DNA of 64,000 bases from assembly GCF_900100875.1 (NCBI RefSeq), contig NZ_FNKQ01000001.1, positions 930,001 through 994,000 of the forward strand. The letters are read 5' to 3'. Under the pieces are notes generated by a model, which was given only the letters and a program-made list of their open reading frames with translations, searched no databases and was not told the DNA's origin. The position numbers were made by a program, and so were the translations under genes. Shown in pieces: positions 1 through 64,000 of this stretch (its first letter is position 1; each line of letters begins with the position of its first letter). The stretch is from Halopelagius longus (GTDB taxonomy: Archaea; Halobacteriota; Halobacteria; Halobacteriales; Haloferacaceae).

Positions 1-26
1 TTGCTAATGCGTCTAATGCTTCCCAG

Positions 27-641
27 TTATTTTTCCGAGAGCGCGAGGACGCTCAGCGTCTCGAAGGGGTACGACTCGCGGACGACCACGTCGTGGTCGA
101 AGCCCCGCCGTTCGGCCCGTTCGACCACCTCGTCGTAGCCGGTGAGCGAACTCACCAACAGTAGGACGACGCCGTCGGGCGCGAGCACCCGCCCGACGTC
201 GTCGACGAACGGGTCGATGAGTTCCCGGCCCGTCTCGCCGCCCGAGAGGGCGCGTTCCATCCAGTCGGACCACTCGTTGTCGGGGTCCGTCGGGAGGTAC
301 GGCGGGTTGAACGCCACGGTGTCGAACGCGCCGTCTGCGAACGGGTCGAGCAGGTTCGCGCGGACCACCTCGATTTCGCCGTGTCCCTCCGAGGCCGCCG
401 CCCGGCCGCGTTCGCGGGCGCTTCGACACGCGTGGGGGTTCACGTCGGTGGCGACGACGCTCTCTACGTCCGCCGCCTCCCTCGCCGCCTGCTCTGCGAC
501 CCACCCGGACCCGGTTCCGACCTCCAAGAACCGCCCGCAGCCCCGTTCGACGACGGCCTCCGCCAGCAGTCCGGAGTCCTCGGCGGGTTGATAGACGTCC
601 GTCTCCATCCCTCGTTTCTCGGCCAAGTCCTCGCCCGTCAC
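27..641 (-). CDS. HemK-type SAM-dependent methyltransferase
   Basis: This 204-aa protein is a class I SAM methyltransferase of the HemK/Mtq2 kind, which methylate the glutamine of the GGQ motif in release factor. The SAM-binding motif LEVGTGSGWV lies near residues 39-48. The NPPYLPT motif (about residues 112-118) is the substrate-glutamine signature of the family. There is no N-terminal PrmC domain, as in archaeal and eukaryotic HemK2 forms. The start overlaps the stop of the upstream channel gene by 4 bases (ATGA), which suggests translational coupling. A second ATG 11 codons in (METDVYQP) is an alternative start. The release-factor target is inferred from the family. Confidence 0.87.
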   Translation of the reverse strand: MTGEDLAEKRGMETDVYQPAEDSGLLAEAVVERGCGRFLEVGTGSGWVAEQAAREAADVESVVATDVNPHACRSARERGRAAASEGHGEIEVVRANLLDPFADGAFDTVAFNPPYLPTDPDNEWSDWMERALSGGETGRELIDPFVDDVGRVLAPDGVVLLLVSSLTGYDEVVERAERRGFDHDVVVRESYPFETLSVLALSEK

Positions 642-1846
642 GACTCCTCACCCCGTCCGTCGGCCGCGCGGGTGTGCGATTGGTCGCGTGGGGCGTCTTC
701 GTCGGCGTCGGGGGCCGGACCCTCGCCGCCCGCGAGGACGAACCCCTCTTTCTCTTCGCGCGCCATGAGTTCCTGTTGCGGGTAGGGTATCTTGATTCCC
801 TCGCGGTCGAACGCCTCCTTGACCGCGCCGACGATGGCCGTCTGCGTCCGCCACTTGCGGCGGGCGCTGGGTCGGTCTATCCACGCGCGGACGCCGAGAA
901 GCACCGCCGAGTCGCCGAACTCCTTGAGGACCACCTGCGGCGACGGGACCGAGAGCACGTCTTCGAGTTCGTCGACGGCCGCTTGGGCCACCTCTGCGGC
1001 GTGGTTCGGGTCGACGTCGTAGTCCACGCCGACTTCGACTTCGATGCGGAGTCTCCCCTTCCGACTCCGGTTGACGAGCGTCTCGCCCGAGATAACGTCG
1101 TTGGGGACCATCACGTACTCGCCGTCGAACGACTGGATGCGCGTGTTCACGACGGTGATGTCGGTGACGATGCCCTCGTGTTCGCCGACCTCTATCCAGT
1201 CGCCTATCTCGAACGGTCGGGAGAACATGAGGACGAACCCGGCGATGAGTGCGCCGAGCGTCTGTCTCGCCGCCATCCCGACGACGATGCCGAGGAACCC
1301 GGCCCCGACGAGCAACCCGCCGAGGTCGGCGTTCCAGACGCCGAGGACGACCACCGCGGTGACGAAGTACACCGTCAACTGAGCGAGGCGGTAGATGACC
1401 TCCCGTTGGTGGTCGCTGACGTTCGGTTGGCTCTGGGCCACCTCGTCCGTGAGTTGGTGGACGAGGCCGGTTACCGCGTACGCACTCACGAGGAGCAGCC
1501 CCGAGAGGGCGAGTTGGACGACCACCCGCCTGCCGAACCGGTACTGTTCGTACACCTCGACGAGTTGGGCCGAGAAGCCCCAGACGCCGACGAGGAGTAG
1601 CGCGCCGCCGACGGTGACCGCCATCGTCGCCAGCGTGACGCCGACGTGCCAGACGGTGGCGGGGATCCACGGCGGCACCAAGTCGTGGAACCTGTTCGTC
1701 CGGCCCAGTACGAACGTGACGACGGCGACGACGGCGACGGTCACGGCGACCCGCCCCGTCAGCGAGGGGACGAACGTCCGCGGCAGGGCGAGGAGTCCGC
1801 TCTCCGCGGCCTCTGTCGCCGCCGTCGTGAGTGTGTGCGTCTGCAT
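638..1846 (-). CDS. MscS-family mechanosensitive ion channel
   Basis: This 402-aa membrane protein has about four hydrophobic segments in the first 170 residues. They are followed by the MscS pore helix region (GGLLVGAGFLGIVVGMAARQ), rich in Gly and Ala as in the TM3 of the family. The cytoplasmic beta domain follows (FEIGDWIEVGEHEG, then the MVPND loop). The C-terminal 40 residues are acidic and disordered. MscS channels open on membrane tension and release solutes during osmotic downshock. The gene is the first of a two-gene unit with the methyltransferase and lies just downstream of ksgA, in the same direction. Confidence 0.9.
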   Translation of the reverse strand: MQTHTLTTAATEAAESGLLALPRTFVPSLTGRVAVTVAVVAVVTFVLGRTNRFHDLVPPWIPATVWHVGVTLATMAVTVGGALLLVGVWGFSAQLVEVYEQYRFGRRVVVQLALSGLLLVSAYAVTGLVHQLTDEVAQSQPNVSDHQREVIYRLAQLTVYFVTAVVVLGVWNADLGGLLVGAGFLGIVVGMAARQTLGALIAGFVLMFSRPFEIGDWIEVGEHEGIVTDITVVNTRIQSFDGEYVMVPNDVISGETLVNRSRKGRLRIEVEVGVDYDVDPNHAAEVAQAAVDELEDVLSVPSPQVVLKEFGDSAVLLGVRAWIDRPSARRKWRTQTAIVGAVKEAFDREGIKIPYPQQELMAREEKEGFVLAGGEGPAPDADEDAPRDQSHTRAADGRGEES

Positions 1847-1868
1847 CGAGAGCGGTGAGTGTAGTTCG

Positions 1869-2732
1869 CTACCGGCCGTGTTCGTCCGCGAGCGTCGCCA
1901 ACGCGGCGAACTCTTTCGGAGCCATGTTGCCGGCGCGCTTGCGGAGCACGTCCTCGTCGGCCGCCTCGACGACCGCCTCGGGGTCCGAGAGGCCGGAGAT
2001 GTGCGCCGTGTTGCGGATGCCGTTTCGGATGGTCTTGCGCCGTTGGGTGAAAAGCGCCTTCACGAAGTCGAGGAAGAACGACTCGTCTTCGACCTCGTAG
2101 TCGGGCGCGCGAGGCGTCACGCGGACGATTGCGCTCTGTACCGCCGGTTTCGGGGAGAACGCCTCCCGCGGGACGGTTTCGACCACCTCCACGTCGCCGT
2201 AGTGCTGTGCGCTCACCGAGAGGCGGCCGTAGTCGTCGGTTCCGGCGTCGGCGGCCATCCGTTCGGCGAACTCCTTTTGGAACATCAACACCAGCGGTCG
2301 CCCCCGCGGGAGCAACCGGAACGCTATCTCGGAGGAGATGCCGTACGGGAGGTTCGAGACGCAGGCGGTGAACTCCGGCAACTCGACCGAGAGGGCGTCG
2401 CCCTCCAGCACGGTCAGCCGGCCGCTCTCTACGTCCGCCGCGAACTCCTCGCGCAGGAACGCCGCCAGCCGGCGGTCCCGTTCGACGACGGTCACCCGGT
2501 CTGCGACGCGGAGCAACCGGTCCGTGAGCGCACCGGTCCCGCCGCCGACTTCGAGGACGTGCGAGGTGTCCGCGTCGTCGGGGAGGTAGCCGGGGACCCG
2601 GTCGAGAACCCGGTCGTCGACCAGAAAGTGTTGGTCCTGCTCGGGGTCCCCCCGGACGCCCGCCCGCCGGAGGAGTTCGTCGGGGTCTCGCCGAGGGACG
2701 CCCGTCTCGGCGTCCGGCTGCTGCTCTGTCAT
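1869..2732 (-). CDS. ksgA: 16S rRNA (adenine-N6,N6)-dimethyltransferase KsgA/Dim1
   Basis: This 287-aa protein should dimethylate the two adjacent adenines in the 3'-terminal hairpin of 16S rRNA, a late step of 30S maturation. SAM motif I is LEVGGGTGALTDRLL (about residue 60). The catalytic motif IV NLPYGISSEI is at about residues 127-136. The C-terminal helical domain carries the RRKTIRNGIRN segment typical of Dim1. Length fits archaeal Dim1. It lies downstream of the DUF655 and rpoF genes on the same strand, the usual archaeal neighbourhood. Confidence 0.95.
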   Translation of the reverse strand: MTEQQPDAETGVPRRDPDELLRRAGVRGDPEQDQHFLVDDRVLDRVPGYLPDDADTSHVLEVGGGTGALTDRLLRVADRVTVVERDRRLAAFLREEFAADVESGRLTVLEGDALSVELPEFTACVSNLPYGISSEIAFRLLPRGRPLVLMFQKEFAERMAADAGTDDYGRLSVSAQHYGDVEVVETVPREAFSPKPAVQSAIVRVTPRAPDYEVEDESFFLDFVKALFTQRRKTIRNGIRNTAHISGLSDPEAVVEAADEDVLRKRAGNMAPKEFAALATLADEHGR

Positions 2733-2814
2733 CGTTCGCCGTTTCGTCCGCGCGGGTGTAAACGTCTCGGGTCGCCACGTAGCGACGACTCGGCTCGGAA
2801 GAAACAGCCCGGCG

Positions 2815-3462
2815 CTACTCGTTGCGTCCGACGAACGTCTTGTACTTCAGGTCGTCGTCCCGCAGTTCCTCCATGATTCGCTCGACCAGCACGTCCTTCG
2901 GGTGGTGGAGACCGGAGACGCGTTCCTCTAAGTCCTCGAAGCTCTCGAAGGGCCCGCGCTTCCGTTCGTCGAGGATGTTGTTTCGGAGCTTCTTCCCGAT
3001 GCCCGGAAGCAGGTTCAACTGGTGGAGCCTGAGGGTGATGGGCTGGGCGTCGTTGTAGAAGTCGACGAACCGGCGTTCGTCGTCCTCGACTATCTCCTCG
3101 ACCACGTACTCCAGTTCGGCGTTGGCGGTGTTCGAGAGGTCGTCGTACTCGATCTCGTACAGCTCCTCCACCGCGTCGCGTTCGCCCGGCGGGCCGACGG
3201 CGACTCGGTCCCCGATACCGAGGCCCGCCTCCTCGTCGAGGCGGAGCTCGAACAGGCGGAAGTTGTCGATGCCGAGGGCGTACGCTAAGGGGGACTCGTC
3301 GTAACTGCGGCTATCCGCCTTGCCGTGAGCGAGGTAGTCCAAGATGACCGCGTAGCGGACGTCGGCGTCGCCGGTCGCCTCCGAGTCGGCGTCGTGAGAC
3401 GAATCGTGGCCCGACGGGCCGTGCTCGCCGGCGTCGGCGTCTCCGCTGTCAGGGGGCGTCAT
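2815..3462 (-). CDS. DUF655 family protein (helix-hairpin-helix)
   Basis: This 215-aa protein belongs to the archaeal DUF655 family. The first 35 residues are acidic and low-complexity. A small barrel-like central region follows (GIGDRVAVGPPGERDAVEEL). The C-terminal half has a helix-hairpin-helix pattern (LLPGIGKKLRNNILDER) expected to bind nucleic acid. The family sits beside rpoF and ksgA in many archaea, which suggests a role in RNA or ribosome metabolism, but its biochemistry is unknown to me. It starts 42 bases downstream of the rpoF stop. Confidence 0.85.
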   Translation of the reverse strand: MTPPDSGDADAGEHGPSGHDSSHDADSEATGDADVRYAVILDYLAHGKADSRSYDESPLAYALGIDNFRLFELRLDEEAGLGIGDRVAVGPPGERDAVEELYEIEYDDLSNTANAELEYVVEEIVEDDERRFVDFYNDAQPITLRLHQLNLLPGIGKKLRNNILDERKRGPFESFEDLEERVSGLHHPKDVLVERIMEELRDDDLKYKTFVGRNE

Positions 3463-3504
3463 GTCAGTAGATACGCCGACGGCGTATTTAAAAAGTTGGC
3501 CGTC

Positions 3505-3861
3505 TCAGGCGTACTTCGCGACCACGTTCAGAATCTCGTCGAGTTCGTCGCCGCTCAGGGCGTACCGCTGCTGCGCGTACAGCGAACGAAGTTCGTCTCG
3601 ACTCTGCGGCAGCAGGTCCGCGATTTTGAACGCCGTCTCTTCGTCCACCTTCTCCAGTTCGAGGAGTTCCTCGACGAGTTCGCGCGACTCCTCGGGGTCG
3701 AGGACGGCGAATCGGTTGACGTGTTCGATGGCGCGTGCGAGTTCGTAGCGGATGTCGCGCTCTTCGTCCGCGGCGCGTTCCGCCTCGACATCCTGTAGGA
3801 GCGACTTGACCTCGGAGACGGTGAGGTACTCCTCGTCTACCTTCTGTTTGAAGATGGTCAT
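3505..3861 (-). CDS. rpoF: DNA-directed RNA polymerase subunit F (Rpb4 homologue)
   Basis: This 118-aa protein is archaeal RNA polymerase subunit F, the Rpb4-like half of the F/E stalk that binds nascent RNA and helps open-complex formation. The start MTIFKQKVDEEYLTVSEVK and the HRDC-like helical C-terminus (DLLPQSRDELRSLYAQ) are typical of the family, and length matches. It follows rpl21e by 11 bases on the same strand and precedes the DUF655 gene, the standard archaeal rpl21e-rpoF-DUF655 arrangement. Confidence 0.95.
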   Translation of the reverse strand: MTIFKQKVDEEYLTVSEVKSLLQDVEAERAADEERDIRYELARAIEHVNRFAVLDPEESRELVEELLELEKVDEETAFKIADLLPQSRDELRSLYAQQRYALSGDELDEILNVVAKYA

Positions 3862-3872
3862 CGGCGTGGGGC

Positions 3873-4163
3873 TTACTGCTGTGCGCGGAGGTGGGCGGCC
3901 TTGGCGATGATGGTCTTGTCCTTCCCACCGTCGTTGATCCGGACCTTGAACGCGCGGCCCTGCTTACCGATCACTTCGCCCGTGTGGCCGTTGAAGCGCG
4001 GGTGGAAGCGACCGCCTCGGACGCTGGGGTCGATTTTGAGGTGGACCTTCTCGCCCTCCTCGTACTCCTGAATCGCGCGCTGCGGCGGGGAGGTGCCGCG
4101 CTCGCGTGCGCTGTTCGAAAGCTTTCCTCGCGTGCCCTTGAGCGGACCGTTGGAACTCGGCAT
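3873..4163 (-). CDS. rpl21e: 50S ribosomal protein L21e
   Basis: This 96-aa protein is L21e, an archaeal/eukaryotic-only large-subunit protein with an SH3-like barrel. It begins [17 protein letters not shown] and contains the characteristic [19 protein letters not shown]. Much longer open frames extend upstream, but they run through the intergenic region and antisense to the PLP-enzyme gene. The ATG at 4163 matches the family N-terminus. It is the first gene of the unit with rpoF, DUF655 and ksgA. Confidence 0.95.
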
Positions 4164-4310
4164 AGTTGTGAAGACGAATACAGTGGTCGAAGTTATAAAA
4201 GACACGTTCCCGTTCGGAGCGTGTGTCGAACCCACGTGGGCGCACGCCCTCGGCGGGGCGTCTCCGTCCGGACGGGAAGGAATTAGGGCGTCGTCCGTCG
4301 AAGGGGAGGT

Positions 4311-5474
4311 ATGACCGACGACAGCGAGGAGCGAATCGAGACGCGCGCCATCCACGCCGGCCAAGACCCCGACGAGGAGACGGGTGCGCTCATGACGCCC
4401 ATCTTCGCCAACTCGACGTACGTACAGGACGGCCCCGGCGACCACCGCGGGTACGAGTACTCCCGAACGGGCAACCCGACGCGGACCGACCTCGAAGCGA
4501 ACATCGCGTCGCTCGAGGGCGGCGAGTACGGCCGGGCGTTCTCCTCGGGGATGGGTTCCATCAACACGGTGTTGAACCTGCTGGAGGCGGGCGACCACGT
4601 CGTCACCGGCGACGACGTGTACGGCGGGACCCACCGCATCTTCACGCAGGTGTACGAGGACTACGACTTGGAGTTCGACTTCGTGGACACGACCGACCAC
4701 GACGCCGTCGAGGAGGCGATGGGCGAGGAGACGGAACTGCTGTGGGTCGAGACGCCGACGAACCCGCTCATGCGCGTCAACGACATCGAGGCGCTCGCCG
4801 ACGTCGCCCACGAGTACGACGCCCTCTGTGCGGTGGACAACACGTTCGCGACGCCGTACCTCCAACGACCGCTCGACCTCGGCGCGGACATCGTCTCACA
4901 TTCGCTGACGAAGTACCTCGGCGGCCACTCCGACGTGGTGGGCGGCGCACTCGTCACGAACGACGAGGAGTTGGACGAACGACTCGGCTTCTATCAGAAC
5001 TCCGTCGGCGCGACGCCCTCGCCGTTCGACTGCTTTCTCGTCCTCCGCGGGACGAAGACGCTCCCCGTGCGGATGGACCGCCACTGCGACAACGCCCGCG
5101 AACTCGCGCAGTGGTTGGAGGACCACGACGCCGTAGACAGGGTGTACTACCCGGGACTGGAGTCGCACCCCCAACACGACGTCGCGGAGAAACAGATGGA
5201 CGACTTCGGCGGCATGCTCTCTTTCGAACTCGACGGGACGCTCGAAGAAGCCTCCACGCTCGTCTCCGAGACGGAGGTGTTCACGCTCGCGGAGAGTCTC
5301 GGCGGCGTCGAGAGCCTCATCGAGCAACCAGCGGCGATGACGCACGCCGCCATCCCCCGAGAGGAACGCGTCGCCGCCGGACTGTCGGACGGACTCGTCC
5401 GCGTCAGCGTCGGCGTCGAACACGTCGACGACCTCAAGGCCGACCTCGAACGGGCGTTCGAGGCGGCGCTGTAG
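4311..5474 (+). CDS. PLP-dependent trans-sulfuration enzyme (cystathionine gamma-synthase/lyase family)
   Basis: This 387-aa enzyme is of the Cys/Met metabolism PLP family (fold type I). Visible marks are [11 protein letters not shown] near the N-terminus, the AFSSGMGSI phosphate-binding region, [10 protein letters not shown] with the cofactor Asp, and [13 protein letters not shown] with the PLP lysine at about residue 201. The late [18 protein letters not shown] motif is typical of cystathionine gamma-synthase/lyase rather than O-acetylhomoserine sulfhydrylase. The exact reaction cannot be decided from sequence alone. The gene stands alone on the plus strand between minus-strand information genes. 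Confidence 0.92.
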
Positions 5475-5530
5475 GCTCTCGCGGGTGTTCTTCGGAGCAC
5501 GCCGAACACTTAAGCCTCCGAGAAACACGG

Positions 5531-5540
5531 AAAAAGATAT
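5531..5540 (+). promoter_or_regulatory. Probable TATA box for the small membrane protein gene
   Basis: An A/T-rich run (aaaaagatat) in GC-rich DNA is centred about 30 bases before the ATG at 5566. This is the spacing expected for a leaderless or nearly leaderless haloarchaeal transcript. Confidence 0.5.
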
Positions 5541-5565
5541 TCTTTCGGCGCGTGTACGTCCGGCT

Positions 5566-5865
5566 ATGGCACAAGAGTACGCGACGGGGACCGAAGCGCT
5601 TCCGAAAGAAAGCGAGACGACGCACGCCGAGGTGGACGTTCCGCACGGGGAGTCACACTCCGACGCGACGCACCCCGACGTGACCCACATCGCCGAGCAG
5701 TTCGGCGCGGGTGCCTCGATCGCGGTACTCGTCGGCGCTCTCGCCGGCGTCGCCGCGATGGCCGTCCTCGGCACGTCCGCCGGGGCGGCACTCGTCATCG
5801 CCTCGGGTATCGGCCTGATACTCGCTCCGCTGGCGGGTATCGCAGTTACGGAACGCGGAGAATAG
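5566..5865 (+). CDS. Small haloarchaeal membrane protein, function unknown
   Basis: This 99-aa protein has an acidic, His-containing N-terminal half (residues 1-45) and two hydrophobic helices (about 49-68 and 72-95) separated by a short turn. It ends VTERGE. I recognise no domain. The ATG at 5566 (MAQEYATG) is preferred over an upstream in-frame ATG at 5485 because of the A/T-rich box centred near 5535. The longer reading adds a basic stretch unlike haloarchaeal proteins. It points toward the convergent aEF-1beta gene. Confidence 0.75.
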   Translation: MAQEYATGTEALPKESETTHAEVDVPHGESHSDATHPDVTHIAEQFGAGASIAVLVGALAGVAAMAVLGTSAGAALVIASGIGLILAPLAGIAVTERGE

Positions 5866-5894
5866 GTCGGCGCGCGAACGCCGTCCTCGCGCCC

Positions 5895-6161
5895 TTAGAT
5901 ACGGCCGACGTTCTCGACGGAGACGCTCTCGACGTCGTCGACGCCGTTGAACGCCTCTTCGACGGCTTCCGTGCCGCCCGCGTCGTCCGGGACGATGACC
6001 GTCGGGAGAAGCGCGATGAGACCGAACGCGACGTTGTCGCGCTCGAAGCCGTTTATCTTCGCGCCCTCGGGGAGGGACTCCTCCAGACGCTCTTGGAGTT
6101 CGTCGAGGTCGATTTCCGGGCTACTCGGCATGACCTTGAGTTTCGCAGCGACCTTTCCCAT
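5895..6161 (-). CDS. ef1b: Translation elongation factor 1-beta (aEF-1beta)
   Basis: This 88-aa protein is archaeal EF-1beta, the guanine-nucleotide exchange factor that recycles EF-1alpha from GDP to GTP. It starts [20 protein letters not shown] and contains [16 protein letters not shown] and the C-terminal [12 protein letters not shown], all typical of the family; usual length is 88-92 aa. A longer in-frame extension upstream is antisense-like and basic, so the ATG at 6161 is used. It follows the zinc-ribbon gene by 4 bases, and the two are very probably co-transcribed. Confidence 0.95.
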
Positions 6162-6165
6162 CGTT

Positions 6166-6345
6166 CTAGGGTCCCATGAAGCCGCAGTCGGGGCACTCGT
6201 AGAGGTTACTCTGCTTGCGGCACTTGGAACAACGCGAAATTTCGTGGCCGCACTCCGGGCAGTCGAACGTCGCGGCGGACATGCCGGAGATGTTGATGCC
6301 ACAGGACACGCACTGGTGGGCGTGTCGCTGTTCGGACTCGCTCAT
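6166..6345 (-). CDS. Small zinc-ribbon protein (HVO_2753-like)
   Basis: This 59-aa protein has four cysteine pairs: [20 protein letters not shown] and [10 protein letters not shown]. They form two treble-clef or ribbon-type zinc sites. It is the haloarchaeal family encoded immediately upstream of aEF-1beta; the Haloferax member is known as HVO_2753 (established knowledge of the family). The start ATG is at 6345 and the stop is 4 bases before the ef1b start. The link with an elongation factor suggests a translation-related role, which is an inference. Confidence 0.9.
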
Positions 6346-6391
6346 GTAGTCGATAAAGCCGTCCGCGACTTTTAACGGTTGTCTTTCCCGG

Positions 6392-7693
6392 TCACCCGAC
6401 GAGAACCGGACCGACGAGGACGCCCATCAGGTGGACGCGCCGCGCGCCGAACCGCGGCGGCAGGAGGCCGACGACGGCGGCGACGGCGAACGCGCACGCG
6501 CCGAGGAGTCCGGCGAACAGGAACGAAAGCGCCCACAGGAGCGCGAGCACCGAAAGCGAGAGCCGCCGGTGGGAGAACGACCGGGCGAGGCGGAGGTACC
6601 GGTCGCCGAGGAAGGGGACGAGGACCGCGCCCGCACCGCCCGCGAGGACGACCACCGAAAGCAGGCCGGACAGTCCCAGCGGAACGCCGCCGGACGCGGC
6701 GGATGAGAGGGCGACGGTGACGCCGTTTCGCGGCGCGCCGACGACGGCGAGTGACCCGACGGCGAAGACGGCCGTCGCGGTGTCGGCTCCGCTGGTCGCG
6801 ACGAGGTACGCCCGGTCCGTCGCTTCCCCGGCGTTCGGTGTCGCGCCGCCGCTTCCGCCGAGTGCCAGCACCGCCGCGACGCCCGCGGAGACGCCCGGCA
6901 GGTAGCCGACGAGGACGCCGCCGCCGACGCCGGAGAGCGCGGAGCGAGCGACGACGCCCGGCGAGAGGCCGACGCTCGCGGCCGCCTGCGGGGGAATCGG
7001 CCCGGACGCGTCCACCGAATCGAGGACGACCGGTGCGCCGAACAGCCCGGCGAAGAGCGGTGCGAGCATCGACGCCGCGCCCGCGGGGGCCAACGGACCG
7101 CCCGCCGGGAGGTCGAGCGTCAGAAACCCGAGGGCGGCGGCGAGGAGGAAACAGCCGACGCCCGCGACGCGCGCCCGACGGGTGGGTTCGGCCCACACGA
7201 GGAGACAGACGACGGCAGCGAGCAGGACCGGAAGCCACGCGCGGAGCAGGTGCGACCACTCCGAGACGAGATGCGAGAGGGGGACGGAGAGCGGAACGGC
7301 GACGCAGAGGGCCGCGATGCTCCCCAGCGCCGACAGCCGGAGCGCCTCCGTCCCGCAGCCCGCGAGGACGAGTCGGTGCCCCGGAAGCGACGCCGGGGCC
7401 GTCGCCGCGTCGGGGACGCCGAGGACGAGTCCCGGCACCACGTCGAGGAACGTGTGGACGACGCCCGCGGCGAGAATCGCGGCGGCGACGGCCGTCGGCG
7501 GCCCCGGGAGCGACGGCGCGGCGGCGGCGAGGGCGAGGGCGAACGCGTTGGCGTGCAGGCCGGGGACGAGTCCGCTCACCGACCCGAGGGCGACGCCGCA
7601 GAGGGCGAACGCCAGCGTCGTCGCCGCGGGCGCGGCGGAAGCGGTCGCTGACGCGAGTGCGGTCGCCGCCGGTTCGAGCGTCGACGCGGGCAT
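6392..7693 (-). CDS. TctA-like permease (COG1784 type)
   Basis: This 433-aa, extremely hydrophobic Ala/Gly/Leu-rich protein has roughly ten or more predicted membrane segments. The conserved N-terminal [12 protein letters not shown] resembles the TctA-family signature of archaeal members. Bacterial TctA works with TctB and a periplasmic TctC to import tricarboxylates. No TctB or TctC partner is encoded nearby, which is usual for the archaeal branch, so the substrate is unknown. It ends 46 bases before the zinc-ribbon gene but is probably a separate unit. Confidence 0.8.
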
Positions 7694-7888
7694 CTCGGCG
7701 GAGTGGCCGCCCTATCGTATTTGAACGTTCGCGGCGGGAGTAACGCAGATAGCGAGCGCCGCGCGGCTAGCGTGGCTGGCGCGTCGCCGCGGACGGCGCG
7801 GTGGCCGTCGCTGGCGGGATAGGGTCGAAAGAAATGCGGATTCTGAGACGATTCGAGGCGTCGGTGAGAACGCTCGGGAGCGCCGGAG

Positions 7889-8221
7889 TTACCCGAAGAG
7901 CTCGCCGAGGCCCTCGCCGGACTCTTCCTCTTCGTCGTCGTCTTCGGCTTCGGCCTCGTCCTCGTCGGCACCGGCCTCGTCCTCGTCTTCGTCGGCGGTC
8001 TCGACTTCGCCACCGGCGCTACCGCCCGACGCGGGCGCGGGAGCGGCGGCGGCCGTCTCGACGGCCTCCTCGATGTCGATGTCCTCCAGCGCGGCGACGA
8101 GCGCCTTGACGCGGGATTCCTCGACGTCCACACCGGCGGCATCGAGCACCGCGGTGACGTTGTCTTCGTTGATCTCTTCGCCCGACTCGTTCAGGATGAG
8201 AGCTGCGTAAACGTATTCCAT
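7889..8221 (-). CDS. rpl12: 50S ribosomal protein L12 (P1-type stalk protein)
   Basis: This 110-aa archaeal P1/L12 begins [20 protein letters not shown], the helical dimerisation and L10-binding domain. An Ala-rich hinge follows, then a long Glu/Asp tail ending GEGLGELFG. That tail contacts translation factors and resembles the tail of L10 in the next gene. It is the last gene of the L1-L10-L12 operon, 18 bases after rpl10. Confidence 0.96.
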
Positions 8222-8239
8222 TGTTGAATTCCTCCGTTG

Positions 8240-9283
8240 TTATCCGAACATCGCTCCGAGACCCTCGCCGCCGTCGCCGCCGTCTTCGTCGTCGTCGTCG
8301 TCGGCTTCGGCGTCAGCCTCGGCTTCTTCTTCTTCGTCTGCCGATTCCTCTTCTTCGTCCGTCTCGGGCTGGGCCGCGGGGGCCTCGACGCCGCGGAGTT
8401 CCTCGGGGAGGGCCTCCTCGTCGTCGATCTGAGCCGCGAGCGAACGGAGCTGCGCGTCGGCCTTGGCGACGAGGTCCGGCATGAGGTCCGGGTCCTCGAT
8501 GGCGGCGAACAGGCCGAGGGCCTTGGCTTCGCCGGTCGCCTTGGCGAGCAGCGCGGACGCGGTCTGGTCCGTCGGGTAGACCGCGTTGATAGAGAGGTTA
8601 CGTGCGCCGGCCGCGGCGGACTGGATGTCCGCGCGGTACTCCTCGACGTCGATGGCGAGTTCGTCCGGCTCGAACAGAACGCCCTCGGAGAAGACGCCGC
8701 GGAGGTCGAGACCGACCTCCTTCGGCTCGATACCGAGTTCGCTCAGCACGTTCGCAAGGTCCTCGGAGACGACCTCGCCCTCGTCGAGGACGTGGGAGTC
8801 TTCGGTGACCTTGATCGACCCTTCCATGATGCGGGCGTTCGCGCCGACCTGCTGGAGTTCGCCGACGAAGGGACCCGGGTCTACGCCCGTGTCGCCTTCG
8901 GGGATGACGATGTCGTTCGGCGCGACTTCGCCCGCGTTGATGGGGGCGGGCGTCTTCGACGCTTCGAGTTCCTTGTACAGGGCGAACGGGTTGTCGTTCG
9001 TCCCGATGAGTGCGACCTGCCCCTCCACGTAGTCGACGAGGTCCTCCAGACCGTCGTCGACCTCTTCGAGAGCGCGGACGGTCAGCGTGTTCCGGCTCAT
9101 CCGGACTTCGGCGCTGCCGTGGAGCTCCCGCCGCATCGACTGCAGCTGGCGGCTCGGGATGCCGGCGACGTCGACGACGCCGACCGAGGAGTAGCGTTCG
9201 AGGAAGTCGGTGAGTTCACCGACCTCGATGCGCTTCCACTCGGGGATGGTCTCCGTCTTGCGGACGGACTCGGACTCGCTCAT
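8240..9283 (-). CDS. rpl10: 50S ribosomal protein L10 (P0, stalk base)
   Basis: This 347-aa archaeal P0/L10 anchors the L12 dimers to 23S rRNA. The N-terminal RNA-binding domain ([17 protein letters not shown], then [12 protein letters not shown]) is followed by the L12-binding helices and an acidic end GEGLGAMFG. That end is shared in form with L12. The start codon overlaps the rpl1 stop by 4 bases, indicating coupling. Confidence 0.96.
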
Positions 9284-9918
9284 GCGGGCACCTCCACGGA
9301 CGGACCCATGGTGGTCTTCACGTAGATGCCGTCGATGTTGAGCGGGCCCTTTTCGAGGTCCGCTTCGAGACGGCGGATGATGACGTCGATGTTCTCCGCG
9401 ATTTCGTCCGAGGACATGTCCTCCGCACCCACTCGGGTGTGGAACGTCCGACGGTCGCGACTGCGGAGCTGGACCGTGTTCTTCATGCGGTTTACGGTCT
9501 CGACGACGTCGTCGTCGGGCTGGAGTGGCGTCGGCATCTTACCGCGAGGACCGAGGACGGTACCGAGGTACCGACCGATGTCCTGCATCATGCTGGCTTC
9601 GGCCACGAAGAAGTCGGTCTCGTCCGCGAGGTCCTTGGCGGCGTCGGTGTCGTCACCGAGGTCCTCGAGGTCGTTACCGTCCAGTACTTGGTCAGCGGCG
9701 TCCTCCGCGCGGAGCGCGGTTTCTCCGGTAGCGAACACGACGATCTGTGTGTCCTGGCCGGTACCGGATGGAAGAACGACGCTTTCGTCGACACGCTGCG
9801 ACGGGTCGTTAAGGTCTAAATCGCGCAGGTTGATTGCGAGGTCCACCGTCTCACGGAAGTTCCGCGGGGGGGCCTCCTCAAGTGCGCGAGAGACTGCGTC
9901 AACTATCGTATCTGCCAT
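9280..9918 (-). CDS. rpl1: 50S ribosomal protein L1
   Basis: This 212-aa protein is L1, the mobile L1-stalk protein that helps release E-site tRNA and that in archaea represses its own operon. Recognisable parts are [19 protein letters not shown], the GPRGKMPTP loop and the C-terminal [16 protein letters not shown] strong Shine-Dalgarno-like GGAGGTGA lies just upstream (9922-9929). It sits next to a perfect 6-bp hairpin that may be the L1 repression site. Confidence 0.96.
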
Positions 9919-9921
9919 TAT

Positions 9922-9954
9922 TCACCTCCGTAGTACGCAGGATTGCTCCTACGG
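9922..9954 (-). promoter_or_regulatory. rpl1 ribosome-binding site and candidate L1 autoregulatory hairpin
   Basis: On the minus strand, CCGTAG and CTACGG form a perfect 6-bp stem (9949-9954 with 9928-9933) around a 15-base loop. The 3' arm runs straight into the Shine-Dalgarno-like GGAGGTGA, which ends 3 bases before the rpl1 ATG. Archaeal L1 is known to bind its own mRNA. A hairpin that hides the SD is a plausible site, but the L1 contact bases were not verified here. Confidence 0.45.
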
Positions 9955-10241
9955 GTCAGTGAAACAGGCTACTGCCTGCCTCGTACGACGCGAGGAGAGT
10001 TTCGGCCTTAAGTCCGTCGAAGCAATCGCCCCCGAACGGCGGCTTTTGCGGCGGAAACGCCCGTTTCCGTGTGAACGTCCCGCACGTCGAAACGGCGGTG
10101 GACGAACGACGACGGCGGGCGGGAGACGGCGGACGGAATCGCAGACGGCGGACGGAATCGCAGACGGCGGACGGACCCGTCGCTATCGGGGCGTCGTTCC
10201 GAAGAGAAGAACCGCTCGTAGTCCCGAGCGAGCAGAGAGCG
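9955..10241. other. rpl11-rpl1 intergenic region without a supported gene
   Basis: About 320 bases separate rpl11 from rpl1. Apart from the rpl1 leader hairpin and a 19-base tandem repeat (10124-10175), I see no conserved gene or RNA. Open frames through it are GC-driven and lack a plausible protein composition. It presumably holds the rpl11 3' end and the rpl1 operon promoter. Confidence 0.6.
10124..10175. repeat. 19-base tandem repeat, about 2.7 copies
   Basis: The unit AGACGGCGGACGGAATCGC occurs at 10124-10142 and 10143-10161. A partial third copy (14 bases) is at 10162-10175. The copies are identical. It lies between rpl11 and rpl1, outside any gene. Confidence 0.85.
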
Positions 10242-10721
10242 TTACTCGTCGGCGAATACGTCGTCGTACTCGCCGTCGTCGATGCGCTTCTTGAACTCGC
10301 GCGGGTTGTTGCCTTCGATGGTGACGCCGAGGGACGTACACGTCCCGACGACTTCCTTCGCCGCGTTGAGCGAGTCGTACGCGAGGAGGTCCGTCGACTT
10401 CTGGTCGGCGATCTTCTTCACCTGGTCGGCGCTCAGGTCGGCGACGAAGTCCTTCTGGGGCTCGCCGGAGCCGGTTTCGAATCCGGCCTCGTCCTTGATG
10501 AGCTCCGCCGTCGGGGGGACGCCGACTTCGATGCTGAAGGAGCCGTCGTCGTCGTATTCGACGGTGACGGGGACCTCCATGCCGTCGAAGGCAGCGGTCT
10601 CGTCGTTTATCTCCTGCACGACGTCTTGCACGTTCACGGGCGTCGGCCCGAGCTCGGGACCGAGCGGCGGACCGGGATTGGCCTGCCCGCCGGGAACGAG
10701 CACTTCGATAGTTCCAGCCAT
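10242..10721 (-). CDS. rpl11: 50S ribosomal protein L11
   Basis: This 159-aa protein is L11, which together with 23S rRNA forms the GTPase-associated centre. It begins MAGTIEVLVPGGQANPGPPLGP, the proline-rich N-terminal domain that contacts elongation factors. The rRNA-binding C-terminal domain (VADLSADQVKKIADQKSTD ... VVGTCTSLGVTIEG) follows. It appears to be transcribed separately from the L1-L10-L12 operon downstream, with a 323-base gap. Confidence 0.96.
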   Translation of the reverse strand: MAGTIEVLVPGGQANPGPPLGPELGPTPVNVQDVVQEINDETAAFDGMEVPVTVEYDDDGSFSIEVGVPPTAELIKDEAGFETGSGEPQKDFVADLSADQVKKIADQKSTDLLAYDSLNAAKEVVGTCTSLGVTIEGNNPREFKKRIDDGEYDDVFADE

Positions 10722-10879
10722 ACCTCAAAGGACCAATCCGCGACTTTTAACGGTTTTCTTTCGGTCGAAGGGCCTGTCACGCCGACACAGGGTGTCGAGC
10801 GGCGGCGGAAGAGCGCGGTCCGAACGGCCGACGCGTGCCGTTCGACGCTTCGACGGACGACGCGTCCGACGCCGACGCC

Positions 10880-11968
10880 TCAGAGTTCGACTGTGAACGG
10901 CGCGGCGTCGGCGGCGGAGTCCGCCATCGCGCCGAGAAGCGTCGCCACGCCGTCTAAGTCCTCCGTATCGACGACTTCGACGGGCGTGTGCATGTAGCGG
11001 TTCGGGACACCGACGTTCAACGAGGGGATGCCGCCTCGGGAGGTGTAGAACGCGTCGGCGTCCGTCCCGGTGCGGACGCCCGTCGCCTCCAGTTGGACAG
11101 AGACGCCAGCCTCCTCGGCGGCGTTCCGCGCGAGGGCCACGACGGACGGATGGTTCGCGCTCCCGCGGCAGACGACCGGTCCGCCGCCGAGTTCGACGGG
11201 GCCGGTGCGCTTGCCCGGCACGTCGGGGTTGTCCGTCGCGTGCGTCACGTCCACCGCGACGACGGCGTCCGGGTGGAGGTCGTAGCCGACCATCTTCGCG
11301 CCCTGTACGCCGACCTCCTCTTGGACGGTGCTGACGGCGTACACCGTCGCCTCGGCGTCGGACTCGACGGCGTGACGGAGGCCCGCCGCGGCGGCCCACG
11401 TCCCGACGCGGTTGTCCATCCCGCGGGCGGCGACGCGCGTCCCGTGCAGGTCGCGGACCCGCGTCTCGACGGTCACCGGGTCGCCGACTTCCACGAGGTC
11501 CGACGCCTCCGCTTCGCTCTCCGCGCCGATATCTACGAACTGTTCTTCGATGTCCTCGTAGGACTCCTCGCTCCCGTCCCGGAGGTGAATCGCCGTCTGG
11601 CCGACGACGCCCGGGACGCCCTCGTTTTCCGCCGCCGCGTCGCCGTCGCCCGCGGTGTGGACCGTCACGTGTTGGCCCTGCGAGACGGTTCGGTCCGCTC
11701 CGCCGATGGGGCCGATGCGGAGGAAGCCGTCGTCGGTCACGTCGCGGACGATGTAGCCGATTTCGTCGGCGTGGCCGGTGACGGCTATCTCCGGGGCATC
11801 GTCGGCCCCCTCGTGGACCGCGACGGCGTTGCCGTAGGCGTCTACCCGCACCTCGTCCGCGAACTGTTCGACGTAGTCCACCCAGACGCGTTGCCCGCGG
11901 GTCTCGAACCCGGAGGGACTCGGCGTCGTCAACAGGTCCTCGAGGAAGGTTCGTCGCTCGTCGTCCAT
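10880..11968 (-). CDS. M42 family metallopeptidase
   Basis: This 362-aa protein belongs to the M42 family of cocatalytic-zinc aminopeptidases (TET-like, often called endoglucanase or FrvX in annotations). Visible metal-site and catalytic marks are AVTGHADEIGY, GMDNRVGTW, VSTVQEEVGVQGA and VDVTHA. FYTSRGGIPSLNVGVPNRYMHTPVEVV is the typical C-terminal block. The start at 11968 (MDDERRTFLEDLLTTPSPSGFE) fits the family. A longer frame adds 16 non-conserved residues. It probably trims peptides in the cytoplasm. Confidence 0.92.
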   Translation of the reverse strand: MDDERRTFLEDLLTTPSPSGFETRGQRVWVDYVEQFADEVRVDAYGNAVAVHEGADDAPEIAVTGHADEIGYIVRDVTDDGFLRIGPIGGADRTVSQGQHVTVHTAGDGDAAAENEGVPGVVGQTAIHLRDGSEESYEDIEEQFVDIGAESEAEASDLVEVGDPVTVETRVRDLHGTRVAARGMDNRVGTWAAAAGLRHAVESDAEATVYAVSTVQEEVGVQGAKMVGYDLHPDAVVAVDVTHATDNPDVPGKRTGPVELGGGPVVCRGSANHPSVVALARNAAEEAGVSVQLEATGVRTGTDADAFYTSRGGIPSLNVGVPNRYMHTPVEVVDTEDLDGVATLLGAMADSAADAAPFTVEL

Positions 11969-12050
11969 GCGCGACGGTTCGAAGAAACAGCGGATTAACG
12001 CACCGATCGGGCACAACCTCTAATACACTTGTCGGCGTAGTGATATCGCT

Positions 12051-12467
12051 ATGGTAGACATCACACTCTTCGAGATTAATCTCCCAGAGGGCACTTCGTT
12101 CAGCGCGAGTAACATGGCACCGCTCATCGGCGGCCGCGGAAAAGACGAGGGCGAGAAGTCCGACGACGAGACGTCGTCCGGCCTCGAAATCGGCGGAATC
12201 AGCAAGTCCGACTCCGAGTCGGAGTCGGACGCCGACTCCGGGCCCGAAGTGAAGTCGCTGTCCGGCGACTCGGAGTCCCAGTCCGGCGGCGACGCCGGGT
12301 CCGACTCGTCCGGCGGCCGCGGAAAGGCCGCGCCCCTCCTCGGGTTGCTCCTGCTTGCGGCCCTCGCGGTGGCCGCGCGGACCATGATGGGCGGCGGCGA
12401 CGAGGACGTCGAGGAGTTAGAGGAACTCGACGACCTCTCGGAGATGGACGTCGAGGCGGGCGAGTAA
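12051..12467 (+). CDS. Haloarchaeal acidic protein with one C-terminal membrane helix
   Basis: This 138-aa protein begins MVDITLFEINLPEGTSFSAS and has a long Ser/Asp/Glu-rich low-complexity region (residues 35-95). A single hydrophobic helix (about 98-112, AAPLLGLLLLAALAVAA) follows, with an acidic tail after it. I recognise no domain. An A/T-rich box (taatac, 12021) about 28 bases ahead of the ATG supports this start. It stands between the M42 gene and mevalonate kinase. Confidence 0.75.
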   Translation: MVDITLFEINLPEGTSFSASNMAPLIGGRGKDEGEKSDDETSSGLEIGGISKSDSESESDADSGPEVKSLSGDSESQSGGDAGSDSSGGRGKAAPLLGLLLLAALAVAARTMMGGGDEDVEELEELDDLSEMDVEAGE

Positions 12468-12485
12468 GCCGCTCGCGCGACGCCG

Positions 12486-12501
12486 ACATCCGGGCTTTTT
12501 T
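12486..12501 (+). terminator. Likely transcription terminator
   Basis: A run of six T follows a GC-rich stretch 20-30 bases after the stop codon of the acidic membrane protein gene. Archaeal RNA polymerase terminates at such U-tracts. Confidence 0.45.
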
Positions 12502-12550
12502 CGACGTACTGACGATTCAGCGCCGACCCCCACCGAACGCGGTCGGATAG

Positions 12551-12558
12551 CCTTAAGC
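12551..12558 (+). promoter_or_regulatory. Probable TATA box of the mvk-ipk operon
   Basis: The element ccttaagc is centred about 27 bases before the mvk ATG at 12582, consistent with a leaderless mRNA. Confidence 0.5.
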
Positions 12559-12581
12559 GGCGGCCGAGAAATCCCACGAAC

Positions 12582-13598
12582 ATGACCGTCTCCAGCGCTC
12601 CCGGGAAGGTGTACCTGTTCGGGGAGCACGCAGTCGTCTACGGAGAACCCGCGGTCCCCTGCGCCGTCGAGCGACGGGCAACCGTCAGCGTGGAGGCGCG
12701 CGAGGACGACCGCATCCGAGTCGAAGCCAGCGACCTGAGTCTCGACGGGTTCACCGTCGAGTACGGCGGCACGTCCGACGGGAGGCCGGACGTGGACGTG
12801 CCCGCGTCGCTTCTCGACGCCGCGACGGGGTACATCGACGCGGCGGTCGAACAGGCGCGCGACGCCGCCGACGCGCCCGACGCCGGATTCGACGTGATAA
12901 TCGAGAGCGACATCCCCCTCGGGGCTGGCCTCGGATCCTCGGCCGCCGTCGTCGTCGCCGGCATCGACGCCGCGACGCGGGAACTGGGCGTCCCCCTCGA
13001 CAGGGAGGAACTCGCGGACAGGGCGTACCGCGCCGAGTACGAGGTGCAAGACGGCGAAGCGTCCCGCGCCGATACGTTCTGCTCGACGATGGGCGGGGCC
13101 GTCCGCGTCGAGGGCGACGACTGCCGCCGCATCGACGCTCCGAACCTGCCGTTCGTCGTCGGATTCGACGGCGGGGCGGGCGACACTGGCGAACTCGTCG
13201 CGGGCGTCCGCGCCCTCCGCGAGGAGTACGACTTCGCCGCCGACACCGTCGAGAGCATCGGCGACATCGTCCGCCGCGGCGAGGCCATCCTCGCGGAGGC
13301 GGACCCCGAATCGGACCCGACGGCCGACCTGCTGACGGAACTCGGCCGCCTGATGAACTTCGACCACGGCCTCTTGGAGGCCCTCGGCGTCTCCTCGCGG
13401 ACGCTGGACAACATGGTGTGGGCCGCCCGCGAGGCGGGCGCGCACGGCGCGAAACTCACCGGCGCGGGCGGCGGCGGATGCATCGTCGCCCTCGACGAGA
13501 CGCGGGAGACGCAGACGGCGCTTCGATACACCGCAGAGTGCGAGGACGAGTTCCGCGCGGAACTCGACAGAGCGGGCGTCCGCGTGGAGGAGGCGTAG
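12582..13598 (+). CDS. mvk: Mevalonate kinase
   Basis: This 338-aa GHMP-family kinase converts mevalonate to 5-phosphomevalonate in the isoprenoid (archaeal lipid) pathway. The N-terminal SAPGKVYLFGEHAVVYGEPA, the ATP-binding IPLGAGLGSSAAVVVA (about residue 108) and the C-terminal GAKLTGAGGGGCIVAL are the three GHMP motifs. It is followed without a gap by isopentenyl phosphate kinase: the stop codon is adjacent to the next ATG. The pair therefore encodes two steps of the archaeal mevalonate pathway in one transcript. Confidence 0.96.
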   Translation: MTVSSAPGKVYLFGEHAVVYGEPAVPCAVERRATVSVEAREDDRIRVEASDLSLDGFTVEYGGTSDGRPDVDVPASLLDAATGYIDAAVEQARDAADAPDAGFDVIIESDIPLGAGLGSSAAVVVAGIDAATRELGVPLDREELADRAYRAEYEVQDGEASRADTFCSTMGGAVRVEGDDCRRIDAPNLPFVVGFDGGAGDTGELVAGVRALREEYDFAADTVESIGDIVRRGEAILAEADPESDPTADLLTELGRLMNFDHGLLEALGVSSRTLDNMVWAAREAGAHGAKLTGAGGGGCIVALDETRETQTALRYTAECEDEFRAELDRAGVRVEEA

Positions 13599-14378
13599 AT
13601 GGGGCGGTCCGACCCGTCTGACTCGCCCGACGCGACGCCCTCTCCGGTCGTCCTCAAACTCGGCGGGAGCGTCGTCACGGAGAAAGAGTCCCCGGAGACG
13701 TTGGACGAGGACGCACTCGACGCCGCCGTCGCGGCCGTCGCGGACGCCGAGGTGGAGAGCCTCGTCGTCGTCCACGGCGGCGGCAGTTTCGGCCACCACA
13801 ACGCGGAGAAACACGGCGTCAGTTCCGCCGCGGGGACGCGCGACGCCCGCGGAATCTACGAGATTCACGACGCCATGCGCCGCCTCAACGACGCCGTCGT
13901 CGGCCGCCTGCAGGACGCCGGCGTCCCCGCCCTCCCGGTCCACCCCCTCTCCGTCGGCGCGCGGGACGGCGACGCCGCCCTCTCGTTCCCCCTCGATTCG
14001 ACGGCGGCGATGCTCGGCGAAGGGTTCGTTCCGGTCCTCCACGGCGACGTTCTCGCTCACGCGGGCGAGGGCGCGACGGTCGTAAGCGGCGACGAACTCG
14101 TGACGCGACTCGCCCGCGGCCTCTCCGCCGATAGAGTCGGCCTCTGCTCGACGGTTCCGGGCGTCTACGACGAGAACGAGGAGGTCATCCCCGAGATAAC
14201 GGCGTTCTCGGACGCCGCCGACGCCCTCGGCGAGTCCGACGCGACGGACGTGACCGGCGGGATGGCCGCGAAGGTGCACGCACTGCTGGAACTCGGCGCG
14301 CCGGCGCACGTGTTCGGCCCCGACTCCTTATCTGCGTTCCTCGCGGGCGAGGACGCCGGCACCGTGATTCGCGGGTAG
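13599..14378 (+). CDS. ipk: Isopentenyl phosphate kinase
   Basis: This 259-aa amino-acid-kinase-fold enzyme phosphorylates isopentenyl phosphate to IPP, the last step of the archaeal mevalonate pathway variant. Motifs are LKLGGSVVTEKE at the N-terminus, VVHGGGSFGHHNAEKHG with the catalytic His region (about residues 58-72), VLHGDVL, VVSGDEL and DVTGGMAAKVH at the C-terminus. Its ATG directly follows the mvk stop codon. Confidence 0.95.
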   Translation: MGRSDPSDSPDATPSPVVLKLGGSVVTEKESPETLDEDALDAAVAAVADAEVESLVVVHGGGSFGHHNAEKHGVSSAAGTRDARGIYEIHDAMRRLNDAVVGRLQDAGVPALPVHPLSVGARDGDAALSFPLDSTAAMLGEGFVPVLHGDVLAHAGEGATVVSGDELVTRLARGLSADRVGLCSTVPGVYDENEEVIPEITAFSDAADALGESDATDVTGGMAAKVHALLELGAPAHVFGPDSLSAFLAGEDAGTVIRG

Positions 14379-14583
14379 CGCGCCCGACTACGAACTCGAT
14401 TTTCGACTCTTCTCTCCCCTCACCGAGGCGCAGAGTGCCGCGCCGACGACGCCGGGACCGAGGACGACGACTTTTAGACGTTTATCGGCCACGTTGGGGA
14501 CGAGTGCATCTGCCGGGATGAGGAGGACGGCGCGAAAACGCGCGAGAGACGGTCGCTAGACGGTTCCCGGTTCGGGCGACGCA

Positions 14584-14594
14584 GTTATACTTTT
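14584..14594 (+). promoter_or_regulatory. TATA box of the HTH regulator gene
   Basis: The element gttatactttt is centred about 25 bases before the ATG at 14613 and predicts a leaderless mRNA. It overlaps imperfect repeats of gtatac/gttgtat that could be an operator. Confidence 0.5.
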
Positions 14595-14612
14595 CGTATA
14601 CCAGTTGTATCT

Positions 14613-15257
14613 ATGTCCACGATAGCCACGTTTACCGTTCCTGCTGGCGCCTTTCCGCTCGGACACATCTTCGAATCGTTTCCCGAGATCACCATCGAAA
14701 TCGAACAAGTCGTACCGGTAAACGATTCTATCCTCCCCTATTTTTGGGTACGCGGAGAGCCTGTCGAACACGTCCGAAAGGCCCTCGAAGAGAGAGGAGC
14801 GCTCGAATCGTACACGCTCATCGACAACCTCGGCGACCAAGGTCTGTTCCGCGCCGAGTGGAATCCGGATGTCGAAGGGATACTCACCGGGATCATAGAC
14901 GCAGAACTGACAGTAATCTCCGCGACGGGCACCGAGGACGAATGGACGTTCGAATTTCGAGACGAGGACACCGCTCCAATCGCGGAGTTCCAACAGTACT
15001 GCGCCGACCACGGCATCGACGTTACGTTAGGACACATTCACTCGGTCGGAGCGCCAACCGACGAAGGAGCGTACGGTCTCACGACGGAACAGCGAGAAGC
15101 CGTACTGCTCGCCTACGAGAACGGCTACTATACGACACCGCCGGAAACGAATCTCGGTGAACTGGCGGAGGAACTCGGGATTACCCATCAGTCGTTCTCT
15201 GACCGACTTCGACGAGGAGTACACAACCTTATCGAAGAAACGCTCGACGTGGCGTAA
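14613..15257 (+). CDS. Bacterio-opsin-activator-type HTH-10 transcriptional regulator
   Basis: This 214-aa regulator has an N-terminal sensing domain of the bacterioopsin-activator GAF/HTH-associated type (residues 1-150). The C-terminal HTH-10 domain reads LTTEQREAVLLAYENGYY ... NLGELAEELGITHQSFSDRLRRG. The recognition helix is about residues 190-205. These proteins are abundant in haloarchaea and usually respond to unknown cues. The surrounding DNA is less GC-rich than the ribosomal regions. No obvious target gene is linked except the HalOD1 gene downstream. Confidence 0.9.
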   Translation: MSTIATFTVPAGAFPLGHIFESFPEITIEIEQVVPVNDSILPYFWVRGEPVEHVRKALEERGALESYTLIDNLGDQGLFRAEWNPDVEGILTGIIDAELTVISATGTEDEWTFEFRDEDTAPIAEFQQYCADHGIDVTLGHIHSVGAPTDEGAYGLTTEQREAVLLAYENGYYTTPPETNLGELAEELGITHQSFSDRLRRGVHNLIEETLDVA

Positions 15258-15343
15258 CTACCTGTCTTCCTTTTAAACCCGCTGCATATACTGCCTCGAG
15301 AGTCAACCGAATAGGACGCCTATGGAGCAGTAGCTACTCTCAA

Positions 15344-15664
15344 ATGACTGAGCCTACTGAAACTGCATCGGCGAAGTCGCACACTGCCGAGAAAAACGCC
15401 GGAGCGACGTACTCTATTCGGGAAACTGAATCGGTCACCGAAGCTGTCGTCCGAGCCGTTAGTGCAGAGAAAGAACGCCACCCGCTGGAGATGGAACCGC
15501 TCTACTCGGTCATCGAAACTGACGCTCTCGATACGCTGTTCGCATCACAGACGAACGGCAACCGACGGATGTCGAACAGAAAAGTCGCCTTCAGGTACAG
15601 CGGATGTGACATCTGGGTCACGGAGAACAGAGAAGTACTCGTCGCGAAGAGCGAGGCAGAGTAG
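15344..15664 (+). CDS. HalOD1 output-domain protein
   Basis: This 106-aa protein matches the HalOD1 pattern: SVTEAVVRAVSAEKERHPLEMEPLYSV..., DALDTLF, then a short beta-rich end (VAFRYSGCDIWVTENREVLVA). HalOD1 is a haloarchaeal domain often attached to response regulators, but here it is alone. It lies 86 bases downstream of the HTH-10 gene in the same direction and may be co-regulated with it. Its function is unknown. Confidence 0.8.
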   Translation: MTEPTETASAKSHTAEKNAGATYSIRETESVTEAVVRAVSAEKERHPLEMEPLYSVIETDALDTLFASQTNGNRRMSNRKVAFRYSGCDIWVTENREVLVAKSEAE

Positions 15665-15947
15665 ATGTACCGACTCGATTGCAAACGCCGCGGAAGTAGA
15701 GTACCCGGAATGCGGCCGCGATAACTCTCACTGCGCTTAGAACGTCTGTCTTCCGGAGAACAGCGGAAAGACGTGTGAGACCGTGGTTTTCGCTATCAGT
15801 CCGAGGTGGCTCACTGCGTTCGCACCCCGGACGGAGCATTTCGAGCGGTTCAGTTTCGCACTCGGCTCTGCATAACGGAGTCACCGTATCAATTCCCGCT
15901 GAGAGCGGAGGGACGAGCGCATTCTCCGGTGTCGGTCCAAACCCCGT

Positions 15948-16694
15948 TCAGATGTCCACTCGCAGGCCGTCGCGGGCGAACCGCACGTCGCCGTCGTACG
16001 CCGACCCGATGGAGTCCAGCATCTCCTCGTGTCGTCCCTCGGTGTGGGGGTAGAGGTGGGTGAGGTACACTCGCCCGATATCCCGGCCCGCCAGTACCTC
16101 GCCCAACTGCGACGGCGTCGGGTGGTTCGAGACGTCCACGTCGTCGGGGAACGAGCAGTCGTGCGCGAGGGCGACCGCGCCGTCGGCGAAGTTCGCCAGT
16201 CCCTCGAACGCCTCCGAGTCGCCGGAGAAGACGAAATCTCCCTCCTCGCCCTCGAACCGGTAGGCGAGACACTGAATCGAGTGCCGCGTCTCCGTCGCCT
16301 CGATTTCGAAGCCGGCCACCTCGAACGACCCGGCCCCCGCGGTCACCTCCCGGACTTGCAGGTCCACGCGGTCCTGCAGGTAGTCGTAGACGTCCAAGAG
16401 GTCGTCCACGAGCGACTTCGTCCCCTCGGGGCCGACGACTTCGAGGTGTTCCTCGCCGGCCAGCCATCTGGCCTTCAGCAGGGGAATCAGGTCCGCCACG
16501 TGGTCGAGGTGGTGGTGGGTCAGGAGGACCGTCCCGACGCCCTCGTAGCCCGCGTCGGTGGCGCTGAGGCGGCCGAGGACGCCGCTTCCGCAGTCCACCA
16601 GCAGCGTCCGGCCGTCCGATTCCAGAAGGAGGCCCGTCTGGGCGCGGTCCGGCAGGGGCATCGCGCTCCCGGTTCCGAGAAACGTGACGCGCAT
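15948..16694 (-). CDS. MBL-fold metallohydrolase (RNase Z-like)
   Basis: This 248-aa metallo-beta-lactamase-fold protein begins MRVTFLGTGSAMP. It carries the zinc motif LLTHHHLDHVAD (HxHxDH, about residue 60), DCGSG, FSGDSE and VYLTHLYPHTE. The layout resembles RNase Z / arylsulfatase-like hydrolases, but the substrate is unknown. The ATG at 16694 gives the family N-terminus; an extra six residues upstream are not needed. Divergent from the Lhr helicase gene with a 188-base gap. Confidence 0.88.
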   Translation of the reverse strand: MRVTFLGTGSAMPLPDRAQTGLLLESDGRTLLVDCGSGVLGRLSATDAGYEGVGTVLLTHHHLDHVADLIPLLKARWLAGEEHLEVVGPEGTKSLVDDLLDVYDYLQDRVDLQVREVTAGAGSFEVAGFEIEATETRHSIQCLAYRFEGEEGDFVFSGDSEAFEGLANFADGAVALAHDCSFPDDVDVSNHPTPSQLGEVLAGRDIGRVYLTHLYPHTEGRHEEMLDSIGSAYDGDVRFARDGLRVDI

Positions 16695-16882
16695 ACGGCC
16701 GTCTACTCCCACCGCGCGGTTAGGCGTTCGGGGTTACGCCGACGGACGCCGTCCCGTCGCCGAGGAGGGCGTCTTGCGGACCCCGAGACGCGAGCGTCGA
16801 CTGCGTCTCCGGCGCGATTTCCGCGTTTCGACCGGGGCCGACGGCACAACCCACTTACCCCTCGGGTACTTCCGAACGGGTA

Positions 16883-19666
16883 ATGAGTGGGCGCGGACGG
16901 GACCTTCTCGTCGAAACCGCGGCGAACGCCGACGACCCCTACGAGTTCGACCCCGAGACGGTCGAACTCGAAGACGAGGCCGTCTTGGACCGACTGGAAC
17001 CGTCGGTCCGGGAGTGGTGGGTGTCGGAGTTCGGACGGTACGTCGGCGGCAACGGCGGATTCTTCACGCCGCCGCAACGCGAGGCGATTCCCCTGATAGA
17101 CGAGGGGGAGAACGCGCTCATCTGCGCCCCCACCGGATCCGGCAAGACGCTCGCTTCCTTCACGGCCATCATAAACGAACTGTTCCGTCGGGACCGCGAG
17201 TCAGCGGACGGCCTCGAAAACTCCGTCTACTGTCTCTACGTCTCGCCGCTGAAATCGCTCGCGAACGACATCCACCGCAACCTGGAGGAACCGTTGGACG
17301 GCATCACCGACCTGATGGACGAACGCGGCGACGCGGTGGATATCCGCCACGCCATCCGTCACGGCGACACCGACGACGCCGCCCGCCAGAAGATGCTCTC
17401 GGAGACGCCGCACATCCTCAACACGACGCCCGAGACGCTGGCCATCCTGCTCAACTCCCCGAAGTTCAGGGAGAAACTCCGCACCGTCGAGTACGTCGTC
17501 GTCGACGAGATACACAGCCTCGCGGAGAACAAACGGGGGACGCACCTGTCGGTGTCGCTCGAGCGACTGGAGAACATCGCCGAGGAGTCGCCCACCAGAA
17601 TCGGCTGTTCTGCGACCGTAGAGCCCCTCTCGACGATGGCGGAGTTCCTCGTCGGGCGGGACGACTCGGGCGAGACGCGCGAGTACGAACTGGTGGACAC
17701 CCGGTTCGTGCGCGACTTCGACCTGCGATTAGAGTGTCCCACGGACGACCTGATAGACACGCCGTACGACGTGGTCCAATCGCGATTCTACGACCGAGTG
17801 CACGAACTCGTGCAGTCCCACACGAACACGCTCGTGTTCACGAACACCCGGTCGGGGGCCGAACGCGTCCTGCACAACCTCCGGGAGTACTACGACGAGT
17901 ACGACGAGGGCAACTCCGGCTGTCACCACGGCAGTCTCTCGAAGGAGCGCAGACAGGAGATAGAGGGACAGTTGAAGGACGGCGAGTTGGACGTGGTGAC
18001 CACCTCCACCAGCCTCGAACTCGGCATCGACATGCCGCACATCGACTTGGTGGTGCAGGTCGGGTCGCCGAAGTCCGTCGCCTCCCTCCTCCAACGCGTC
18101 GGCCGGGCGGGTCACAGACTCGGCCAGACCGTCGAGGGGCGGGTCATCGCCCTCGACAGGGACGAACTCGTCGAGTGCGCGGTGATGCTGAAGAAGGCAG
18201 AAGAGGGGTTCGTAGACCGGGTGTTCGTCCCCGAGAACGCCTACGACGTGGCCGCCCAGCACGTCTACGGGATGGCCATCAACGGCCCGATGCGGGAGGC
18301 GGACGTGCGGCGGACGCTCCGCCGGGCGTACCCGTACCGGGACTTCGGCGACGAGGCGTTCGAGCGGTTGTTCCGCTACCTCACCGCCGACTACGAGGGA
18401 CTGGAGGACAAGAACGTCTACGCGAAAGTGTGGCGCGACACGAACGACGCGCCGGACGGCGACCACCACTACGAGGAGTTCGACGTGGGCGAACGGTTGA
18501 TCGGCAAGCGCGGGCGACTCGCGCGGGTCATCTACATGACGAACATCGGGACCATCCCGGACTCGTTCACCTGCGACGTGAAGACGCGGGGGTCCGGCGA
18601 GTGGGTCGGCAACTTAGACGAGAACTACCTCGACACCTTAGAGAAGGGCGACGTGTTCGTCCTCGGCGGCGACCACTTCGAGTACCGCTACCGCCGCGGG
18701 TCGAAGGTGTACGTCGATCGGACGAGCGCGAGTCCCACGGTTCCGTCGTGGTTCTCGGAGCGTCTCCCCCTGTCGTACGACCTCGGCCGGGAGATTACGG
18801 CGTTCCAGCGCGCCCTGTTGGACCGCCTCGAACGGGGCGGACGGCCGGCGGCCCGCGAGTGGTTGCGCGAGTTCCCCGCCGACGAGAACAGCGTCCGCGC
18901 CATCGCGCGGATGTTCGACGAGCAGGTGCGCTACGCCGGGTTCGAGAGCGTCTCGACGGACGAGCGCATCGCCATCGAAGAGCAGATGGACCGCGAGGAG
19001 TACAGACGGAAGTTCTACGTGCACTCGAACTACGGCCGGAAGTTCAACGACGGCTTCTCCCGCCTCGTGGCGTACCACTGCTCGCGGCGGGCCAACACGA
19101 ACGTCCAAGTCGCCGTCGCGGACAACGGCTTCACCGTCTCGATGCCGCTGAACCGGAAGGTGGACATCGAGGCCATCGTCGAGGACATCGACCCCGAGGA
19201 CGTGGAGTCGGACTTACGCGCCGCATTGGACGGAACGGACCTCCTGAAGCGCTACTTCCGCATCAACGCGACGCGCTCTTTGATGATTCTGAAGCGCTAC
19301 AAGGGGTACGAGAAGTCCGCCGCCCAACAGCAGGTGTCCTCGGAGATGCTCCTCTCCTTCGCACAGGAGTTGGAGTCGTTCGCCGTGATGGAGGAGACGT
19401 ACCGCGAGATACTCGAAGACAAACTCGACGTGGCGGGCCTGAAGGAGGTGTTCGGCGACGTGCGGGCGGGCGACGTCGAGGTGGCGTCCACGCGCGTCGA
19501 GTCGCCGACGCCCCGGTCGTTCGGCCTCGCCACGTTGATGGCGAGCGACGTGGTCCTCGCGGAGGACGAGAACGCGGTGCTCCGGGACTTCCACGCGCGC
19601 GTCCTCGACGAAATCGACGACGAGGAGGCGGCCGAGCATCCCGCCGTCTCGACGGACGACGACTGA
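16883..19666 (+). CDS. Lhr-type DEAD/DEAH-box helicase
   Basis: This 927-aa superfamily 2 helicase has Walker A APTGSGKTLASF (about residue 80), VVDEIHSLAENKRGTHL (DEIH box), GCSATV (motif III), HHGSLSKERRQEIE, TSTSLELGIDMPHIDLVVQVGSPKSV and QRVGRAGHR (motif VI). The last two are the Lhr signatures. The C-terminal Lhr winged-helix region follows. Lhr proteins translocate 3'-5' on DNA and act in repair; archaea usually have one or two. A long open frame in another phase covers the same region but is a GC-driven shadow. Confidence 0.94.
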   Translation: MSGRGRDLLVETAANADDPYEFDPETVELEDEAVLDRLEPSVREWWVSEFGRYVGGNGGFFTPPQREAIPLIDEGENALICAPTGSGKTLASFTAIINELFRRDRESADGLENSVYCLYVSPLKSLANDIHRNLEEPLDGITDLMDERGDAVDIRHAIRHGDTDDAARQKMLSETPHILNTTPETLAILLNSPKFREKLRTVEYVVVDEIHSLAENKRGTHLSVSLERLENIAEESPTRIGCSATVEPLSTMAEFLVGRDDSGETREYELVDTRFVRDFDLRLECPTDDLIDTPYDVVQSRFYDRVHELVQSHTNTLVFTNTRSGAERVLHNLREYYDEYDEGNSGCHHGSLSKERRQEIEGQLKDGELDVVTTSTSLELGIDMPHIDLVVQVGSPKSVASLLQRVGRAGHRLGQTVEGRVIALDRDELVECAVMLKKAEEGFVDRVFVPENAYDVAAQHVYGMAINGPMREADVRRTLRRAYPYRDFGDEAFERLFRYLTADYEGLEDKNVYAKVWRDTNDAPDGDHHYEEFDVGERLIGKRGRLARVIYMTNIGTIPDSFTCDVKTRGSGEWVGNLDENYLDTLEKGDVFVLGGDHFEYRYRRGSKVYVDRTSASPTVPSWFSERLPLSYDLGREITAFQRALLDRLERGGRPAAREWLREFPADENSVRAIARMFDEQVRYAGFESVSTDERIAIEEQMDREEYRRKFYVHSNYGRKFNDGFSRLVAYHCSRRANTNVQVAVADNGFTVSMPLNRKVDIEAIVEDIDPEDVESDLRAALDGTDLLKRYFRINATRSLMILKRYKGYEKSAAQQQVSSEMLLSFAQELESFAVMEETYREILEDKLDVAGLKEVFGDVRAGDVEVASTRVESPTPRSFGLATLMASDVVLAEDENAVLRDFHARVLDEIDDEEAAEHPAVSTDDD

Positions 19667-19668
19667 GG

Positions 19669-19854
19669 CTAGCTCGTCAGAAGCCAGAGGGCGATGAAGA
19701 CGACTGCGCCGACGAACAAGGCGACCAAGAACCGCTCCGCGGACCCTCCCGATTCGAGCGACACGGCGGTGAGTCCGGCGACTGCGCCAGAGACGGCGCC
19801 GATGACGCCGCGACGGAGCCTGTCGTCCTCCGAGAGGCGCTCTCTGAGTTCCAT
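19669..19854 (-). CDS. Small two-helix membrane protein
   Basis: This 61-aa protein starts MELRERLSEDDRLRRGVIGA. It has two hydrophobic segments (about 16-32 and 42-59) and ends LWLLTS. I do not recognise a family beyond conserved small haloarchaeal membrane proteins. Its stop is 2 bases from the convergent lhr stop, and it starts about 100 bases from the downstream end of the Dna2-like gene. Confidence 0.65.
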   Translation of the reverse strand: MELRERLSEDDRLRRGVIGAVSGAVAGLTAVSLESGGSAERFLVALFVGAVVFIALWLLTS

Positions 19855-19954
19855 CGCAGGCGATTCTCCGCCGGTCGATAAGAAGGCGTCGCCGCCGCGC
19901 GGTAGCGGGCGATAGCGAGTGCGGTGACGGGCAGGTCCCGCGTTCGGGGCCGAA

Positions 19955-22672
19955 CTACCGTCTGGCCCAATCGAGTATCCGGCGGTAGAACGGGTCCGAG
20001 GCGAGGGCGTCGGCGTCGCCGACGAGCGTCAGCGCCTTCTTCGCCCGCGTGAGGGCGACGTTGATGCGCCGGTGGTCCTCGAAGATGGGACCGTCCAACG
20101 ACCCGCTTGCGACGAACGAGACGATAACGACCTCCTTCGAGGAGCCTTGGAACCGGTCTACGGTGTCTACGGTCACGTCCGTCCGGCGGGATATCTCGGC
20201 CACCTGCGCGCGGAACGGCGCGATGACGCCGATGTCGTCGGGGGCGACGCCCGCCGCCTCGTAGGCGTCGACCAACTCGGCGATTCTGCCGGCCTCCGTC
20301 GGGTTCGTGTTGCCGACGCGTCGGCCGTCTGGGTCGACGAACGAGACGGGGTCTCGCAGTTCCGACGGGAGGGCGTTCTCGTCGACTCCGGGCAACTGAG
20401 AGAGTCGCTGGGCGGCCACCTCGCCCGTCGCCGGTCTCAGTTCGCCGTCGTAGAACTCCGCCGAGGAGAACGCCTGTATCCGCTGGGACATGCGGTACTG
20501 GCGGTCGAGCATCACCGACGCCTCGGGGTGGTCGGTGACGAGACGCTCGAACAGGGAGGTCTGCAGGTCGTTCTCGGCGCGGACGACCGGCGGGAGTTGC
20601 TCGTGGTCGCCGACGAGGACGAACGTCTCGGCGAGGTTCACCGCCGCGAGCGTCCCGGGTTCGGTGAGTTGCGACGCCTCGTCGACGAGTGCCACGTCGA
20701 ACGCCTGTTCGCGGACGACGCGCGACCCGCAGGTGGCCGTCGTCGCCGCGACGACGGACGCGTCCCGCAACGCCGCCGCGCGGTCGTTCGGGTCGCCGGA
20801 GCGTTCGAGACGCACGTCGAGCATGTCCTCGCGGACGCCGTTTTCGGTGCCGACGCGGACGATTTCGTCGGTCGGGAACCCCTGCTCGCGGAGGGCTTCC
20901 AAGGCGTTGTCCACCGCGCGGTTGGTGAACGCGGACAGGAGGACGCGGTTGCCGTCGGCGACGAGGGCGCGGATGATTTGGGCGATGGTGTACGTCTTGC
21001 CCGTCCCCGGCGGTCCGTGGACGAGGGCGAAGTCGTCGGCGTCCACCGCGAGTTTCACCGCCTCGTCCTGCGCGTCGTTGTTGTCGATGTACGTCTCCTC
21101 GCTCCGATTCGAGAATTCGGGGTCGCGTCGGCCGAACAGCACGTCCTTGCGGTCAGGGTCGCCCTTTAGCAGGGCGTCGTGGACGGCGGTGAGCATCCGG
21201 TCGACGGAGAGTTCCGAGGGGTAGACGTCGAGGCGGCGGAGCGTCACTGGTTCGTCGGCGGTGACGACCACCTCGTCGTCGAGTCGTTCGATGCGGACGA
21301 GTTCCGCGTGGCCGGACACCGGGTCGCCGTCGCTTGCGAGTGCGACGTCGCCCTCGCGGAGTTTCGACACCGCGTCGTCCGGTTTCCGCGCGCGGAGTTC
21401 CCAGCGGCCGCCTTCGATTTCACGCCGGTCGTCGGGTTCGGGGTACGGTTCCAAGTCGATGAGCGCCCTGTCGTCGTCGGCGCGTTCCTCGGCGGTTTGT
21501 TCCCACAGTTTCCGGTACTCCGCGTGGGTCTCGCGGCGTTCCTCCTCTATCGCGCGGTAGAGCCGGTCGAAGTACTCCCGTTCCGCCTCGGGGAGCGGTT
21601 TGCCTATCTGTCCCGCCTTCGACTCCTGGTCGAGGCGGCCGGAGACGACCATGCAGGTGTCCTTCTCGAAGCAGTACTCGCACTTCGCGTCGGCCTCGAA
21701 CCCCGTCGGGACGGACATGTCGAACTCCATGGCCGCGATTTGGTTGCGCGTGCGGACGACGAAATCGAGCAGTCCCTTCCCGATGGAGAACTCCTTTGCG
21801 GGCGAGAGGTCGCCCGTCTCCTCGTTCCGTTCGAGGGCGGTGTTCTTCGTGTACAGCAGGGTGCCCGTGTTCGCGGGGACGCCGCGTTCGTCGAGCATGA
21901 GGGCGTACGCCGCGGCCTGAATCTTGTCCTGGAACCGGGGTTCGCGGTTCGTGTTCTTCCCCGTCTTCAGTTCGACCGGCATCCCGCGGCGGAGGGCGTC
22001 GGCGCGGCCCTTCACGCCGAACGTCGGCGAGATGAGCGTGTACTCCGAGCGCCACCCGTCCTCCTCGGTGAGGGTGCCCTGCGCCAACCACCCCTCGATC
22101 GCGGCGGCGTTGCGCCGCACCTCGTCGCGCACCTCGTCGGCCTCGTAGCCCAACAGACCGAGTTGGAGGCCCGCCTCGCGGACGCGTTCGTCGATGGACT
22201 CGTCTAACTCCCGCCCGCGGAGCAAGTCGCCGAACACCTCGTGGACGATGGTCCCCTTCACCACCGGGTAGTTCAGCGGGATGCCCGACAGTTTGTTCAG
22301 GTAGTACATCCGCGGGCACTGCACCCACGACCGGATGTTCGTCACGTCAACGAGAAAGCCCGGTTCGAGGACGACGTACGACTCCTTCGAGGTGCCGTAC
22401 GTCGTCTCGCCGCGGTACTCCGACTCCTCGACGTCGGTCACCAGCACGTCCATCCCCGGTTCGGCGAGTTCGGCGCTCTGCGTCCACTTCCCCCAGAGCG
22501 TCACCCGTATCGGGTCCGCGTCTCCGTCCGTGTCCCCGGCCGCGTCTCCATCTCCGTCTCCGTCGGTGTCGTCGGTTCGGACCACCGACAACTCGGCGAG
22601 AGAGCGCGACCCGTACGACGTCTCCACTTCTCGCTCTTCGCCCACCTCGACGATGCGGCCGCGGACGTTCAC
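19955..22672 (-). CDS. Dna2-like Cas4-nuclease/superfamily 1 helicase
   Basis: This 905-aa protein has three parts. An N-terminal OB-fold-like region contains an Asp/Gly-rich insert (about 35-52). A Cas4/Dna2-type PD-(D/E)XK nuclease follows, with MPVELKTGK as its catalytic core and Fe-S cysteines SWVQCPRMYYL and CEYCFEKDTC. Last is an SF1B helicase with Walker A HGPPGTGKTYTIA, ALVDEASQLTEP (Walker B), LVGDHEQLPP, LDRQYRMSQRI and VDRFQGSSKE. Dna2 trims flaps and resects DNA ends. It is divergent from the 185-aa gene at 22795. Confidence 0.93.
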   Translation of the reverse strand: MNVRGRIVEVGEEREVETSYGSRSLAELSVVRTDDTDGDGDGDAAGDTDGDADPIRVTLWGKWTQSAELAEPGMDVLVTDVEESEYRGETTYGTSKESYVVLEPGFLVDVTNIRSWVQCPRMYYLNKLSGIPLNYPVVKGTIVHEVFGDLLRGRELDESIDERVREAGLQLGLLGYEADEVRDEVRRNAAAIEGWLAQGTLTEEDGWRSEYTLISPTFGVKGRADALRRGMPVELKTGKNTNREPRFQDKIQAAAYALMLDERGVPANTGTLLYTKNTALERNEETGDLSPAKEFSIGKGLLDFVVRTRNQIAAMEFDMSVPTGFEADAKCEYCFEKDTCMVVSGRLDQESKAGQIGKPLPEAEREYFDRLYRAIEEERRETHAEYRKLWEQTAEERADDDRALIDLEPYPEPDDRREIEGGRWELRARKPDDAVSKLREGDVALASDGDPVSGHAELVRIERLDDEVVVTADEPVTLRRLDVYPSELSVDRMLTAVHDALLKGDPDRKDVLFGRRDPEFSNRSEETYIDNNDAQDEAVKLAVDADDFALVHGPPGTGKTYTIAQIIRALVADGNRVLLSAFTNRAVDNALEALREQGFPTDEIVRVGTENGVREDMLDVRLERSGDPNDRAAALRDASVVAATTATCGSRVVREQAFDVALVDEASQLTEPGTLAAVNLAETFVLVGDHEQLPPVVRAENDLQTSLFERLVTDHPEASVMLDRQYRMSQRIQAFSSAEFYDGELRPATGEVAAQRLSQLPGVDENALPSELRDPVSFVDPDGRRVGNTNPTEAGRIAELVDAYEAAGVAPDDIGVIAPFRAQVAEISRRTDVTVDTVDRFQGSSKEVVIVSFVASGSLDGPIFEDHRRINVALTRAKKALTLVGDADALASDPFYRRILDWARR

Positions 22673-22794
22673 GACAGAACGGTGCGGGTCGGCGCGAAAA
22701 ACGCTGTCGGTCCGGGACCCCCCTCCATCTCCACCGCCGCCGACGCCGACGAGGGACCGTCACGCTCTTTCTCTCTCGCACGAGAACGACGAAC

Positions 22795-23352
22795 ATGCGC
22801 GTCAGGGACTGGCAGGACATCCTCGAAGACGTCGTGGAGTCGGACGCCGACCCGGAGGGGTGGCGGGCCGTCGCCGGTGACCGCCGCCGCGGAGTCGGCG
22901 AGGACCTCTTCCTCGGACACCCCGACGTCGGCGTCTACGAACTGAAGACGTACACGAAGAACCCCTACGAGGTTCGCGGCGTCGGGGGGCGCGTCGCCCG
23001 GCGCATCGACGAGGACATCGAACCGCTTCTCCCCGGCCGCGAGGCGGAACCGTCGGGCCTGTTCGCCGTCCGAAACGGCCCGGAGGACGAAGAACACGCC
23101 TCCGAGATGGCGAAGCGACTCGAAGAGACGGTCAAAGTCCACGCCGAGGCGCCGACGACGCCGGACGACTTCTTCGAGGACGTGATGGACGCCTTGGAGA
23201 GTCCGGCGTTCGGCCCGATGGAGTACGAGTTCGACGGCCGACCCGACTCCTTAGACGAGTTGACCGACGAGTTCGCCGACGCCGACGAACTGCTGACGGA
23301 GGACTTAGACGACTTGGTGGAGGAAGACGGCGTCGGCCGCGGGTTCCAGTAG
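22795..23352 (+). CDS. Conserved haloarchaeal protein of unknown function
   Basis: This 185-aa acidic protein begins MRVRDWQDILEDVVESDADP. A central segment reads HPDVGVYELKTYTKNPYEV, and residues 120-185 are mostly Asp/Glu helices. I recognise no family with certainty. The HPD...ELK arrangement loosely recalls a PD-(D/E)XK core, and the neighbour is a divergent nuclease-helicase, but this is weak. The start at 22795 is the first ATG after the divergent intergenic region of about 120 bases. Confidence 0.75.
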   Translation: MRVRDWQDILEDVVESDADPEGWRAVAGDRRRGVGEDLFLGHPDVGVYELKTYTKNPYEVRGVGGRVARRIDEDIEPLLPGREAEPSGLFAVRNGPEDEEHASEMAKRLEETVKVHAEAPTTPDDFFEDVMDALESPAFGPMEYEFDGRPDSLDELTDEFADADELLTEDLDDLVEEDGVGRGFQ

Positions 23353-23441
23353 AGTCGAGGAGCGTCTCTTTCTTCGGCCCGGCGTGGTACGTAACTCGAC
23401 AGCAAAGGGCGTTTTATCGTCCGATGCGGGGTAGTGTGCGC

Positions 23442-23789
23442 GTGGTCGAGTTCAAACGCCCGGACGGCGGCGATGTAATCGGGGTGCTGACCATCCTCTT
23501 CATCTACGCGTACCACGCTCTCGTCCGCGGGAACCCGCCGACGGCGCTCGAAACGGCGTTCGCCGTCTCGATACTCGTCCTGTTTACCATCGGAGCGTTC
23601 GTAGAGGGGTTCGTCCGTTCGTGGGCGTACCTCTTCGTCGGCGGCGGAGTAATAGCCGCGTTCAGCGTCGTCCGGTATCTCCGGGTGGATGACGCGTGGG
23701 CGGCCGTCTGGGTCGCCGTCGGCCTCCTCGCGGCGGGCTACGGCGCCTTCGTCGCCCGGCGCGACTCCGACCGCGAGACGCGAGGGTGA
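23442..23789 (+). CDS. Small multi-pass membrane protein, function unknown
   Basis: This roughly 115-aa protein has four hydrophobic segments (VIGVLTILFIYAYHALV, FAVSILVLFTIGAFV, WAYLFVGGGVIAAFSVV, AAVWVAVGLLAAGYGAFV) and a charged C-terminus. The start is uncertain: ATG at 23424, GTG at 23436 and GTG at 23442 are all in frame. The TATA-like gttttatcgt at 23411-23420 fits a leaderless GTG start at 23442 best. No domain was recognised. Confidence 0.65.
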   Translation: MVEFKRPDGGDVIGVLTILFIYAYHALVRGNPPTALETAFAVSILVLFTIGAFVEGFVRSWAYLFVGGGVIAAFSVVRYLRVDDAWAAVWVAVGLLAAGYGAFVARRDSDRETRG

Positions 23790-23844
23790 GTCGCCGGAAC
23801 CGGCGAACAGGGCTTTCAAATCCCTCCGCTCCGTGGAGATTCGT

Positions 23845-23958
23845 ATGACCGAAGGGACCGACGACGACGTGGACGAGACGCGTCGCGCCTCGTCCGCCAA
23901 CCGGAACGCAGAGCGTTCCGGTGATGCCGCCGAACGCGCAGAGGAGGTCGGGAACTGA
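23845..23958 (+). CDS. Possible 37-aa acidic micro-protein
   Basis: The frame encodes MTEGTDDDVDETRRASSANR and a further 17 residues, a strongly polar peptide of halophilic composition. A TATA-like tttcaaat at 23814-23821 lies about 28 bases before the ATG, as in leaderless genes. The stop is 18 bases before the start of the next membrane-protein gene, so it may be a leader cistron. There is no homology evidence. Confidence 0.35.
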   Translation: MTEGTDDDVDETRRASSANRNAERSGDAAERAEEVGN

Positions 23959-23976
23959 CGGATGGTCGGACCGAGC

Positions 23977-24201
23977 ATGACCGACGAGGAACGCGACGAG
24001 GCCAACCGACGCCTGCAGGTGGGGTTCGTCCTCCTCGTCGCCGCCTCCGGCGCACTCGTCGCCTTCCAGTCGGACGGCGGCCTCACCTTCGTCGCGGCGG
24101 GGTTCGTCGGCGGTCTGGTCGCCGGCCTCGCCCTTCTGTGGTTTCTCATGCGCTGGCTTCGGGAGTTCAAACCCGACGTGAACCGCCGTCCGCCGCGCTG
24201 A
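23977..24201 (+). CDS. Small two-helix membrane protein
   Basis: This 74-aa protein begins MTDEERDEANRRLQVGF, with two hydrophobic helices (about 14-31 and 38-59) and a basic C-terminus REFKPDVNRRPPR. An in-frame ATG five codons upstream (23962) is the alternative start. No family was recognised; the layout is typical of short conserved haloarchaeal membrane proteins. It is convergent with the metalloprotease-like gene. Confidence 0.65.
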   Translation: MTDEERDEANRRLQVGFVLLVAASGALVAFQSDGGLTFVAAGFVGGLVAGLALLWFLMRWLREFKPDVNRRPPR

Positions 24202-24236
24202 ACGTCCGGTTCTGTCGCGTCCGGCGTCGCCGCCGG

Positions 24237-25220
24237 TCAGGGGTCGACGCGCGATATCCACATCCACGGGTTGTCGAGTTCCTCGTCCGTCGGGAGGTTC
24301 TCCGGGCCGTCCCAGACGGCGGAGGCGGCGGCGACGCCGCGTTCGTCTGCGACCGCCTCGAAGAACGCCGCGCCGCGTTCGTACTGCCGGCGCTTGAGAC
24401 CTAACCCGAGGAGTCGGCGCACGAGGGTGCCGACGGGGCCGCCGCTCTTTCGCTTCTCGTCTAACTTCTCGCGCAGGTCCTCGTAGTCGTCGTCGAAGGC
24501 GCGGTCCATCAGCAGTTCCGCGTACCCCTCCACCGCCGTCATCGCGGTGTCGAGGTCCTTGAACGCGTCGCGGTCGAACTGCCCCTCGGCGAGGCCCTCC
24601 AGACCGTCCTCCATGCGACGTTCGAGGTGGTCAGAGAGCCACGGTGCCGCGCCGAACTCGGCGGCGTGCGACACCTCGTGGAACGCTATCCACCGGCGGA
24701 ACCGGGGGTAGTCCACGTCGAGCATGTCGGCGACGCGGACGATGTTCGGGTGGACGAAGTAGAGGCCGTGTTCCGCCTCCTCCCCCTCTATCGGCGGTTC
24801 GGCCAACAGTAAGGGGTCGTACTGCCCGAGGACGTTCTTCCCGAGAAAGGAGAGCATGAACGCCATCGTCCCGGTGTTGACGACGCGGGTGAGGCCCGGG
24901 AGGGGGACCTGCCCGCGCATCTCGACGGGCCGCATCACCCGTTCGAACGTGCGGATGTTCGCGTCTATCCAGTGGTGGCGGTTCTGCACCTCTATCGTCG
25001 CCGGCACCTCGAACTCCACTTCGCCGACCTCTCGGAGGCGTCGCCGGGCGTCTCGTACGTCCGCCGCGTAGCCGTCGCGTTCCTCGGCGGTCAGGTCGAG
25101 GGGACCCGGGTCCGTCGCGTTCTTCGCTGCGTCGGCCACGGCGGCCCAGTCGATGCTCCCGGTGCCGTCGCCGTCGCCTTCCGCGCCCGCGACCGCGCGG
25201 ACGCTACGGAAGATATTCAT
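24237..25220 (-). CDS. Zinc-dependent metalloprotease-like protein (coenzyme F420 biosynthesis-associated family)
   Basis: This 327-aa protein contains the zinc motif FHEVSHAAEF (HExxH, about residue 170). Its general layout is RHHWIDANIRTFERVMRPVE, then GTMAFMLSFLGKNVLGQYDPLLL, and YFVHPNIVRVADMLDVDYPRFRRW. This matches a family found in actinobacteria and haloarchaea, annotated as metalloprotease or F420-biosynthesis associated. The F420 link is by name only, and no F420 genes are nearby. The start at 25220 (MNIFRSVRAVAG) is preferred to a longer non-conserved reading. Confidence 0.82.
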   Translation of the reverse strand: MNIFRSVRAVAGAEGDGDGTGSIDWAAVADAAKNATDPGPLDLTAEERDGYAADVRDARRRLREVGEVEFEVPATIEVQNRHHWIDANIRTFERVMRPVEMRGQVPLPGLTRVVNTGTMAFMLSFLGKNVLGQYDPLLLAEPPIEGEEAEHGLYFVHPNIVRVADMLDVDYPRFRRWIAFHEVSHAAEFGAAPWLSDHLERRMEDGLEGLAEGQFDRDAFKDLDTAMTAVEGYAELLMDRAFDDDYEDLREKLDEKRKSGGPVGTLVRRLLGLGLKRRQYERGAAFFEAVADERGVAAASAVWDGPENLPTDEELDNPWMWISRVDP

Positions 25221-25358
25221 GTGAATCCGTGGGGGATGCGGGGACAAAACCCTTGTTCCGGCCGCAAGGGAGCGGATGTCTCGCACGGGCGGGCCGCTTC
25301 GCTCCGCGTCGCAGGCCCGGACGCGTGCGGTCGTGGACCGTCCGCGGCGGCGCGTCGG

Positions 25359-25367
25359 CGTTTATAC
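25359..25367 (+). promoter_or_regulatory. Probable TATA box for the VOC gene
   Basis: The element gtttatacg lies about 29 bases before the ATG at 25392 in otherwise very GC-rich DNA. Confidence 0.5.
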
Positions 25368-25391
25368 GCCGGGCGCGCGTTCGGGCGGGTG

Positions 25392-26230
25392 ATGCTCGAC
25401 ATCGACCACGTCGCGTTCGGCGGGCGCAGTCTCGACGCACTCCGGGACGCCGCGGCGAACGTCGGCCTTCCGACGAAGTACGGCGGCGAACACGGCACCG
25501 GCACGACGCAGATGGCCGTCGTCGGTCTCCCCGACGGCGCGTACCTCGAACTGGTCGCGCCGACGCCCGGAACCGACCCCGAAGACGCCGGATTCTGGCC
25601 GACGCGCCTCGCGGCGGACGCCGGCCCCGCGGGGTGGTGTCTCGACGTTCCGCGCGTCGCAGAGGAGGCGAAACGAGCGATAGACGCCGGGGTTCCGGTG
25701 GACGGCCCGCACCAGACGTCGCGGACGCGCCCCGACGGCACCCTCGTCGAGTGGGACATGTGCTTCGAGGCGAGGACGAACGCCTCCCGTTCGTCATCGC
25801 GGACCGGACGCCGCGGGAGTACCGCGTCCGCCCGCACCCCGAACTCCTCGATTCTCCTCTCACCGGCGTCGAGTGCGTCGTCCTCGCCGTCTCGGACCGC
25901 GCGGAGACGGCGGACCTCCTGACCCGCCGCCACCGCCTCCCGACGCCCGTCGAGGCGGCGGGACCGTTCGAGGAATTCGCCGTCCTGCCGGGGTCTCCCG
26001 TCGCACTCGCGGAGGCGGACGAATCGGGGTCGGCCGACCGACTCGCGGAACGAATCCGCCGCGTCGGCGAGGGCCCCTGCGCCTTCCTCCTCGGAACCGA
26101 CGAGTTCGACGCCGCCGCGGACAGGTTCGAGTTGACCGACGCCGGGGCGTTCGGCCCCGACGGAGAGGGGTCGTTCGCGTGGTTCGACGACGACGCGTTC
26201 CGCGGGCGACTCGGCGTCGTCTCGCGGTGA
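25392..26230 (+). pseudogene. VOC/glyoxalase-like protein gene, frameshifted
   Basis: The gene starts MLDIDHVAFGGRSLDALRDA and reads well to VEWDMCFE at about 25769. The frame then turns into a Ser/Arg-rich out-of-frame tail ending at 25922. The true continuation (GEDERLPFVIADRTPREYRV ... FDDDAFRGRLGVVSR) is in the plus-two frame from 25769 to the stop at 26230. Restoring one G in the short G run at 25769-25770 gives one protein of about 279 aa with the glyoxalase-like domain layout. Either a real mutation or a one-base sequencing error would explain it. Function in any case is unknown. Confidence 0.8.
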
Positions 26231-26233
26231 GGG

Positions 26234-27394
26234 TCAGGCCGCGCAGTTGTTCGGCCCGGTTTCGAGTTCCGTCGCCGACTCCTCGTCCTCGGGCGTCTCG
26301 CGGCCAGTGTTGACGGCGATGACCGTCTCGTAGTTCGCGGGTTTCTCCGGTGTGTCGTCGGTGAGACGCGCTACGAACTCCTCTTCGTCGAGGTCCAAGA
26401 GGTCCAGTTCGTCGCGCAACTCCCCGAGGGTCGCCGAGACGAGTTCGCCCGGCGAGGCGACTGCGTACTCGCCGTCGGCGGCGACGGTGACGTGGCCGGG
26501 GAGGACGCGCGTCTCCTCGGGGAGTTCGAGAACCGTCTCGTGGAGCGTCTCGTAGAGGAGTTCCGCGCCCGTCGCCGAATCTTCGTCGCCGAACTGCAGT
26601 TCCGTCCGGCCGACGGACTCGACGAACAGGGTGTCCCCCGAGAGGAGGTACTCGCCGTCCACGAGGTAGTTCACCATCTCCGTCGTGTGGCCGGGGGCGG
26701 CGAGCACCTCCATCTCGACGTCGCCGACGGAGAACGTCTCCCCGTCGGAGAGGGGCCGGTAGTCGTACTCGACATCGCGTTCGGCGGCGCGTTCGCCGAG
26801 GTGATAGGAGACGCCCAGTCTCTCGGCCAGTTCCGGGCCGCCGGAGATGTGGTCGGCGTGGACGTGCGTGTCGAAGACGCGCGAAACTGCCATCCCCTCG
26901 TCCGCGGCGACGAGTTCGAACTCGTGGTGCTGTCGCGCCGCGTCCACGACGAACGCCTCGCCCGCCGACCGCGACCCGACGACGTAGCCGAGACACCCCT
27001 TCGCCCGCCGTTGCACCTGCGCGAGAAACAGGTCGTCGTTCTCGGTGGGCACCTCGACCACCTCGTACAGCTTGCTCCACTCCTGCATGCCGCCCTTGAC
27101 GACGCTGACGTCCTCGTACCCTCGCTTTCCGAGTTCGAGTCCGAACGACGTGGAGGAGATTCCCTTCCCGCATATCGCGACGACCGGCCCCTCGCCGAAC
27201 CGTTCGTCCACCCGGTCCCAGTCCCACTCGTCGCCGAGTCCGTCTTCCGGACTGTAGGGAACGTTCACCGCGCCGCCGACGTGCCACGCCTCGAAACTGT
27301 CGGGTTGGCGCGTGTCGACGACGGCGGCCGACTCCCCCGAATCGATCGAGTCGGCCAGTTCCGCGACTGTCGTCTGGTGGAGGAGAGCGCACAT
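26234..27394 (-). CDS. Rhodanese and MBL-fold sulfur-metabolism protein (ETHE1/persulfide dioxygenase-like)
   Basis: This 386-aa fusion has an N-terminal rhodanese-like domain (AAVVDTRQPDSFEAWHVGGAVNVPY) with its active-loop Cys in AICGKGISS. It continues into an MBL domain with THVHADHISGG (HxHxDH), AAPGHTTEMV, LSGDTLFVE and RVLPGHVTV. This is the layout of ETHE1-like persulfide dioxygenase / thiosulfate-transferase fusions. The start MCALLHQTTVAEL at 27394 is chosen over a longer reading. The product may handle persulfides; the substrate is inferred. Confidence 0.87.
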   Translation of the reverse strand: MCALLHQTTVAELADSIDSGESAAVVDTRQPDSFEAWHVGGAVNVPYSPEDGLGDEWDWDRVDERFGEGPVVAICGKGISSTSFGLELGKRGYEDVSVVKGGMQEWSKLYEVVEVPTENDDLFLAQVQRRAKGCLGYVVGSRSAGEAFVVDAARQHHEFELVAADEGMAVSRVFDTHVHADHISGGPELAERLGVSYHLGERAAERDVEYDYRPLSDGETFSVGDVEMEVLAAPGHTTEMVNYLVDGEYLLSGDTLFVESVGRTELQFGDEDSATGAELLYETLHETVLELPEETRVLPGHVTVAADGEYAVASPGELVSATLGELRDELDLLDLDEEEFVARLTDDTPEKPANYETVIAVNTGRETPEDEESATELETGPNNCAA

Positions 27395-27503
27395 ACCCCG
27401 AGGTAGGCGAACGACGCGCATAATCGTTCTTGCCGCCCGCGACCGTCCGGTAGCGCGGCCGCTCACGGGGGTGAGAAAGGAAGAAACGAAACTGCCGGCG
27501 GGG

Positions 27504-28322
27504 TTAGACCTCGGCCTCGAAGTCTTCGAGGGCGTAGGTCGGTTCGGAACCGCGGCGGTCGAGCGTCTCGTTGGCGAGTAGCCAGTAGACGACCGACAGC
27601 GCTCGTCGACCCTTGTTGTTCGTCGGAACGACGAGGTCGACGTTGCTCGTCTGGTTGTTCGAGTCGCACATGGCGATGACGGGGATGCCGACCGTGATGG
27701 CCTCCTTGACCGCCTGCGCGTCGCCGATGGGGTCGGTGACGACGACCACGTCGGGTTCGATGTAGCCGGCGTAGTCGGGGTTCGTCAGCGTCCCCGGGAT
27801 GAAGCGACCCGTGCGGGCGCGTGCGCCGACGGCGTCGGCGAACTTCTTGGCCGGGAACCGGCCGTACTGGCGCGAACTGGTGACCAGAATCTGCTCGGGG
27901 TCGTACCCCGACAGGAAGTTCGCGGCCGTCCGGATGCGCGAGTCGGTCTGACTCACGTCGAGGACGTACAGACCGTCGTCACGGACGCGGTGGATGAACC
28001 GCTCCATGTCCTTGGTCTTCTGTTGGGTACCGATGTGGACACCGGCACCGAGGTAGTCCTCGACCGGGATGAGGAGGTCCGCCTCCTCGTCCGGCATGAC
28101 GTCCTCGTCGAAGACCGGTTCGGCCTCCTCTTCTTCGGCCTCGGCGGCCTCGTCCTCGGCCGCGCCCTCGTCGGCGGCGGCCTCGTCCTCGGCGGCCTCG
28201 GCGACTTCTTCCGTCGTCTCGGCTTCGGTCTCGGTCGTTTCGGACTCCTCGGCGGCCGTTTCTTCGGCCTCCGGGGCGTCTTCGTCGACGACTTCGACCG
28301 CGTCGTTATCGTTGTCTGTCAT
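27504..28322 (-). CDS. rps2: 30S ribosomal protein S2
   Basis: This 272-aa protein is S2 (uS2). The core contains [35 protein letters not shown] and the C-terminal [23 protein letters not shown]. The first 80 residues are an almost purely Glu/Asp/Ala/Thr extension, a feature of haloarchaeal S2. The start codon overlaps the enolase stop by 4 bases. It ends the large minus-strand information operon. Confidence 0.96.
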
Positions 28323-29524
28323 ACTGCGTCGTCCGCGATGCGGATGAGTTCGTTGAGTTTGGCGGTTCGCTCGCCCTGCACCGTACCGGTCTTGATGAAC
28401 GCGGCGTCGGTTGCGACGGCGAGGTGTGCGATGGTCGTGTCCTCGGTCTCGCCGGAGCGGTGCGAGATGATCGTCTCGTAGCCGTTCCGGTTCGCGAGTT
28501 CGATCGCGTCGAACGCGTCCGAGAGCGTCCCGATCTGGTTCGGCTTGATGAGGATGGAGTTTGCGGCGTCGGCGTCGATGCCGTCCTGCAACCGTTCGAC
28601 GTTCGTGACGAACAGGTCGTCGCCGCAGATGAGGGTGCGGTCACCGACGCGGTCGGTGAGTTCCGCGAACCCTTCGTAGTCGTTCTCGTCGAGGGGGTCC
28701 TCGACGTAGACGAGTTCGTACTCGTCGACCAAGTCGGCGACGTACTCGATCTGCTCGTCGGTCGATTTGACCTCGTCGCCGTAGACGTAGCCGTCCTCCT
28801 CCTCGTCGTACAGTTCCGCCGCGGCCATGTCGAGGCCGAAGCGAATCTCGAACCCGAGTTCGTCTTCGGTGTCGGAGACCGCTTGGTCCATCACCTCGAA
28901 CGCTTCCGCGTCCGAGATGGGCGGGGCCCACGCGCCTTCGTCGCCCTTCGCCGCGGGCGTGCCGCGTTCGTCCAGAATCTCCGAGGCGCGGGCGTGGACG
29001 GCCGCGTTGGCGAAGACGGCTTCGGAGACGCTCGGCGCGCCGACCGGCGCGGCGAGGAACTCCTGGATGTGGGTCGCCTCCTTCGCGTGTTCGCCGCCGC
29101 CGACGACGTTCCCGAGCGGAATCGGGAAGTTCTCGCCGCGGAACGTGCCGCCGAGGTGCTGGTACAGGGGCGCACCGAGCACGTCTGCGCCGGCCTTCGC
29201 GGCGGCCATCGAGATGGCGACGGCGCTGTTCGCGCCGATTTCCGAGAAGTCGTCCGTGCCGTCGGCGGCGCGGAGTGCGGCGTCTACCTCTCGTTGGTTG
29301 CCCGCGTGGACCTCGCCGACGAGGCGCGGAATCGCGTGGCGCCGCGCCGATGCGATGGCCTCCGAGGGCGGCAGTTCTATCGCTTCGTACTCGCCCGTAC
29401 TCGCGCCGCTCGGCGCTGCCGCGCGGCCGAAGCCGCCGGATTCGGTGAGCACGTCGGCCTCGACCGTCGGATTGCCGCGGGAGTCGAGGACGCGTCGGAG
29501 CGAAACGTTGGAGATTAGTGTCAT
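28319..29524 (-). CDS. eno: Enolase
   Basis: This 401-aa glycolytic/gluconeogenic enzyme interconverts 2-phosphoglycerate and phosphoenolpyruvate. Marks are [28 protein letters not shown], the magnesium-binding [30 protein letters not shown] with the catalytic Lys, and [18 protein letters not shown]. It lies between rpoK and rps2 in the operon, overlapping rps2 by 4 bases. Eno within a ribosomal/RNA polymerase cluster is conserved in many euryarchaea. Confidence 0.97.
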
Positions 29525-29525
29525 T

Positions 29526-29702
29526 TCACTTACCCTCTCGTTGTACCGTGAACGGAAGGACGCCGGCGTCGTACTCCTCGGCCGCGATGAGGATGGGTTC
29601 GCTCTGGTCCGTCTCGATGAGGACCGGCGCCCCGTACGACACCTGCAGCGCTCTCGCGCCGAGGATGCGTGCCTTCTCGTACCGATTGTAGCGCTGTTGC
29701 AT
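29526..29702 (-). CDS. rpoK: DNA-directed RNA polymerase subunit K (Rpb6 homologue)
   Basis: This 58-aa protein is [20 protein letters not shown] followed by [12 protein letters not shown] and ending FTVQREGK. It is the archaeal Rpb6/omega equivalent that stabilises the largest subunit. The start overlaps the rpoN stop by one base (TAATG). A longer open frame upstream reads through rpoN in the wrong phase. One base separates its stop from the enolase ATG. Confidence 0.96.
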
Positions 29703-29896
29703 TATTGGTACGGTGCGACGACGTCGACGAGGTCCTTGTGCGAGACGAGCATCCGGCGGCAGCAGTGCCGCTCGACGCCCAGTTCGTCGAGGACCTCGGC
29801 CGGGTTTTCGTCGCCCTCGCGGGCGCGAGCTTTGAACTCCTCCCAGTGTTCGCCCACGACGTTTCCACAGGTGAAACACCGGACAGGTATCATCAT
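29702..29896 (-). CDS. rpoN: DNA-directed RNA polymerase subunit N (Rpb10 homologue)
   Basis: This 64-aa protein is [20 protein letters not shown] with the zinc ligands C-x2-C near the start and a CC pair ([17 protein letters not shown]), the invariant Rpb10 zinc site. It helps assemble subunits D and L onto the polymerase core. Both ATG codons at the start are possible; the MM start is usual for haloarchaea. It sits between rps9 and rpoK. Confidence 0.96.
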
Positions 29897-29908
29897 GGGT
29901 AGATCACC

Positions 29909-30307
29909 TCAACGGTAGGATTTCTGGTAGCGAGCGCGAGCGCCGGGTCCGCCCCACTTCTTGGGCTCGGACTGCCGGACGTCGTTGACGAGGAGCGACC
30001 GGTCGAACTCCATGTAGGCGTCGCGGAGCTCCGCGTCGTTGAGATACTGCACCAGCCCGCGGGCGATGGCCGTGCGAGCGGCGTCAGCCTGTCCGGCGAA
30101 ACCGCCGCCGGAGATGCTGACGTCGATGTCGACCTGCGAGCGGAGGTCCTCGCCGGCGATGCGGAACGGTTCCAGCATCTTCAGGCGGGCCATCTCCGGC
30201 TCGACGAGCTCGACGGGTTGGGAGTTGATTCGGACGCGCCCTTCGCCCTCGCGCACGGTGGCGCGGGCGATGGCGGTCTTCTTCTTACCGGACGTGTTCG
30301 TTACCAT
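29909..30307 (-). CDS. rps9: 30S ribosomal protein S9
   Basis: This 132-aa protein is S9 (uS9). Its N-terminus [24 protein letters not shown], the [21 protein letters not shown] core and the basic end [17 protein letters not shown] (which reaches the P-site tRNA) are diagnostic. It overlaps the rpl13 stop by 7 bases and precedes rpoN by 12 bases. Confidence 0.96.
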
Positions 30308-30738
30308 GTGACGTTAGCACCCAGCTTCTCGGAAATCTCTCCGAGCGAGAGGAACTTGATGTTCGAGAGGCGGTCCAGCGAGGTGTCCTCGAGGACGTCG
30401 CCGTCCTCGTCGAACGGGTTGTCGACGTAGACGCGCACGTTCTCGAACGCCTCGCGTCCGCGAGTCGTCTTGTACGGGAGCATCCCGCGGATGGCGCGCT
30501 TGAAGATGCGGTCCGGACGCTTCGGGTAGTACGGCCCTCGGTCCGACCCGACTTCGACGCGCTTGCGGTAGACGCCCATCACGTCGTCTTCCGACCCCGT
30601 GATGACGGCGTCCTCCGCGTTGACGACGGCCACTTTCTCGCCCGCGAGCGCACGTTGTGCGACTTCGCTGGCGACGCGACCGACGATGCAGTTGCGGGCG
30701 TCGACGACGACGTCCGCGTCGAATTCGGCAAGATTCAT
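30301..30738 (-). CDS. rpl13: 50S ribosomal protein L13
   Basis: This 145-aa protein is L13 (uL13): [21 protein letters not shown], the [23 protein letters not shown] block, and the C-terminal [20 protein letters not shown] are typical. Its start overlaps the rpl18e stop by 4 bases, so the operon is translationally coupled here. Confidence 0.96.
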
Positions 30739-31085
30739 CGAATCACCCGCACGTTGGACCCTTCCGGGTTGTTCTCCGCGATCTGTTCCAGCGCCACGGC
30801 GTCTCCGACCTGTTCGATCTTCTTGCGCGCGGACGAAGAGAAGTCCACCGCAGCGACGGTGACGTTCTTCTCCAGCACACCGCTACCCAGCACTTTGCCG
30901 GGAACGACGACGGTCTCGTCTTCCTTGGCGTACCGTTCGATGCGCCCAAGGTTGACCTCCGCGTGGGTGCGCCGGGGCTTTTCCAGACGGTCCGCGACGT
31001 CCTGCCACACGTTGGCGCCGGACTCACGAGAGACCGCCTTCAGCTCGGCGATGAGACTGTTGAGTCTCGGGTTGGTCTTACTCAT
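30735..31085 (-). CDS. rpl18e: 50S ribosomal protein L18e
   Basis: This 116-aa protein is L18e, an archaeal/eukaryotic-only large-subunit protein. It begins [20 protein letters not shown] and contains [21 protein letters not shown] and the final EGSNVRVIR. It is the first protein gene after tRNA-Leu and continues into rpl13. Confidence 0.96.
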
Positions 31086-31111
31086 TGTCTACCTCCTGAG
31101 AGAAAATGGAG

Positions 31112-31196
31112 TGCAGGGAGCAGGATTTGAACCTGCGGACTCCTACGAGACAGCGCCCTGAACGCTGCGCCGTTGGCCAGACTTGGCTATCCCTGC
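31112..31196 (-). tRNA. tRNA-Leu (anticodon CAG)
   Basis: This 85-base tRNA has the acceptor GCAGGGA/TCCCTGC with discriminator A and the D-arm GCCAAGTCTGGCCAACGGC. The anticodon stem is CAGCG/CGCTG around loop TTCAGGG (anticodon CAG), with a long class II variable arm and T-arm GCAGG-TTCAAAT-CCTGC. It lies between rpoD and rpl18e on the operon strand. It is presumably cut out of the polycistronic RNA or has its own promoter. Confidence 0.95.
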
Positions 31197-31341
31197 TCGC
31201 ACTCCGAGTTACTGCGTGCCCCTTCAAACCTGTTTCGGTCTGGCCACGGTGTCCGCAGGCTACGTCCGCGTTGGACGGCGCTCTCGCTCCGCGAATCGAA
31301 GCGAACGAGCGGTGGGTTGGTGAAGGGACAGTCATCGATAC

Positions 31342-32124
31342 TTAAATTGCGACCTTCTCTTCGAGTTCGGCCGCGCGCGCGCCGAGACTCTCGGCGGCGC
31401 GGCGGACGAGTTCCTCGACCGTGAACGACCCGTCCGTCTCCACGTGGAAGACGAACGCGCCGTCTACGTCGTGTACCTCGACGTCCTTGCCGGGGTACCG
31501 CTTCGTGAGGTCGTTGTCGAACTCCGACGTGGCGACGAGGTCACCGTTTTCGGCGGTGTCGTCTGCGGCGTGTTCCGCCGCCTGCTCCTCGATGACGCCA
31601 CGGAGGATGTTCGGTTCCTGTTCTTCGAACTCGCCGGCGTCGCCGACGACCTCCACGCGTTGGAGGTGTCGGTAGCCGACGGCGACTCCGCCCTGGTGTT
31701 TGGCGTGTTCCTTGCCGCGCCCGAGGACTGCGTCGGCCTCGAGCTCGAGGCGTTGGCCCTCCTTCAGTTCGATGATGGGGACGTTGTCGTCCGCGGGTAC
31801 CACCATCGGGTCCGAGGACTGGATGTCCCCGGAGTACGCCGTGGCGGGCCCCTCGACGTCGAGGGACAGCGTCACGGTGTCGCCCTCCTCGAAGTCGTCG
31901 AGGGGGGTCGTGAGCGGAACAAGGCCGAGTCGAAGCCCGATCATCTCGTCGAACATCACCGACGAGTTCTCGACGAACCGGACGGTGTCGACGCTGAACG
32001 TCGGCACGTCCGCGATCATCGCTCGGCGGATGCCGTTTGCGACCGCCGGGGTGAGACCCCGAACGAGGAAGCGGGCCGCTCGCTCGTCGCGTTCGATGAA
32101 CTCGACCTCGAAGTCGTTTGCCAT
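31342..32124 (-). CDS. rpoD: DNA-directed RNA polymerase subunit D (Rpb3 homologue)
   Basis: This 260-aa protein is archaeal RpoD, the Rpb3/alpha-like assembly platform subunit. [40 protein letters not shown] and [16 protein letters not shown] are the alpha-family motifs. Haloarchaeal RpoD usually lacks the Fe-S cysteines found in Sulfolobus, and no Cys cluster is present here. It follows rps11 by 8 bases. The C-terminal part is acidic. Confidence 0.96.
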
Positions 32125-32132
32125 GGATTATC

Positions 32133-32528
32133 TTAGAGTCGGCTGTTTTTCGGCGCTCGAGTCCCGTCGTGCGGGATGGGCGTCACGTCCTCGATGCGGC
32201 CGATTTCGAGTCCGGCGCGGGCCAGCGCGCGAATCGTCGCCTGCGCGCCGGGGCCGGGGCTCTTGTTACCGTTTCCGCCGGGGCCGCGCACGCGAACGTG
32301 GAGGCCCTCGATGCCGGCGGCTTTGACTTCCTCGGCCACCGTCTCGGCCATCTGCATCGCGGCGTACGGGGACGCCTCGTCTCGGTTCTGCTTCACCACG
32401 GTACCGCCGGACGACTTCGCGATGGTTTCGGCGCCCGTCTGGTCGGTGATGGTGATGAGCGTGTTGTTGAACGATGCGTGGACGTGGGCGATGCCCCACT
32501 TGTCTTGGGTGTTCTCAGAATCGCTCAT
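32133..32528 (-). CDS. rps11: 30S ribosomal protein S11
   Basis: This 131-aa protein is S11 (uS11): [20 protein letters not shown], the [20 protein letters not shown] block and the end [14 protein letters not shown] are invariant family features. It forms part of the 30S platform. It follows rps4 by 3 bases. Confidence 0.97.
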
Positions 32529-32531
32529 GTG

Positions 32532-33059
32532 TTACTCCTGTCCCTCCGCGCGTGCGGGGTGAAGGTCGTCCGAGAGCGGACTCGTCTCGTCGAACGCCAC
32601 TCGGTCCTCCTCGACGGCCTCGATCTTCTTCGAGGGCGCGGTGACCCGGGCGTCGCCGACGACCACGTGACCGTGGGTGATGAACTGTCGCGCCTGCTGG
32701 GGCGTCTGTGCGAGGCCCTTGCGGTACGCGACGGTCTGGAGGCGACGTTCGAGGATGTCGGTCACGTCCAGTCGGAGGACGCGGTTGATGTTGTCGTCCT
32801 CCGAGAGGATGCCGAGGCGGCGGAGGCGGTTGAGGAAGTCCTCACCCTCCTCCTCGGCGGCGTCTAAGTCACCCTGGGCGTCGCCGATGAGGCGTCGCGC
32901 CTCGCGGCGGTAGTCGCGCAGTTCGGACTGCGCGCGCCAGAGTTCCTCTTTGTTCTTGAGACCGTAGCGGCCGAGAAGGTCCGACTCCTGGGCGATACGC
33001 TCGCCCTGCCACGGATGGTTCGGCGTCTCGTAGAACTTGGTGTTGTTACCAGTCGCCAT
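32532..33059 (-). CDS. rps4: 30S ribosomal protein S4
   Basis: This 175-aa protein is S4 (uS4), which nucleates the 30S body. It contains an N-terminal basic patch (KFYETPNHPWQGERIAQE), the S4 RNA-binding domain (RRLQTVAYRKGLAQTPQQAR, then HGHVVVGDARVTAPS) and an acidic C-terminus. Its start codon overlaps the rps13 stop by one base. Confidence 0.97.
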   Translation of the reverse strand: MATGNNTKFYETPNHPWQGERIAQESDLLGRYGLKNKEELWRAQSELRDYRREARRLIGDAQGDLDAAEEEGEDFLNRLRRLGILSEDDNINRVLRLDVTDILERRLQTVAYRKGLAQTPQQARQFITHGHVVVGDARVTAPSKKIEAVEEDRVAFDETSPLSDDLHPARAEGQE

Positions 33060-33580
33060 TATTCCTCGTCACCCGCTGCTTCCTCTGCCTGTTCTTCTTT
33101 GATAGCCTCGACGTTCACGCCGATGGTCCCCTCGGAGCGTCCGGTGGACTTCGTCCGCTGTCCGCGGACCTTCTGTCCGCGCTTGTGACGGACGCCCTTG
33201 TAGGAGCTTATCATCTTCATGCGGTTGATGTCGTGGCGGCGTGCCTGTTCGAGGTCCGACCCGGTTTCGTGGCTGGTCTCTCCGCTGTAGAAGTCGTCGC
33301 GGCGGTTGACCATCCACTCGGGGGCGTGGTTATCGAAGTTCTCGACGGCATCGACTACCGAGTCGATATCCTCTTCGTCGAGAAGACCGAAGGTCGCCGT
33401 TCGGTCCACACCCGCGGCGTCGACAATGATACGCGCCGTGCGCTTGCCGATACCCTTCATGTCTGTCAGACTCCGCTCTACCGATTTCGTTCCGTCAAGG
33501 TCGGTCTGACCTATTCGGACGAAGTATCGGAGGTCTTCCTCCTCGTCGGGAGCGTCGTCCTGTGGTTCTTCTGCACTCAT
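33059..33580 (-). CDS. rps13: 30S ribosomal protein S13
   Basis: This 173-aa protein is S13 (uS13). Its N-terminal acidic tail is followed by LRYFVRIGQTDLDGTKSVER, the HhH-like MKGIGKRTARIIVDAAG and the basic C-terminus YKGVRHKRGQKVRGQRTKST. The start ATG is at 33580 (MSAEEPQDD). A longer reading would run into the tRNA-Ser gene just upstream and is rejected. Confidence 0.96.
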   Translation of the reverse strand: MSAEEPQDDAPDEEEDLRYFVRIGQTDLDGTKSVERSLTDMKGIGKRTARIIVDAAGVDRTATFGLLDEEDIDSVVDAVENFDNHAPEWMVNRRDDFYSGETSHETGSDLEQARRHDINRMKMISSYKGVRHKRGQKVRGQRTKSTGRSEGTIGVNVEAIKEEQAEEAAGDEE

Positions 33581-33600
33581 GACTGGAAAGTCGCGATGAG

Positions 33601-33685
33601 CGTTGCGGCGGGGATTCGAACCCCGGAGGCATAACGCCACTGAGTTAGCAACCCAGCGCCTTGGGCCAGGCTTGGCTACCGCAAC
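33601..33685 (-). tRNA. tRNA-Ser (anticodon GCT)
   Basis: This 85-base tRNA has the acceptor GTTGCGG/CCGCAAC with discriminator G. The anticodon stem CTGGG/CTCAG surrounds TTGCTAA (anticodon GCT). It has a class II variable arm and T-arm CGGGG-TTCGAAT-CCCCG. It sits 20 bases upstream of rps13, on the operon strand, and may be the first element of the transcript. Confidence 0.95.
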
Positions 33686-33944
33686 ACGGTCATTCACTTT
33701 CGCCCGTACGGACTCGGGGCGTCCGCCCCTACAGTGTATCTATCGCAGTCGGAACAAAACGTGGTGACTACTTAAGAATCACGATAGCCCGCCGGGGTGA
33801 CAGCGAGCCACGGAGTTCGACGCGACGGCGGTGCCCGCCCGACTTCATCGCCCCCGCCGTGCGCCGCGTTACCTCGCGGCGGGCGTGCGCCGAGTCGGAC
33901 GGACCGCAGAACCGCTTTACCGCCCGTCGGCGTAGGTGAACGTG

Positions 33945-34313
33945 ATGAGCACGGACACCGCCCCCTCGAACGCCGAGACGCCGACGAAACCCGTCCACGT
34001 CGAGAGCGAAGCCGAACTGGACGCCCTCGTTTCGGAGCACGAACTCGTCCTCGTGGACTTCTACACGAAGGGGTGTACGCTCTGTCAGAGCATCGAACCC
34101 GTCCTCGGGAACGTCGCGCGCGCGAAGGAGGAGTTGGTCGTCGCGTTGTGCAACCCCCGCGAGGACCTGTCGCTGGTCGAGCGATTCTCGATTCGGAGCG
34201 TCCCGACGCTGGTTCTGTTCGAAGAGGGCGAGGAAGTCGGACGACTCGCGGAGGGGTTCCAAGGCGCGCAGGCCGTCGTGGACTTCGTCGAGGACGCTCG
34301 CTCGGAGCGGTAG
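33945..34313 (+). CDS. Thioredoxin-family protein
   Basis: This 122-aa thioredoxin-fold protein has the active site TKGCTLCQSI (CxxC, at about residues 45-48) in place of the classic CGPC, and the cis-Pro loop SVPTLVLFEEG. It is small and has no signal peptide, so it is probably a cytoplasmic thiol-disulfide protein. Start ATG at 33945 (MSTDTAPSN); a GTG three codons earlier is possible. Confidence 0.88.
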   Translation: MSTDTAPSNAETPTKPVHVESEAELDALVSEHELVLVDFYTKGCTLCQSIEPVLGNVARAKEELVVALCNPREDLSLVERFSIRSVPTLVLFEEGEEVGRLAEGFQGAQAVVDFVEDARSER

Positions 34314-34448
34314 TCGATACGGTTTCTTCGTTCGAGACAGCGCGAGTCGGAGCGTTCGACGTCTACGTCCGGAAAGTCCGCCGATACGTCGGTCTGCCGC
34401 CCCACTAATGTCATGATTTAACATGCCACAGTTCGTAGAGAGAGCGTG

Positions 34449-34673
34449 ATGAGCTACGAAAACGACCAGTCCTATCTGGACAACCTGACGGACGGTAACA
34501 AGGACGAGACCGAGGTCCCGATAGGCGACGTACAGGGCATCGAGGCACGGAACGACGCGATGTGGCGGTGCGCCGAGTGCGGGGAGATGGGCAAGATTCG
34601 AGACGCCCTCCCGGAACGGTGTCCGGGGTGTGACTCCGCGAAGGAGGAGTTGTTCTACTGGGTGGAGGATTGA
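34449..34673 (+). CDS. Small rubredoxin-like zinc-ribbon protein
   Basis: This 74-aa protein begins MSYENDQSYLDNLTDGNKDE and contains MWRCAECGEMGKIRDALPER followed by CPGCDSAKEELFYW. The two C-x2-C pairs form a rubredoxin/rubrerythrin-like ribbon and suggest a bound Zn or Fe. Such proteins are common in haloarchaea and annotated rubrerythrin-like, but no enzyme activity is known to me. A GTG one codon upstream is an alternative start. Confidence 0.82.
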   Translation: MSYENDQSYLDNLTDGNKDETEVPIGDVQGIEARNDAMWRCAECGEMGKIRDALPERCPGCDSAKEELFYWVED

Positions 34674-34759
34674 GCCCTCTGCGCTCGTACCCGCCGTGAT
34701 TTTTGCGGACGGATTCGGACGACCGGCCTAGCTACCGGTAACGGGGACGGAGAGACGAT

Positions 34760-35719
34760 TCACGCGCCGATGTACTCCTCGTTTACGACCCACCCGTCTT
34801 CCTCGTCTTCGACGAGGTACTCGCCGTAGTACGGGACGCGGTTGGCCACCACCTCGCGGAACGCCTCTCGAATCTCGGGTTTCGTCATCTCGCCCATCGC
34901 CCGCAGGTCGTCGTTTCGGTTCAGACAGCCCTTCAGGTAGCCCTCGTGGGTGACGCGCACGCGGTGGCAGTTCGCGCAGAAGTCGGCGTTACCGACGGGG
35001 TCTACGATTTCGACCATCCCGCTTCCCACGAAGTAGCGGCGTCGGTGGTGCATCTCCCGCCGTTCGACCCTGTCGGCTTTCTCCTCCAACCAGTCGTGGA
35101 CGCGTTGGATGTCGATGTTCCACTCCGGCTTGCCCGTCAGTTCGGGCATGTACTCGATGAGTTGCAGTTGGAGGCCGGAGTTCTCGGCGACGTGGTCGAC
35201 CATCCCCTCGACGTAGCCGGCGGTGTGTTCGAAGACGACCATGTTCAGTTTCACCGGGTCGAGGCCGGCGTCGAGTGCCGTCTCGACGCCTTCGATGACC
35301 TTGTCGTACGCGCCGGATTTGGTTATCTCCGCGAACTCGTCGGGGTCGAGTGCGTCTTGGGAGACGTTCACCCGCGAGAGGCCCGCCTCCTTCAACGACT
35401 CCGCGCGGCCGGGGAGGAACGTCCCGTTCGTCGTCAAAGACGTCTCCATCGAGTCGGGGGTGCGTTCGATGATCTCTTCGAGGTCCTGTCGGAGCATCGG
35501 TTCCCCGCCGGTGAACTTCACCTTCTCGACGCCGAACTCCTCGGCGACTTCGAGAAAGCGAACCACGTCGTCGGTCCCCATCTCGTCGTCGCTCGGTTCC
35601 ATCGGTCCCCGCGTGTCCCCCAGTCCCTCGTTGTGGCAGTAGACGCAGTCGAAGTTACACCGGTCGGTGAGGGAGATGCGGACGCCCGTAACCTCTCGTC
35701 CGAAGTCGTCCACGAGCAT
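34760..35719 (-). CDS. moaA: GTP 3',8-cyclase MoaA (molybdenum cofactor biosynthesis)
   Basis: This 319-aa radical SAM enzyme is MoaA, converting GTP to 3',8-cH2GTP in the first step of molybdopterin synthesis. The SAM cluster motif is [16 protein letters not shown] (C-x3-C-x2-C, near residue 26). The second 4Fe-4S cluster is in [20 protein letters not shown] (C-x2-C then a distant C). [13 protein letters not shown] binds the SAM amino group. The start [18 protein letters not shown] at 35719 fits. It lies downstream of the CMD gene on the same strand. Confidence 0.95.
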
Positions 35720-35844
35720 ATGCGGAGTCTGGCCGGCGTCGTTGATAAATTCGCCGTCGCTCCGGGTGGGTTCGTAACCGGTCGCGGTTACGAACCTCCC
35801 CGAATCGGCGACCGCTCGGCAATCGTGAAAGCTGTACCGCGGAC

Positions 35845-36249
35845 TCACTCAACGCCGCCTTCGTCCCGTTCCTCGAAAACGTCCTTCGCAGCAGCCATCC
35901 CGTTGAGCGCCGCAGGGAACCCCGCGTAGACTGCCATCTGGATGATGACCTCGACGATTTCCTCGCGCGTGCATCCGACGTTCAGCGCCCCGTGGATGTG
36001 GACCTTGAGCTGATTCTGCGCGTTTCCGAGCGTCGTCAGGGATGCCACCGTCGCGATTTCGCGCGAACGGAGGTCGAGACCGGACCGCGAATAGATGTCG
36101 CCGAACGGGAACTCGATCGTATACCGCCCCAAGTCGGGAGCGATCTCGTCGAGGCTCTCGATGACCCGTTCGCCCGCCTCCCCGTCGATTTCCCGGAGTT
36201 TCTGCCACCCGCGCTCGTATCGTTCCGAGTTGTTTGAATCGGATCTCAC
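35845..36249 (-). CDS. Carboxymuconolactone decarboxylase (CMD/AhpD-like) family protein
   Basis: This 134-aa protein has the CMD core: [20 protein letters not shown], then [20 protein letters not shown] with the conserved His and Cys, and [15 protein letters not shown]. Members act as lactone decarboxylases or AhpD-type peroxidases; the single Cys here argues against a CxxC peroxidase. The start is a GTG. A TATA-like gtgtatatgg at 36269-36278 about 25 bases upstream supports a leaderless GTG start. It is divergent from an HxlR-type regulator. Confidence 0.85.
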
Positions 36250-36268
36250 GGTTGATCAAAGGGGCGCC

Positions 36269-36279
36269 GTGTATATGGG
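36269..36279 (-). promoter_or_regulatory. Probable TATA box of the CMD gene
   Basis: The element reads CCCATATACAC on the minus strand, centred about 25 bases before the GTG start at 36249. Confidence 0.5.
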
Positions 36280-36307
36280 GTGTCAAGACCGGAACAGGAA
36301 ATTAAGG

Positions 36308-36319
36308 CCGAACGTTCGG
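36308..36319. promoter_or_regulatory. Palindrome CCGAACGTTCGG in the CMD-HxlR intergenic region
   Basis: This perfect 12-base palindrome sits in the divergent intergenic region, about 35-45 bases upstream of the CMD TATA box and 85-96 bases before the regulator ATG. It is a candidate operator for the HxlR-type protein, which binds DNA as a dimer. Confidence 0.45.
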
Positions 36320-36345
36320 TGTTACTCTGGTAATCGTACCGGCAC

Positions 36346-36393
36346 CTGTACGGGCTATCCTCACTGCCGACATCTGTATGGGCTATCCTCACT
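36346..36393. repeat. Direct repeat, two 20-base copies with 28-base period
   Basis: The sequence CTGTACGGGCTATCCTCACT at 36346-36365 recurs at 36374-36393 as CTGTATGGGCTATCCTCACT, with one mismatch. It lies just before the HxlR-type start codon (36404) and may be a regulator-binding or duplicated leader region. Confidence 0.75.
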
Positions 36394-36403
36394 ATACTCC
36401 CCC

Positions 36404-36781
36404 ATGGACCGTACCGACACCGAACGAGCGGAGTTCTTCAGAACGCTATTCGAGGAACTCCCAGCACCAGCGGTCGATGTCGATGCGAAGGCCGATTTTT
36501 TCAACTTCCTCGGGAGGGCACATATGATATCGATTCTTCACTTCTTCGCAGTCGACCCCGGGCCGTGGCGGTTCAACGAACTGCGCAAGCATCTCGACGT
36601 ACCGCCGACGACGCTGACGGACAGACTCCGAGAGTTGACGGCCGCGGGTCTCGTGAACCGTCGGTCCTACGACGAGATCCCGCCGCGTGTCGAATACAGT
36701 GCAACCGAGAGATCGATTGCCCTCAAGCCGACGTTCAGGTGTTTGAGCCTCTGGGTGGAGCAACACGACTGGGAGCACTGA
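36404..36781 (+). CDS. HxlR-type winged-helix transcriptional regulator
   Basis: This 125-aa regulator has the HxlR/MarR-like wing: GRAHMISILHFFAVDPGPWRF, NELRKHLDVPPTTLTDRLRELTAAGLVNRR and the wing SYDEIPPRVEYSATER. The start is the ATG at 36404, and a 20-base repeat pair lies immediately in front of it. HxlR proteins often regulate a divergent neighbour. Here that is the CMD-family gene, so an autoregulated pair responding to a small organic or redox signal is plausible. Confidence 0.87.
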   Translation: MDRTDTERAEFFRTLFEELPAPAVDVDAKADFFNFLGRAHMISILHFFAVDPGPWRFNELRKHLDVPPTTLTDRLRELTAAGLVNRRSYDEIPPRVEYSATERSIALKPTFRCLSLWVEQHDWEH

Positions 36782-36898
36782 GAGCAGTCTCCCGTACTTT
36801 CGTTCGACAGGGGTACCTCACGGTGGCTGAGCTGAACTGAGAGCGTCCGACCCTCCCCCTTCAAAACCCTTATCGGGATTTCACCCGGACGTAAGAGC

Positions 36899-37945
36899 AT
36901 GGACGACGAAGCGGTACGCGACCGTCTCAGGGGCGTCGAGGACCCGGACCTCGGCGACGATATCGTCTCGCTCGGACTCGTCAACGCCGTCGAGGTGGAC
37001 GAGGAGGCGGGCGTCGCCCGCATCTCCCTCGCCCTCGGCGCGCCGTACTCGCCGACCGAGAGCGACATCGCCGCGGACGTTCGGGAGGCCCTCGCGGACA
37101 CCGGCCTCGACGTCGAACTCACGGCCGCCGTCCCGTCGGACCTCTCGGCGGACGAGACGGTGTTGCCGGGCGTGAAGAACATCATCGCCGTCGCCTCGGG
37201 GAAGGGCGGCGTCGGCAAGTCCACCGTCGCCGTCAACCTCGCGGCCGGACTCTCGCAGTTGGGCGCGAAGGTCGGCCTGTTCGACGCCGACGTGTACGGA
37301 CCGAACGTCCCTCGGATGGTCGCCGCCGACGAGGCGCCGCAGGCCACCGAATCGGAGAGCATCATCCCCCCGGAGCGGTACGGGGTGAAACTCATGTCGA
37401 TGGCCTTCCTCGTCGGCGAGGACGACCCGGTCATCTGGCGCGGCCCGATGGTCCACAAGATCCTGACCCAACTCGTCGAGGACGTAGAATGGGGCGAACT
37501 CGACTACATGGTGCTCGACTTACCGCCGGGGACGGGCGACACGCAGTTGACCATCCTCCAGACGCTCCCGCTTACCGGCGCGGTCATCGTCACGACGCCG
37601 CAGGACGTGGCGGTGGACGACGCCCGGAAGGGACTCCGCATGTTCGGCAAACACGACACCAACGTCCTCGGCATCGTCGAGAACATGTCCACGTTCGTCT
37701 GCCCCGACTGCGGGGGCGAACACGACATCTTCGGGACGGGCGGCGGCGAGGCGTTCGCCGCCGAGAACGAGATGCCGTTCCTCGGCTCTCTGCCCCTCGA
37801 CCCGGCGGTCCGAACCGGCGGCGACGGCGGCGAACCCGTCGTCTTAGACGAGAACAGCGACACGGCGGACGCCTTCCGCCGGATGACCGAGAACGTCGCG
37901 GACATGACCGGCGTCGTCCGCCGGCGCGAGGCGATGCGACGATGA
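36899..37945 (+). CDS. apbC: Mrp/NBP35-family Fe-S carrier ATPase
   Basis: This 348-aa P-loop NTPase of the ApbC/Mrp family has an N-terminal MIP18-like domain (residues 1-95, LVNAVEVDEEAGVARISLALG). The deviant Walker A VASGKGGVGKST is at about residue 105. Other marks are DADVYGPNVPRM, YMVLDLPPGTGDTQLTI and CPDCGGEHDIFG with the Fe-S-binding C-x2-C. Mrp proteins carry and deliver 4Fe-4S clusters. The downstream 104-aa gene overlaps by 4 bases. Confidence 0.95.
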   Translation: MDDEAVRDRLRGVEDPDLGDDIVSLGLVNAVEVDEEAGVARISLALGAPYSPTESDIAADVREALADTGLDVELTAAVPSDLSADETVLPGVKNIIAVASGKGGVGKSTVAVNLAAGLSQLGAKVGLFDADVYGPNVPRMVAADEAPQATESESIIPPERYGVKLMSMAFLVGEDDPVIWRGPMVHKILTQLVEDVEWGELDYMVLDLPPGTGDTQLTILQTLPLTGAVIVTTPQDVAVDDARKGLRMFGKHDTNVLGIVENMSTFVCPDCGGEHDIFGTGGGEAFAAENEMPFLGSLPLDPAVRTGGDGGEPVVLDENSDTADAFRRMTENVADMTGVVRRREAMRR

Positions 37946-38256
37946 GCGAGACGGGCGAATCGATGGAAGAAGAGGACGCTTCCCTCCCCGACGAGGTGGC
38001 CGAGGAGGAACCCGACTGGGAGATGGCCCCCGACTCGGACGCCGAGTTCGAACCGGACGCCGAACGCCGCGAACTCCTCCGCGAGGTGGCCGAGGACGTC
38101 CGCGGCGACAGTTCCGAGAGCAGGCAGGTGGCGGCCATCCTCTACCGCGTCAGCGACCTGTACGACCCCGACGAGGACACCTCGCCCGAGGAGATATACC
38201 TCAACGTCCGCCACATCATGGACATCAAGGAACAGGGCGGCCTCCGGAAGGAGTAA
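37942..38256 (+). CDS. Acidic conserved haloarchaeal protein
   Basis: This 104-aa protein is almost entirely acidic (Glu/Asp) in residues 1-55. A helical end follows (SSESRQVAAILYRVSDLYDP ... PEEIYLNVRHIMDIKEQGG). The ATG overlaps the apbC stop (ATGA), so the two are co-translated. It may be a partner of the Mrp ATPase, but nothing in the sequence shows a function. Confidence 0.8.
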   Translation: MSETGESMEEEDASLPDEVAEEEPDWEMAPDSDAEFEPDAERRELLREVAEDVRGDSSESRQVAAILYRVSDLYDPDEDTSPEEIYLNVRHIMDIKEQGGLRKE

Positions 38257-38400
38257 CCCCGCCCCGTCGCCCCCGCCGCCGCCGTCCACTTTCACTTCGT
38301 CGCACGTTCGCCGCCGGACGTATCTCCGCCTCTCGACGCAGAATATCCGTCCTCGGCGACTGAACGGACCACTTTCACTTTCACCGCGCACCCATGGCTC

Positions 38401-38409
38401 GCGTTTACC
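38401..38409 (+). promoter_or_regulatory. Probable TATA box of the RecA-like/PolB2 cassette
   Basis: The element gcgtttacc lies about 28 bases before the ATG at 38434, consistent with a leaderless first gene. Confidence 0.4.
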
Positions 38410-38433
38410 TGACAACCGGTCTAACTCTCTTTT

Positions 38434-39138
38434 ATGCCAGAGAGAACGGCGGACACGCTTCCGACGCTCGACCCGGGGGTGACACTCCTCCGCCGGCCGG
38501 AACCGCGGGACGCGGGCCTGCACCGCCTCGTCGTCGCGGAACTGCGTCGGACCGACGGCGCGGCCTACTGGGTCGATGCCCGAAACGAGGCGGCGACGCG
38601 CGTCCTCTACGAGGCGGCCGGCGGCGGGTCGGCCGGCGTCCTGTCGGCGCTTCGCATCGCCCGCGCCTTCACGGCGCACCAACACCACGAACTCGTCCGC
38701 TCGCTTCCCGGACGCGTCTCCCCGGAGGCGTCGATCGTCGTCCTCCCGCGTCTTCCCTCACTCTACCGCGACCCGGACGTGCCCGACGCCGAAGCCCGGC
38801 GCCTCCTCGACTCGACGCTCGCCGTCCTCGCTGAACTCGCGGACGCCCTCGACCTGTCCGTCCTCGTCACGGCCGACGGGCCGGACGACGCACTCGCGGC
38901 CCGCGTCCGCGACGTCGCCGCCGACGAGGTGACGTGCCGCCGGACCCGAATGGGCCTCGCCTTCGAGAGCGAGACGTTCTCGACGGACGCCTACTGGCGC
39001 GACGGGTGGTGGCAGACGACGGTCCCCTACTGGGTCGACCTCCTCGGCGTCGCGCCGGAGGGAACGTTCCGTCCGGACGCTGACGCGGCCGAATCGGCGA
39101 CCGACCCCCTCGCGGCGTGGGTGGGAGGTCCCGTCTGA
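38434..39138 (+). CDS. RecA/RadA-fold protein without Walker A lysine
   Basis: This 234-aa protein aligns by eye with a RadA/RadB core. VTLLRRPEPRDAGLHRLVVA sits where RadA has the P-loop but contains no GxxGxGK[ST]. AYWVDARNEAATRVLYEA corresponds to the strand after the P-loop. SIVVLPRLPSLYRDPD corresponds to Walker B and the following helix (RadA IVDSLTALFR) with the Asp replaced. LDLSVLVTADG matches the next strand (RadA VVVTNQV). Both ATP motifs are lost, so it is probably a non-hydrolysing partner. It heads a co-directional set with the polymerase. Confidence 0.7.
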   Translation: MPERTADTLPTLDPGVTLLRRPEPRDAGLHRLVVAELRRTDGAAYWVDARNEAATRVLYEAAGGGSAGVLSALRIARAFTAHQHHELVRSLPGRVSPEASIVVLPRLPSLYRDPDVPDAEARRLLDSTLAVLAELADALDLSVLVTADGPDDALAARVRDVAADEVTCRRTRMGLAFESETFSTDAYWRDGWWQTTVPYWVDLLGVAPEGTFRPDADAAESATDPLAAWVGGPV

Positions 39139-39452
39139 TGGGCCGGACGAACCCGACGTACCGCGACGCCTTGGAGCGATACGAGTCGTCGTGGGAACCC
39201 TTCCGCCGCGCCCTTCGGCGCGACCGGACGGCCGACTTCGACCGCCTGTTCGACCGGGCGCACGAGTTCGCCGGCCCGTCCGGCCAGCAGAACCCCGCCG
39301 ACCCCCACCGAACCGTCGTCCTGTCGGTGTTGCTCTCGCAGGAACGCGAACTCCGCCGCCTCCGTGAACGGGTCGACGCCCTCGAACGGGCGAACGGAGA
39401 GGAAAGCGGAGATCGAGACGAGGGCGGGGCGGCCCGCGGCGACGAGGGGTGA
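39138..39452 (+). CDS. Small coiled-coil protein of the RecA-like/PolB2 cassette
   Basis: This 104-aa protein (MGRTNPTYRDALERYESSWE...) has an all-helical N-terminus and a C-terminal coiled coil (LLSQERELRRLRERVDALER) before an acidic tail. Its ATG overlaps the stop of the RecA-like gene (TGATG), and the polymerase GTG is 6 bases after its stop. It is found in haloarchaea next to a polymerase of this type as a family of unknown function. A bridging role is an inference. Confidence 0.75.
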   Translation: MGRTNPTYRDALERYESSWEPFRRALRRDRTADFDRLFDRAHEFAGPSGQQNPADPHRTVVLSVLLSQERELRRLRERVDALERANGEESGDRDEGGAARGDEG

Positions 39453-39458
39453 CCGCCG

Positions 39459-41573
39459 GTGCCGTTCGCGTTCGACTTCGACGACGGGGCGGTGGTGGAG
39501 TGGTCGAAGACGCCCGACGGCGTCGAGTCCCGCCGGGTGACCGACTACGCGCCGGCGATGTACCTCGCCGGTCCGGAGGAGGCGCTCGAATCGCTCGAAT
39601 CGCCCGTCGCCGCCCGCGGCGACGTGGCGGCCGTCTCGTGGGACCGGAAGTTCACCGGCCTCGACGCCGACGAACGCGCCCTCGTCCTCCGAATCGAGGC
39701 GAAGGACCCCCGCGGCGTCCCCGCACTCGCCGGCGGCGTCCGAGAATCGCTCCTCGCCGACCTACCGCCGGGCCGAGTGCGCGCGTACGACGTGGACCTC
39801 GCGCCCGGATTCCGGTACTGCCTCGACACGGGAGCGTCCCCCGCGCCCGCCGAACCGCTCGAAACCGTCCGGTTCGACCTGCCCGAGAAGGCCCTCGCCG
39901 ACGGCGACCTCTCGGCGCTCTCGGTCGACGGGTCCGAGGCGGCGACGGAGCGCGACGCCCTCGACGTCGCCGCGGCGCGACTCGACGAACGCGACCCGGA
40001 CGTCCTCGTGGTCAGCGACGCCGGCGTCCTTTCGCTCCTCGCCGAACGCGCCGTCGATTTCGGCGCCGACGTCCCCCTCGGCCGCCGACCCGGCCTCGAA
40101 CGCCTCGCCGGGGAGAACACCGTCGAGAGTTACGGGCGCGTCCTCCACTCGCCCGCGCGGTACGCGGTTCCGGGGCGCGCCGTCGTCGACGTCGGGAGCA
40201 GTTTCCTCTGGGCGGAGTCCCGCCTCGACGGCCTGCTCTATCTGGTCGAGCGTTCGTGGCGTCCGCTCTCCGAGGCGGCGTGGGCCAGCATCGGTACCGT
40301 CCTCACGTCGATGCAGACGCGGGAGGCGCGCGCCCGAGACGTCCTCGTCCCGTGGAACAAGCGCCGCCCGGAGTCGTTCAAGTCTGTCGAGACGCTCCAC
40401 GCCGCCGACCGCGGCGGGTTCACCTTCGACCCCGAGGTTGGCCTGCACGAGAACGTCGTCGAAGTGGACTTCGCCTCGCTGTACCCCCGCATCATCTGCG
40501 AGTACAACGTCAGCCCGGATACGGTCCTCTGCGACTGCCACGCCGGTCGGTCGGACGTACCCGAACTGGGGTACAACGTCTGCGACGAGCGCGGATTCCT
40601 CGCGGACGTCCTCGAACCGTTGCTCGAAGACCGGCGCGACCTGAAAGACGAGGCGCGCGCGGCGGAGGCGGCGGGTGACGAGGAACGCGCGGCGGCGGCC
40701 CGTCACCGCGCGGGCGCCATCAAGTGGGTCCTCGTCTCCTGTTTCGGCTATCAGGGCTACCGGAACGCGAAGTTCGGCCGAATCGAGTGCCACGAGGCCA
40801 TCAACGCCGTCGCCCGCGACCTCCTCCTGCGGGCGAAGGAGACGGCCGAGGAGGCGGGGTGGCGGGTCGTCCACGGAATCGTGGACAGCCTGTGGGTGAC
40901 GCGCGACGCCGCCGACGCCGACCCGCCGGAGGAGATTGCCGCGCGCGTCAGCGAGGCGGCCGACGTTCCCTTGGAGGTCGAAGACGCCTACGAGTGGGTC
41001 TGTTTCGTCCCCAAGCGCGGGTCGAATCGCGGCGCACTCACGCGCTACTTCGGGAAGGTGGCGGACAGAGACGAGTACAAGGTCCGCGGCATCGAGGCGC
41101 GCCAGCGGAGCACCCCCGCGTTCGTCGAAGAGGTCCAGCGAGAACTGATAGAGGCCGTTGGGCGGCACCGCGCGCCCGAACCCGTCTGCGACAGGCTGGC
41201 GCGCCACCGCGCCCGCCTCCGCCGCGGCGACGTCTCCGCGGAGGAACTCGCCCGCACCGCGCGCGTCTCGCGCCCCGCCGGGGAGTACCGTCGGGATACG
41301 CTCGTCGCCGCGGCCGTCCGTCGCGCCGAACGACGCGGCCTGTCGCGGGCGCCCGGACAGGACGTCCGCTACGTCGTCACCGACGCCGACGGGGACGGTA
41401 TCGACCGGGTGCGTCTCGACTTCGAGGCGCCGAGCGACTACGACGCGGCGTTCTACGACGACGCCCTCCTCCGCGCCGCCGAGAGCGTCCTCTCGCCGTT
41501 CGGGTGGGACCGCGGGCGGATACGGCGCTACCTCCGGCCGGGCCGGGACGCGACGCTCGCGGCGTTCGAATGA
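39459..41573 (+). CDS. B-family DNA polymerase, degenerate (PolB2-like)
   Basis: This 704-aa protein starts at GTG (MPFAFDFDDGAVVEWSKTPD). The polymerase palm is recognisable: motif A EVDFASLYPRI (catalytic Asp at about residue 337), motif B AIKWVLVSCFGYQGYRNAKFG and motif C VVHGIVDSLWV (Asp at about 476). Motif C normally reads YGDTDS, so its first Asp is replaced. The exonuclease acidic residues seem absent (VRFDLPEKAL where DxE is expected). Length is shorter than the replicative archaeal PolB. It is probably a proofreading-deficient or weakly active polymerase of the PolB2 clade. Confidence 0.85.
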   Translation: MPFAFDFDDGAVVEWSKTPDGVESRRVTDYAPAMYLAGPEEALESLESPVAARGDVAAVSWDRKFTGLDADERALVLRIEAKDPRGVPALAGGVRESLLADLPPGRVRAYDVDLAPGFRYCLDTGASPAPAEPLETVRFDLPEKALADGDLSALSVDGSEAATERDALDVAAARLDERDPDVLVVSDAGVLSLLAERAVDFGADVPLGRRPGLERLAGENTVESYGRVLHSPARYAVPGRAVVDVGSSFLWAESRLDGLLYLVERSWRPLSEAAWASIGTVLTSMQTREARARDVLVPWNKRRPESFKSVETLHAADRGGFTFDPEVGLHENVVEVDFASLYPRIICEYNVSPDTVLCDCHAGRSDVPELGYNVCDERGFLADVLEPLLEDRRDLKDEARAAEAAGDEERAAAARHRAGAIKWVLVSCFGYQGYRNAKFGRIECHEAINAVARDLLLRAKETAEEAGWRVVHGIVDSLWVTRDAADADPPEEIAARVSEAADVPLEVEDAYEWVCFVPKRGSNRGALTRYFGKVADRDEYKVRGIEARQRSTPAFVEEVQRELIEAVGRHRAPEPVCDRLARHRARLRRGDVSAEELARTARVSRPAGEYRRDTLVAAAVRRAERRGLSRAPGQDVRYVVTDADGDGIDRVRLDFEAPSDYDAAFYDDALLRAAESVLSPFGWDRGRIRRYLRPGRDATLAAFE

Positions 41574-41640
41574 CGCCCCCGGCCGCCGACGAGACGGCGC
41601 AGAAGGGACTCCTTTTCACGCTCGCGCCCGAGGGTCGAAC

Positions 41641-42276
41641 GTGGACGCAGAACAGGACACGCTCGAAAATCCGTTCAACATGGACGCCGAGTGCACGAAC
41701 TGCCCGGAACTCTGCGAGACGCGAACGTCTATCGCCCACGGGTACGGCGACGTGGGCGCGGAGTTCCTCTTCGTCGGGGAACACCCGAGCGAAGGGGCGG
41801 ACCGCACGGGCGTCCCCTTCACCGGCGACGAGGAAGGCGAGAGGCTTCAGCGAATCCTCGGGGAGTTGGGCTTCTCGCGTTCCGACCCCGACGCCGAGGA
41901 ACCCGACCTCCAGAACGTCTTTCTGACCTATCTCACTCGGTGTCGGCATCCCGAACGCCCGCCGACCGACGACGAGATACGGACCTGTGAACCGTACCTC
42001 AACGCCGAGGTGCGGATGATAAACCCCGAGATTATCGTCCCCGTCGGGCAACGCGCCCTCGAAGCACTCGCTATCGACTATACGACGCGCCGCCCGGACA
42101 GTTTCGACGTCGAGGCTGAACACGCGACGACCATCCGGGGCCGGGGCTTCGAACTCGTGCCGATGGTCGGACTCGACAGACAGACCGACGACCAGACGGA
42201 GGCGTTCGTCGAACACCTCGTGGAGAACGTCTTCTCGCGGGACTACCGGCAGACGAAGGGCCGCCGCGGTCGGTAA
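41641..42276 (+). CDS. Fe-S uracil-DNA glycosylase-family protein
   Basis: This 211-aa protein of the family 4/5-like UDG group has Fe-S ligands ECTNCPELC near residues 15-21 and RCRHPERPPTDDEIRTC (C-x14-C). The active loop reads FVGEHPSEGADRTGVPFTG, where typical family 4 enzymes have GEAPG. The second active-site loop seems VPMVGLDRQ, without a clear HPS. Start is uncertain: GTG at 41641, or ATG at 41680. It lies 67 bases after the polymerase gene in the same direction. Confidence 0.8.
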   Translation: MDAEQDTLENPFNMDAECTNCPELCETRTSIAHGYGDVGAEFLFVGEHPSEGADRTGVPFTGDEEGERLQRILGELGFSRSDPDAEEPDLQNVFLTYLTRCRHPERPPTDDEIRTCEPYLNAEVRMINPEIIVPVGQRALEALAIDYTTRRPDSFDVEAEHATTIRGRGFELVPMVGLDRQTDDQTEAFVEHLVENVFSRDYRQTKGRRGR

Positions 42277-42290
42277 GTCGCGAGCGTCGC

Positions 42291-42716
42291 TTACTTTTCG
42301 CCGCCCGCCTCGTCCTGCGAGTCGGTCGTCTCACCCGACGAATCGGTCGTCTCGCCAGACGAATCGGTCGTCTCACCCGACGAACCGGTCATCTCCTCGG
42401 ACTCCTCCGTCGCCGACGACTGGACCTCGTCCATGTCGACGGGGGCGTCCAACTGCTCTCGGTCTATCGCGTCGTCGAGCGTTCCTTTATCCGTCACCGC
42501 ACCGAGGCCCTTCTCGTTTACCGCGCTCTTTATCTTCTCCGCGTCGATGGCCGACGCGACGTTCTCGTTCTTCGAGTTCGTGGAGGACTTCAACGCCCGC
42601 CGTACGGCGACGTAGCCGGCGAGTGCCGCCCCGCCGGACGCCACGGCCCCGGGGATGCCGTACCGTTTGTACCCGAACTTGATCGCCTTCTTACCTATCG
42701 TGTACGCGCCGAGCAT
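42291..42716 (-). CDS. Haloarchaeal protein with SGETTDS repeats
   Basis: This 141-aa protein has a hydrophobic stretch near residues 20-38 (GIPGAVASGGAALAGYVAV), a helical polar middle and a C-terminal tail with tandem SGETTDS heptapeptides. The repeat is also seen in DNA as 21-base units (42316-42399). It looks like a membrane-associated protein. No domain was recognised. Convergent with the UDG gene. Confidence 0.72.
   Translation of the reverse strand: MLGAYTIGKKAIKFGYKRYGIPGAVASGGAALAGYVAVRRALKSSTNSKNENVASAIDAEKIKSAVNEKGLGAVTDKGTLDDAIDREQLDAPVDMDEVQSSATEESEEMTGSSGETTDSSGETTDSSGETTDSQDEAGGEK
42316..42399. repeat. 21-base tandem repeat inside the SGETTDS gene
   Basis: There are about four copies of a 21-base unit (two near-identical copies start at 42337 and 42358; the outer ones are degenerate). 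They code the heptapeptide SGETTDS on the minus strand. Confidence 0.8.
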
Positions 42717-42827
42717 GACTCACGCTTCGTCCGTGGGACGCAAGAGGCTGTTTGCCGCCTGAAGTCTACTGTCTGTAGCACCGACCGCTCTCGCACCGCA
42801 CGGTCGCACGACAGAGGCCCGTCGGCG

Positions 42828-43103
42828 CTAATCGATGTTGTCGGTGACGCGGATGTCGACGCCGCCGTCGCTCCAGAGACTCACGGTAACGTTCGTGAGG
42901 TGAATCCGGACGCTCACGTCGACGCCGGACGTGTCTTTGAACAGCATGTCGATGGCGTCGGGGTGGATGTGGTCGTAGAGGGGGAACTCGTCGTCCTCGA
43001 ACGACGCGTTCTCGTGTGCTTGGACGGCCTCGAGTACGACTTCGCTGAGCGCGATATCCTCGTCGTCGGGATAGTATCGTCGGCGTTCGGGATGGTCGTC
43101 CAT
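42828..43103 (-). CDS. HalOD1 output-domain protein
   Basis: This 91-aa protein resembles HalOD1: DIALSEVVLEAVQAHENASFE, PLYDHIHPDAIDMLFKDTSG and a beta-rich end VSVRIHLTNVTVSLWSDGGV. It is the second solo HalOD1 in the window (the other is at 15344). Its partner is unknown. Confidence 0.75.
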   Translation of the reverse strand: MDDHPERRRYYPDDEDIALSEVVLEAVQAHENASFEDDEFPLYDHIHPDAIDMLFKDTSGVDVSVRIHLTNVTVSLWSDGGVDIRVTDNID

Positions 43104-43187
43104 GCTGGTGTCTGCTCGAAAGTACCGGCCGACGCGCCAAATTCCTCTCGGCAGGCGGGCGGGCCTCCGGCGCGGTCACCCATCCGA

Positions 43188-43415
43188 CTACGACCGCCAG
43201 TACGGCGTCTCCGTCCGCCGGACCGTTCGCGCCGCGTACAGTCCGAGAGCGCAGACGCTCCCGAGGACGACGGCGGCGACGGCGAGCGTCGAACGGTCGG
43301 GCGCACCGACGAGTAGCGTGGCGACGGCCCCGACGCCGAGGAGGGCGACTACCGCCACGGAGACGACGGCGACGAGTCGCAGGGCGAGTCCGTCGACGGC
43401 GACGCGTTCGGGCAT
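43188..43415 (-). CDS. Small two-helix membrane protein
   Basis: This 75-aa protein begins MPERVAVDGLALRLVAVVSV, with hydrophobic segments at about 12-36 and 44-62, then RTVRRTETPYWRS. A longer upstream frame is antisense to the neighbouring gene and is not supported. No domain was recognised. Confidence 0.65.
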   Translation of the reverse strand: MPERVAVDGLALRLVAVVSVAVVALLGVGAVATLLVGAPDRSTLAVAAVVLGSVCALGLYAARTVRRTETPYWRS

Positions 43416-43481
43416 ACGGGTCCTTGGCTCCGGGGAAACTTGAAGCGGCGGCTTGAAGGGCGCGCCACACCGAGATGGGGT

Positions 43482-44243
43482 ATGACAGTCGTCGCCGTTC
43501 TCGCGGACCCCCCGCGACCGGGTCTCGTCCTGCCGGAACTCGCCGAGACGAGCCCGCTGACCGAGGACGAGGCCGCCGAACTCTACGCCGCGCTGCTGAA
43601 AGACACGATGAGCGCCGTCGAACGCTCCGGCGGCGAACTCCTCGTCAACTACCGACCCGAGGACCTCCTTCCCGAAGAGCACGCGGAGACGGGCGAGTCG
43701 GCCGCCGAGGCGGAGGTTCGCGCCCTCGCCGCCGACGCGCTCGAAGACCCCAGTTCCGTCCGGTACGAGGTGCAGGTCGGCTCGTCCTTCTCGGCGCGTG
43801 CGGGCAACACGGCGACGCACCTCCTCCGCGAGGAGGGCGTCCAGTCCGTCGCCGTCGTCCGCGGCACCGCCCCGTTCCTCTTCCGTTCGACCGTCGACTC
43901 CGCGGCGATGAAACTGCGGAGCAACTCGGTCGTCCTCGGCCCGTCGTCGCGGGGTCGGACGTACTACGCGGGGTTCTCCGAGCCCGTGGACTACGCCGAG
44001 GCGTTCCGGACGCCCGAACTGGAGACGTTGGTCACCCGCGCGAACGACGCCGGCTTGGATACCGGGTTCATGGAGATGCAACCGTCGGTCGAACGCGGCG
44101 AGGACCTCCAGTCGGTCGTCCCGATGGTCCGCGCCCGGTGGCAGGCGAGTCGCATCGTCCCCGCCCACACCGCGGAGTTCGTCGTCGAACGGGGCCTCCG
44201 CGTCGTCAGCGAGGACGGAACCCCGACGCTCGTCGCGGACTGA
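43482..44243 (+). CDS. DUF2064/GT-A-like nucleotidyl or glycosyltransferase-family protein
   Basis: This 253-aa protein begins MTVVAVLADPPRPGLVLPEL and contains the layout of DUF2064 (TSPLTEDEAAELYAALLKDT, VVLGPSSRGRTYYAGFSEPV) related to GT-A nucleotide-sugar enzymes. In DUF2064 the canonical GPxxDGGY loop is expected; here it is GPSSRGRTYY, so the Asp is replaced and catalysis is uncertain. Start ATG at 43482. It stands alone before the BrkB gene. Confidence 0.72.
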   Translation: MTVVAVLADPPRPGLVLPELAETSPLTEDEAAELYAALLKDTMSAVERSGGELLVNYRPEDLLPEEHAETGESAAEAEVRALAADALEDPSSVRYEVQVGSSFSARAGNTATHLLREEGVQSVAVVRGTAPFLFRSTVDSAAMKLRSNSVVLGPSSRGRTYYAGFSEPVDYAEAFRTPELETLVTRANDAGLDTGFMEMQPSVERGEDLQSVVPMVRARWQASRIVPAHTAEFVVERGLRVVSEDGTPTLVAD

Positions 44244-44351
44244 TTCGGGGCGCGACGCCGCGCGCCGAGAGCGTCGGTCAATCCTCTAGTCCGAGTAACG
44301 CGTCCGTTTACGGGCCATATCGACTTTCCGCGCCGCTCCCGAACGACCCGT

Positions 44352-45437
44352 ATGGTCAGCTTCGGCGGCGCAAAACGGACGGGGAAACACATCGCGTCGG
44401 ACTTCTCGAACAAGAACGTGACGTTCATGGCGGCGGGCATCGCCTACAACGCGTTCGTCTCGCTCGTCCCGATGCTGCTCCTCCTGCTTTTGGTCGTCTC
44501 GACGTTCGGCGGCGGCCTGGAGGCCCGACTCGTCACGCTCGCGGAGGGGTCCCTCCCGGGGCCTATCGCGGACGTCGTCACCAGCATATTCGGCGGTGAG
44601 AGCGCCGCCGGCGCGTCGGCGGTCGGACTCGTCGTGCTCGTGTGGGGGACGCTGAAGATATTCCGCGGCCTCGACACCGCCTTCTCGGAGATATACGAGA
44701 CGGTGGGGCAGAACTCCCTCGTCGACCAAGTGAAAGACGGGCTGGTCGTCCTCCTCGCCCTCGTCGTCGCAGTCGTCGCGACGGCCGGAGCCAGCATCGT
44801 CTTCGCGTGGCTCTCGGACCAGATTCCGTACATCGGCGTCCTGACGCCGCTCGTCCTCGTCGGCGGACTGCTCATCGCCTTTCTCCCGATGTACGTCCGC
44901 TTTCCGGACGCGGACCTCGGGTGGAAGGACGCCCTCCCCGGCGCGGCGTTCGCGGCGGTCGGATGGGCGGCGTTGCAGGCGCTGTTTCAGGTGTACCTCT
45001 CCTTTAAGGGCGGCGGGTCGGAGGGCTTCTTCGGCGGCGTCATCGTCGTCGTGACGTGGCTGTACTTCTCCGGGATGGTCCTGCTCCTCGGCGCGGTGAT
45101 AAACTCCGTCCTCGCGGGGGAGTCGTCGGGGCGCGCGGGCGGCGTCGGCATGGGCGCGTCCGGGTACGAGACGCGCCGCGAAGAGGAACTCGACGCCGAC
45201 GAGTTCGCCCGGTACCTCTCCGAACTCCGGGAGGACGTCACCGGCCGCTACGAGGAGATGCGTCCGATGATCGGCGAAGACGGAGACGAGAGGCGCCCGC
45301 GCCCCCGCGGCGAGGTGACGGTGATAGAACAGTCGAAGCGCGACGGCGACGAGGAGGAGTGGTCCGTCGCGTTCCGTTGGCGGAGTCCGGCAGACGGGTC
45401 GGACCGGGAGCGAACGCCCGCGCCCGCCGACGACTGA
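44352..45437 (+). CDS. YihY/BrkB-family membrane protein
   Basis: This 361-aa protein has about six transmembrane segments. The NVTFMAAGIAYNAFVSLVPM start and VDQVKDGLVVLLALVVAVVA are typical of YihY/BrkB (formerly misnamed RNase BN). Conserved PGAAFAAVGWAAL and GVIVVVTWLYFSGMVLLLGA follow. The last 110 residues are a long hydrophilic, acidic cytoplasmic tail. The function of the family is not settled. Confidence 0.9.
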   Translation: MVSFGGAKRTGKHIASDFSNKNVTFMAAGIAYNAFVSLVPMLLLLLLVVSTFGGGLEARLVTLAEGSLPGPIADVVTSIFGGESAAGASAVGLVVLVWGTLKIFRGLDTAFSEIYETVGQNSLVDQVKDGLVVLLALVVAVVATAGASIVFAWLSDQIPYIGVLTPLVLVGGLLIAFLPMYVRFPDADLGWKDALPGAAFAAVGWAALQALFQVYLSFKGGGSEGFFGGVIVVVTWLYFSGMVLLLGAVINSVLAGESSGRAGGVGMGASGYETRREEELDADEFARYLSELREDVTGRYEEMRPMIGEDGDERRPRPRGEVTVIEQSKRDGDEEEWSVAFRWRSPADGSDRERTPAPADD

Positions 45438-45515
45438 GAATCGCCGACCGGCACGAGCCCTCCCGAGGGAGCATCCACCAATAGGTTGACAGGAAGGCGT
45501 ATCCTACGTCAGTCT

Positions 45516-46448
45516 ATGACTCTCTTACTCGGAACGGAGGATGGGGTCTATCGCGCATCGGACGCTCACCGTGACGATGCGAACCGGGTGCTAGATGCCG
45601 GTCGAGTGATGCGAGTTCGACGGTTCGAGTGGGCCGACGGCGTCTTCGCGTGCTCGAACACGGGGCTGTATCACTCGACGGACGGAGGCGAAACGTGGTC
45701 TCAACAGGGCGTACCGGAGACAGAGGTTTATTCGGTGCTCGTCGGTCCGGACGGCGAGCGTATCTACGCGGGAACGCACCCCGCCCACCTCTACGTCAGC
45801 GAGGACGGTGGTGATTCGTGGAACGAGCTCGAAGGGTTCCAAGCGTTGCCCTCGCGAGAGGAGTGGTACACCCCTCGGCACCGCAACGAGGCTCACATCC
45901 GCAGTCTCGGTGCCCACCCCGACGTGCCGGACCGGGTCATCGCGGGCGTCGAGGTCGGCGGCGTCCACGTCAGCGGAGACCGCGGTGAAACGTGGACCGA
46001 ACGGCGTGACGGCGTTCAGGACGACGTTCACCACGTGTTGATCCGCGACTCCAAGGAGTACATCGCCTCGTGCGGTGACGGACTCTATCGGACGACGGAC
46101 GCCGGTCGCTCTTGGACGCGGTTGGACGAAGAGCTCTCGCATCGGTACTTCCGCGAGGCGACGATTCACGACGGGCGACTCTACACCGCTGCGGCCCGGT
46201 CGCCGCCGGGAACGTGGGAGGGGGAGTCCGGCGCGGCCGGGGGGTTGTTCGTCTCCGAGGACGGCGGTGAGACGTTCGCGTCGGTGTCCTACCCGGGCGC
46301 GCCACAGGAGGTGATAGTCGCTTGGACGACCGCAGACGGTCGGCTCATCGCCGGGACGAACGAAGGACGGGTTATCGGAGAACGCGGCGACGAGTGGGAG
46401 ACCGTCGGAACGGTGCCCGCGGTGATTCGGTCGCTCTGCCATCTGTGA
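45516..46448 (+). CDS. BNR/sialidase-like beta-propeller protein
   Basis: This 310-aa protein has at least five BNR-type repeats: HSTDGGETW, VSEDGGDSW, VSGDRGETW, RTTDAGRSW and VSEDGGETF, spaced about 40-60 residues apart, as in WD40/YVTN or photosystem-II-stability-type propellers. There is no signal peptide, so it is cytoplasmic. The start is the ATG at 45516 (MTLLLGTEDGVYRASD). Substrate or partner is unknown. Confidence 0.88.
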   Translation: MTLLLGTEDGVYRASDAHRDDANRVLDAGRVMRVRRFEWADGVFACSNTGLYHSTDGGETWSQQGVPETEVYSVLVGPDGERIYAGTHPAHLYVSEDGGDSWNELEGFQALPSREEWYTPRHRNEAHIRSLGAHPDVPDRVIAGVEVGGVHVSGDRGETWTERRDGVQDDVHHVLIRDSKEYIASCGDGLYRTTDAGRSWTRLDEELSHRYFREATIHDGRLYTAAARSPPGTWEGESGAAGGLFVSEDGGETFASVSYPGAPQEVIVAWTTADGRLIAGTNEGRVIGERGDEWETVGTVPAVIRSLCHL

Positions 46449-46642
46449 CCTCCCCCTCCACCGCCGTGATGCTCGCAGTCGGTGAAGACGGTAGTCCCGC
46501 GTCGGACCGGGAGTAAGAACGACACCTTCAACTTTTTCGGGGTTTGACGTGAGTACACACCTCGATGGTCTAAGCGGTCGTCGTCGGTTTCCGCGGCTTG
46601 GACCGCGAAATCGCATGGCTTCGTCGGGGTTGACACCCTCTG

Positions 46643-46725
46643 GGTGGGATGGCGGAGTGGACTAACGCGCCTGCCTTGAAAGCAGGTGGCCTTTGGCCTC
46701 CTGGGTTCAAATCCCAGTCCCACCG
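46643..46725 (+). tRNA. tRNA-Ser (anticodon TGA)
   Basis: This 83-base tRNA has the acceptor GGTGGGA/TCCCACC with discriminator G. The anticodon stem CCTGC/GCAGG surrounds CTTGAAA (anticodon TGA). It has a class II variable arm and T-arm CTGGG-TTCAAAT-CCCAG. Its 3' end (from the T-loop outward plus six downstream bases) is repeated exactly 134 bases further on. Confidence 0.95.
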
Positions 46726-46731
46726 CATTCT
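46704..46731 (+). repeat. Copy A of a 28-base repeat at the 3' end of tRNA-Ser (candidate att site)
   Basis: The last 22 bases of the tRNA plus six downstream bases are identical to 46838-46865. A tRNA 3' end is the usual target of archaeal integrases, so this could be the conserved half of an integration site. Confidence 0.7.
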
Positions 46732-46743
46732 CCGAGCGATTCC

Positions 46744-46771
46744 GTTCGAGACAGTCCCGTCTGTCTCGAAC
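46744..46771 (+). terminator. Perfect 11-bp hairpin downstream of tRNA-Ser
   Basis: The arms GTTCGAGACAG (46744-46754) and CTGTCTCGAAC (46761-46771) pair perfectly around a six-base loop TCCCGT. It may act as an RNA 3'-end structure or terminator of the tRNA, although no U-run follows. Confidence 0.45.
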
Positions 46772-46837
46772 CGAGAGCGAGGTGCCGCGTGTACGAGGGG
46801 GATTTGAAGCAGGGAGCGACGCGAGCGGAGCGAGTGA

Positions 46838-46865
46838 GGTTCAAATCCCAGTCCCACCGCATTCT
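46838..46865 (+). repeat. Copy B of the 28-base tRNA-Ser 3'-end repeat
   Basis: This is identical to 46704-46731 but is not preceded by a tRNA body. It is either the second half of an excised or decayed integrated element, or a partial tRNA duplication. No integrase gene is present between or near the copies. Confidence 0.7.
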
Positions 46866-46879
46866 GAGGCGAACTACCC

Positions 46880-46902
46880 GGCGAGCACCTCGTGTGCTCG
46901 CC
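46880..46902. terminator. 9-bp inverted repeat hairpin
   Basis: GGCGAGCAC (46880-46888) and GTGCTCGCC (46894-46902) are perfect complements with a five-base loop CTCGT. It lies between the tRNA 3' repeat and the DUF5785-type gene. A terminator or other RNA structure is possible; no T-run follows. Confidence 0.4.
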
Positions 46903-47024
46903 TTCTCGTGAGCGTCTGACCGGCGTTACGGGGAGAAATCGACCACAAGCAGGCGAGACGCGCCTCGCGTGACAGTCTCCCGCAGATGCGTAACGGCTTT
47001 GAGTTGGCCTTCCAACAGGGAGAT

Positions 47025-47330
47025 ATGGACTGGCCACACGACCCGGACGGCGAAGCGGGGTCAGAGGGAATGCGGAAGTTCGGCCACGCGATAATCGCGA
47101 AGAAGATAGACGAAGAGGAGGACTTCCCCCTCTCGCGTGACGAATTCGTCGCCGAGTACGGCGACGACCCGATTCGCATCGACTACGAACGAGTCGTCCC
47201 GATGCGCGAAATCTTCGACCACGTCGAGGAAGAGGAGTTCGACGACTTCGTGGAGTTCCATCAGGCCCTCGGCCGCGCGATGCGGCGCGAGGGGTACTGG
47301 TTCTACGAAGGGTCCGAGGCGTTCGTCTGA
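47025..47330 (+). CDS. DUF5785-family haloarchaeal protein
   Basis: This 101-aa acidic protein begins MDWPHDPDGEAGSEGMRKFG. It contains HAIIAKKIDEEEDFPLSRDE and ends GYWFYEGSEAF, a haloarchaeal family of unknown function. The ATG at 47025 is preferred to one 13 codons upstream because the shorter N-terminus starts at the conserved MDWPHDPDGE. The DNA between it and the tRNA repeat is not coding. Confidence 0.8.
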   Translation: MDWPHDPDGEAGSEGMRKFGHAIIAKKIDEEEDFPLSRDEFVAEYGDDPIRIDYERVVPMREIFDHVEEEEFDDFVEFHQALGRAMRREGYWFYEGSEAFV

Positions 47331-47418
47331 GGCGCGACGGGCGGCCGTCGGTTTTCTCACAAATCGCCGCGAGCGACGGGTGTCGGCGGACGGCGTTCGC
47401 GCCTGCGCGTGCGAGCGA

Positions 47419-48108
47419 TTACTCTTCGTCGAGGGAGACTCGGTCCGCGATTTCCGTCTCCGGCGACGTGCGCTCCCAGTTCCGGGGGGCGTCGCCGCCG
47501 ACTTCGGCCTGCACCTTCTCCTCTAAGATGTTGACCGCGACGCTGTTTGCCCCCTCGGGGATGATGAGGTCGGCGTGTTTCTTCGAAGGTTCGATGAACT
47601 GTTCGTGCATCGGTTTGACCGTCGAGAGGTACTGGTCGATGACGCCCTCCAAGTCGCGGCCCCTGTCGATGACGTCGCGTTGGATGCGCCGGAGGATGCG
47701 GACGTCGGCGTCCGTCTCGACGTAGAGGCGCAGGTCGAGCATCTCGTTTATCTCCTCGTCGTACAGCGAGAGGATGCCTTCGAGGATGACGACGTCCGTC
47801 GGTTCGACGTGGACCGTCTCGTCTTTCCGGTTGTGGACCTCGAAGTCGTACTGCGGCATCTCTATCGGTCTGCCTTCGAGGAGCGTCGACAGTTGCTCGC
47901 GGAGCAGGTCCCACTCGAACGCCGAGGGGTGGTCGTAGTTGACCGACTCCCGTTCGTGCACGTCGAGGTGGCTCTGGTCCTCGTAGTAGTTGTCGAGCGG
48001 TATCCGCGTGACCGACTCACCGACGTTCTCGGTGATGAGTCGCGCCACCGTCGTCTTCCCCGCACCGGTCCCGCCGGCGATACCGATGACGAACGAGGGG
48101 ATGGTCAT
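47419..48108 (-). CDS. udk: Uridine kinase
   Basis: This 229-aa P-loop kinase phosphorylates uridine/cytidine in pyrimidine salvage. It starts MTIPSFVIGIAGGTGAGKTT (Walker A at about residues 11-18). Other marks are PLDNYYEDQSHLDVHERESV, NYDHPSAFEW, YDFEVHNRKDETV and VILEGILSLYDE. The start at 48108 is taken from the family N-terminus; a longer reading covers a promoter-like region and is rejected. Confidence 0.94.
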   Translation of the reverse strand: MTIPSFVIGIAGGTGAGKTTVARLITENVGESVTRIPLDNYYEDQSHLDVHERESVNYDHPSAFEWDLLREQLSTLLEGRPIEMPQYDFEVHNRKDETVHVEPTDVVILEGILSLYDEEINEMLDLRLYVETDADVRILRRIQRDVIDRGRDLEGVIDQYLSTVKPMHEQFIEPSKKHADLIIPEGANSVAVNILEEKVQAEVGGDAPRNWERTSPETEIADRVSLDEE

Positions 48109-48275
48109 CGGTGGAGAACGCGCGGCGAGCGGTTTGAACGTGGTGGTTCGCCGCCCGTCCGAGGCGTGCGGACACGCGACCCGCAGGGAAAGTGACGGCG
48201 TATAGTCATTTTGGCCGACGGTCCTCAATTCGCCCGAGAAGGGCGGAATCGTCCGATGGAGATGTACCAAGAGAT

Positions 48276-48287
48276 AATTTTATAAAT
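48276..48287 (+). promoter_or_regulatory. TATA box of the permuted binding-protein gene
   Basis: The stretch taattttataaa is strongly A/T-rich and centred about 28 bases before the ATG at 48309, giving a leaderless mRNA. It is one of the strongest TATA elements in the window. Confidence 0.6.
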
Positions 48288-48308
48288 GGGTATGCCTTTG
48301 CCTGCCAT

Positions 48309-49661
48309 ATGGCACGTGATATCGTACGTCGGGACTTCCTGAAACGCATCGGCGCCGCGGGCGCCGTCGGAGCAGCGGGGCTATCGGGCTGTATCGGAAG
48401 CCCGGGAGAAGGGGGCACAGGCACTGGCACCGGCGGTGGCGGTGGCGGCGGAGACGGGCCGGAGGGACTCGTCGTCATCGGCTACCCCGAGAGCGGTATC
48501 CAGTTGTTCCGCGACTACTACAGCGCGAGCGACGGGGAGGAGAAGATTCTGGTCCCCGACGGCCTGCGCGACGGCGCGATGCCCGGACAGGTCGGAAACG
48601 ACATGGAGAACGTCACCGGCACCGCACCCGCCGCGGGCGGTCCGAATCAGGAGGCGTTCACCTCGATGTTCGAATCGGAGTACAGCAGTTCGCCGGGCGT
48701 CTTCACCGCGCAGTCGTACGACTCGGTCGCGCTCCTGTTGCTGGCGAACGCCGCCGCGGGCGAGAACAGCGGGTCGGCGCTGAAAGAGCAGATGCGGCGC
48801 ATCGCCAACCCCGGCGGGATGGAGGTCAGCCCGGACAACTTCGTCGAGGGGATGGAGGCGGCCGCGAACGGCGACGACATCAACTATCAGGGCGCGTCCT
48901 CGGCGACCAACTTCGACAAGAACGGCGACCCGGCCTCCGCGGCGTACTCCATCTGGGAGTTCGCGCCCGACGAGGAGACGACCACCGAGGTGGAGACGCA
49001 GAACTTCAAGGGGGAGAACCCCGAAGGTGCGGGCCCCGCCGCGGACAGCGCACCCGGCGGGTCGGACCGCGAACTCTCCGTCGGCATCCTCCTGCCGGAG
49101 ACGGGTGACCTCGCGTCCGTCGGCCAGCCGATGATTCAGGCCGCGCAGTTGCCGGTCAAGCAGGTCAACGACGCGAACCCGGCGGGCCTCACCGTGAACG
49201 CCCAAATCGAGGACACCCAAACGTCGCCCGACGCCGGCGTCTCGGCGGCGCAGTCGCTCGTCAGCGCTGGCGTCCCCGCCGTCTGCGGGTCGGCGTCCTC
49301 CGGCGTGAACGTCCCCGTCTCCCAGCAGGCGTTCATCCCGAACGAAGTCGTCGGCTGTTCGCCGTCCTCGACGGCGCTGTCGGTGTCGAACCTCGAAGAC
49401 AACGACTACATCTTCCGGACGGCGCCGTCCGACTTCCTGCAGGGCCGCGTCATGGCGCAGGTCATGTCCGAACGCCTCGGAGCGAGTTCCGTCTCGACGC
49501 TGTTCGTCAACAACGACTACGGCCAGCAACTGTCGGAGCGCTTCGCCGAAGTCTTCCAAGACGAGTTCGACGGCGACGTCTACCACCAAGTCGCGTTCAA
49601 CAAGGGCGAGTCCTCCTACTCGTCGGTCATCGAGTCCGCCCTGTCGCCGCCGGACAACTGA
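48309..49661 (+). CDS. Tat-exported lipoprotein, branched-chain amino-acid-type ABC substrate-binding protein with permuted order
   Basis: This 450-aa protein starts with a Tat motif (RRDFLKR) and lipobox LSGC (Cys28), then a Gly-rich linker to about residue 50. Residues 52-235 (LVVIGYPESGIQLFRDYYSA ... GASSATNFDKNGDPASAAYS) are the second part of a LivJ/PBP1 protein. Residues 256-450 (SVGILLPETGDLASVGQPMI ... YIFRTAPSDFLQGR ... GESSYSSVIESALSPPDN) are the first part. In normal members the order is opposite, and PPDN would continue into PEGLVVIGYPES. So the sequence is circularly permuted. The frame is intact. No partner SBP in normal order is seen in the window. Confidence 0.82.
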   Translation: MARDIVRRDFLKRIGAAGAVGAAGLSGCIGSPGEGGTGTGTGGGGGGGDGPEGLVVIGYPESGIQLFRDYYSASDGEEKILVPDGLRDGAMPGQVGNDMENVTGTAPAAGGPNQEAFTSMFESEYSSSPGVFTAQSYDSVALLLLANAAAGENSGSALKEQMRRIANPGGMEVSPDNFVEGMEAAANGDDINYQGASSATNFDKNGDPASAAYSIWEFAPDEETTTEVETQNFKGENPEGAGPAADSAPGGSDRELSVGILLPETGDLASVGQPMIQAAQLPVKQVNDANPAGLTVNAQIEDTQTSPDAGVSAAQSLVSAGVPAVCGSASSGVNVPVSQQAFIPNEVVGCSPSSTALSVSNLEDNDYIFRTAPSDFLQGRVMAQVMSERLGASSVSTLFVNNDYGQQLSERFAEVFQDEFDGDVYHQVAFNKGESSYSSVIESALSPPDN

Positions 49662-49672
49662 GCGGCGAACCG

Positions 49673-49688
49673 AATCCGGTTTTTCTTT
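49673..49688 (+). terminator. Likely terminator of the binding-protein gene
   Basis: A T-rich tract (ggtttttcttt) follows the stop codon by about 15 bases. U-rich ends stop archaeal transcription. Convergent creatininase-family gene ends nearby at 49756. Confidence 0.5.
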
Positions 49689-49755
49689 CGACGCCGACCG
49701 GCGAGCGACGCCGCCGTGGAACGCCGACGGGGGCGGACGGACGTGGGGCGTCGAG

Positions 49756-50514
49756 TCACGCCGCGTCGCGTTCGGCCTCGATTCGATCGGCGTACGCCGT
49801 CGCTATCGTCTCCAGAATCTCCTCGCCCGCCTCGACCGTCGCCTCCCGCGGGTCGCCGAGGACGCCGTTCTCCGTGATGGACTTGAACCCCTCACTGAGC
49901 AGTCGCGCCACGGATATCTCCCCCTCCGTCCCGACGGCGAGTTCGTCCGTATCGACGAGTCCTTCGTTCACCGCGAGGACGATTGCCGTCTCCGCGGCCC
50001 CCGCGTGAATCACCGGCTCCTCGTACTCGACGCCCGCCGAGCGCAGTCCCTCGTTCATCAGGCGCATGTTCTCGTCGAGGTCGGCGAGGGCGATTACGTT
50101 CGCGTCGATATCTCTGGCCACCTCCGGAGCGACCGTGTTGACGGGCGCGAAGTTGCCGCCGTGGGTCGGCACGAGGACGACGAACTCGAAGCCGTGTTCG
50201 TCCAGCGACTCGCAGTACGACCGGACGAGGTCCATGAGCGTCTCCGGCGGCACCGTGATGGTCCCGGGGAACTCCATGTGGTGACCCGAGCACCCCGGTC
50301 GAATCGTCGGCGCGGCCAGCGCGTCCCCGAGTTTCTCGGCGATGCGCCGGGAGAGTTCGTCGCCCGCGAGCGTGTCCATCAGAAGCGGGAGGTGCGGACC
50401 GTGTTGCTCGACCGACCCGACGGCGACGACCGCCGTTCGCGTCCCGGATTCGAGCGCCGATTCGACCTCCGGCCACGTTCGTTCCGCCAGTCGTACCGTC
50501 GTCCGTTCGCTCAC
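49756..50514 (-). CDS. Creatininase-family amidohydrolase
   Basis: This 252-aa protein has the creatininase fold: VVAVGSVEQHGPHLPLLMDT with metal ligands Glu and His, GCSGHHMEFPGTITV and VPTHGGNFAPVNT. The family includes creatininase, mycofactocin MftE-like peptidases and FAPy amidohydrolases. The exact substrate is unknown. It lies 96 bases after livF on the same strand and is probably the last gene of the transporter operon, so an imported amide or amino compound is a guess. Confidence 0.88.
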   Translation of the reverse strand: MSERTTVRLAERTWPEVESALESGTRTAVVAVGSVEQHGPHLPLLMDTLAGDELSRRIAEKLGDALAAPTIRPGCSGHHMEFPGTITVPPETLMDLVRSYCESLDEHGFEFVVLVPTHGGNFAPVNTVAPEVARDIDANVIALADLDENMRLMNEGLRSAGVEYEEPVIHAGAAETAIVLAVNEGLVDTDELAVGTEGEISVARLLSEGFKSITENGVLGDPREATVEAGEEILETIATAYADRIEAERDAA

Positions 50515-50610
50515 GACTCCGACGGTCGATCGCTGTCGTGAAAATGATTTCGAGATGACAACAGTGGCGGAGCGGGGAGGCGAGGCGAGAATCGAGGACG
50601 GCGGACGCCC

Positions 50611-51366
50611 TTACCCGCCGAGGAAGTCCCTTCGGACCTGTTCGTCGCCGAGCAACGCGTCGCCGGTGTCGACGTAGCGGTTCTTCCCGTTCGCGAGGAC
50701 GTAGCCGCGGTCACAGCGTCGAAGCGCCTCCTTGGCGTTCTGTTCGACCATCAGGACGGCCGTGCCGTCGTCGTTGATGGCGTCGATGCGGTCGAACATG
50801 TCGTCCACCAAGTCGGGTGCGAGGCCCGCGGAGGGTTCGTCCAACAGGAGCAGGTCCGGTTGCAACATCAGCGCCCGACCCATCGCCAGCATCTGCTGTT
50901 GCCCCCCGGACATCGTGCCGGCCTTCTGCTCGCTCCGTTCTTCGAGGATGGGGAAGCGGTCGTACACCGCCCGCATGGCGTCCTGCGGCACCTCGTCGAG
51001 GATGTACGCGCCCATCTCCAAGTTCTCCTCGACGGTCAGGGAGGCGAACACGTTGTCGTTCTGCGGGACGTAGCCGATTCCTTTGTGGATGATGTCCTCC
51101 GGCGCGAGGCCCGTCACGTCCTCGCCGTCGAACGTCACCGTCCCGCCCATGTGGGCGGTGAGTCCGAAGACGGACTTCATCAGGGTCGATTTGCCCGCCC
51201 CGTTCGGGCCGACGATGGTGACGTACTCGCCGTCGTAGACGTCCATGTCCACGTCGGTGAGAATCTGTAAGTCGCCGTAGCCGGCGTCCAAGTTCCGCAC
51301 TTCCAGGAGCGACTCCTCCTCCCGCGGCGTCGCCTCCGTCTCCACGGCGGCGTCGTCGGTACTCAT
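50611..51366 (-). CDS. livF: Branched-chain amino-acid-type ABC transporter ATP-binding protein LivF
   Basis: This 251-aa ABC ATPase has Walker A VGPNGAGKSTLMKS, the Q-loop GYVPQNDNVFASLTVEENLE, signature MSGGQQQMLAMGRALM and Walker B LLLLDEPSAGLAP. The order and residues match LivF. It couples with LivG to power the LivH-LivM permease. It overlaps livG by 4 bases. Confidence 0.95.
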   Translation of the reverse strand: MSTDDAAVETEATPREEESLLEVRNLDAGYGDLQILTDVDMDVYDGEYVTIVGPNGAGKSTLMKSVFGLTAHMGGTVTFDGEDVTGLAPEDIIHKGIGYVPQNDNVFASLTVEENLEMGAYILDEVPQDAMRAVYDRFPILEERSEQKAGTMSGGQQQMLAMGRALMLQPDLLLLDEPSAGLAPDLVDDMFDRIDAINDDGTAVLMVEQNAKEALRRCDRGYVLANGKNRYVDTGDALLGDEQVRRDFLGG

Positions 51367-52232
51367 ACGTTCCCTCCGAGGTACGCCTCGATGACGTCTT
51401 CGTTCGCTTTGACCTCCTCGGGGGCGCCCTCCGTGAGGACGCGCCCCTGATGGAGGACGATGACGTGCTCGCAGTTCTCCATGATGAGGTCCATGTCGTG
51501 TTCGACTAAGAGGAACGTGTAGCCCTGTCCGCGGAGTTCGTGGATGTGGTCGAGGAGTCGCTTCTCCAGCGTCGGGTTCACCCCCGCGAACGGTTCGTCC
51601 AACAGGAGCATGTCCGGGTCCGTGAGGAGGGCGCGCGCCATCTCCAGCAGTTTTCGCTGTCCGCCCGAGAGGTTGCCCGCGTACTCCTCGGCGATGTGGT
51701 CGATGTCGAAGAAGTCCAGCACCTCCCAGACGCGTTCGAGGAGTTCCTCCTCCTGTCGGATTACGTCGTCGCGCACGCCGGGCGTCACCGACCGCCAGAG
51801 CGCTTCGCCCTGTTGGGCCTGCGGCGCGAGCATCATGTTCTCCAAGACGGTCATATCGCCGAGTTCGCGGGCGATTTGGAACGTCCGGACCATCCCGCGG
51901 TTCGCTATCCGGTGCGGTTTCATCCCCGTCACGTCCTCGCCGTTGAACGTCACCGTCCCCGAGTCGGGTTTCAGCATGCCCGTGATGAGGTTGAACGTCG
52001 TGGACTTGCCCGCGCCGTTCGGGCCGATGAGGCCGGTGAGGCTGCCGCGTTCGACTTCGAAGGACGCGCCGTCGACGGCGGTGATGCCGCCGAAGGACTT
52101 GTGCAGACCCTCGACTTTCAGCGGGTACTCGGCGGTAACGTTCGGGCCGGTTCCCAAGTCGAGGGACGGCGAACCGGCCGCCTCCGCGGCGTCGTCGGCG
52201 TCGGGTCCGCGCCCGCGTTCGGTCTCACTCAT
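51363..52232 (-). CDS. livG: Branched-chain amino-acid-type ABC transporter ATP-binding protein LivG
   Basis: This 289-aa ABC ATPase has Walker A GPNGAGKSTTFNLITGML, signature NLSGGQRKLLEMARALLTDP and Walker B MLLLDEPFAGVNPTLEKRLL, with the LivG-type extra loop. About 35 acidic, non-conserved residues precede the domain. The start at 52232 (MSETERGRGPDADD) overlaps the livM stop by 8 bases. A longer reading inside livM is rejected. Confidence 0.95.
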   Translation of the reverse strand: MSETERGRGPDADDAAEAAGSPSLDLGTGPNVTAEYPLKVEGLHKSFGGITAVDGASFEVERGSLTGLIGPNGAGKSTTFNLITGMLKPDSGTVTFNGEDVTGMKPHRIANRGMVRTFQIARELGDMTVLENMMLAPQAQQGEALWRSVTPGVRDDVIRQEEELLERVWEVLDFFDIDHIAEEYAGNLSGGQRKLLEMARALLTDPDMLLLDEPFAGVNPTLEKRLLDHIHELRGQGYTFLLVEHDMDLIMENCEHVIVLHQGRVLTEGAPEEVKANEDVIEAYLGGNV

Positions 52233-53595
52233 CGCTCTCACCTCCGTCGAACTCCGTTCGGCGTGCTGTCCCCTCGTCGGCGACACCTCCGTCTGATACG
52301 GCCGTTCGAGACGTCTCCGGCCGGGACAGCGAGATGCTCGCGGCCGTCTCCTTGCGGTGGCCCAGCAGGCCTTCGGGCCGGTTGTGCATAAGCCAGATGA
52401 GGACGAGTCCCATGATGACGAGTTGGAGCTGTCGGATGCTGTCGATGGTGTAGAGGACGAACGGAAGCGGGTCCAAATTCGAGACGAGCGGTGCCACCGC
52501 CGGTCCGAATCCGTTCGGCGCGTTCGCGTTCGGGAGGACCGTATCGACGAGGTTCTTGAAGTAGCGCGGCCCCTGATAGAGGACGGCCGCGAATATCGCG
52601 CCGCCGAGGACGCTGCCGGTGTTCGACCCCGCGCCGCCGATGATGAGCGCTATCCAGACGAAGAACGTCACGCGCGGGCGGAAGAAGTTCGGCGTCACCG
52701 CGCCCTGCGTCATCAGCCAGAAGATGCCGGCCAGCCCCATCAGGGCGCACCCGAGCATGAACGACTTTATCTTGAACTCGTTCGTGTCCTTCCCGAGGGA
52801 GTTCGCCACGTCCTCGTCCTCACGAATCGCCTTGAGGACGCGTCCGAACGGCGACTCGCCGGTCCGCTTCAGGAGCCAGTAGTAGCCCGCGACCATCACC
52901 AGAAGCACCGCGCCGTAGACGAGGCCGTCGACGACGGGTTTCGGATTGTTCATCTCCAAGGAGCTCCCGAACGCGCCGACGAAGCCGAGGTAGGCGTCCC
53001 AGAGGCCGAACAGCGAGAAAAACGCCCGAATCGGCCCGGTGTAGTTCAGGATGAGTCCCGACCCGCCGCCGAAGCCGACGCGGTTGCCGAACAACTGGAA
53101 CTGCTGGAACTCGCTCGAGAGGAACGAGAAGCGGACGATTTCCGACATCGCGATGGTGACGATGGCGAGGTAGTCCGCGCGCAACCGAAGCGCCGGTAAG
53201 GCGACCACCAACCCGAGGAGGGCGGCGGCGAGCATGCCGGCGACGATGCCGACGACGAGGGGGAGGCCGAGTCCGCCCACCTGCGCCGCGCCGCCGGCCT
53301 CGTACACCGGTTTCGAGACGAGCGCCATCACGTAGACGCCGACGGCCATGAAGCCGACGATGCCGATGTTGAACAGCCCGGTGTACCCCCAGTGGAGGTT
53401 CAACGCGAGACTGAGCATCGCGAAGACGCCGATGTAGAACGTCAGCACCGCGATGGTGTTGAGTTGGCCGCGGAGCGAGTAGCCGAGGGCGAGGCCTACC
53501 GCGACGTACGCGGCGTAGACGACGGCGAGTGACGCGAGGATGAGTCCCGCGTCGCCGCCGGGCACTCGGTCCGTGAAGTCTTCTGCGACGCTCAT
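52225..53595 (-). CDS. livM: Branched-chain amino-acid-type ABC transporter permease LivM
   Basis: This 456-aa membrane permease has about ten hydrophobic segments. LNLHWGYTGLFNIGIVGFMAVG and LRADYLAIVTIAMSEIVRF are typical LivM motifs, and the cytoplasmic EAA-like loop SPFGRVLKAIREDEDVANSLG contacts the ATPase. It is longer than usual because of an acidic C-terminus. It overlaps livH by 4 bases. Confidence 0.94.
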   Translation of the reverse strand: MSVAEDFTDRVPGGDAGLILASLAVVYAAYVAVGLALGYSLRGQLNTIAVLTFYIGVFAMLSLALNLHWGYTGLFNIGIVGFMAVGVYVMALVSKPVYEAGGAAQVGGLGLPLVVGIVAGMLAAALLGLVVALPALRLRADYLAIVTIAMSEIVRFSFLSSEFQQFQLFGNRVGFGGGSGLILNYTGPIRAFFSLFGLWDAYLGFVGAFGSSLEMNNPKPVVDGLVYGAVLLVMVAGYYWLLKRTGESPFGRVLKAIREDEDVANSLGKDTNEFKIKSFMLGCALMGLAGIFWLMTQGAVTPNFFRPRVTFFVWIALIIGGAGSNTGSVLGGAIFAAVLYQGPRYFKNLVDTVLPNANAPNGFGPAVAPLVSNLDPLPFVLYTIDSIRQLQLVIMGLVLIWLMHNRPEGLLGHRKETAASISLSRPETSRTAVSDGGVADEGTARRTEFDGGESDE

Positions 53596-54698
53596 GCCGT
53601 CGACCTCCCGCTGAAGAGCCCTTCAGGTTTCACGAGCAGGATGAGTATCATCACGACGAACGCCGCCGCGCGGGCGAACGCAGAAGGTATCCAGATGACG
53701 GACAGCGACGCCGTGAGACCGATGACGAGTCCGCCCGCGATGGCTCCGTAGACGGAGCCGATGCCGCCGAGGATGACCGCCGCGAAGATGAGAAGCAACA
53801 GGAGCCATCCGTCGTTGAAGCCGAGCGTCCCCTTCCAGAGGATGAACGTGTAGCCCGCGACGCCGGTGAGGCCGCCGCCGATGATCCACACCGACCGGAC
53901 GACCCGTTCCGTCGGGATGCCGGTGACGCGCGCGAGGTCCTCGTTGTCGGACATCGCCCGCATCGCCTTCCCGAGTTTCGTCCGCTGAAGGAGCAGGTGG
54001 ACGCCGAGCATCAGGCCGCCCGCGACGACGGCCAGCGTCAGGTCGTGCATGTTGATTCGGACCGCGCCGTCGACGAAGTACAGCGAGAACGACGGCGGTT
54101 GCGCGGTCGTCCCTCGCACGTCGGACCCGAAGACGAACTGCATCAGGTACCGGAGCGCGAAGGCGATGCCGATGCTGGTGATGAGAAGGGTGATTCCGTC
54201 CTCGTCCCGAATCGGACGGAAGACGGTTCGGTCGACGACCAACGAGAGCGCGACGGTGCAGACGCCCGCCGCGAACAGACCGAGGACGATAGCGAGCGGC
54301 GTCGACGTGATGCCGATATCGAGCGTCCCGCCGTACACCGACCCTCCGGCCCCGACGAGGAGGAGTGCGCCGATGTCGGCCCGCCCGAGTCCGGCGACGA
54401 GGTACGTCGTCGCCCACCCGGAGAACGCCCCGGCGGTGATGTAGTCGCCGTGAGCGAAGTTCGCGAAGTTCAGGATGCTGTACGTCATCGACAGTCCGAT
54501 ACTCGCCAGACCGATAACCAGCCCGCGCATGACCCCGTCCCAGACGAGAGACCCCACGTCGCTGAACGCGGTTCGGCCGGTCGCCAACCCGACGAGTAGA
54601 TCCACCGCCAACAGGACGGCGATGAACCCCACTGCGAGGGCGAACGGACGGTCCACCGCGAACCGGCGTCCGCGCGAGTATGTTTCAGCAATCCCCAT
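53592..54698 (-). CDS. livH: Branched-chain amino-acid-type ABC transporter permease LivH
   Basis: This 368-aa permease has many membrane segments, the LivH-type FAHGDYITAGAFSGWATTYLV and the ATPase-contact loop TKLGKAMRAMSDNEDLARVTG. Start MGIAETYSRGRRFAVDRPF at 54698. A Shine-Dalgarno-like GAGGA lies just upstream. It is the first gene of livH-livM-livG-livF-creatininase; the SBP gene is not in this operon. Confidence 0.94.
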   Translation of the reverse strand: MGIAETYSRGRRFAVDRPFALAVGFIAVLLAVDLLVGLATGRTAFSDVGSLVWDGVMRGLVIGLASIGLSMTYSILNFANFAHGDYITAGAFSGWATTYLVAGLGRADIGALLLVGAGGSVYGGTLDIGITSTPLAIVLGLFAAGVCTVALSLVVDRTVFRPIRDEDGITLLITSIGIAFALRYLMQFVFGSDVRGTTAQPPSFSLYFVDGAVRINMHDLTLAVVAGGLMLGVHLLLQRTKLGKAMRAMSDNEDLARVTGIPTERVVRSVWIIGGGLTGVAGYTFILWKGTLGFNDGWLLLLLIFAAVILGGIGSVYGAIAGGLVIGLTASLSVIWIPSAFARAAAFVVMILILLVKPEGLFSGRSTA

Positions 54699-54734
54699 TG
54701 ATAACTATCCTCACGCTATGTGCGAACGTGATTG

Positions 54735-54745
54735 AGTGATAAGTC
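54735..54745 (-). promoter_or_regulatory. Probable promoter of the livHMGF operon
   Basis: The TATA-like ACTTATCAC on the minus strand is centred about 42 bases before the livH ATG. A short leader then carries a purine-rich Shine-Dalgarno-like GAGGA before the start codon. Confidence 0.5.
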
Positions 54746-54869
54746 TTTCTTCACACGTTGGGAATTCGCGGTAAAATGTGACAGTACCGTGCGAGGAACC
54801 GGGAAATCGGTCGGTTTCGAACGTCGCCGAGGAGTAGTTCTATCGCACCCGCGTCCGAAACGGGGACCG

Positions 54870-55385
54870 ATGAGGGAAGCCGACGAGGGGTCCGCGCCGA
54901 ACACCGCAGTCGTCGACCGGCCGTCGATGGACGAGGTAGACGCCGTCGCCGACATGTGGGTGGATCTGGCCGCGAGTCAACGGACGTACCGATCGCACAT
55001 CCGCGGCCCGGAGAACAGGGAGACGATTCGGGACGCGTTGGCGCGGCACGTCGTCACCGACGGCCTGCGGGTCGCCCGGATGGACGACGAGATCGTCGGG
55101 TTCGTCATGTTCGGCCTCGAACGCGGCGAGTACGTCCAGGACGTGACCCGCGGCGTCGTCCGCAACATCTACGTCGAACCGGCGGCGCGGAACCGCGGCA
55201 TCGGGTCGGAACTGCTCTCGACCGCCGAGCGCGAACTCCGCGACGCCGACGCTGAGGTGATAACGCTCGACGTGATGGCCGGAAACGAGGCGGCGCGACG
55301 CTTCTACGAACGACACGGATACAGCCCGCACCGCGTCGAAATCGAGAAACGGGTCGAAAGCGATACACACTCAAAGGAGGACTGA
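54870..55385 (+). CDS. GNAT-family N-acetyltransferase
   Basis: This 171-aa protein has the GNAT acetyl-CoA motif RNIYVEPAARNRGIGSELLS (about residues 100-119) and the C-terminal EVITLDVMAGNEAARRFYERHGY. It is a small-molecule or protein N-acetyltransferase of unknown substrate. The start at 54870 (MREADEGSAPNTAV) is chosen because the 46 upstream codons cross the promoter region and are not GNAT-like. It precedes tRNA-Thr by 15 bases. Confidence 0.87.
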   Translation: MREADEGSAPNTAVVDRPSMDEVDAVADMWVDLAASQRTYRSHIRGPENRETIRDALARHVVTDGLRVARMDDEIVGFVMFGLERGEYVQDVTRGVVRNIYVEPAARNRGIGSELLSTAERELRDADAEVITLDVMAGNEAARRFYERHGYSPHRVEIEKRVESDTHSKED

Positions 55386-55400
55386 CTACTCCGAATCGCG

Positions 55401-55473
55401 CCAGGGGAGCATGGGCGGTTCATGCACTCGACTTGTAATCGAGACTTCCGGGGTTCAAATCCCCGCCCTGGCT
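55401..55473 (+). tRNA. tRNA-Thr (anticodon TGT)
   Basis: This 73-base tRNA has the acceptor GCCAGGG/CCCTGGC with discriminator T, and an anticodon stem CTCGA/TCGAG around CTTGTAA (anticodon TGT). The T-arm is CGGGG-TTCAAAT-CCCCG. It follows the GNAT gene closely. Confidence 0.95.
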
Positions 55474-55567
55474 CTCCTGTCCGAGCGATAGACGCCGTCT
55501 ACTTCCTCCGTGGCCCCCACGGCACTCAGAACGCGACGGAAACGCGGCGACGCCGCCCTCTTGCGGG

Positions 55568-55993
55568 TCAGCGGTTCGAGTGGTCCCTGTCGCGGGGAGC
55601 GAGCAGGATGAGCGCACCCGGAATCGAAAGCGCCATCAGCTTCATCGGGTTCTGTCGGATGTCGAAGTCCGGGTCGAGCGGTTCGCTCTGTAGGTCCGTG
55701 ATGCGGAGACACGAGTAGTAGACGACCACGTGCGTGATGACGTACGCGAAGACGCACGGGACGATGATGGGGTAGCGTACGCCGAGGTGGATGGCCAGCA
55801 CGTCGAACAGTATCGCGGTGACCGAGGAGACGGCGATGAAGTCGCCGATTTGGAGGCTGACGCCGGTGAAGGCGGTCACCGTGCTATCGACGAGTGAAGT
55901 CGTGTACGGGGTGTAGACGAACGCCGTCGCGACGCTGAGCCCTACGAGACAAGCGCCGGCGACGAGGCCTACGATTGGATACACGTACTCCAT
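55568..55993 (-). CDS. Four-helix membrane protein of unknown function
   Basis: This 141-aa protein begins MEYVYPIVGLVAGACLVGLS and has about four hydrophobic segments (residues 4-28, 45-66, 72-92, 115-130) with a polar loop DLQSEPLDPDFDIRQNP. No domain was recognised. The ATG at 55993 fits a TATA box at 56021-56030. An inverted repeat stands between the TATA box and the start. Confidence 0.72.
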   Translation of the reverse strand: MEYVYPIVGLVAGACLVGLSVATAFVYTPYTTSLVDSTVTAFTGVSLQIGDFIAVSSVTAILFDVLAIHLGVRYPIIVPCVFAYVITHVVVYYSCLRITDLQSEPLDPDFDIRQNPMKLMALSIPGALILLAPRDRDHSNR

Positions 55994-56001
55994 TCTCACA
56001 G

Positions 56002-56018
56002 TGTCGGACTATCCGACA
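56002..56018. promoter_or_regulatory. Inverted repeat TGTCGGA-CTA-TCCGACA, candidate operator
   Basis: Seven-base perfect arms with a 3-base spacer lie between the TATA-like element (56021-56030) and the start codon (55993) of the membrane protein. Such a position suits a repressor binding at the transcription start. Confidence 0.5.
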
Positions 56019-56020
56019 GG

Positions 56021-56030
56021 ATATAGTATT
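56021..56030 (-). promoter_or_regulatory. Probable TATA box of the four-helix membrane protein gene
   Basis: The minus strand reads AATACTATAT, centred about 30 bases before the ATG at 55993. Confidence 0.5.
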
Positions 56031-56068
56031 TCCCTTCTGCTATCAGAACTGATTCCCACGCGTACGGG

Positions 56069-57148
56069 CTACCGGTCGGCGTCTCCGGCCGCCGGTCCGT
56101 TCGGTTCGGCGGGGCCGTTTCCTCGCCCGTTCTCGCCGTTCCCGTCGTCGGCCTCGTCGCCTTCGGTAGTGGTCGTCTCGTTCCCTCGGGCGACGTCCTT
56201 CTCTCCGGGGCCGGTGCCGTTCGCGCCGCGGTGACCCGGAGCGTCAGCGGACCGACCGGGGAGGTCCCTCACCGTGAGGTTCCCGGTGAGGGTGCCGGTG
56301 ACGTTCCAGTCGGCGTCGCTCCGGCCGGGGGCGTCCCCGGCGTTCGGACCGCGTTCGGGGTGCTTCGCCGAGGGTGGGCCGCGCTCGGAGTCGTTCGCCG
56401 AGGGCGGACCGCGTTCGCCCGTCTGGCCCGGGGCGCGTTCTCGGCCGTTCCCTCGTCCCTTCTTGTCGTCCTCGTCGTCGTCCGCGAGTCCGTTCCCGAC
56501 GTTCGGTCCGGCGATGCGCCGCGCGATGTCGGACACCTCGTCGCCGGAGAGGTTGCGCGCGTCGCTTCGCAGTCGTTCGACCTCCTCGGAGTCGATGCCG
56601 TTCGCTCGCTTTGCGTCGGCGGGCAGTTCACGCGCCACGTCGGACGACCGGTTCAGGAGCCGTTGGAGCGACCGTATCTCCGCCGTCAGTCGGGCCGCCT
56701 GCGCCTGATACCGCCCTCGGGAGAGGTTCCCCGCCTCGTGGGCGTTACGGAGTTCGCTCCGGCGTTCCCGGAGCGTTTCGAGTCGCTCTCTGCTCTCGTT
56801 CAGTTGGTCGGCGACGACGCGCGCCTTCGAGTCGTTGCTCGCCGCGTTCGACACGCGCTGCTCGAACGACCGGGAGTCGAGTTCGCCGTCGATTTCGGCC
56901 TGTTGAACGGCCACGACGCCGGCGAGTTGCTCGCCCGGTGCGATGCCGTCGGACCCGTTTTCGCCCGTCGAGTCGTTCGCCGTCGTCTCGTTCGCCCCGG
57001 TGTCTGTCGTCGCGTTCCCCGTCTCCGTCGTCTCCGTCGTCGTCGCACTCGTCTGCGTCGAAGTCGCTTGGGTTCCGGCGGCGACGCCGGCCGGAACGGT
57101 TGCGACGACGACGAGTACGGCCACGAGGAGCGCAGTCAGTCGCCTCAT
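56069..57148 (-). CDS. Secreted Thr/Gly-rich helical protein (DUF7096-like)
   Basis: This 359-aa protein has a signal peptide (MRRLTALLVAVLVVVATVPA), a Thr/Glu-rich stretch (residues 25-75) and a central charged helical region (AEIDGELDSRSFEQRV, RERLETLRERRSELRNAHEA) likely to form a coiled coil. A Gly/Asn/Pro-rich acidic tail follows, with short repeats (ERGPPSAN/ERGPPSAK). It looks like a haloarchaeal secreted family often placed before a membrane-anchored HTH protein. No enzyme motif is seen. Confidence 0.72.
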   Translation of the reverse strand: MRRLTALLVAVLVVVATVPAGVAAGTQATSTQTSATTTETTETGNATTDTGANETTANDSTGENGSDGIAPGEQLAGVVAVQQAEIDGELDSRSFEQRVSNAASNDSKARVVADQLNESRERLETLRERRSELRNAHEAGNLSRGRYQAQAARLTAEIRSLQRLLNRSSDVARELPADAKRANGIDSEEVERLRSDARNLSGDEVSDIARRIAGPNVGNGLADDDEDDKKGRGNGRERAPGQTGERGPPSANDSERGPPSAKHPERGPNAGDAPGRSDADWNVTGTLTGNLTVRDLPGRSADAPGHRGANGTGPGEKDVARGNETTTTEGDEADDGNGENGRGNGPAEPNGPAAGDADR

Positions 57149-57171
57149 CTCGTCTCTCCGTACTAGCCGGA

Positions 57172-57182
57172 CGGACATATAC
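57172..57182 (-). promoter_or_regulatory. Probable TATA box of the secreted protein gene
   Basis: The minus strand reads GTGTATATGTC, centred about 29 bases before the ATG at 57148, consistent with a leaderless transcript. Confidence 0.5.
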
Positions 57183-57295
57183 ACCGACTATCTTCGTCCG
57201 GGTTTAGCCCCAATCAATCGGATTTGAAGGTCGCCGCCGTCGTGCGGTTAGTGGCTATTAAAATCAGATAGCTGACGTAAACGGTCGAAAGGTTC

Positions 57296-58582
57296 TTATT
57301 CGGAGTCGAGTCCGTCGTCCTCGTCGCCCTCCCCGTCCTCGTCGTCGTCGGGCAACACGAGGACGTTCTCGCGGCCGAGTCGGAACGCGTCGAGCGTCCC
57401 TTCGTCCCGCATCCTCCGGACGACCTGGCTCGTCTTGGCGTCGGTCCAGTCCAACGTCCCGGCGACCTCCTGTTGTTTCAACCGGCCGCCCTCGTGTTCG
57501 ATGAGGGCCAACACGCACTCCTCGTTGCTCAGCAGTTCGTCCTCCCAGGGCATCTGGTCCTCGTCGGTTCCGTCTTCGGCCTCGGAGGCGCCGTCTCCGC
57601 TCTCGCCGCCGGCGTCGTCGCCACCGCTCTCGTCGCCGTCCGCGTCGTCCTCGGCGGCCGAACCGTCCGTCGAGGGGGATACGTCGGTGGCGTCGGCGGG
57701 TGCACCGCCGCCGACGGCCCCGTCGTCCCTTCCGCCGCCGGCCGCCTCCGCCGCGCGCGTGTTCGGACCCGCCTCGTCTCCGTCGTCGTACCGGCGGTAC
57801 AGCATCCACCCGCCCCCGGAGACGACGCCGACGACGAGAAGTCCGAGTGCGCCGAGGAGGGCGAAGTCGTTCTGGGAGGACGCGCCGTCGCCGCCGGTCG
57901 TCGGCGTCTCGGACGGCGACGGTGAACCGGCCGGCGACGACTCCGCGAGGAGAAGCGTCGGTTCGCCCGGGCCGAAGTCGAGGGGGCCGTTCCAGACGAC
58001 GCTTCGCGCCCGTCGGTCGTCCGGGCCGGGCGACACCGACTCGACTTCGTACCCCTCGGGCCACGTCATGAGGAGCGAGGTTTCGCCGTCGAGGAAGAAG
58101 CCCGCGAGGGCGTCGCCCGCCCGAATCCGTCCGTCCTCCACCGCGGCGAAGTTCGTCCACGTGAACGAGTACGTGATGATGCCGTACTCCTGCGGCAGTT
58201 GCTGTCGGGAGGTGGAGACGCTGACGTTCTGGACGGTCATCGACCGCCCGGTGGCGTTCTCGGCCGTCGACGCCGTCGCGTTCATCCGCGACCGGAAGTC
58301 GGAGACGTAGGACGACTCGTTGGCCTCGATGTCGCTTCGGACCGACTCGAACGCCTCCGTCTTGTTCTCCTCGTCCAGTCGGACGCGGTACTCGACTTCC
58401 CACTCCGCGGTGCCGTCGGGTTGGAGGGCGACGCGGAGGGAGACGTCGTCGGGGGCGATCTGCGTCCCCGCGATGGTCGCCGTCGATTGGGCGGACGCGG
58501 GGTTCGGGACGCCGCCGAAGACGAGTGCGACGGCGAGGAGAACGACGAGAGCGCGCGTCGTTCGTGATTCGAGACGAGTCAT
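57296..58582 (-). CDS. Membrane-anchored winged-helix regulator-like protein
   Basis: This 428-aa protein has a signal peptide (residues 1-31), a predicted extracellular domain to about residue 250 (VSLRVALQPDGTAEWEVEYR, SVSPGPDDRRARSVVWNGPL), one transmembrane helix (FALLGALGLLVVGVVSGGGW) and a long acidic linker. A C-terminal winged-helix segment follows (CVLALIEHEGGRLKQQEVAG, then TSQVVRRMRDEGTLDAFRLG). So the DNA-binding domain would be cytoplasmic and the sensor outside. Target genes are unknown. It lies upstream of the secreted protein gene on the same strand. Confidence 0.83.
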   Translation of the reverse strand: MTRLESRTTRALVVLLAVALVFGGVPNPASAQSTATIAGTQIAPDDVSLRVALQPDGTAEWEVEYRVRLDEENKTEAFESVRSDIEANESSYVSDFRSRMNATASTAENATGRSMTVQNVSVSTSRQQLPQEYGIITYSFTWTNFAAVEDGRIRAGDALAGFFLDGETSLLMTWPEGYEVESVSPGPDDRRARSVVWNGPLDFGPGEPTLLLAESSPAGSPSPSETPTTGGDGASSQNDFALLGALGLLVVGVVSGGGWMLYRRYDDGDEAGPNTRAAEAAGGGRDDGAVGGGAPADATDVSPSTDGSAAEDDADGDESGGDDAGGESGDGASEAEDGTDEDQMPWEDELLSNEECVLALIEHEGGRLKQQEVAGTLDWTDAKTSQVVRRMRDEGTLDAFRLGRENVLVLPDDDEDGEGDEDDGLDSE

Positions 58583-58791
58583 TTCGGCGGAAATCGAACG
58601 GGGGGGCACAAACCACTTCCGCAACGGAGCGACTGGCGGACGCACCGCGCCGATGGTGTCATTCGGTTCACAGGACGTCCGACGAATCGAACGGGCGTCT
58701 GCGCCGTCTCGCGTCCGTCTGACGCGCCCGCAGAACCGTCCAGCGGCGCTCTCGGCTGATACTCGCCGTCGGCTGCTGAAACTGGGGCGAA

Positions 58792-58800
58792 GGTTTATAG
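58792..58800 (+). promoter_or_regulatory. Probable TATA box of the small zinc-ribbon gene
   Basis: The element ggtttatag lies about 33 bases before the ATG at 58829. Confidence 0.45.
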
Positions 58801-58828
58801 CAAACAGGTATAAGAGATTAGACGCCCC

Positions 58829-58987
58829 ATGCCCGAGTGTCAGAACTGCGGTTCGTTCGTGACGCCCGCTTACGCGCGCGTTTTTGCCCCGACGAACATG
58901 GACGACCCCCGCGTCTGTCCGTACTGCGAAGATATGGTTAGAGACGGTGCGGACGTGAGAAAGGCCCGTTCTCCGCGAAACTCCTGA
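58829..58987 (+). CDS. Small two-CxxC zinc-ribbon protein (DUF7563-like)
   Basis: This 52-aa protein begins MPECQNCGSFVTPAYARVFA and contains DDPRVCPYCEDMVRDGADV. The two C-x2-C pairs (residues 4-7 and 31-34) should bind zinc. It resembles small haloarchaeal DUF7563 proteins. It is too short for a usual length cut-off but has a promoter box in place, and its stop is only 9 bases from the convergent wHTH stop. Confidence 0.78.
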   Translation: MPECQNCGSFVTPAYARVFAPTNMDDPRVCPYCEDMVRDGADVRKARSPRNS

Positions 58988-58996
58988 CGTACCGCG

Positions 58997-59233
58997 TCAG
59001 GCGATTCTGTACCGCTCGGCGTCCTGATCGACGAGTCCTCGCTCGCATAGGGTGCTGAGAATGCTGTACAGGGAGAGCTTCTTCATCTCCAATCCATTCT
59101 GTAAGTCCGTTATCGAGGCGTCGCCCTGCGTGGAGAGATAGAGGTAGACGAGTTTCGCTCGGGGCGACTCCAGTTCCGCGGGGACCGTCGGAAGACCTGT
59201 GCCGGAGGACGAGTTGGACATGGACCGTTGCAT
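58997..59233 (-). CDS. Small winged-helix protein
   Basis: This 78-aa protein has a wHTH core: SPRAKLVYLYLSTQGDASIT, DLQNGLEMKKLSLYSILSTL and CERGLVDQDAERYRI, with an N-terminal Ser-rich tail. It is probably a small DNA-binding regulator. Two ATGs (59233 and 59221) are possible. The A/T-rich box at 59261-59270 fits a nearly leaderless start at 59233. Confidence 0.78.
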   Translation of the reverse strand: MQRSMSNSSSGTGLPTVPAELESPRAKLVYLYLSTQGDASITDLQNGLEMKKLSLYSILSTLCERGLVDQDAERYRIA

Positions 59234-59260
59234 AGTTGTTACCGACCGATTGGGTTCGAC

Positions 59261-59270
59261 GATAATAAAA
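59261..59270 (-). promoter_or_regulatory. Probable TATA box of the small winged-helix gene
   Basis: The minus strand reads TTTTATTATC, centred about 32 bases before the ATG at 59233. Confidence 0.5.
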
Positions 59271-59495
59271 CCAATCCACGACGATTGTCGAAGTGGTGGG
59301 ATCGGGGAACGGGAGGGAGCGTCCGTCTCGGAGGGGAACTCGGAAACTGTCAGGGATATTCACGGCCGTACCGCCGTCGTTTCCCCGTCGAATTTTCGAC
59401 TACCGACGAGAGTCGGTTCGACGGGGGCCGCGAGCGCTACGAGTGGGAAGTCGTTCGGGGGCAGACGGAGCGCGTCCGAACCGAATCGGCGGAAG

Positions 59496-59589
59496 TGGAA
59501 GGGGCGGGAGTCGAACCACGCGAAGCCGTACTCCGGGCGGCCGCGGAGCGGTCGCCGTCGGAGACGCTCTACCACTGAGCTACCCTTCC
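59496..59589 (-). tRNA. tRNA-like element without a clear anticodon loop (possible tRNA pseudogene or intron-bearing tRNA)
   Basis: This 94-base element has a perfect acceptor GGAAGGG/CCCTTCC, discriminator A, a good D-arm GCTC-AGTGGTA-GAGC and a TTCGACT T-loop. The T-stem pairs poorly in standard register. Where the anticodon arm should be, CTCCG pairs with CGGAG and encloses a second, inner hairpin (GGCGACCGC/GCGGCCGCC with one mismatch and loop TCC). There is no U33-bearing seven-base loop at the normal place. It may be a decayed tRNA, an intron-containing tRNA, or a tRNA-like RNA. It lies between the small wHTH gene and sdhA. Confidence 0.45.
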
Positions 59590-59698
59590 TGTCTCGGGGT
59601 AGGAGAGAACGGCACAAATATCCTCGGTGGGTCGCGCGGGGTGTTCGACGTTCGGTCGGTCGAAGGGCGAAACGGCCCCCGGATGGGAAAAACGGAGT

Positions 59699-61552
59699 TC
59701 AGTAGCTCCGGACCTTCGGCTCGTACGTCTTGCTCTCGCCTTCGAGGAGGACCGGACGGTACCACAGTTCCGGCGTCCCGTCGTTCCACGAGAGCATCGT
59801 GTGCTTCAGCCACTCCTCGTCGCGTCGCTCTTGGGCCTCCTTGCGCCAGTGCGCGCCGCGGAACTCCTTGCGGGCGAGTGCGCCGAGCGTGATGGCCTCG
59901 GCGACGTCGAGGATGTTCTGCATCTCGATGGTCTGGACGAGGTCGGTGTTGAACGTCCGGGACTTGTCGGCGACGTACACGTCCTCGTAGCGTTCGCGCG
60001 CCTCGCGGATGTCGCGGAGCGCCTGCTTGAGGCCCTCCTCCTCGCGGAAGACGTTGACGTTCTCCGTCATCGACTTCTGGACGTCCGCGCGAATCTCCGC
60101 CTGTTGGACGCCGTCGTCCTTTCCGAGGAGGTAGTCGATGCGCTCCTTCTCGGCTTCGAGTGCGCGTTCGACGTAGCCCTCGGGCGTGAGCGAGGAGGAC
60201 CCGCCGGACGCCGTCGCGCCGCCGTCGGTGACGGCCGCGTCGCCGGACGACGCGATCGCGCCCGGTTCGACGGGCGTGTCGACGTCGCCGCGTTCCCACT
60301 CGCCGCGCTGACCGGTCTGTATCTCCGGCTCTTCCATCTCTCGGCCCGCGGCGTGGTAGCCGGCGCGCTTGCCGAAGACGATGAGTTCGGGGAGGGCGTT
60401 GCCGCCCAGTCGGTTCGACCCGTGGACGGACGCGCAGGCGCACTCGCCCGCGGCGTACAGGCCGTCGATGCACGTCTTCCCGTTCTCGTCCGTCTCGATG
60501 CCGCCCATCGCGTAGTGCTGGCCGGGCTTGACCGGCATCGGTTCTTCGAGGCCGTCGACGCCCTCGAAGTCCTCCGCGAGGTGGAGGATGTTCTCCAGAC
60601 GGTCGAGGATGCGCTCCTCGCCGAGGTGGCGCATGTCGAGGTGGACGTACTCGTCCTCGATGCCGCGGCCCTCGTTGACCTCCGTCAGTTCGGCGCGCGA
60701 CACCACGTCGCGGGAGGCGAGTTCGCCGGCGTTGTTCGCGTACCCGTACTCGAACATGAACCGCTCGCCGTCCTCGTTGTAGAGGATGCCGCCTTCGCCG
60801 CGGACGCCCTCGGAGATGAGAACGCCCGTCGAGGGGAGCGTCGTCGGGTGGAACTGGATGAACTCCATGTCCTCGATGGGGACGCCGGCGCGGTACGCCA
60901 TGGCGACGCCGTCGCCGGTGTTGGAGACGGCGTTCGTCGTGTGGTCGTACACCTGCCCGAGGCCGCCCGTCGCGAGGATGACCCCGTCGCGGGCGTGGAA
61001 GCCCGACACTTCGCCGGACTGGATGTCGTAGGCGACGACGCCGTGACACGTCCGCTCTTCGGGTTCTGCCTCGTCGGTGACGGCGAGTCGCGTGACGTAC
61101 CACTCGTCGTACACCTGAATGCCCCGTTTGACCAGCTGTTCGTACATCGTGTGGAGCAGCTGGTGGCCCGTCTCCGCGCCCGCGTACGTCGTCCGCGGGA
61201 ACGAGAGACCGCCGAACGGCCGCTGAGAGACGGTTCCGTCCTCCTCGCGGGAGAACGCCATCCCCCAGTGTTCGAGCTGCATCGTCTCCTTCGGACTCTC
61301 CTTACAGAGCGCCTCCACCGCGGGGGCGTCTCCGAGGTAGTCCGAGCCTTTCATCGTGTCGTACGCGTGGTCCTCCCACGAGTCGCCGTCCCGGATGGCC
61401 GCGTTGATGCCGCCCTCGGCGGCACCGGTGTGGCTTCGGACCGGGTGGAGCTTCGAGACGATGGCCACGTCCGCTCCTGCTTCCTGCGCCGCGATGGCCG
61501 CGCGGAGGCCCGCGCCGCCCGCGCCGACCACGATAACGTCGTGTTCGTACAT
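59699..61552 (-). CDS. sdhA: Succinate dehydrogenase flavoprotein subunit
   Basis: This 617-aa subunit oxidises succinate to fumarate. It has the FAD motif VVGAGGAGLRAAIAAQEAGA, SHTGAAEGGINAAI with the flavin-linked His, the substrate loop RPFGGLSFPRTTYAG, GSNRLGGNALPELI and the helical C-terminal domain. It is the last gene of sdhCDBA. It ends with PKVRSY. Confidence 0.97.
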   Translation of the reverse strand: MYEHDVIVVGAGGAGLRAAIAAQEAGADVAIVSKLHPVRSHTGAAEGGINAAIRDGDSWEDHAYDTMKGSDYLGDAPAVEALCKESPKETMQLEHWGMAFSREEDGTVSQRPFGGLSFPRTTYAGAETGHQLLHTMYEQLVKRGIQVYDEWYVTRLAVTDEAEPEERTCHGVVAYDIQSGEVSGFHARDGVILATGGLGQVYDHTTNAVSNTGDGVAMAYRAGVPIEDMEFIQFHPTTLPSTGVLISEGVRGEGGILYNEDGERFMFEYGYANNAGELASRDVVSRAELTEVNEGRGIEDEYVHLDMRHLGEERILDRLENILHLAEDFEGVDGLEEPMPVKPGQHYAMGGIETDENGKTCIDGLYAAGECACASVHGSNRLGGNALPELIVFGKRAGYHAAGREMEEPEIQTGQRGEWERGDVDTPVEPGAIASSGDAAVTDGGATASGGSSSLTPEGYVERALEAEKERIDYLLGKDDGVQQAEIRADVQKSMTENVNVFREEEGLKQALRDIREARERYEDVYVADKSRTFNTDLVQTIEMQNILDVAEAITLGALARKEFRGAHWRKEAQERRDEEWLKHTMLSWNDGTPELWYRPVLLEGESKTYEPKVRSY

Positions 61553-61599
61553 GGTGTGAGTTTGTGTTTCGTTGTTGAGGCTGGTTCGACTCGACTATC

Positions 61600-62487
61600 T
61601 CACCAGAACTTCAGGTTGCTCTTGACGGCTTCACGCTTCAGCTCCTGGATGTGCTCCGTCAGCGGGATGTCCTTCGGACAGACGTTGCTGCAGGAGAACT
61701 GGGTCTGACAGCGCCAGACGCCGTGTTCCTGTTCGAGAATCTCCATCCGGTGCTGCTTGATGTCCTCGCCCTCGCGTTCGTCCATCGTGAAGCGGTACGC
61801 CTTGTTGATGGCCGCCGGGCCGAGGTACTCGTTGTCGCCCGCGGCGATGTTACACGAGGACATGCAGGCGCCGCACCAGATGCACCGCGTGGACATCTTG
61901 ATCTTCTCGCGGTTCGCCCGCGATTGGGTCTGCTCTTCGAGTTCGCCCTCCGGAAGTTCGTTCGTCTGGAAGTACGGCTCGACGGCTTCCATCTGGTCGT
62001 AGAAGTGCTCCATGTCCACGACGAGGTCCTTCACGACTTCGGCGTGGGGGAGCGGTTCGACGCGAACCGGCTCTTCGAGTTCCGACAGCTGAGTCTTACA
62101 GCCGAGTCGCTGCGACCCGTTGATGAACAGGGCGTCGGACCCGCAGATGGCCTGCCGACAGGAGTGTCGGAAGGTGAGACTGGAGTCGTAGTTGTCCCGC
62201 GCGTACATCAGCGCGTCGAGGACGGTCATCCCCTTGTGGTAGGGGACGTAGAAGTCGTCGAAGCGAGGCTCCTGCTTCCCGGCGACTTCGGGGTCGTACC
62301 GGAACACCTTCAGCTGGTAGGTGTCCTCGTCGTCCGGGGATATCTCGGACTCCTCTTTCTGCCGCTGACGCTCCCGGGCTTGAGCCCGGTCGCGCTTCTG
62401 CCGCATGCGCTCTTCTTGCGCGACGGGAGTCTCCGACTCCGCCGCGGACGATTCTTGCTCGGACTGTTCGGGAACTTGCGTGCTCAT
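61600..62487 (-). CDS. sdhB: Succinate dehydrogenase iron-sulfur subunit
   Basis: This 295-aa protein carries electrons from SdhA to the membrane anchor. The 2Fe-2S ligands are in FRHSCRQAICGSDALF and RLGCKTQL. The 4Fe-4S and 3Fe-4S centres are in CIWCGACMSSCNIA and FSCSNVCPKDIPL. About 45 residues of acidic/Gln-rich sequence precede the domain, as in haloarchaea. It follows sdhD directly. Confidence 0.97.
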   Translation of the reverse strand: MSTQVPEQSEQESSAAESETPVAQEERMRQKRDRAQARERQRQKEESEISPDDEDTYQLKVFRYDPEVAGKQEPRFDDFYVPYHKGMTVLDALMYARDNYDSSLTFRHSCRQAICGSDALFINGSQRLGCKTQLSELEEPVRVEPLPHAEVVKDLVVDMEHFYDQMEAVEPYFQTNELPEGELEEQTQSRANREKIKMSTRCIWCGACMSSCNIAAGDNEYLGPAAINKAYRFTMDEREGEDIKQHRMEILEQEHGVWRCQTQFSCSNVCPKDIPLTEHIQELKREAVKSNLKFW

Positions 62488-62488
62488 G

Positions 62489-62866
62489 TTAGAACGGAAG
62501 GATGGTGATACCGGCCCATGCGTTCGCGGTTCGGATGCCCTGCACTATCAGGACGAGACTCGCCGCGACGAGCGTCCACTTGACCGCCGTCTTGCGCGAC
62601 CCGGTGAGCCCCTGATTGACGAGGGCGTTGAAGACGCCGTTGACCCCGTGGAACGTCGCCGTCACGAGGAACAGCACCATAAGCGAGTAGTACGTCCACG
62701 TCTCCATCCGCGCCGCCGACATGGCGAACGTCACCTCGTCCGCGTGGTGGACGAAGTGAAGCAGGAAGAAGTGGAACGCGAGGACGACCACGAGGAACGC
62801 GGCCGTGATTCGCTGCCAGAGCCACCGGCGTCCGCCGCGTTCGAACGAGGAGTAGCGTTCCGCCAT
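62489..62866 (-). CDS. sdhD: Succinate dehydrogenase membrane anchor subunit SdhD
   Basis: This 125-aa protein has three hydrophobic helices with the heme/quinone region LAFHFFLLHFVHHADEVTF and ends NAWAGITILPF. It anchors SdhAB to the membrane. It follows sdhC by 1 base in the operon. Confidence 0.92.
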   Translation of the reverse strand: MAERYSSFERGGRRWLWQRITAAFLVVVLAFHFFLLHFVHHADEVTFAMSAARMETWTYYSLMVLFLVTATFHGVNGVFNALVNQGLTGSRKTAVKWTLVAASLVLIVQGIRTANAWAGITILPF

Positions 62867-62867
62867 C

Positions 62868-63260
62868 TCAGAACACCCCCGCGACGAACGTCGGGACGCT
62901 GGCGACGACTATCGCCCCCGTCAGCATCAGCGACGCGTAGAAGCTCTTGTCCTGCGATTCCAGCCCGACTCCGAGGTCCACGAACAGGAGACGAAGCCCG
63001 TTGAGGATGTGGAACACCGCCACTGCGAGGAGTCCCACTTCCATGATGCGGACCACCAACAGGCTCTCCAGCGTCCGGATGGTGGTCGTGTACGCATCCG
63101 GACTCTGAAGCGCCGTCGAGAGGACGGCGATGTGGGTGAACAGGTAGCCCACTAACACCCAGCCCGTGAACTTGTGGAAAACCCAGGCCCACATGCCAGC
63201 GGAGAACTCCCGCCACCGGCCGAAGTCCTCGATGAGGCCCCGATTGTAAGACTGACTCAT
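62868..63260 (-). CDS. sdhC: Succinate dehydrogenase cytochrome b-type subunit SdhC
   Basis: This 130-aa protein is the first gene of the sdh operon. [23 protein letters not shown] contains the His region expected for heme b, and two further helices follow. The start [19 protein letters not shown] at 63260 fits a TATA box at 63286-63295. Confidence 0.93.
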
Positions 63261-63285
63261 GCTCTCGTGAGTCTGGGTACCGGTA

Positions 63286-63295
63286 TCGTATAGAA
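63286..63295 (-). promoter_or_regulatory. Probable TATA box of the sdhCDBA operon
   Basis: The minus strand reads TTCTATACGA, centred about 30 bases before the sdhC ATG. Confidence 0.55.
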
Positions 63296-63414
63296 CTTAC
63301 GTGTACGGACGCACGGAAGCGAGCGCGAATCGGTGGACGGGGCCGTCCACCTCGCCCCGCCCCGCACCGTCGTTTAAGTACTCGACGCGCGCCGACGGCG
63401 ACGCCGAACCGCCG

Positions 63415-64000
63415 TCACGACCGGGCGTCGGCCCCGTGCGGGGACTGCTCTCGTTCGACGACGCGACGAACCGGTTCTTCGAGTTCCACGAGGTGACAGA
63501 GCGGGTTCCCCGGGTAGACGACCGGGTTCTCGAGGACGCCGACGAGAAGTCCCGTGAAGGGCGCGTCGATGGTGACGTTGTCGTCCTTGAACGGGTTGGT
63601 GATGGTGCAGATGCGGTCGCCCTCGTGGACGAGAGAGCCCCGGTCGTGGTGCATGTCCACGATGCCGCCCGCGTCGGCGCGAATCCACGTCTTCTCGTTG
63701 TCGTCGTTGATGACCGTCTGCCACCCCGGCCACCGGACGACGGTGGTGTCTCGCAGGCCGTACTCCGAGAACACCGACTCGACGCCCGCGAGGGCGTCGT
63801 CGATGAGTTCGCGTTGGAACCGGTGGGCCTCGCCCATCTCGATGGTGATGGTGGGGATGCCGACGCGCGTCGCCTCCGTCCGGAGGACGCCGTCGCTTCC
63901 GGTGCTGTCGATGATGACGTTCGACCCGAACGCCCGCGCGAGTCGTTCGACGCCGGCGTCGGACATGTCGGCGCGGACGTGGAGCATGTTCGTCCGGCCC
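63415..64000 (-). CDS. Succinylglutamate desuccinylase/aspartoacylase (M14) family protein, 5' end outside the window
   Basis: The 3' part of a zinc-hydrolase family gene is present (about 195 codons). It contains GRTNMLHVRADMS, TEATRVGIPTITIEMGEAHR and a C-terminal beta-rich region (DAGGIVDMHHDRGSLVHEGD, then DAPFTGLLVGVLENPVVYPG) with a lipoyl/biotinyl-like fold. The frame is open to the last base of the window, so the start and the zinc ligands of the N-terminal part cannot be seen. Divergence from the sdh promoter is not involved; the two are co-directional. Confidence 0.85.
   Translation of the reverse strand, partial: GRTNMLHVRADMSDAGVERLARAFGSNVIIDSTGSDGVLRTEATRVGIPTITIEMGEAHRFQRELIDDALAGVESVFSEYGLRDTTVVRWPGWQTVINDDNEKTWIRADAGGIVDMHHDRGSLVHEGDRICTITNPFKDDNVTIDAPFTGLLVGVLENPVVYPGNPLCHLVELEEPVRRVVEREQSPHGADARS

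Follow-up and report, generated by a model that had tools for sequence, protein, structure and literature searches.

The gene at positions 48309-49661 on the forward strand of the 64,000-nt stretch of Halopelagius longus DNA analysed here (the window) encodes an ABC substrate-binding protein of the LivJ/PBP-type-I class (Peripla_BP_6, Cluster B, HAAT), in which the two halves of the chain do not follow each other in the usual order A-B, but in the order B-A. Most likely it serves the neighbouring LivFGMH importer as a lipid-anchored binding protein. Such genes have probably been permuted in place on at least three separate occasions in the Halobacteriales, with a second round of permutation in one sub-lineage.

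The gene forms a single open frame of 450 codons (450 aa), with the stop codon within the coordinates. Residues 1-28 (48309-48392, + strand, as are all parts of the gene) comprise a Tat signal peptide matching TIGR01409 and a lipobox recognised by eye (LSGC, Cys28). They are followed by a Gly-rich membrane tether (residues 29-50; 48393-48458), which was identified from the sequence and is predicted to be disordered, as residues 1-48 are the only ones with a pLDDT below 50 in the structure model. Based on Pfam and PDB alignments, segment B (residues 51-235; 48459-49013) represents the C-terminal half of a protein in normal order. A linker of 16-17 residues (residues 236-252, ENPEGAGPAADSAPGGS; 49014-49064) then connects the former C-terminus with the former N-terminus, and segment A (residues 253-450; 49065-49658), which represents the N-terminal half, runs up to the cut loop. 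The mature chain therefore reads B (51-235), linker, A (253-450). A TATA-box-like element, TTTATAAA (48279-48286, +), was read about 28 nt 5' of the ATG and a similar box lies at equal distance in relatives, a spacing that would suit a leaderless transcript. The uninterrupted frame, the Tat signal and the TATA box had all been pointed out in a preliminary description of this DNA and were retained, and its segment boundaries proved correct to within a few residues. In comparison with a relative from the same genus (L009), 32, 17 and 102 base changes were counted at the first, second and third codon positions; since 102 out of 151 are located at third positions, the frame is under purifying selection.

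Profile and structure-database alignments showed the exchange of the halves. The Pfam profile Peripla_BP_6 matched the protein in two stretches (103.9 bits), the best of which aligned residues 256-444 with profile positions 2-186. After the letters were re-ordered to A-B, a single stretch (4-313 against profile 2-311) with a score of 118.4 bits was obtained; both scores exceed the curated cut-off of 31.7. Likewise, residues 253-440 aligned with positions 5-188 of PDB entry 4gnr, whereas residues 113-165 aligned with positions 263-313, and re-ordering resulted in one stretch (3-313 against 7-313) with an increase from 58.5 to 65.0 bits. The first half of solved LivJ/LivK proteins pairs with residues 253-441, and a normal-order paralogue encoded in the same genome gave a swapped match as well, residues 246-443 of the query preceding residues 63-216. 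The single-stretch alignment after re-ordering, together with the match to the paralogue, places the swapped order beyond chance. The circular permutation proposed in the preliminary description is thus confirmed, as both halves map onto one normal protein in exchanged positions. Misassembly, which it had named as a possible source of this order, is ruled out by the presence of B-A genes in more than 100 assemblies, single-contig chromosomes among them. With purifying selection acting on the frame, the probability of a pseudogene or any other artefact is negligible. Because sequential profiles cover only one half at a time, annotation may miss such re-ordering.

Of the genomes sampled, 66 of 119 within the family and 87 of 245 within the order contain genes with B-A order, at 48-89% identity; named genera with such genes are Haloferax, Halobellus, Halogeometricum, Haloquadratum, Halorubrum, Halorussus, Haladaptatus and others. 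In a phylum-wide sample of 295 genomes, all 24 strong matches belonged to the Halobacteriales and none lay outside. The binding-protein gene occurs in one of three arrangements, namely A-B, B-A or a further order A'-B-A'' discussed below, and is convergent with livF-G-M-H in nearly every adequately flanked locus. In the window, the adjoining LivHMGF genes, which agree with the assignment of the protein to its class, are all located on the reverse strand: a livF-like ATPase gene (50611-51366; PF00005, best NCBIfam match LivF, below cut-off), a livG-like ATPase gene whose true start is perhaps internal (51363-52286; PF00005 and BCA_ABC_TP_C, best NCBIfam match LivG, below cut-off), and livM-like (52225-53595) and livH-like (53592-54698) permease genes, both assigned by PF02653 and NCBIfam. 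Upstream lies a uridine kinase gene (47419-48108, -; PF00485, NCBIfam above cut-off), which by synteny is the neighbour in several loci of both orders, i.e. the normal-order loci L038-L041 and permuted loci of the Haloferacaceae. As A-B and B-A genes share this locus beside livFGMH, they look like orthologues, with the permutation having taken place at the conserved locus.

Some loci carry peculiarities of their own. A creatininase-family gene (PF02633; 49756-50514, -) is situated between the permuted gene and livF in the window, and no PF02633 match was found at that position in the relatives scanned; it could represent a local insertion and could hint at the substrate. Tandem permuted genes at one liv operon were observed in Haladaptatus and in genome G147 (L123:3470-6281, L124:3458-6281, L125:4788-7613 and L065:4380-7192), which shows that the locus can duplicate. 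One copy of each pair in L065 and L125 was read without the lipobox Cys and may therefore be released instead of anchored. The permuted protein of Halorussus marinus (L126:4983-6308) also has a signal region lacking this Cys (GLAGQVGATASASQ), unlike most relatives. In L064:5670-7051 (G104), segment A is interrupted by about 1.4 kb of other DNA, possibly a mobile element, after which the rest of A continues in frame. The short genes L064 and L132 and the second copy in L075 do not represent new orders, but are due to this split, to a frameshift and to an assembly gap, respectively.

Three groups of permuted genes were distinguished: the main group, to which the gene of the window belongs, a Halorubrum-type group (L058-L063, L135-L137, L172-L175) and an f4-type group (L069, L168-L171). 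In every group the cut falls into one and the same loop, which leads from the helix around SSYSSxIExAL to the strand P(D/E)xLxVIGYP, and the linker measures 13-18 residues. The linker sequences themselves, ENPEGAGPAADSAPGG in the main group, ELSDEDESATAADPVGV in the Halorubrum type and GDDMPQPEPSGSGSD in the f4 type, are unrelated, with shuffle z values of 5.9, 8.8 and 8.8 within groups versus 0.9, -0.4 and 0.6 between groups. A single inherited permutation should share one linker, so this points to at least three separate origins. The order read in the window thus recurs in related genomes, in at least three lineages that share the loop and differ in the linker.

Since A and B can be put back into normal order before alignment, all forms could be included in one tree. 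This protein tree (79 rows) required five changes of order to account for the permuted genes, and forcing these together lowered the lnL by 70.9, which was rejected (AU p = 0.0012). The tree of the LivFGMH proteins, which is free of the permuted genes, recovered the same grouping pattern. In all AU tests the groups were chosen after being seen in the tree, and some branches are long. Under LG+G4 instead of a mixture model, the tests on LivFGMH rejected a single clade of all permuted loci (p = 6e-8), as well as the union of main and Halorubrum-type (p = 4e-7), of Halorubrum-type and f4-type (p = 0.00095) and of main and f4-type loci (p = 0.0002). Two loci could be placed less firmly: L070, for which membership of the main group is allowed (p = 0.073) and the linker is of the main type (z 4.5), and L068, which is excluded from the main group (p = 3e-5) and can be placed inside or outside the f4 type. 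Trees based on A only and on B only needed an equal number of order changes, and in both the main and Halorubrum-type groups kept the same normal-order neighbours, at modest support per half.

These data bear on three other histories. In the first, a single ancient permutation was undone several times, with different lineages returning to normal order. The identical cut loop in all permuted groups would fit this, as would the fact that re-permutation is real in this family: A'-B-A'' genes nest among B-A genes and have regained an A-B loop of native length. The unrelated linkers speak against it, and so do the normal A-B order of the wider family and the LivFGMH tree, which by the author's count would need about nine reversions instead of four to five gains; this history is considered unlikely. 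In the second, there was a single permutation, and its trace was extended or obscured by gene conversion or transfer involving A-B and B-A genes residing in one genome. Both forms do coexist in G054 (L036 with B-A, L057 with A-B) and in G078 (C1:1276854 and C1:2658041), from which it follows that they can work side by side within single genomes. However, the LivFGMH genes return the same groups, the two halves agree with each other, and exchange would not create new linkers, which makes this history very unlikely. In the third, A and B derive from two different paralogues by fission and fusion. While other proteins are recognised to have been permuted by this route (PMC3320104), the main and Halorubrum-type groups have the same relatives whether the tree is built from A or from B, on which grounds a hybrid of two paralogues was rejected, and free-standing halves were absent among the loci read; this origin is rated marginally lower still. 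Three or more independent permutations at a single loop are thus probable, and are favoured over one origin with many reversions.

In three metagenome-assembled genomes (L138:4818-6194, L139:4866-6197 and L140:4854-6197) the order is A'-B-linker-A'', where A' starts at position 39 of A and A'' comprises A 1-38. These genes had been taken for normal-order relatives until reading of their sequences showed a second permutation. They nest within the main permuted clade (support 100/99-100) and keep a main-type linker, which indicates a second round of permutation in a gene that already had B-A order. The second cut separates helix 1 from strand 2 of the first lobe, and the loop between A and B is back to its native length (SALSGDPDGLF). 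Among 394 genomes of the order, the only further case was G373, apparently the assembly of L140, as the matches are identical; L158 and L188 also appear to be recurrences of that assembly. Taken together, three or more independent permutations at one loop, each with a linker of its own, and a later one at a second loop in one sub-lineage appear likely. The first loop would then be an evolutionary hotspot, possibly favoured by the shift of the tether. As a candidate cause of such a hotspot, microhomology at the DNA level with the Gly/Asp-rich tether was considered: the cut loop forms a local peak with 8.95 of 15 bases matching (mean 7.67, sd 0.77), and other sites reach higher values.

AlphaFold2 predicted compact structures for both permuted forms, with a pLDDT of 83.8 and a pTM of 0.82 for the protein of the window, and 80.9 and 0.77 for the A'-B-A'' protein of L139. 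The two-lobed fold of the class is thus predicted. Foldseek aligned the B-A model to LivJ-type structures over about 197 columns, equal to one half, and the A'-B-A'' model over 337 columns (TMt 0.74); as the aligner is sequential, this coverage is what the chain orders lead one to expect. According to the family fold, the new termini should be adjacent. LivK residues align up to about 186-190, which, with the LivK lobe boundaries that we assume, would put the cut in the second lobe and thereby move the tether.

A scheme for origin and function can be proposed on this basis. One parental gene would have been re-ordered in place at its conserved locus, the old C- and N-termini being joined by a linker of 13-18 residues and the chain being opened in a helix-strand loop. 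Most likely the gene would have been duplicated in tandem and the copies fused, after which the first A and the last B were lost, as in the standard model of permutation (PMC3320104); intermediates of the form A-B-A-B or B-A-B were absent among 226 binding-protein ORFs. The two-lobed fold and the ligand cleft would be retained, while the membrane tether would hang from the second lobe instead. The motifs SPSST, GYP and DGL are conserved, and these we take to be positions where LivJ-type proteins bind their ligand. The lipid-anchored protein would most likely close on a ligand of the amino-acid or amide type and dock on LivHM, and the moved tether may bring a benefit.

Circular permutants found in nature tend to be old, to stand alone and to be distant from their unpermuted relatives. 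In the haloarchaea, the normal, permuted and doubly permuted forms share roughly 50-66% identity, occupy the same locus and accompany the same transporter genes, which makes the evolutionary record unusually good. With the three forms side by side at one locus, cause and consequence become directly testable. The series is a natural experiment on the tolerance of proteins to circular permutation and its evolution, which addresses the repeated use of one loop, the position of the tether in relation to transport, and duplication versus fission-fusion. The naturally evolved linkers and cut sites could also be used for binding-protein biosensors.

Among the closest known systems is TpMglB-2 (Tp0684) of Treponema pallidum, a natural permuted Cluster B binding protein for which a crystal structure and ligand binding were shown and a class 'Type Ic / Cluster Bc' was proposed (PMC4990184). 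Both are permuted Cluster B (type I) ABC binding proteins with an N-terminal membrane tether. TpMglB-2, however, is a bacterial sugar-binding protein, whereas the haloarchaeal protein is of the LivJ/amino-acid type. In TpMglB-2 the N-lobe is cut after the third strand, which moves about 100 residues, whereas here about 195 residues are moved by a cut at another loop, a difference from the Type Ic pattern. TpMglB-2 was absent from the PDB sequence matches of both the native and the re-ordered query. Circular permutation among ABC binding proteins is also represented by the glycine-betaine-binding proteins and their relatives, which belong to another structural class with members less than 24% identical and with apparently no syntenic series of orthologues described (PMC2395249). 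The LivJ/LivK-type Leu/Ile/Val-binding proteins (PDB 4gnr, 3td9, 4n0q, 1usg) belong to the same family according to Pfam and phmmer and, as modelled, have the same fold half by half, but carry their halves in the usual order. The DNA methyltransferases, another family giving rise to circular permutants, are explained by duplication with documented intermediates (as summarised in PMC3320104), in contrast to the 226 haloarchaeal ORFs. Among the open-access papers searched, none described permuted LivJ-type proteins or a site that had been permuted repeatedly. Permuted ABC binding proteins as such are therefore already known; the haloarchaeal case differs in family, domain of life and cut site, in having close syntenic relatives with normal order, and in its apparent recurrence.
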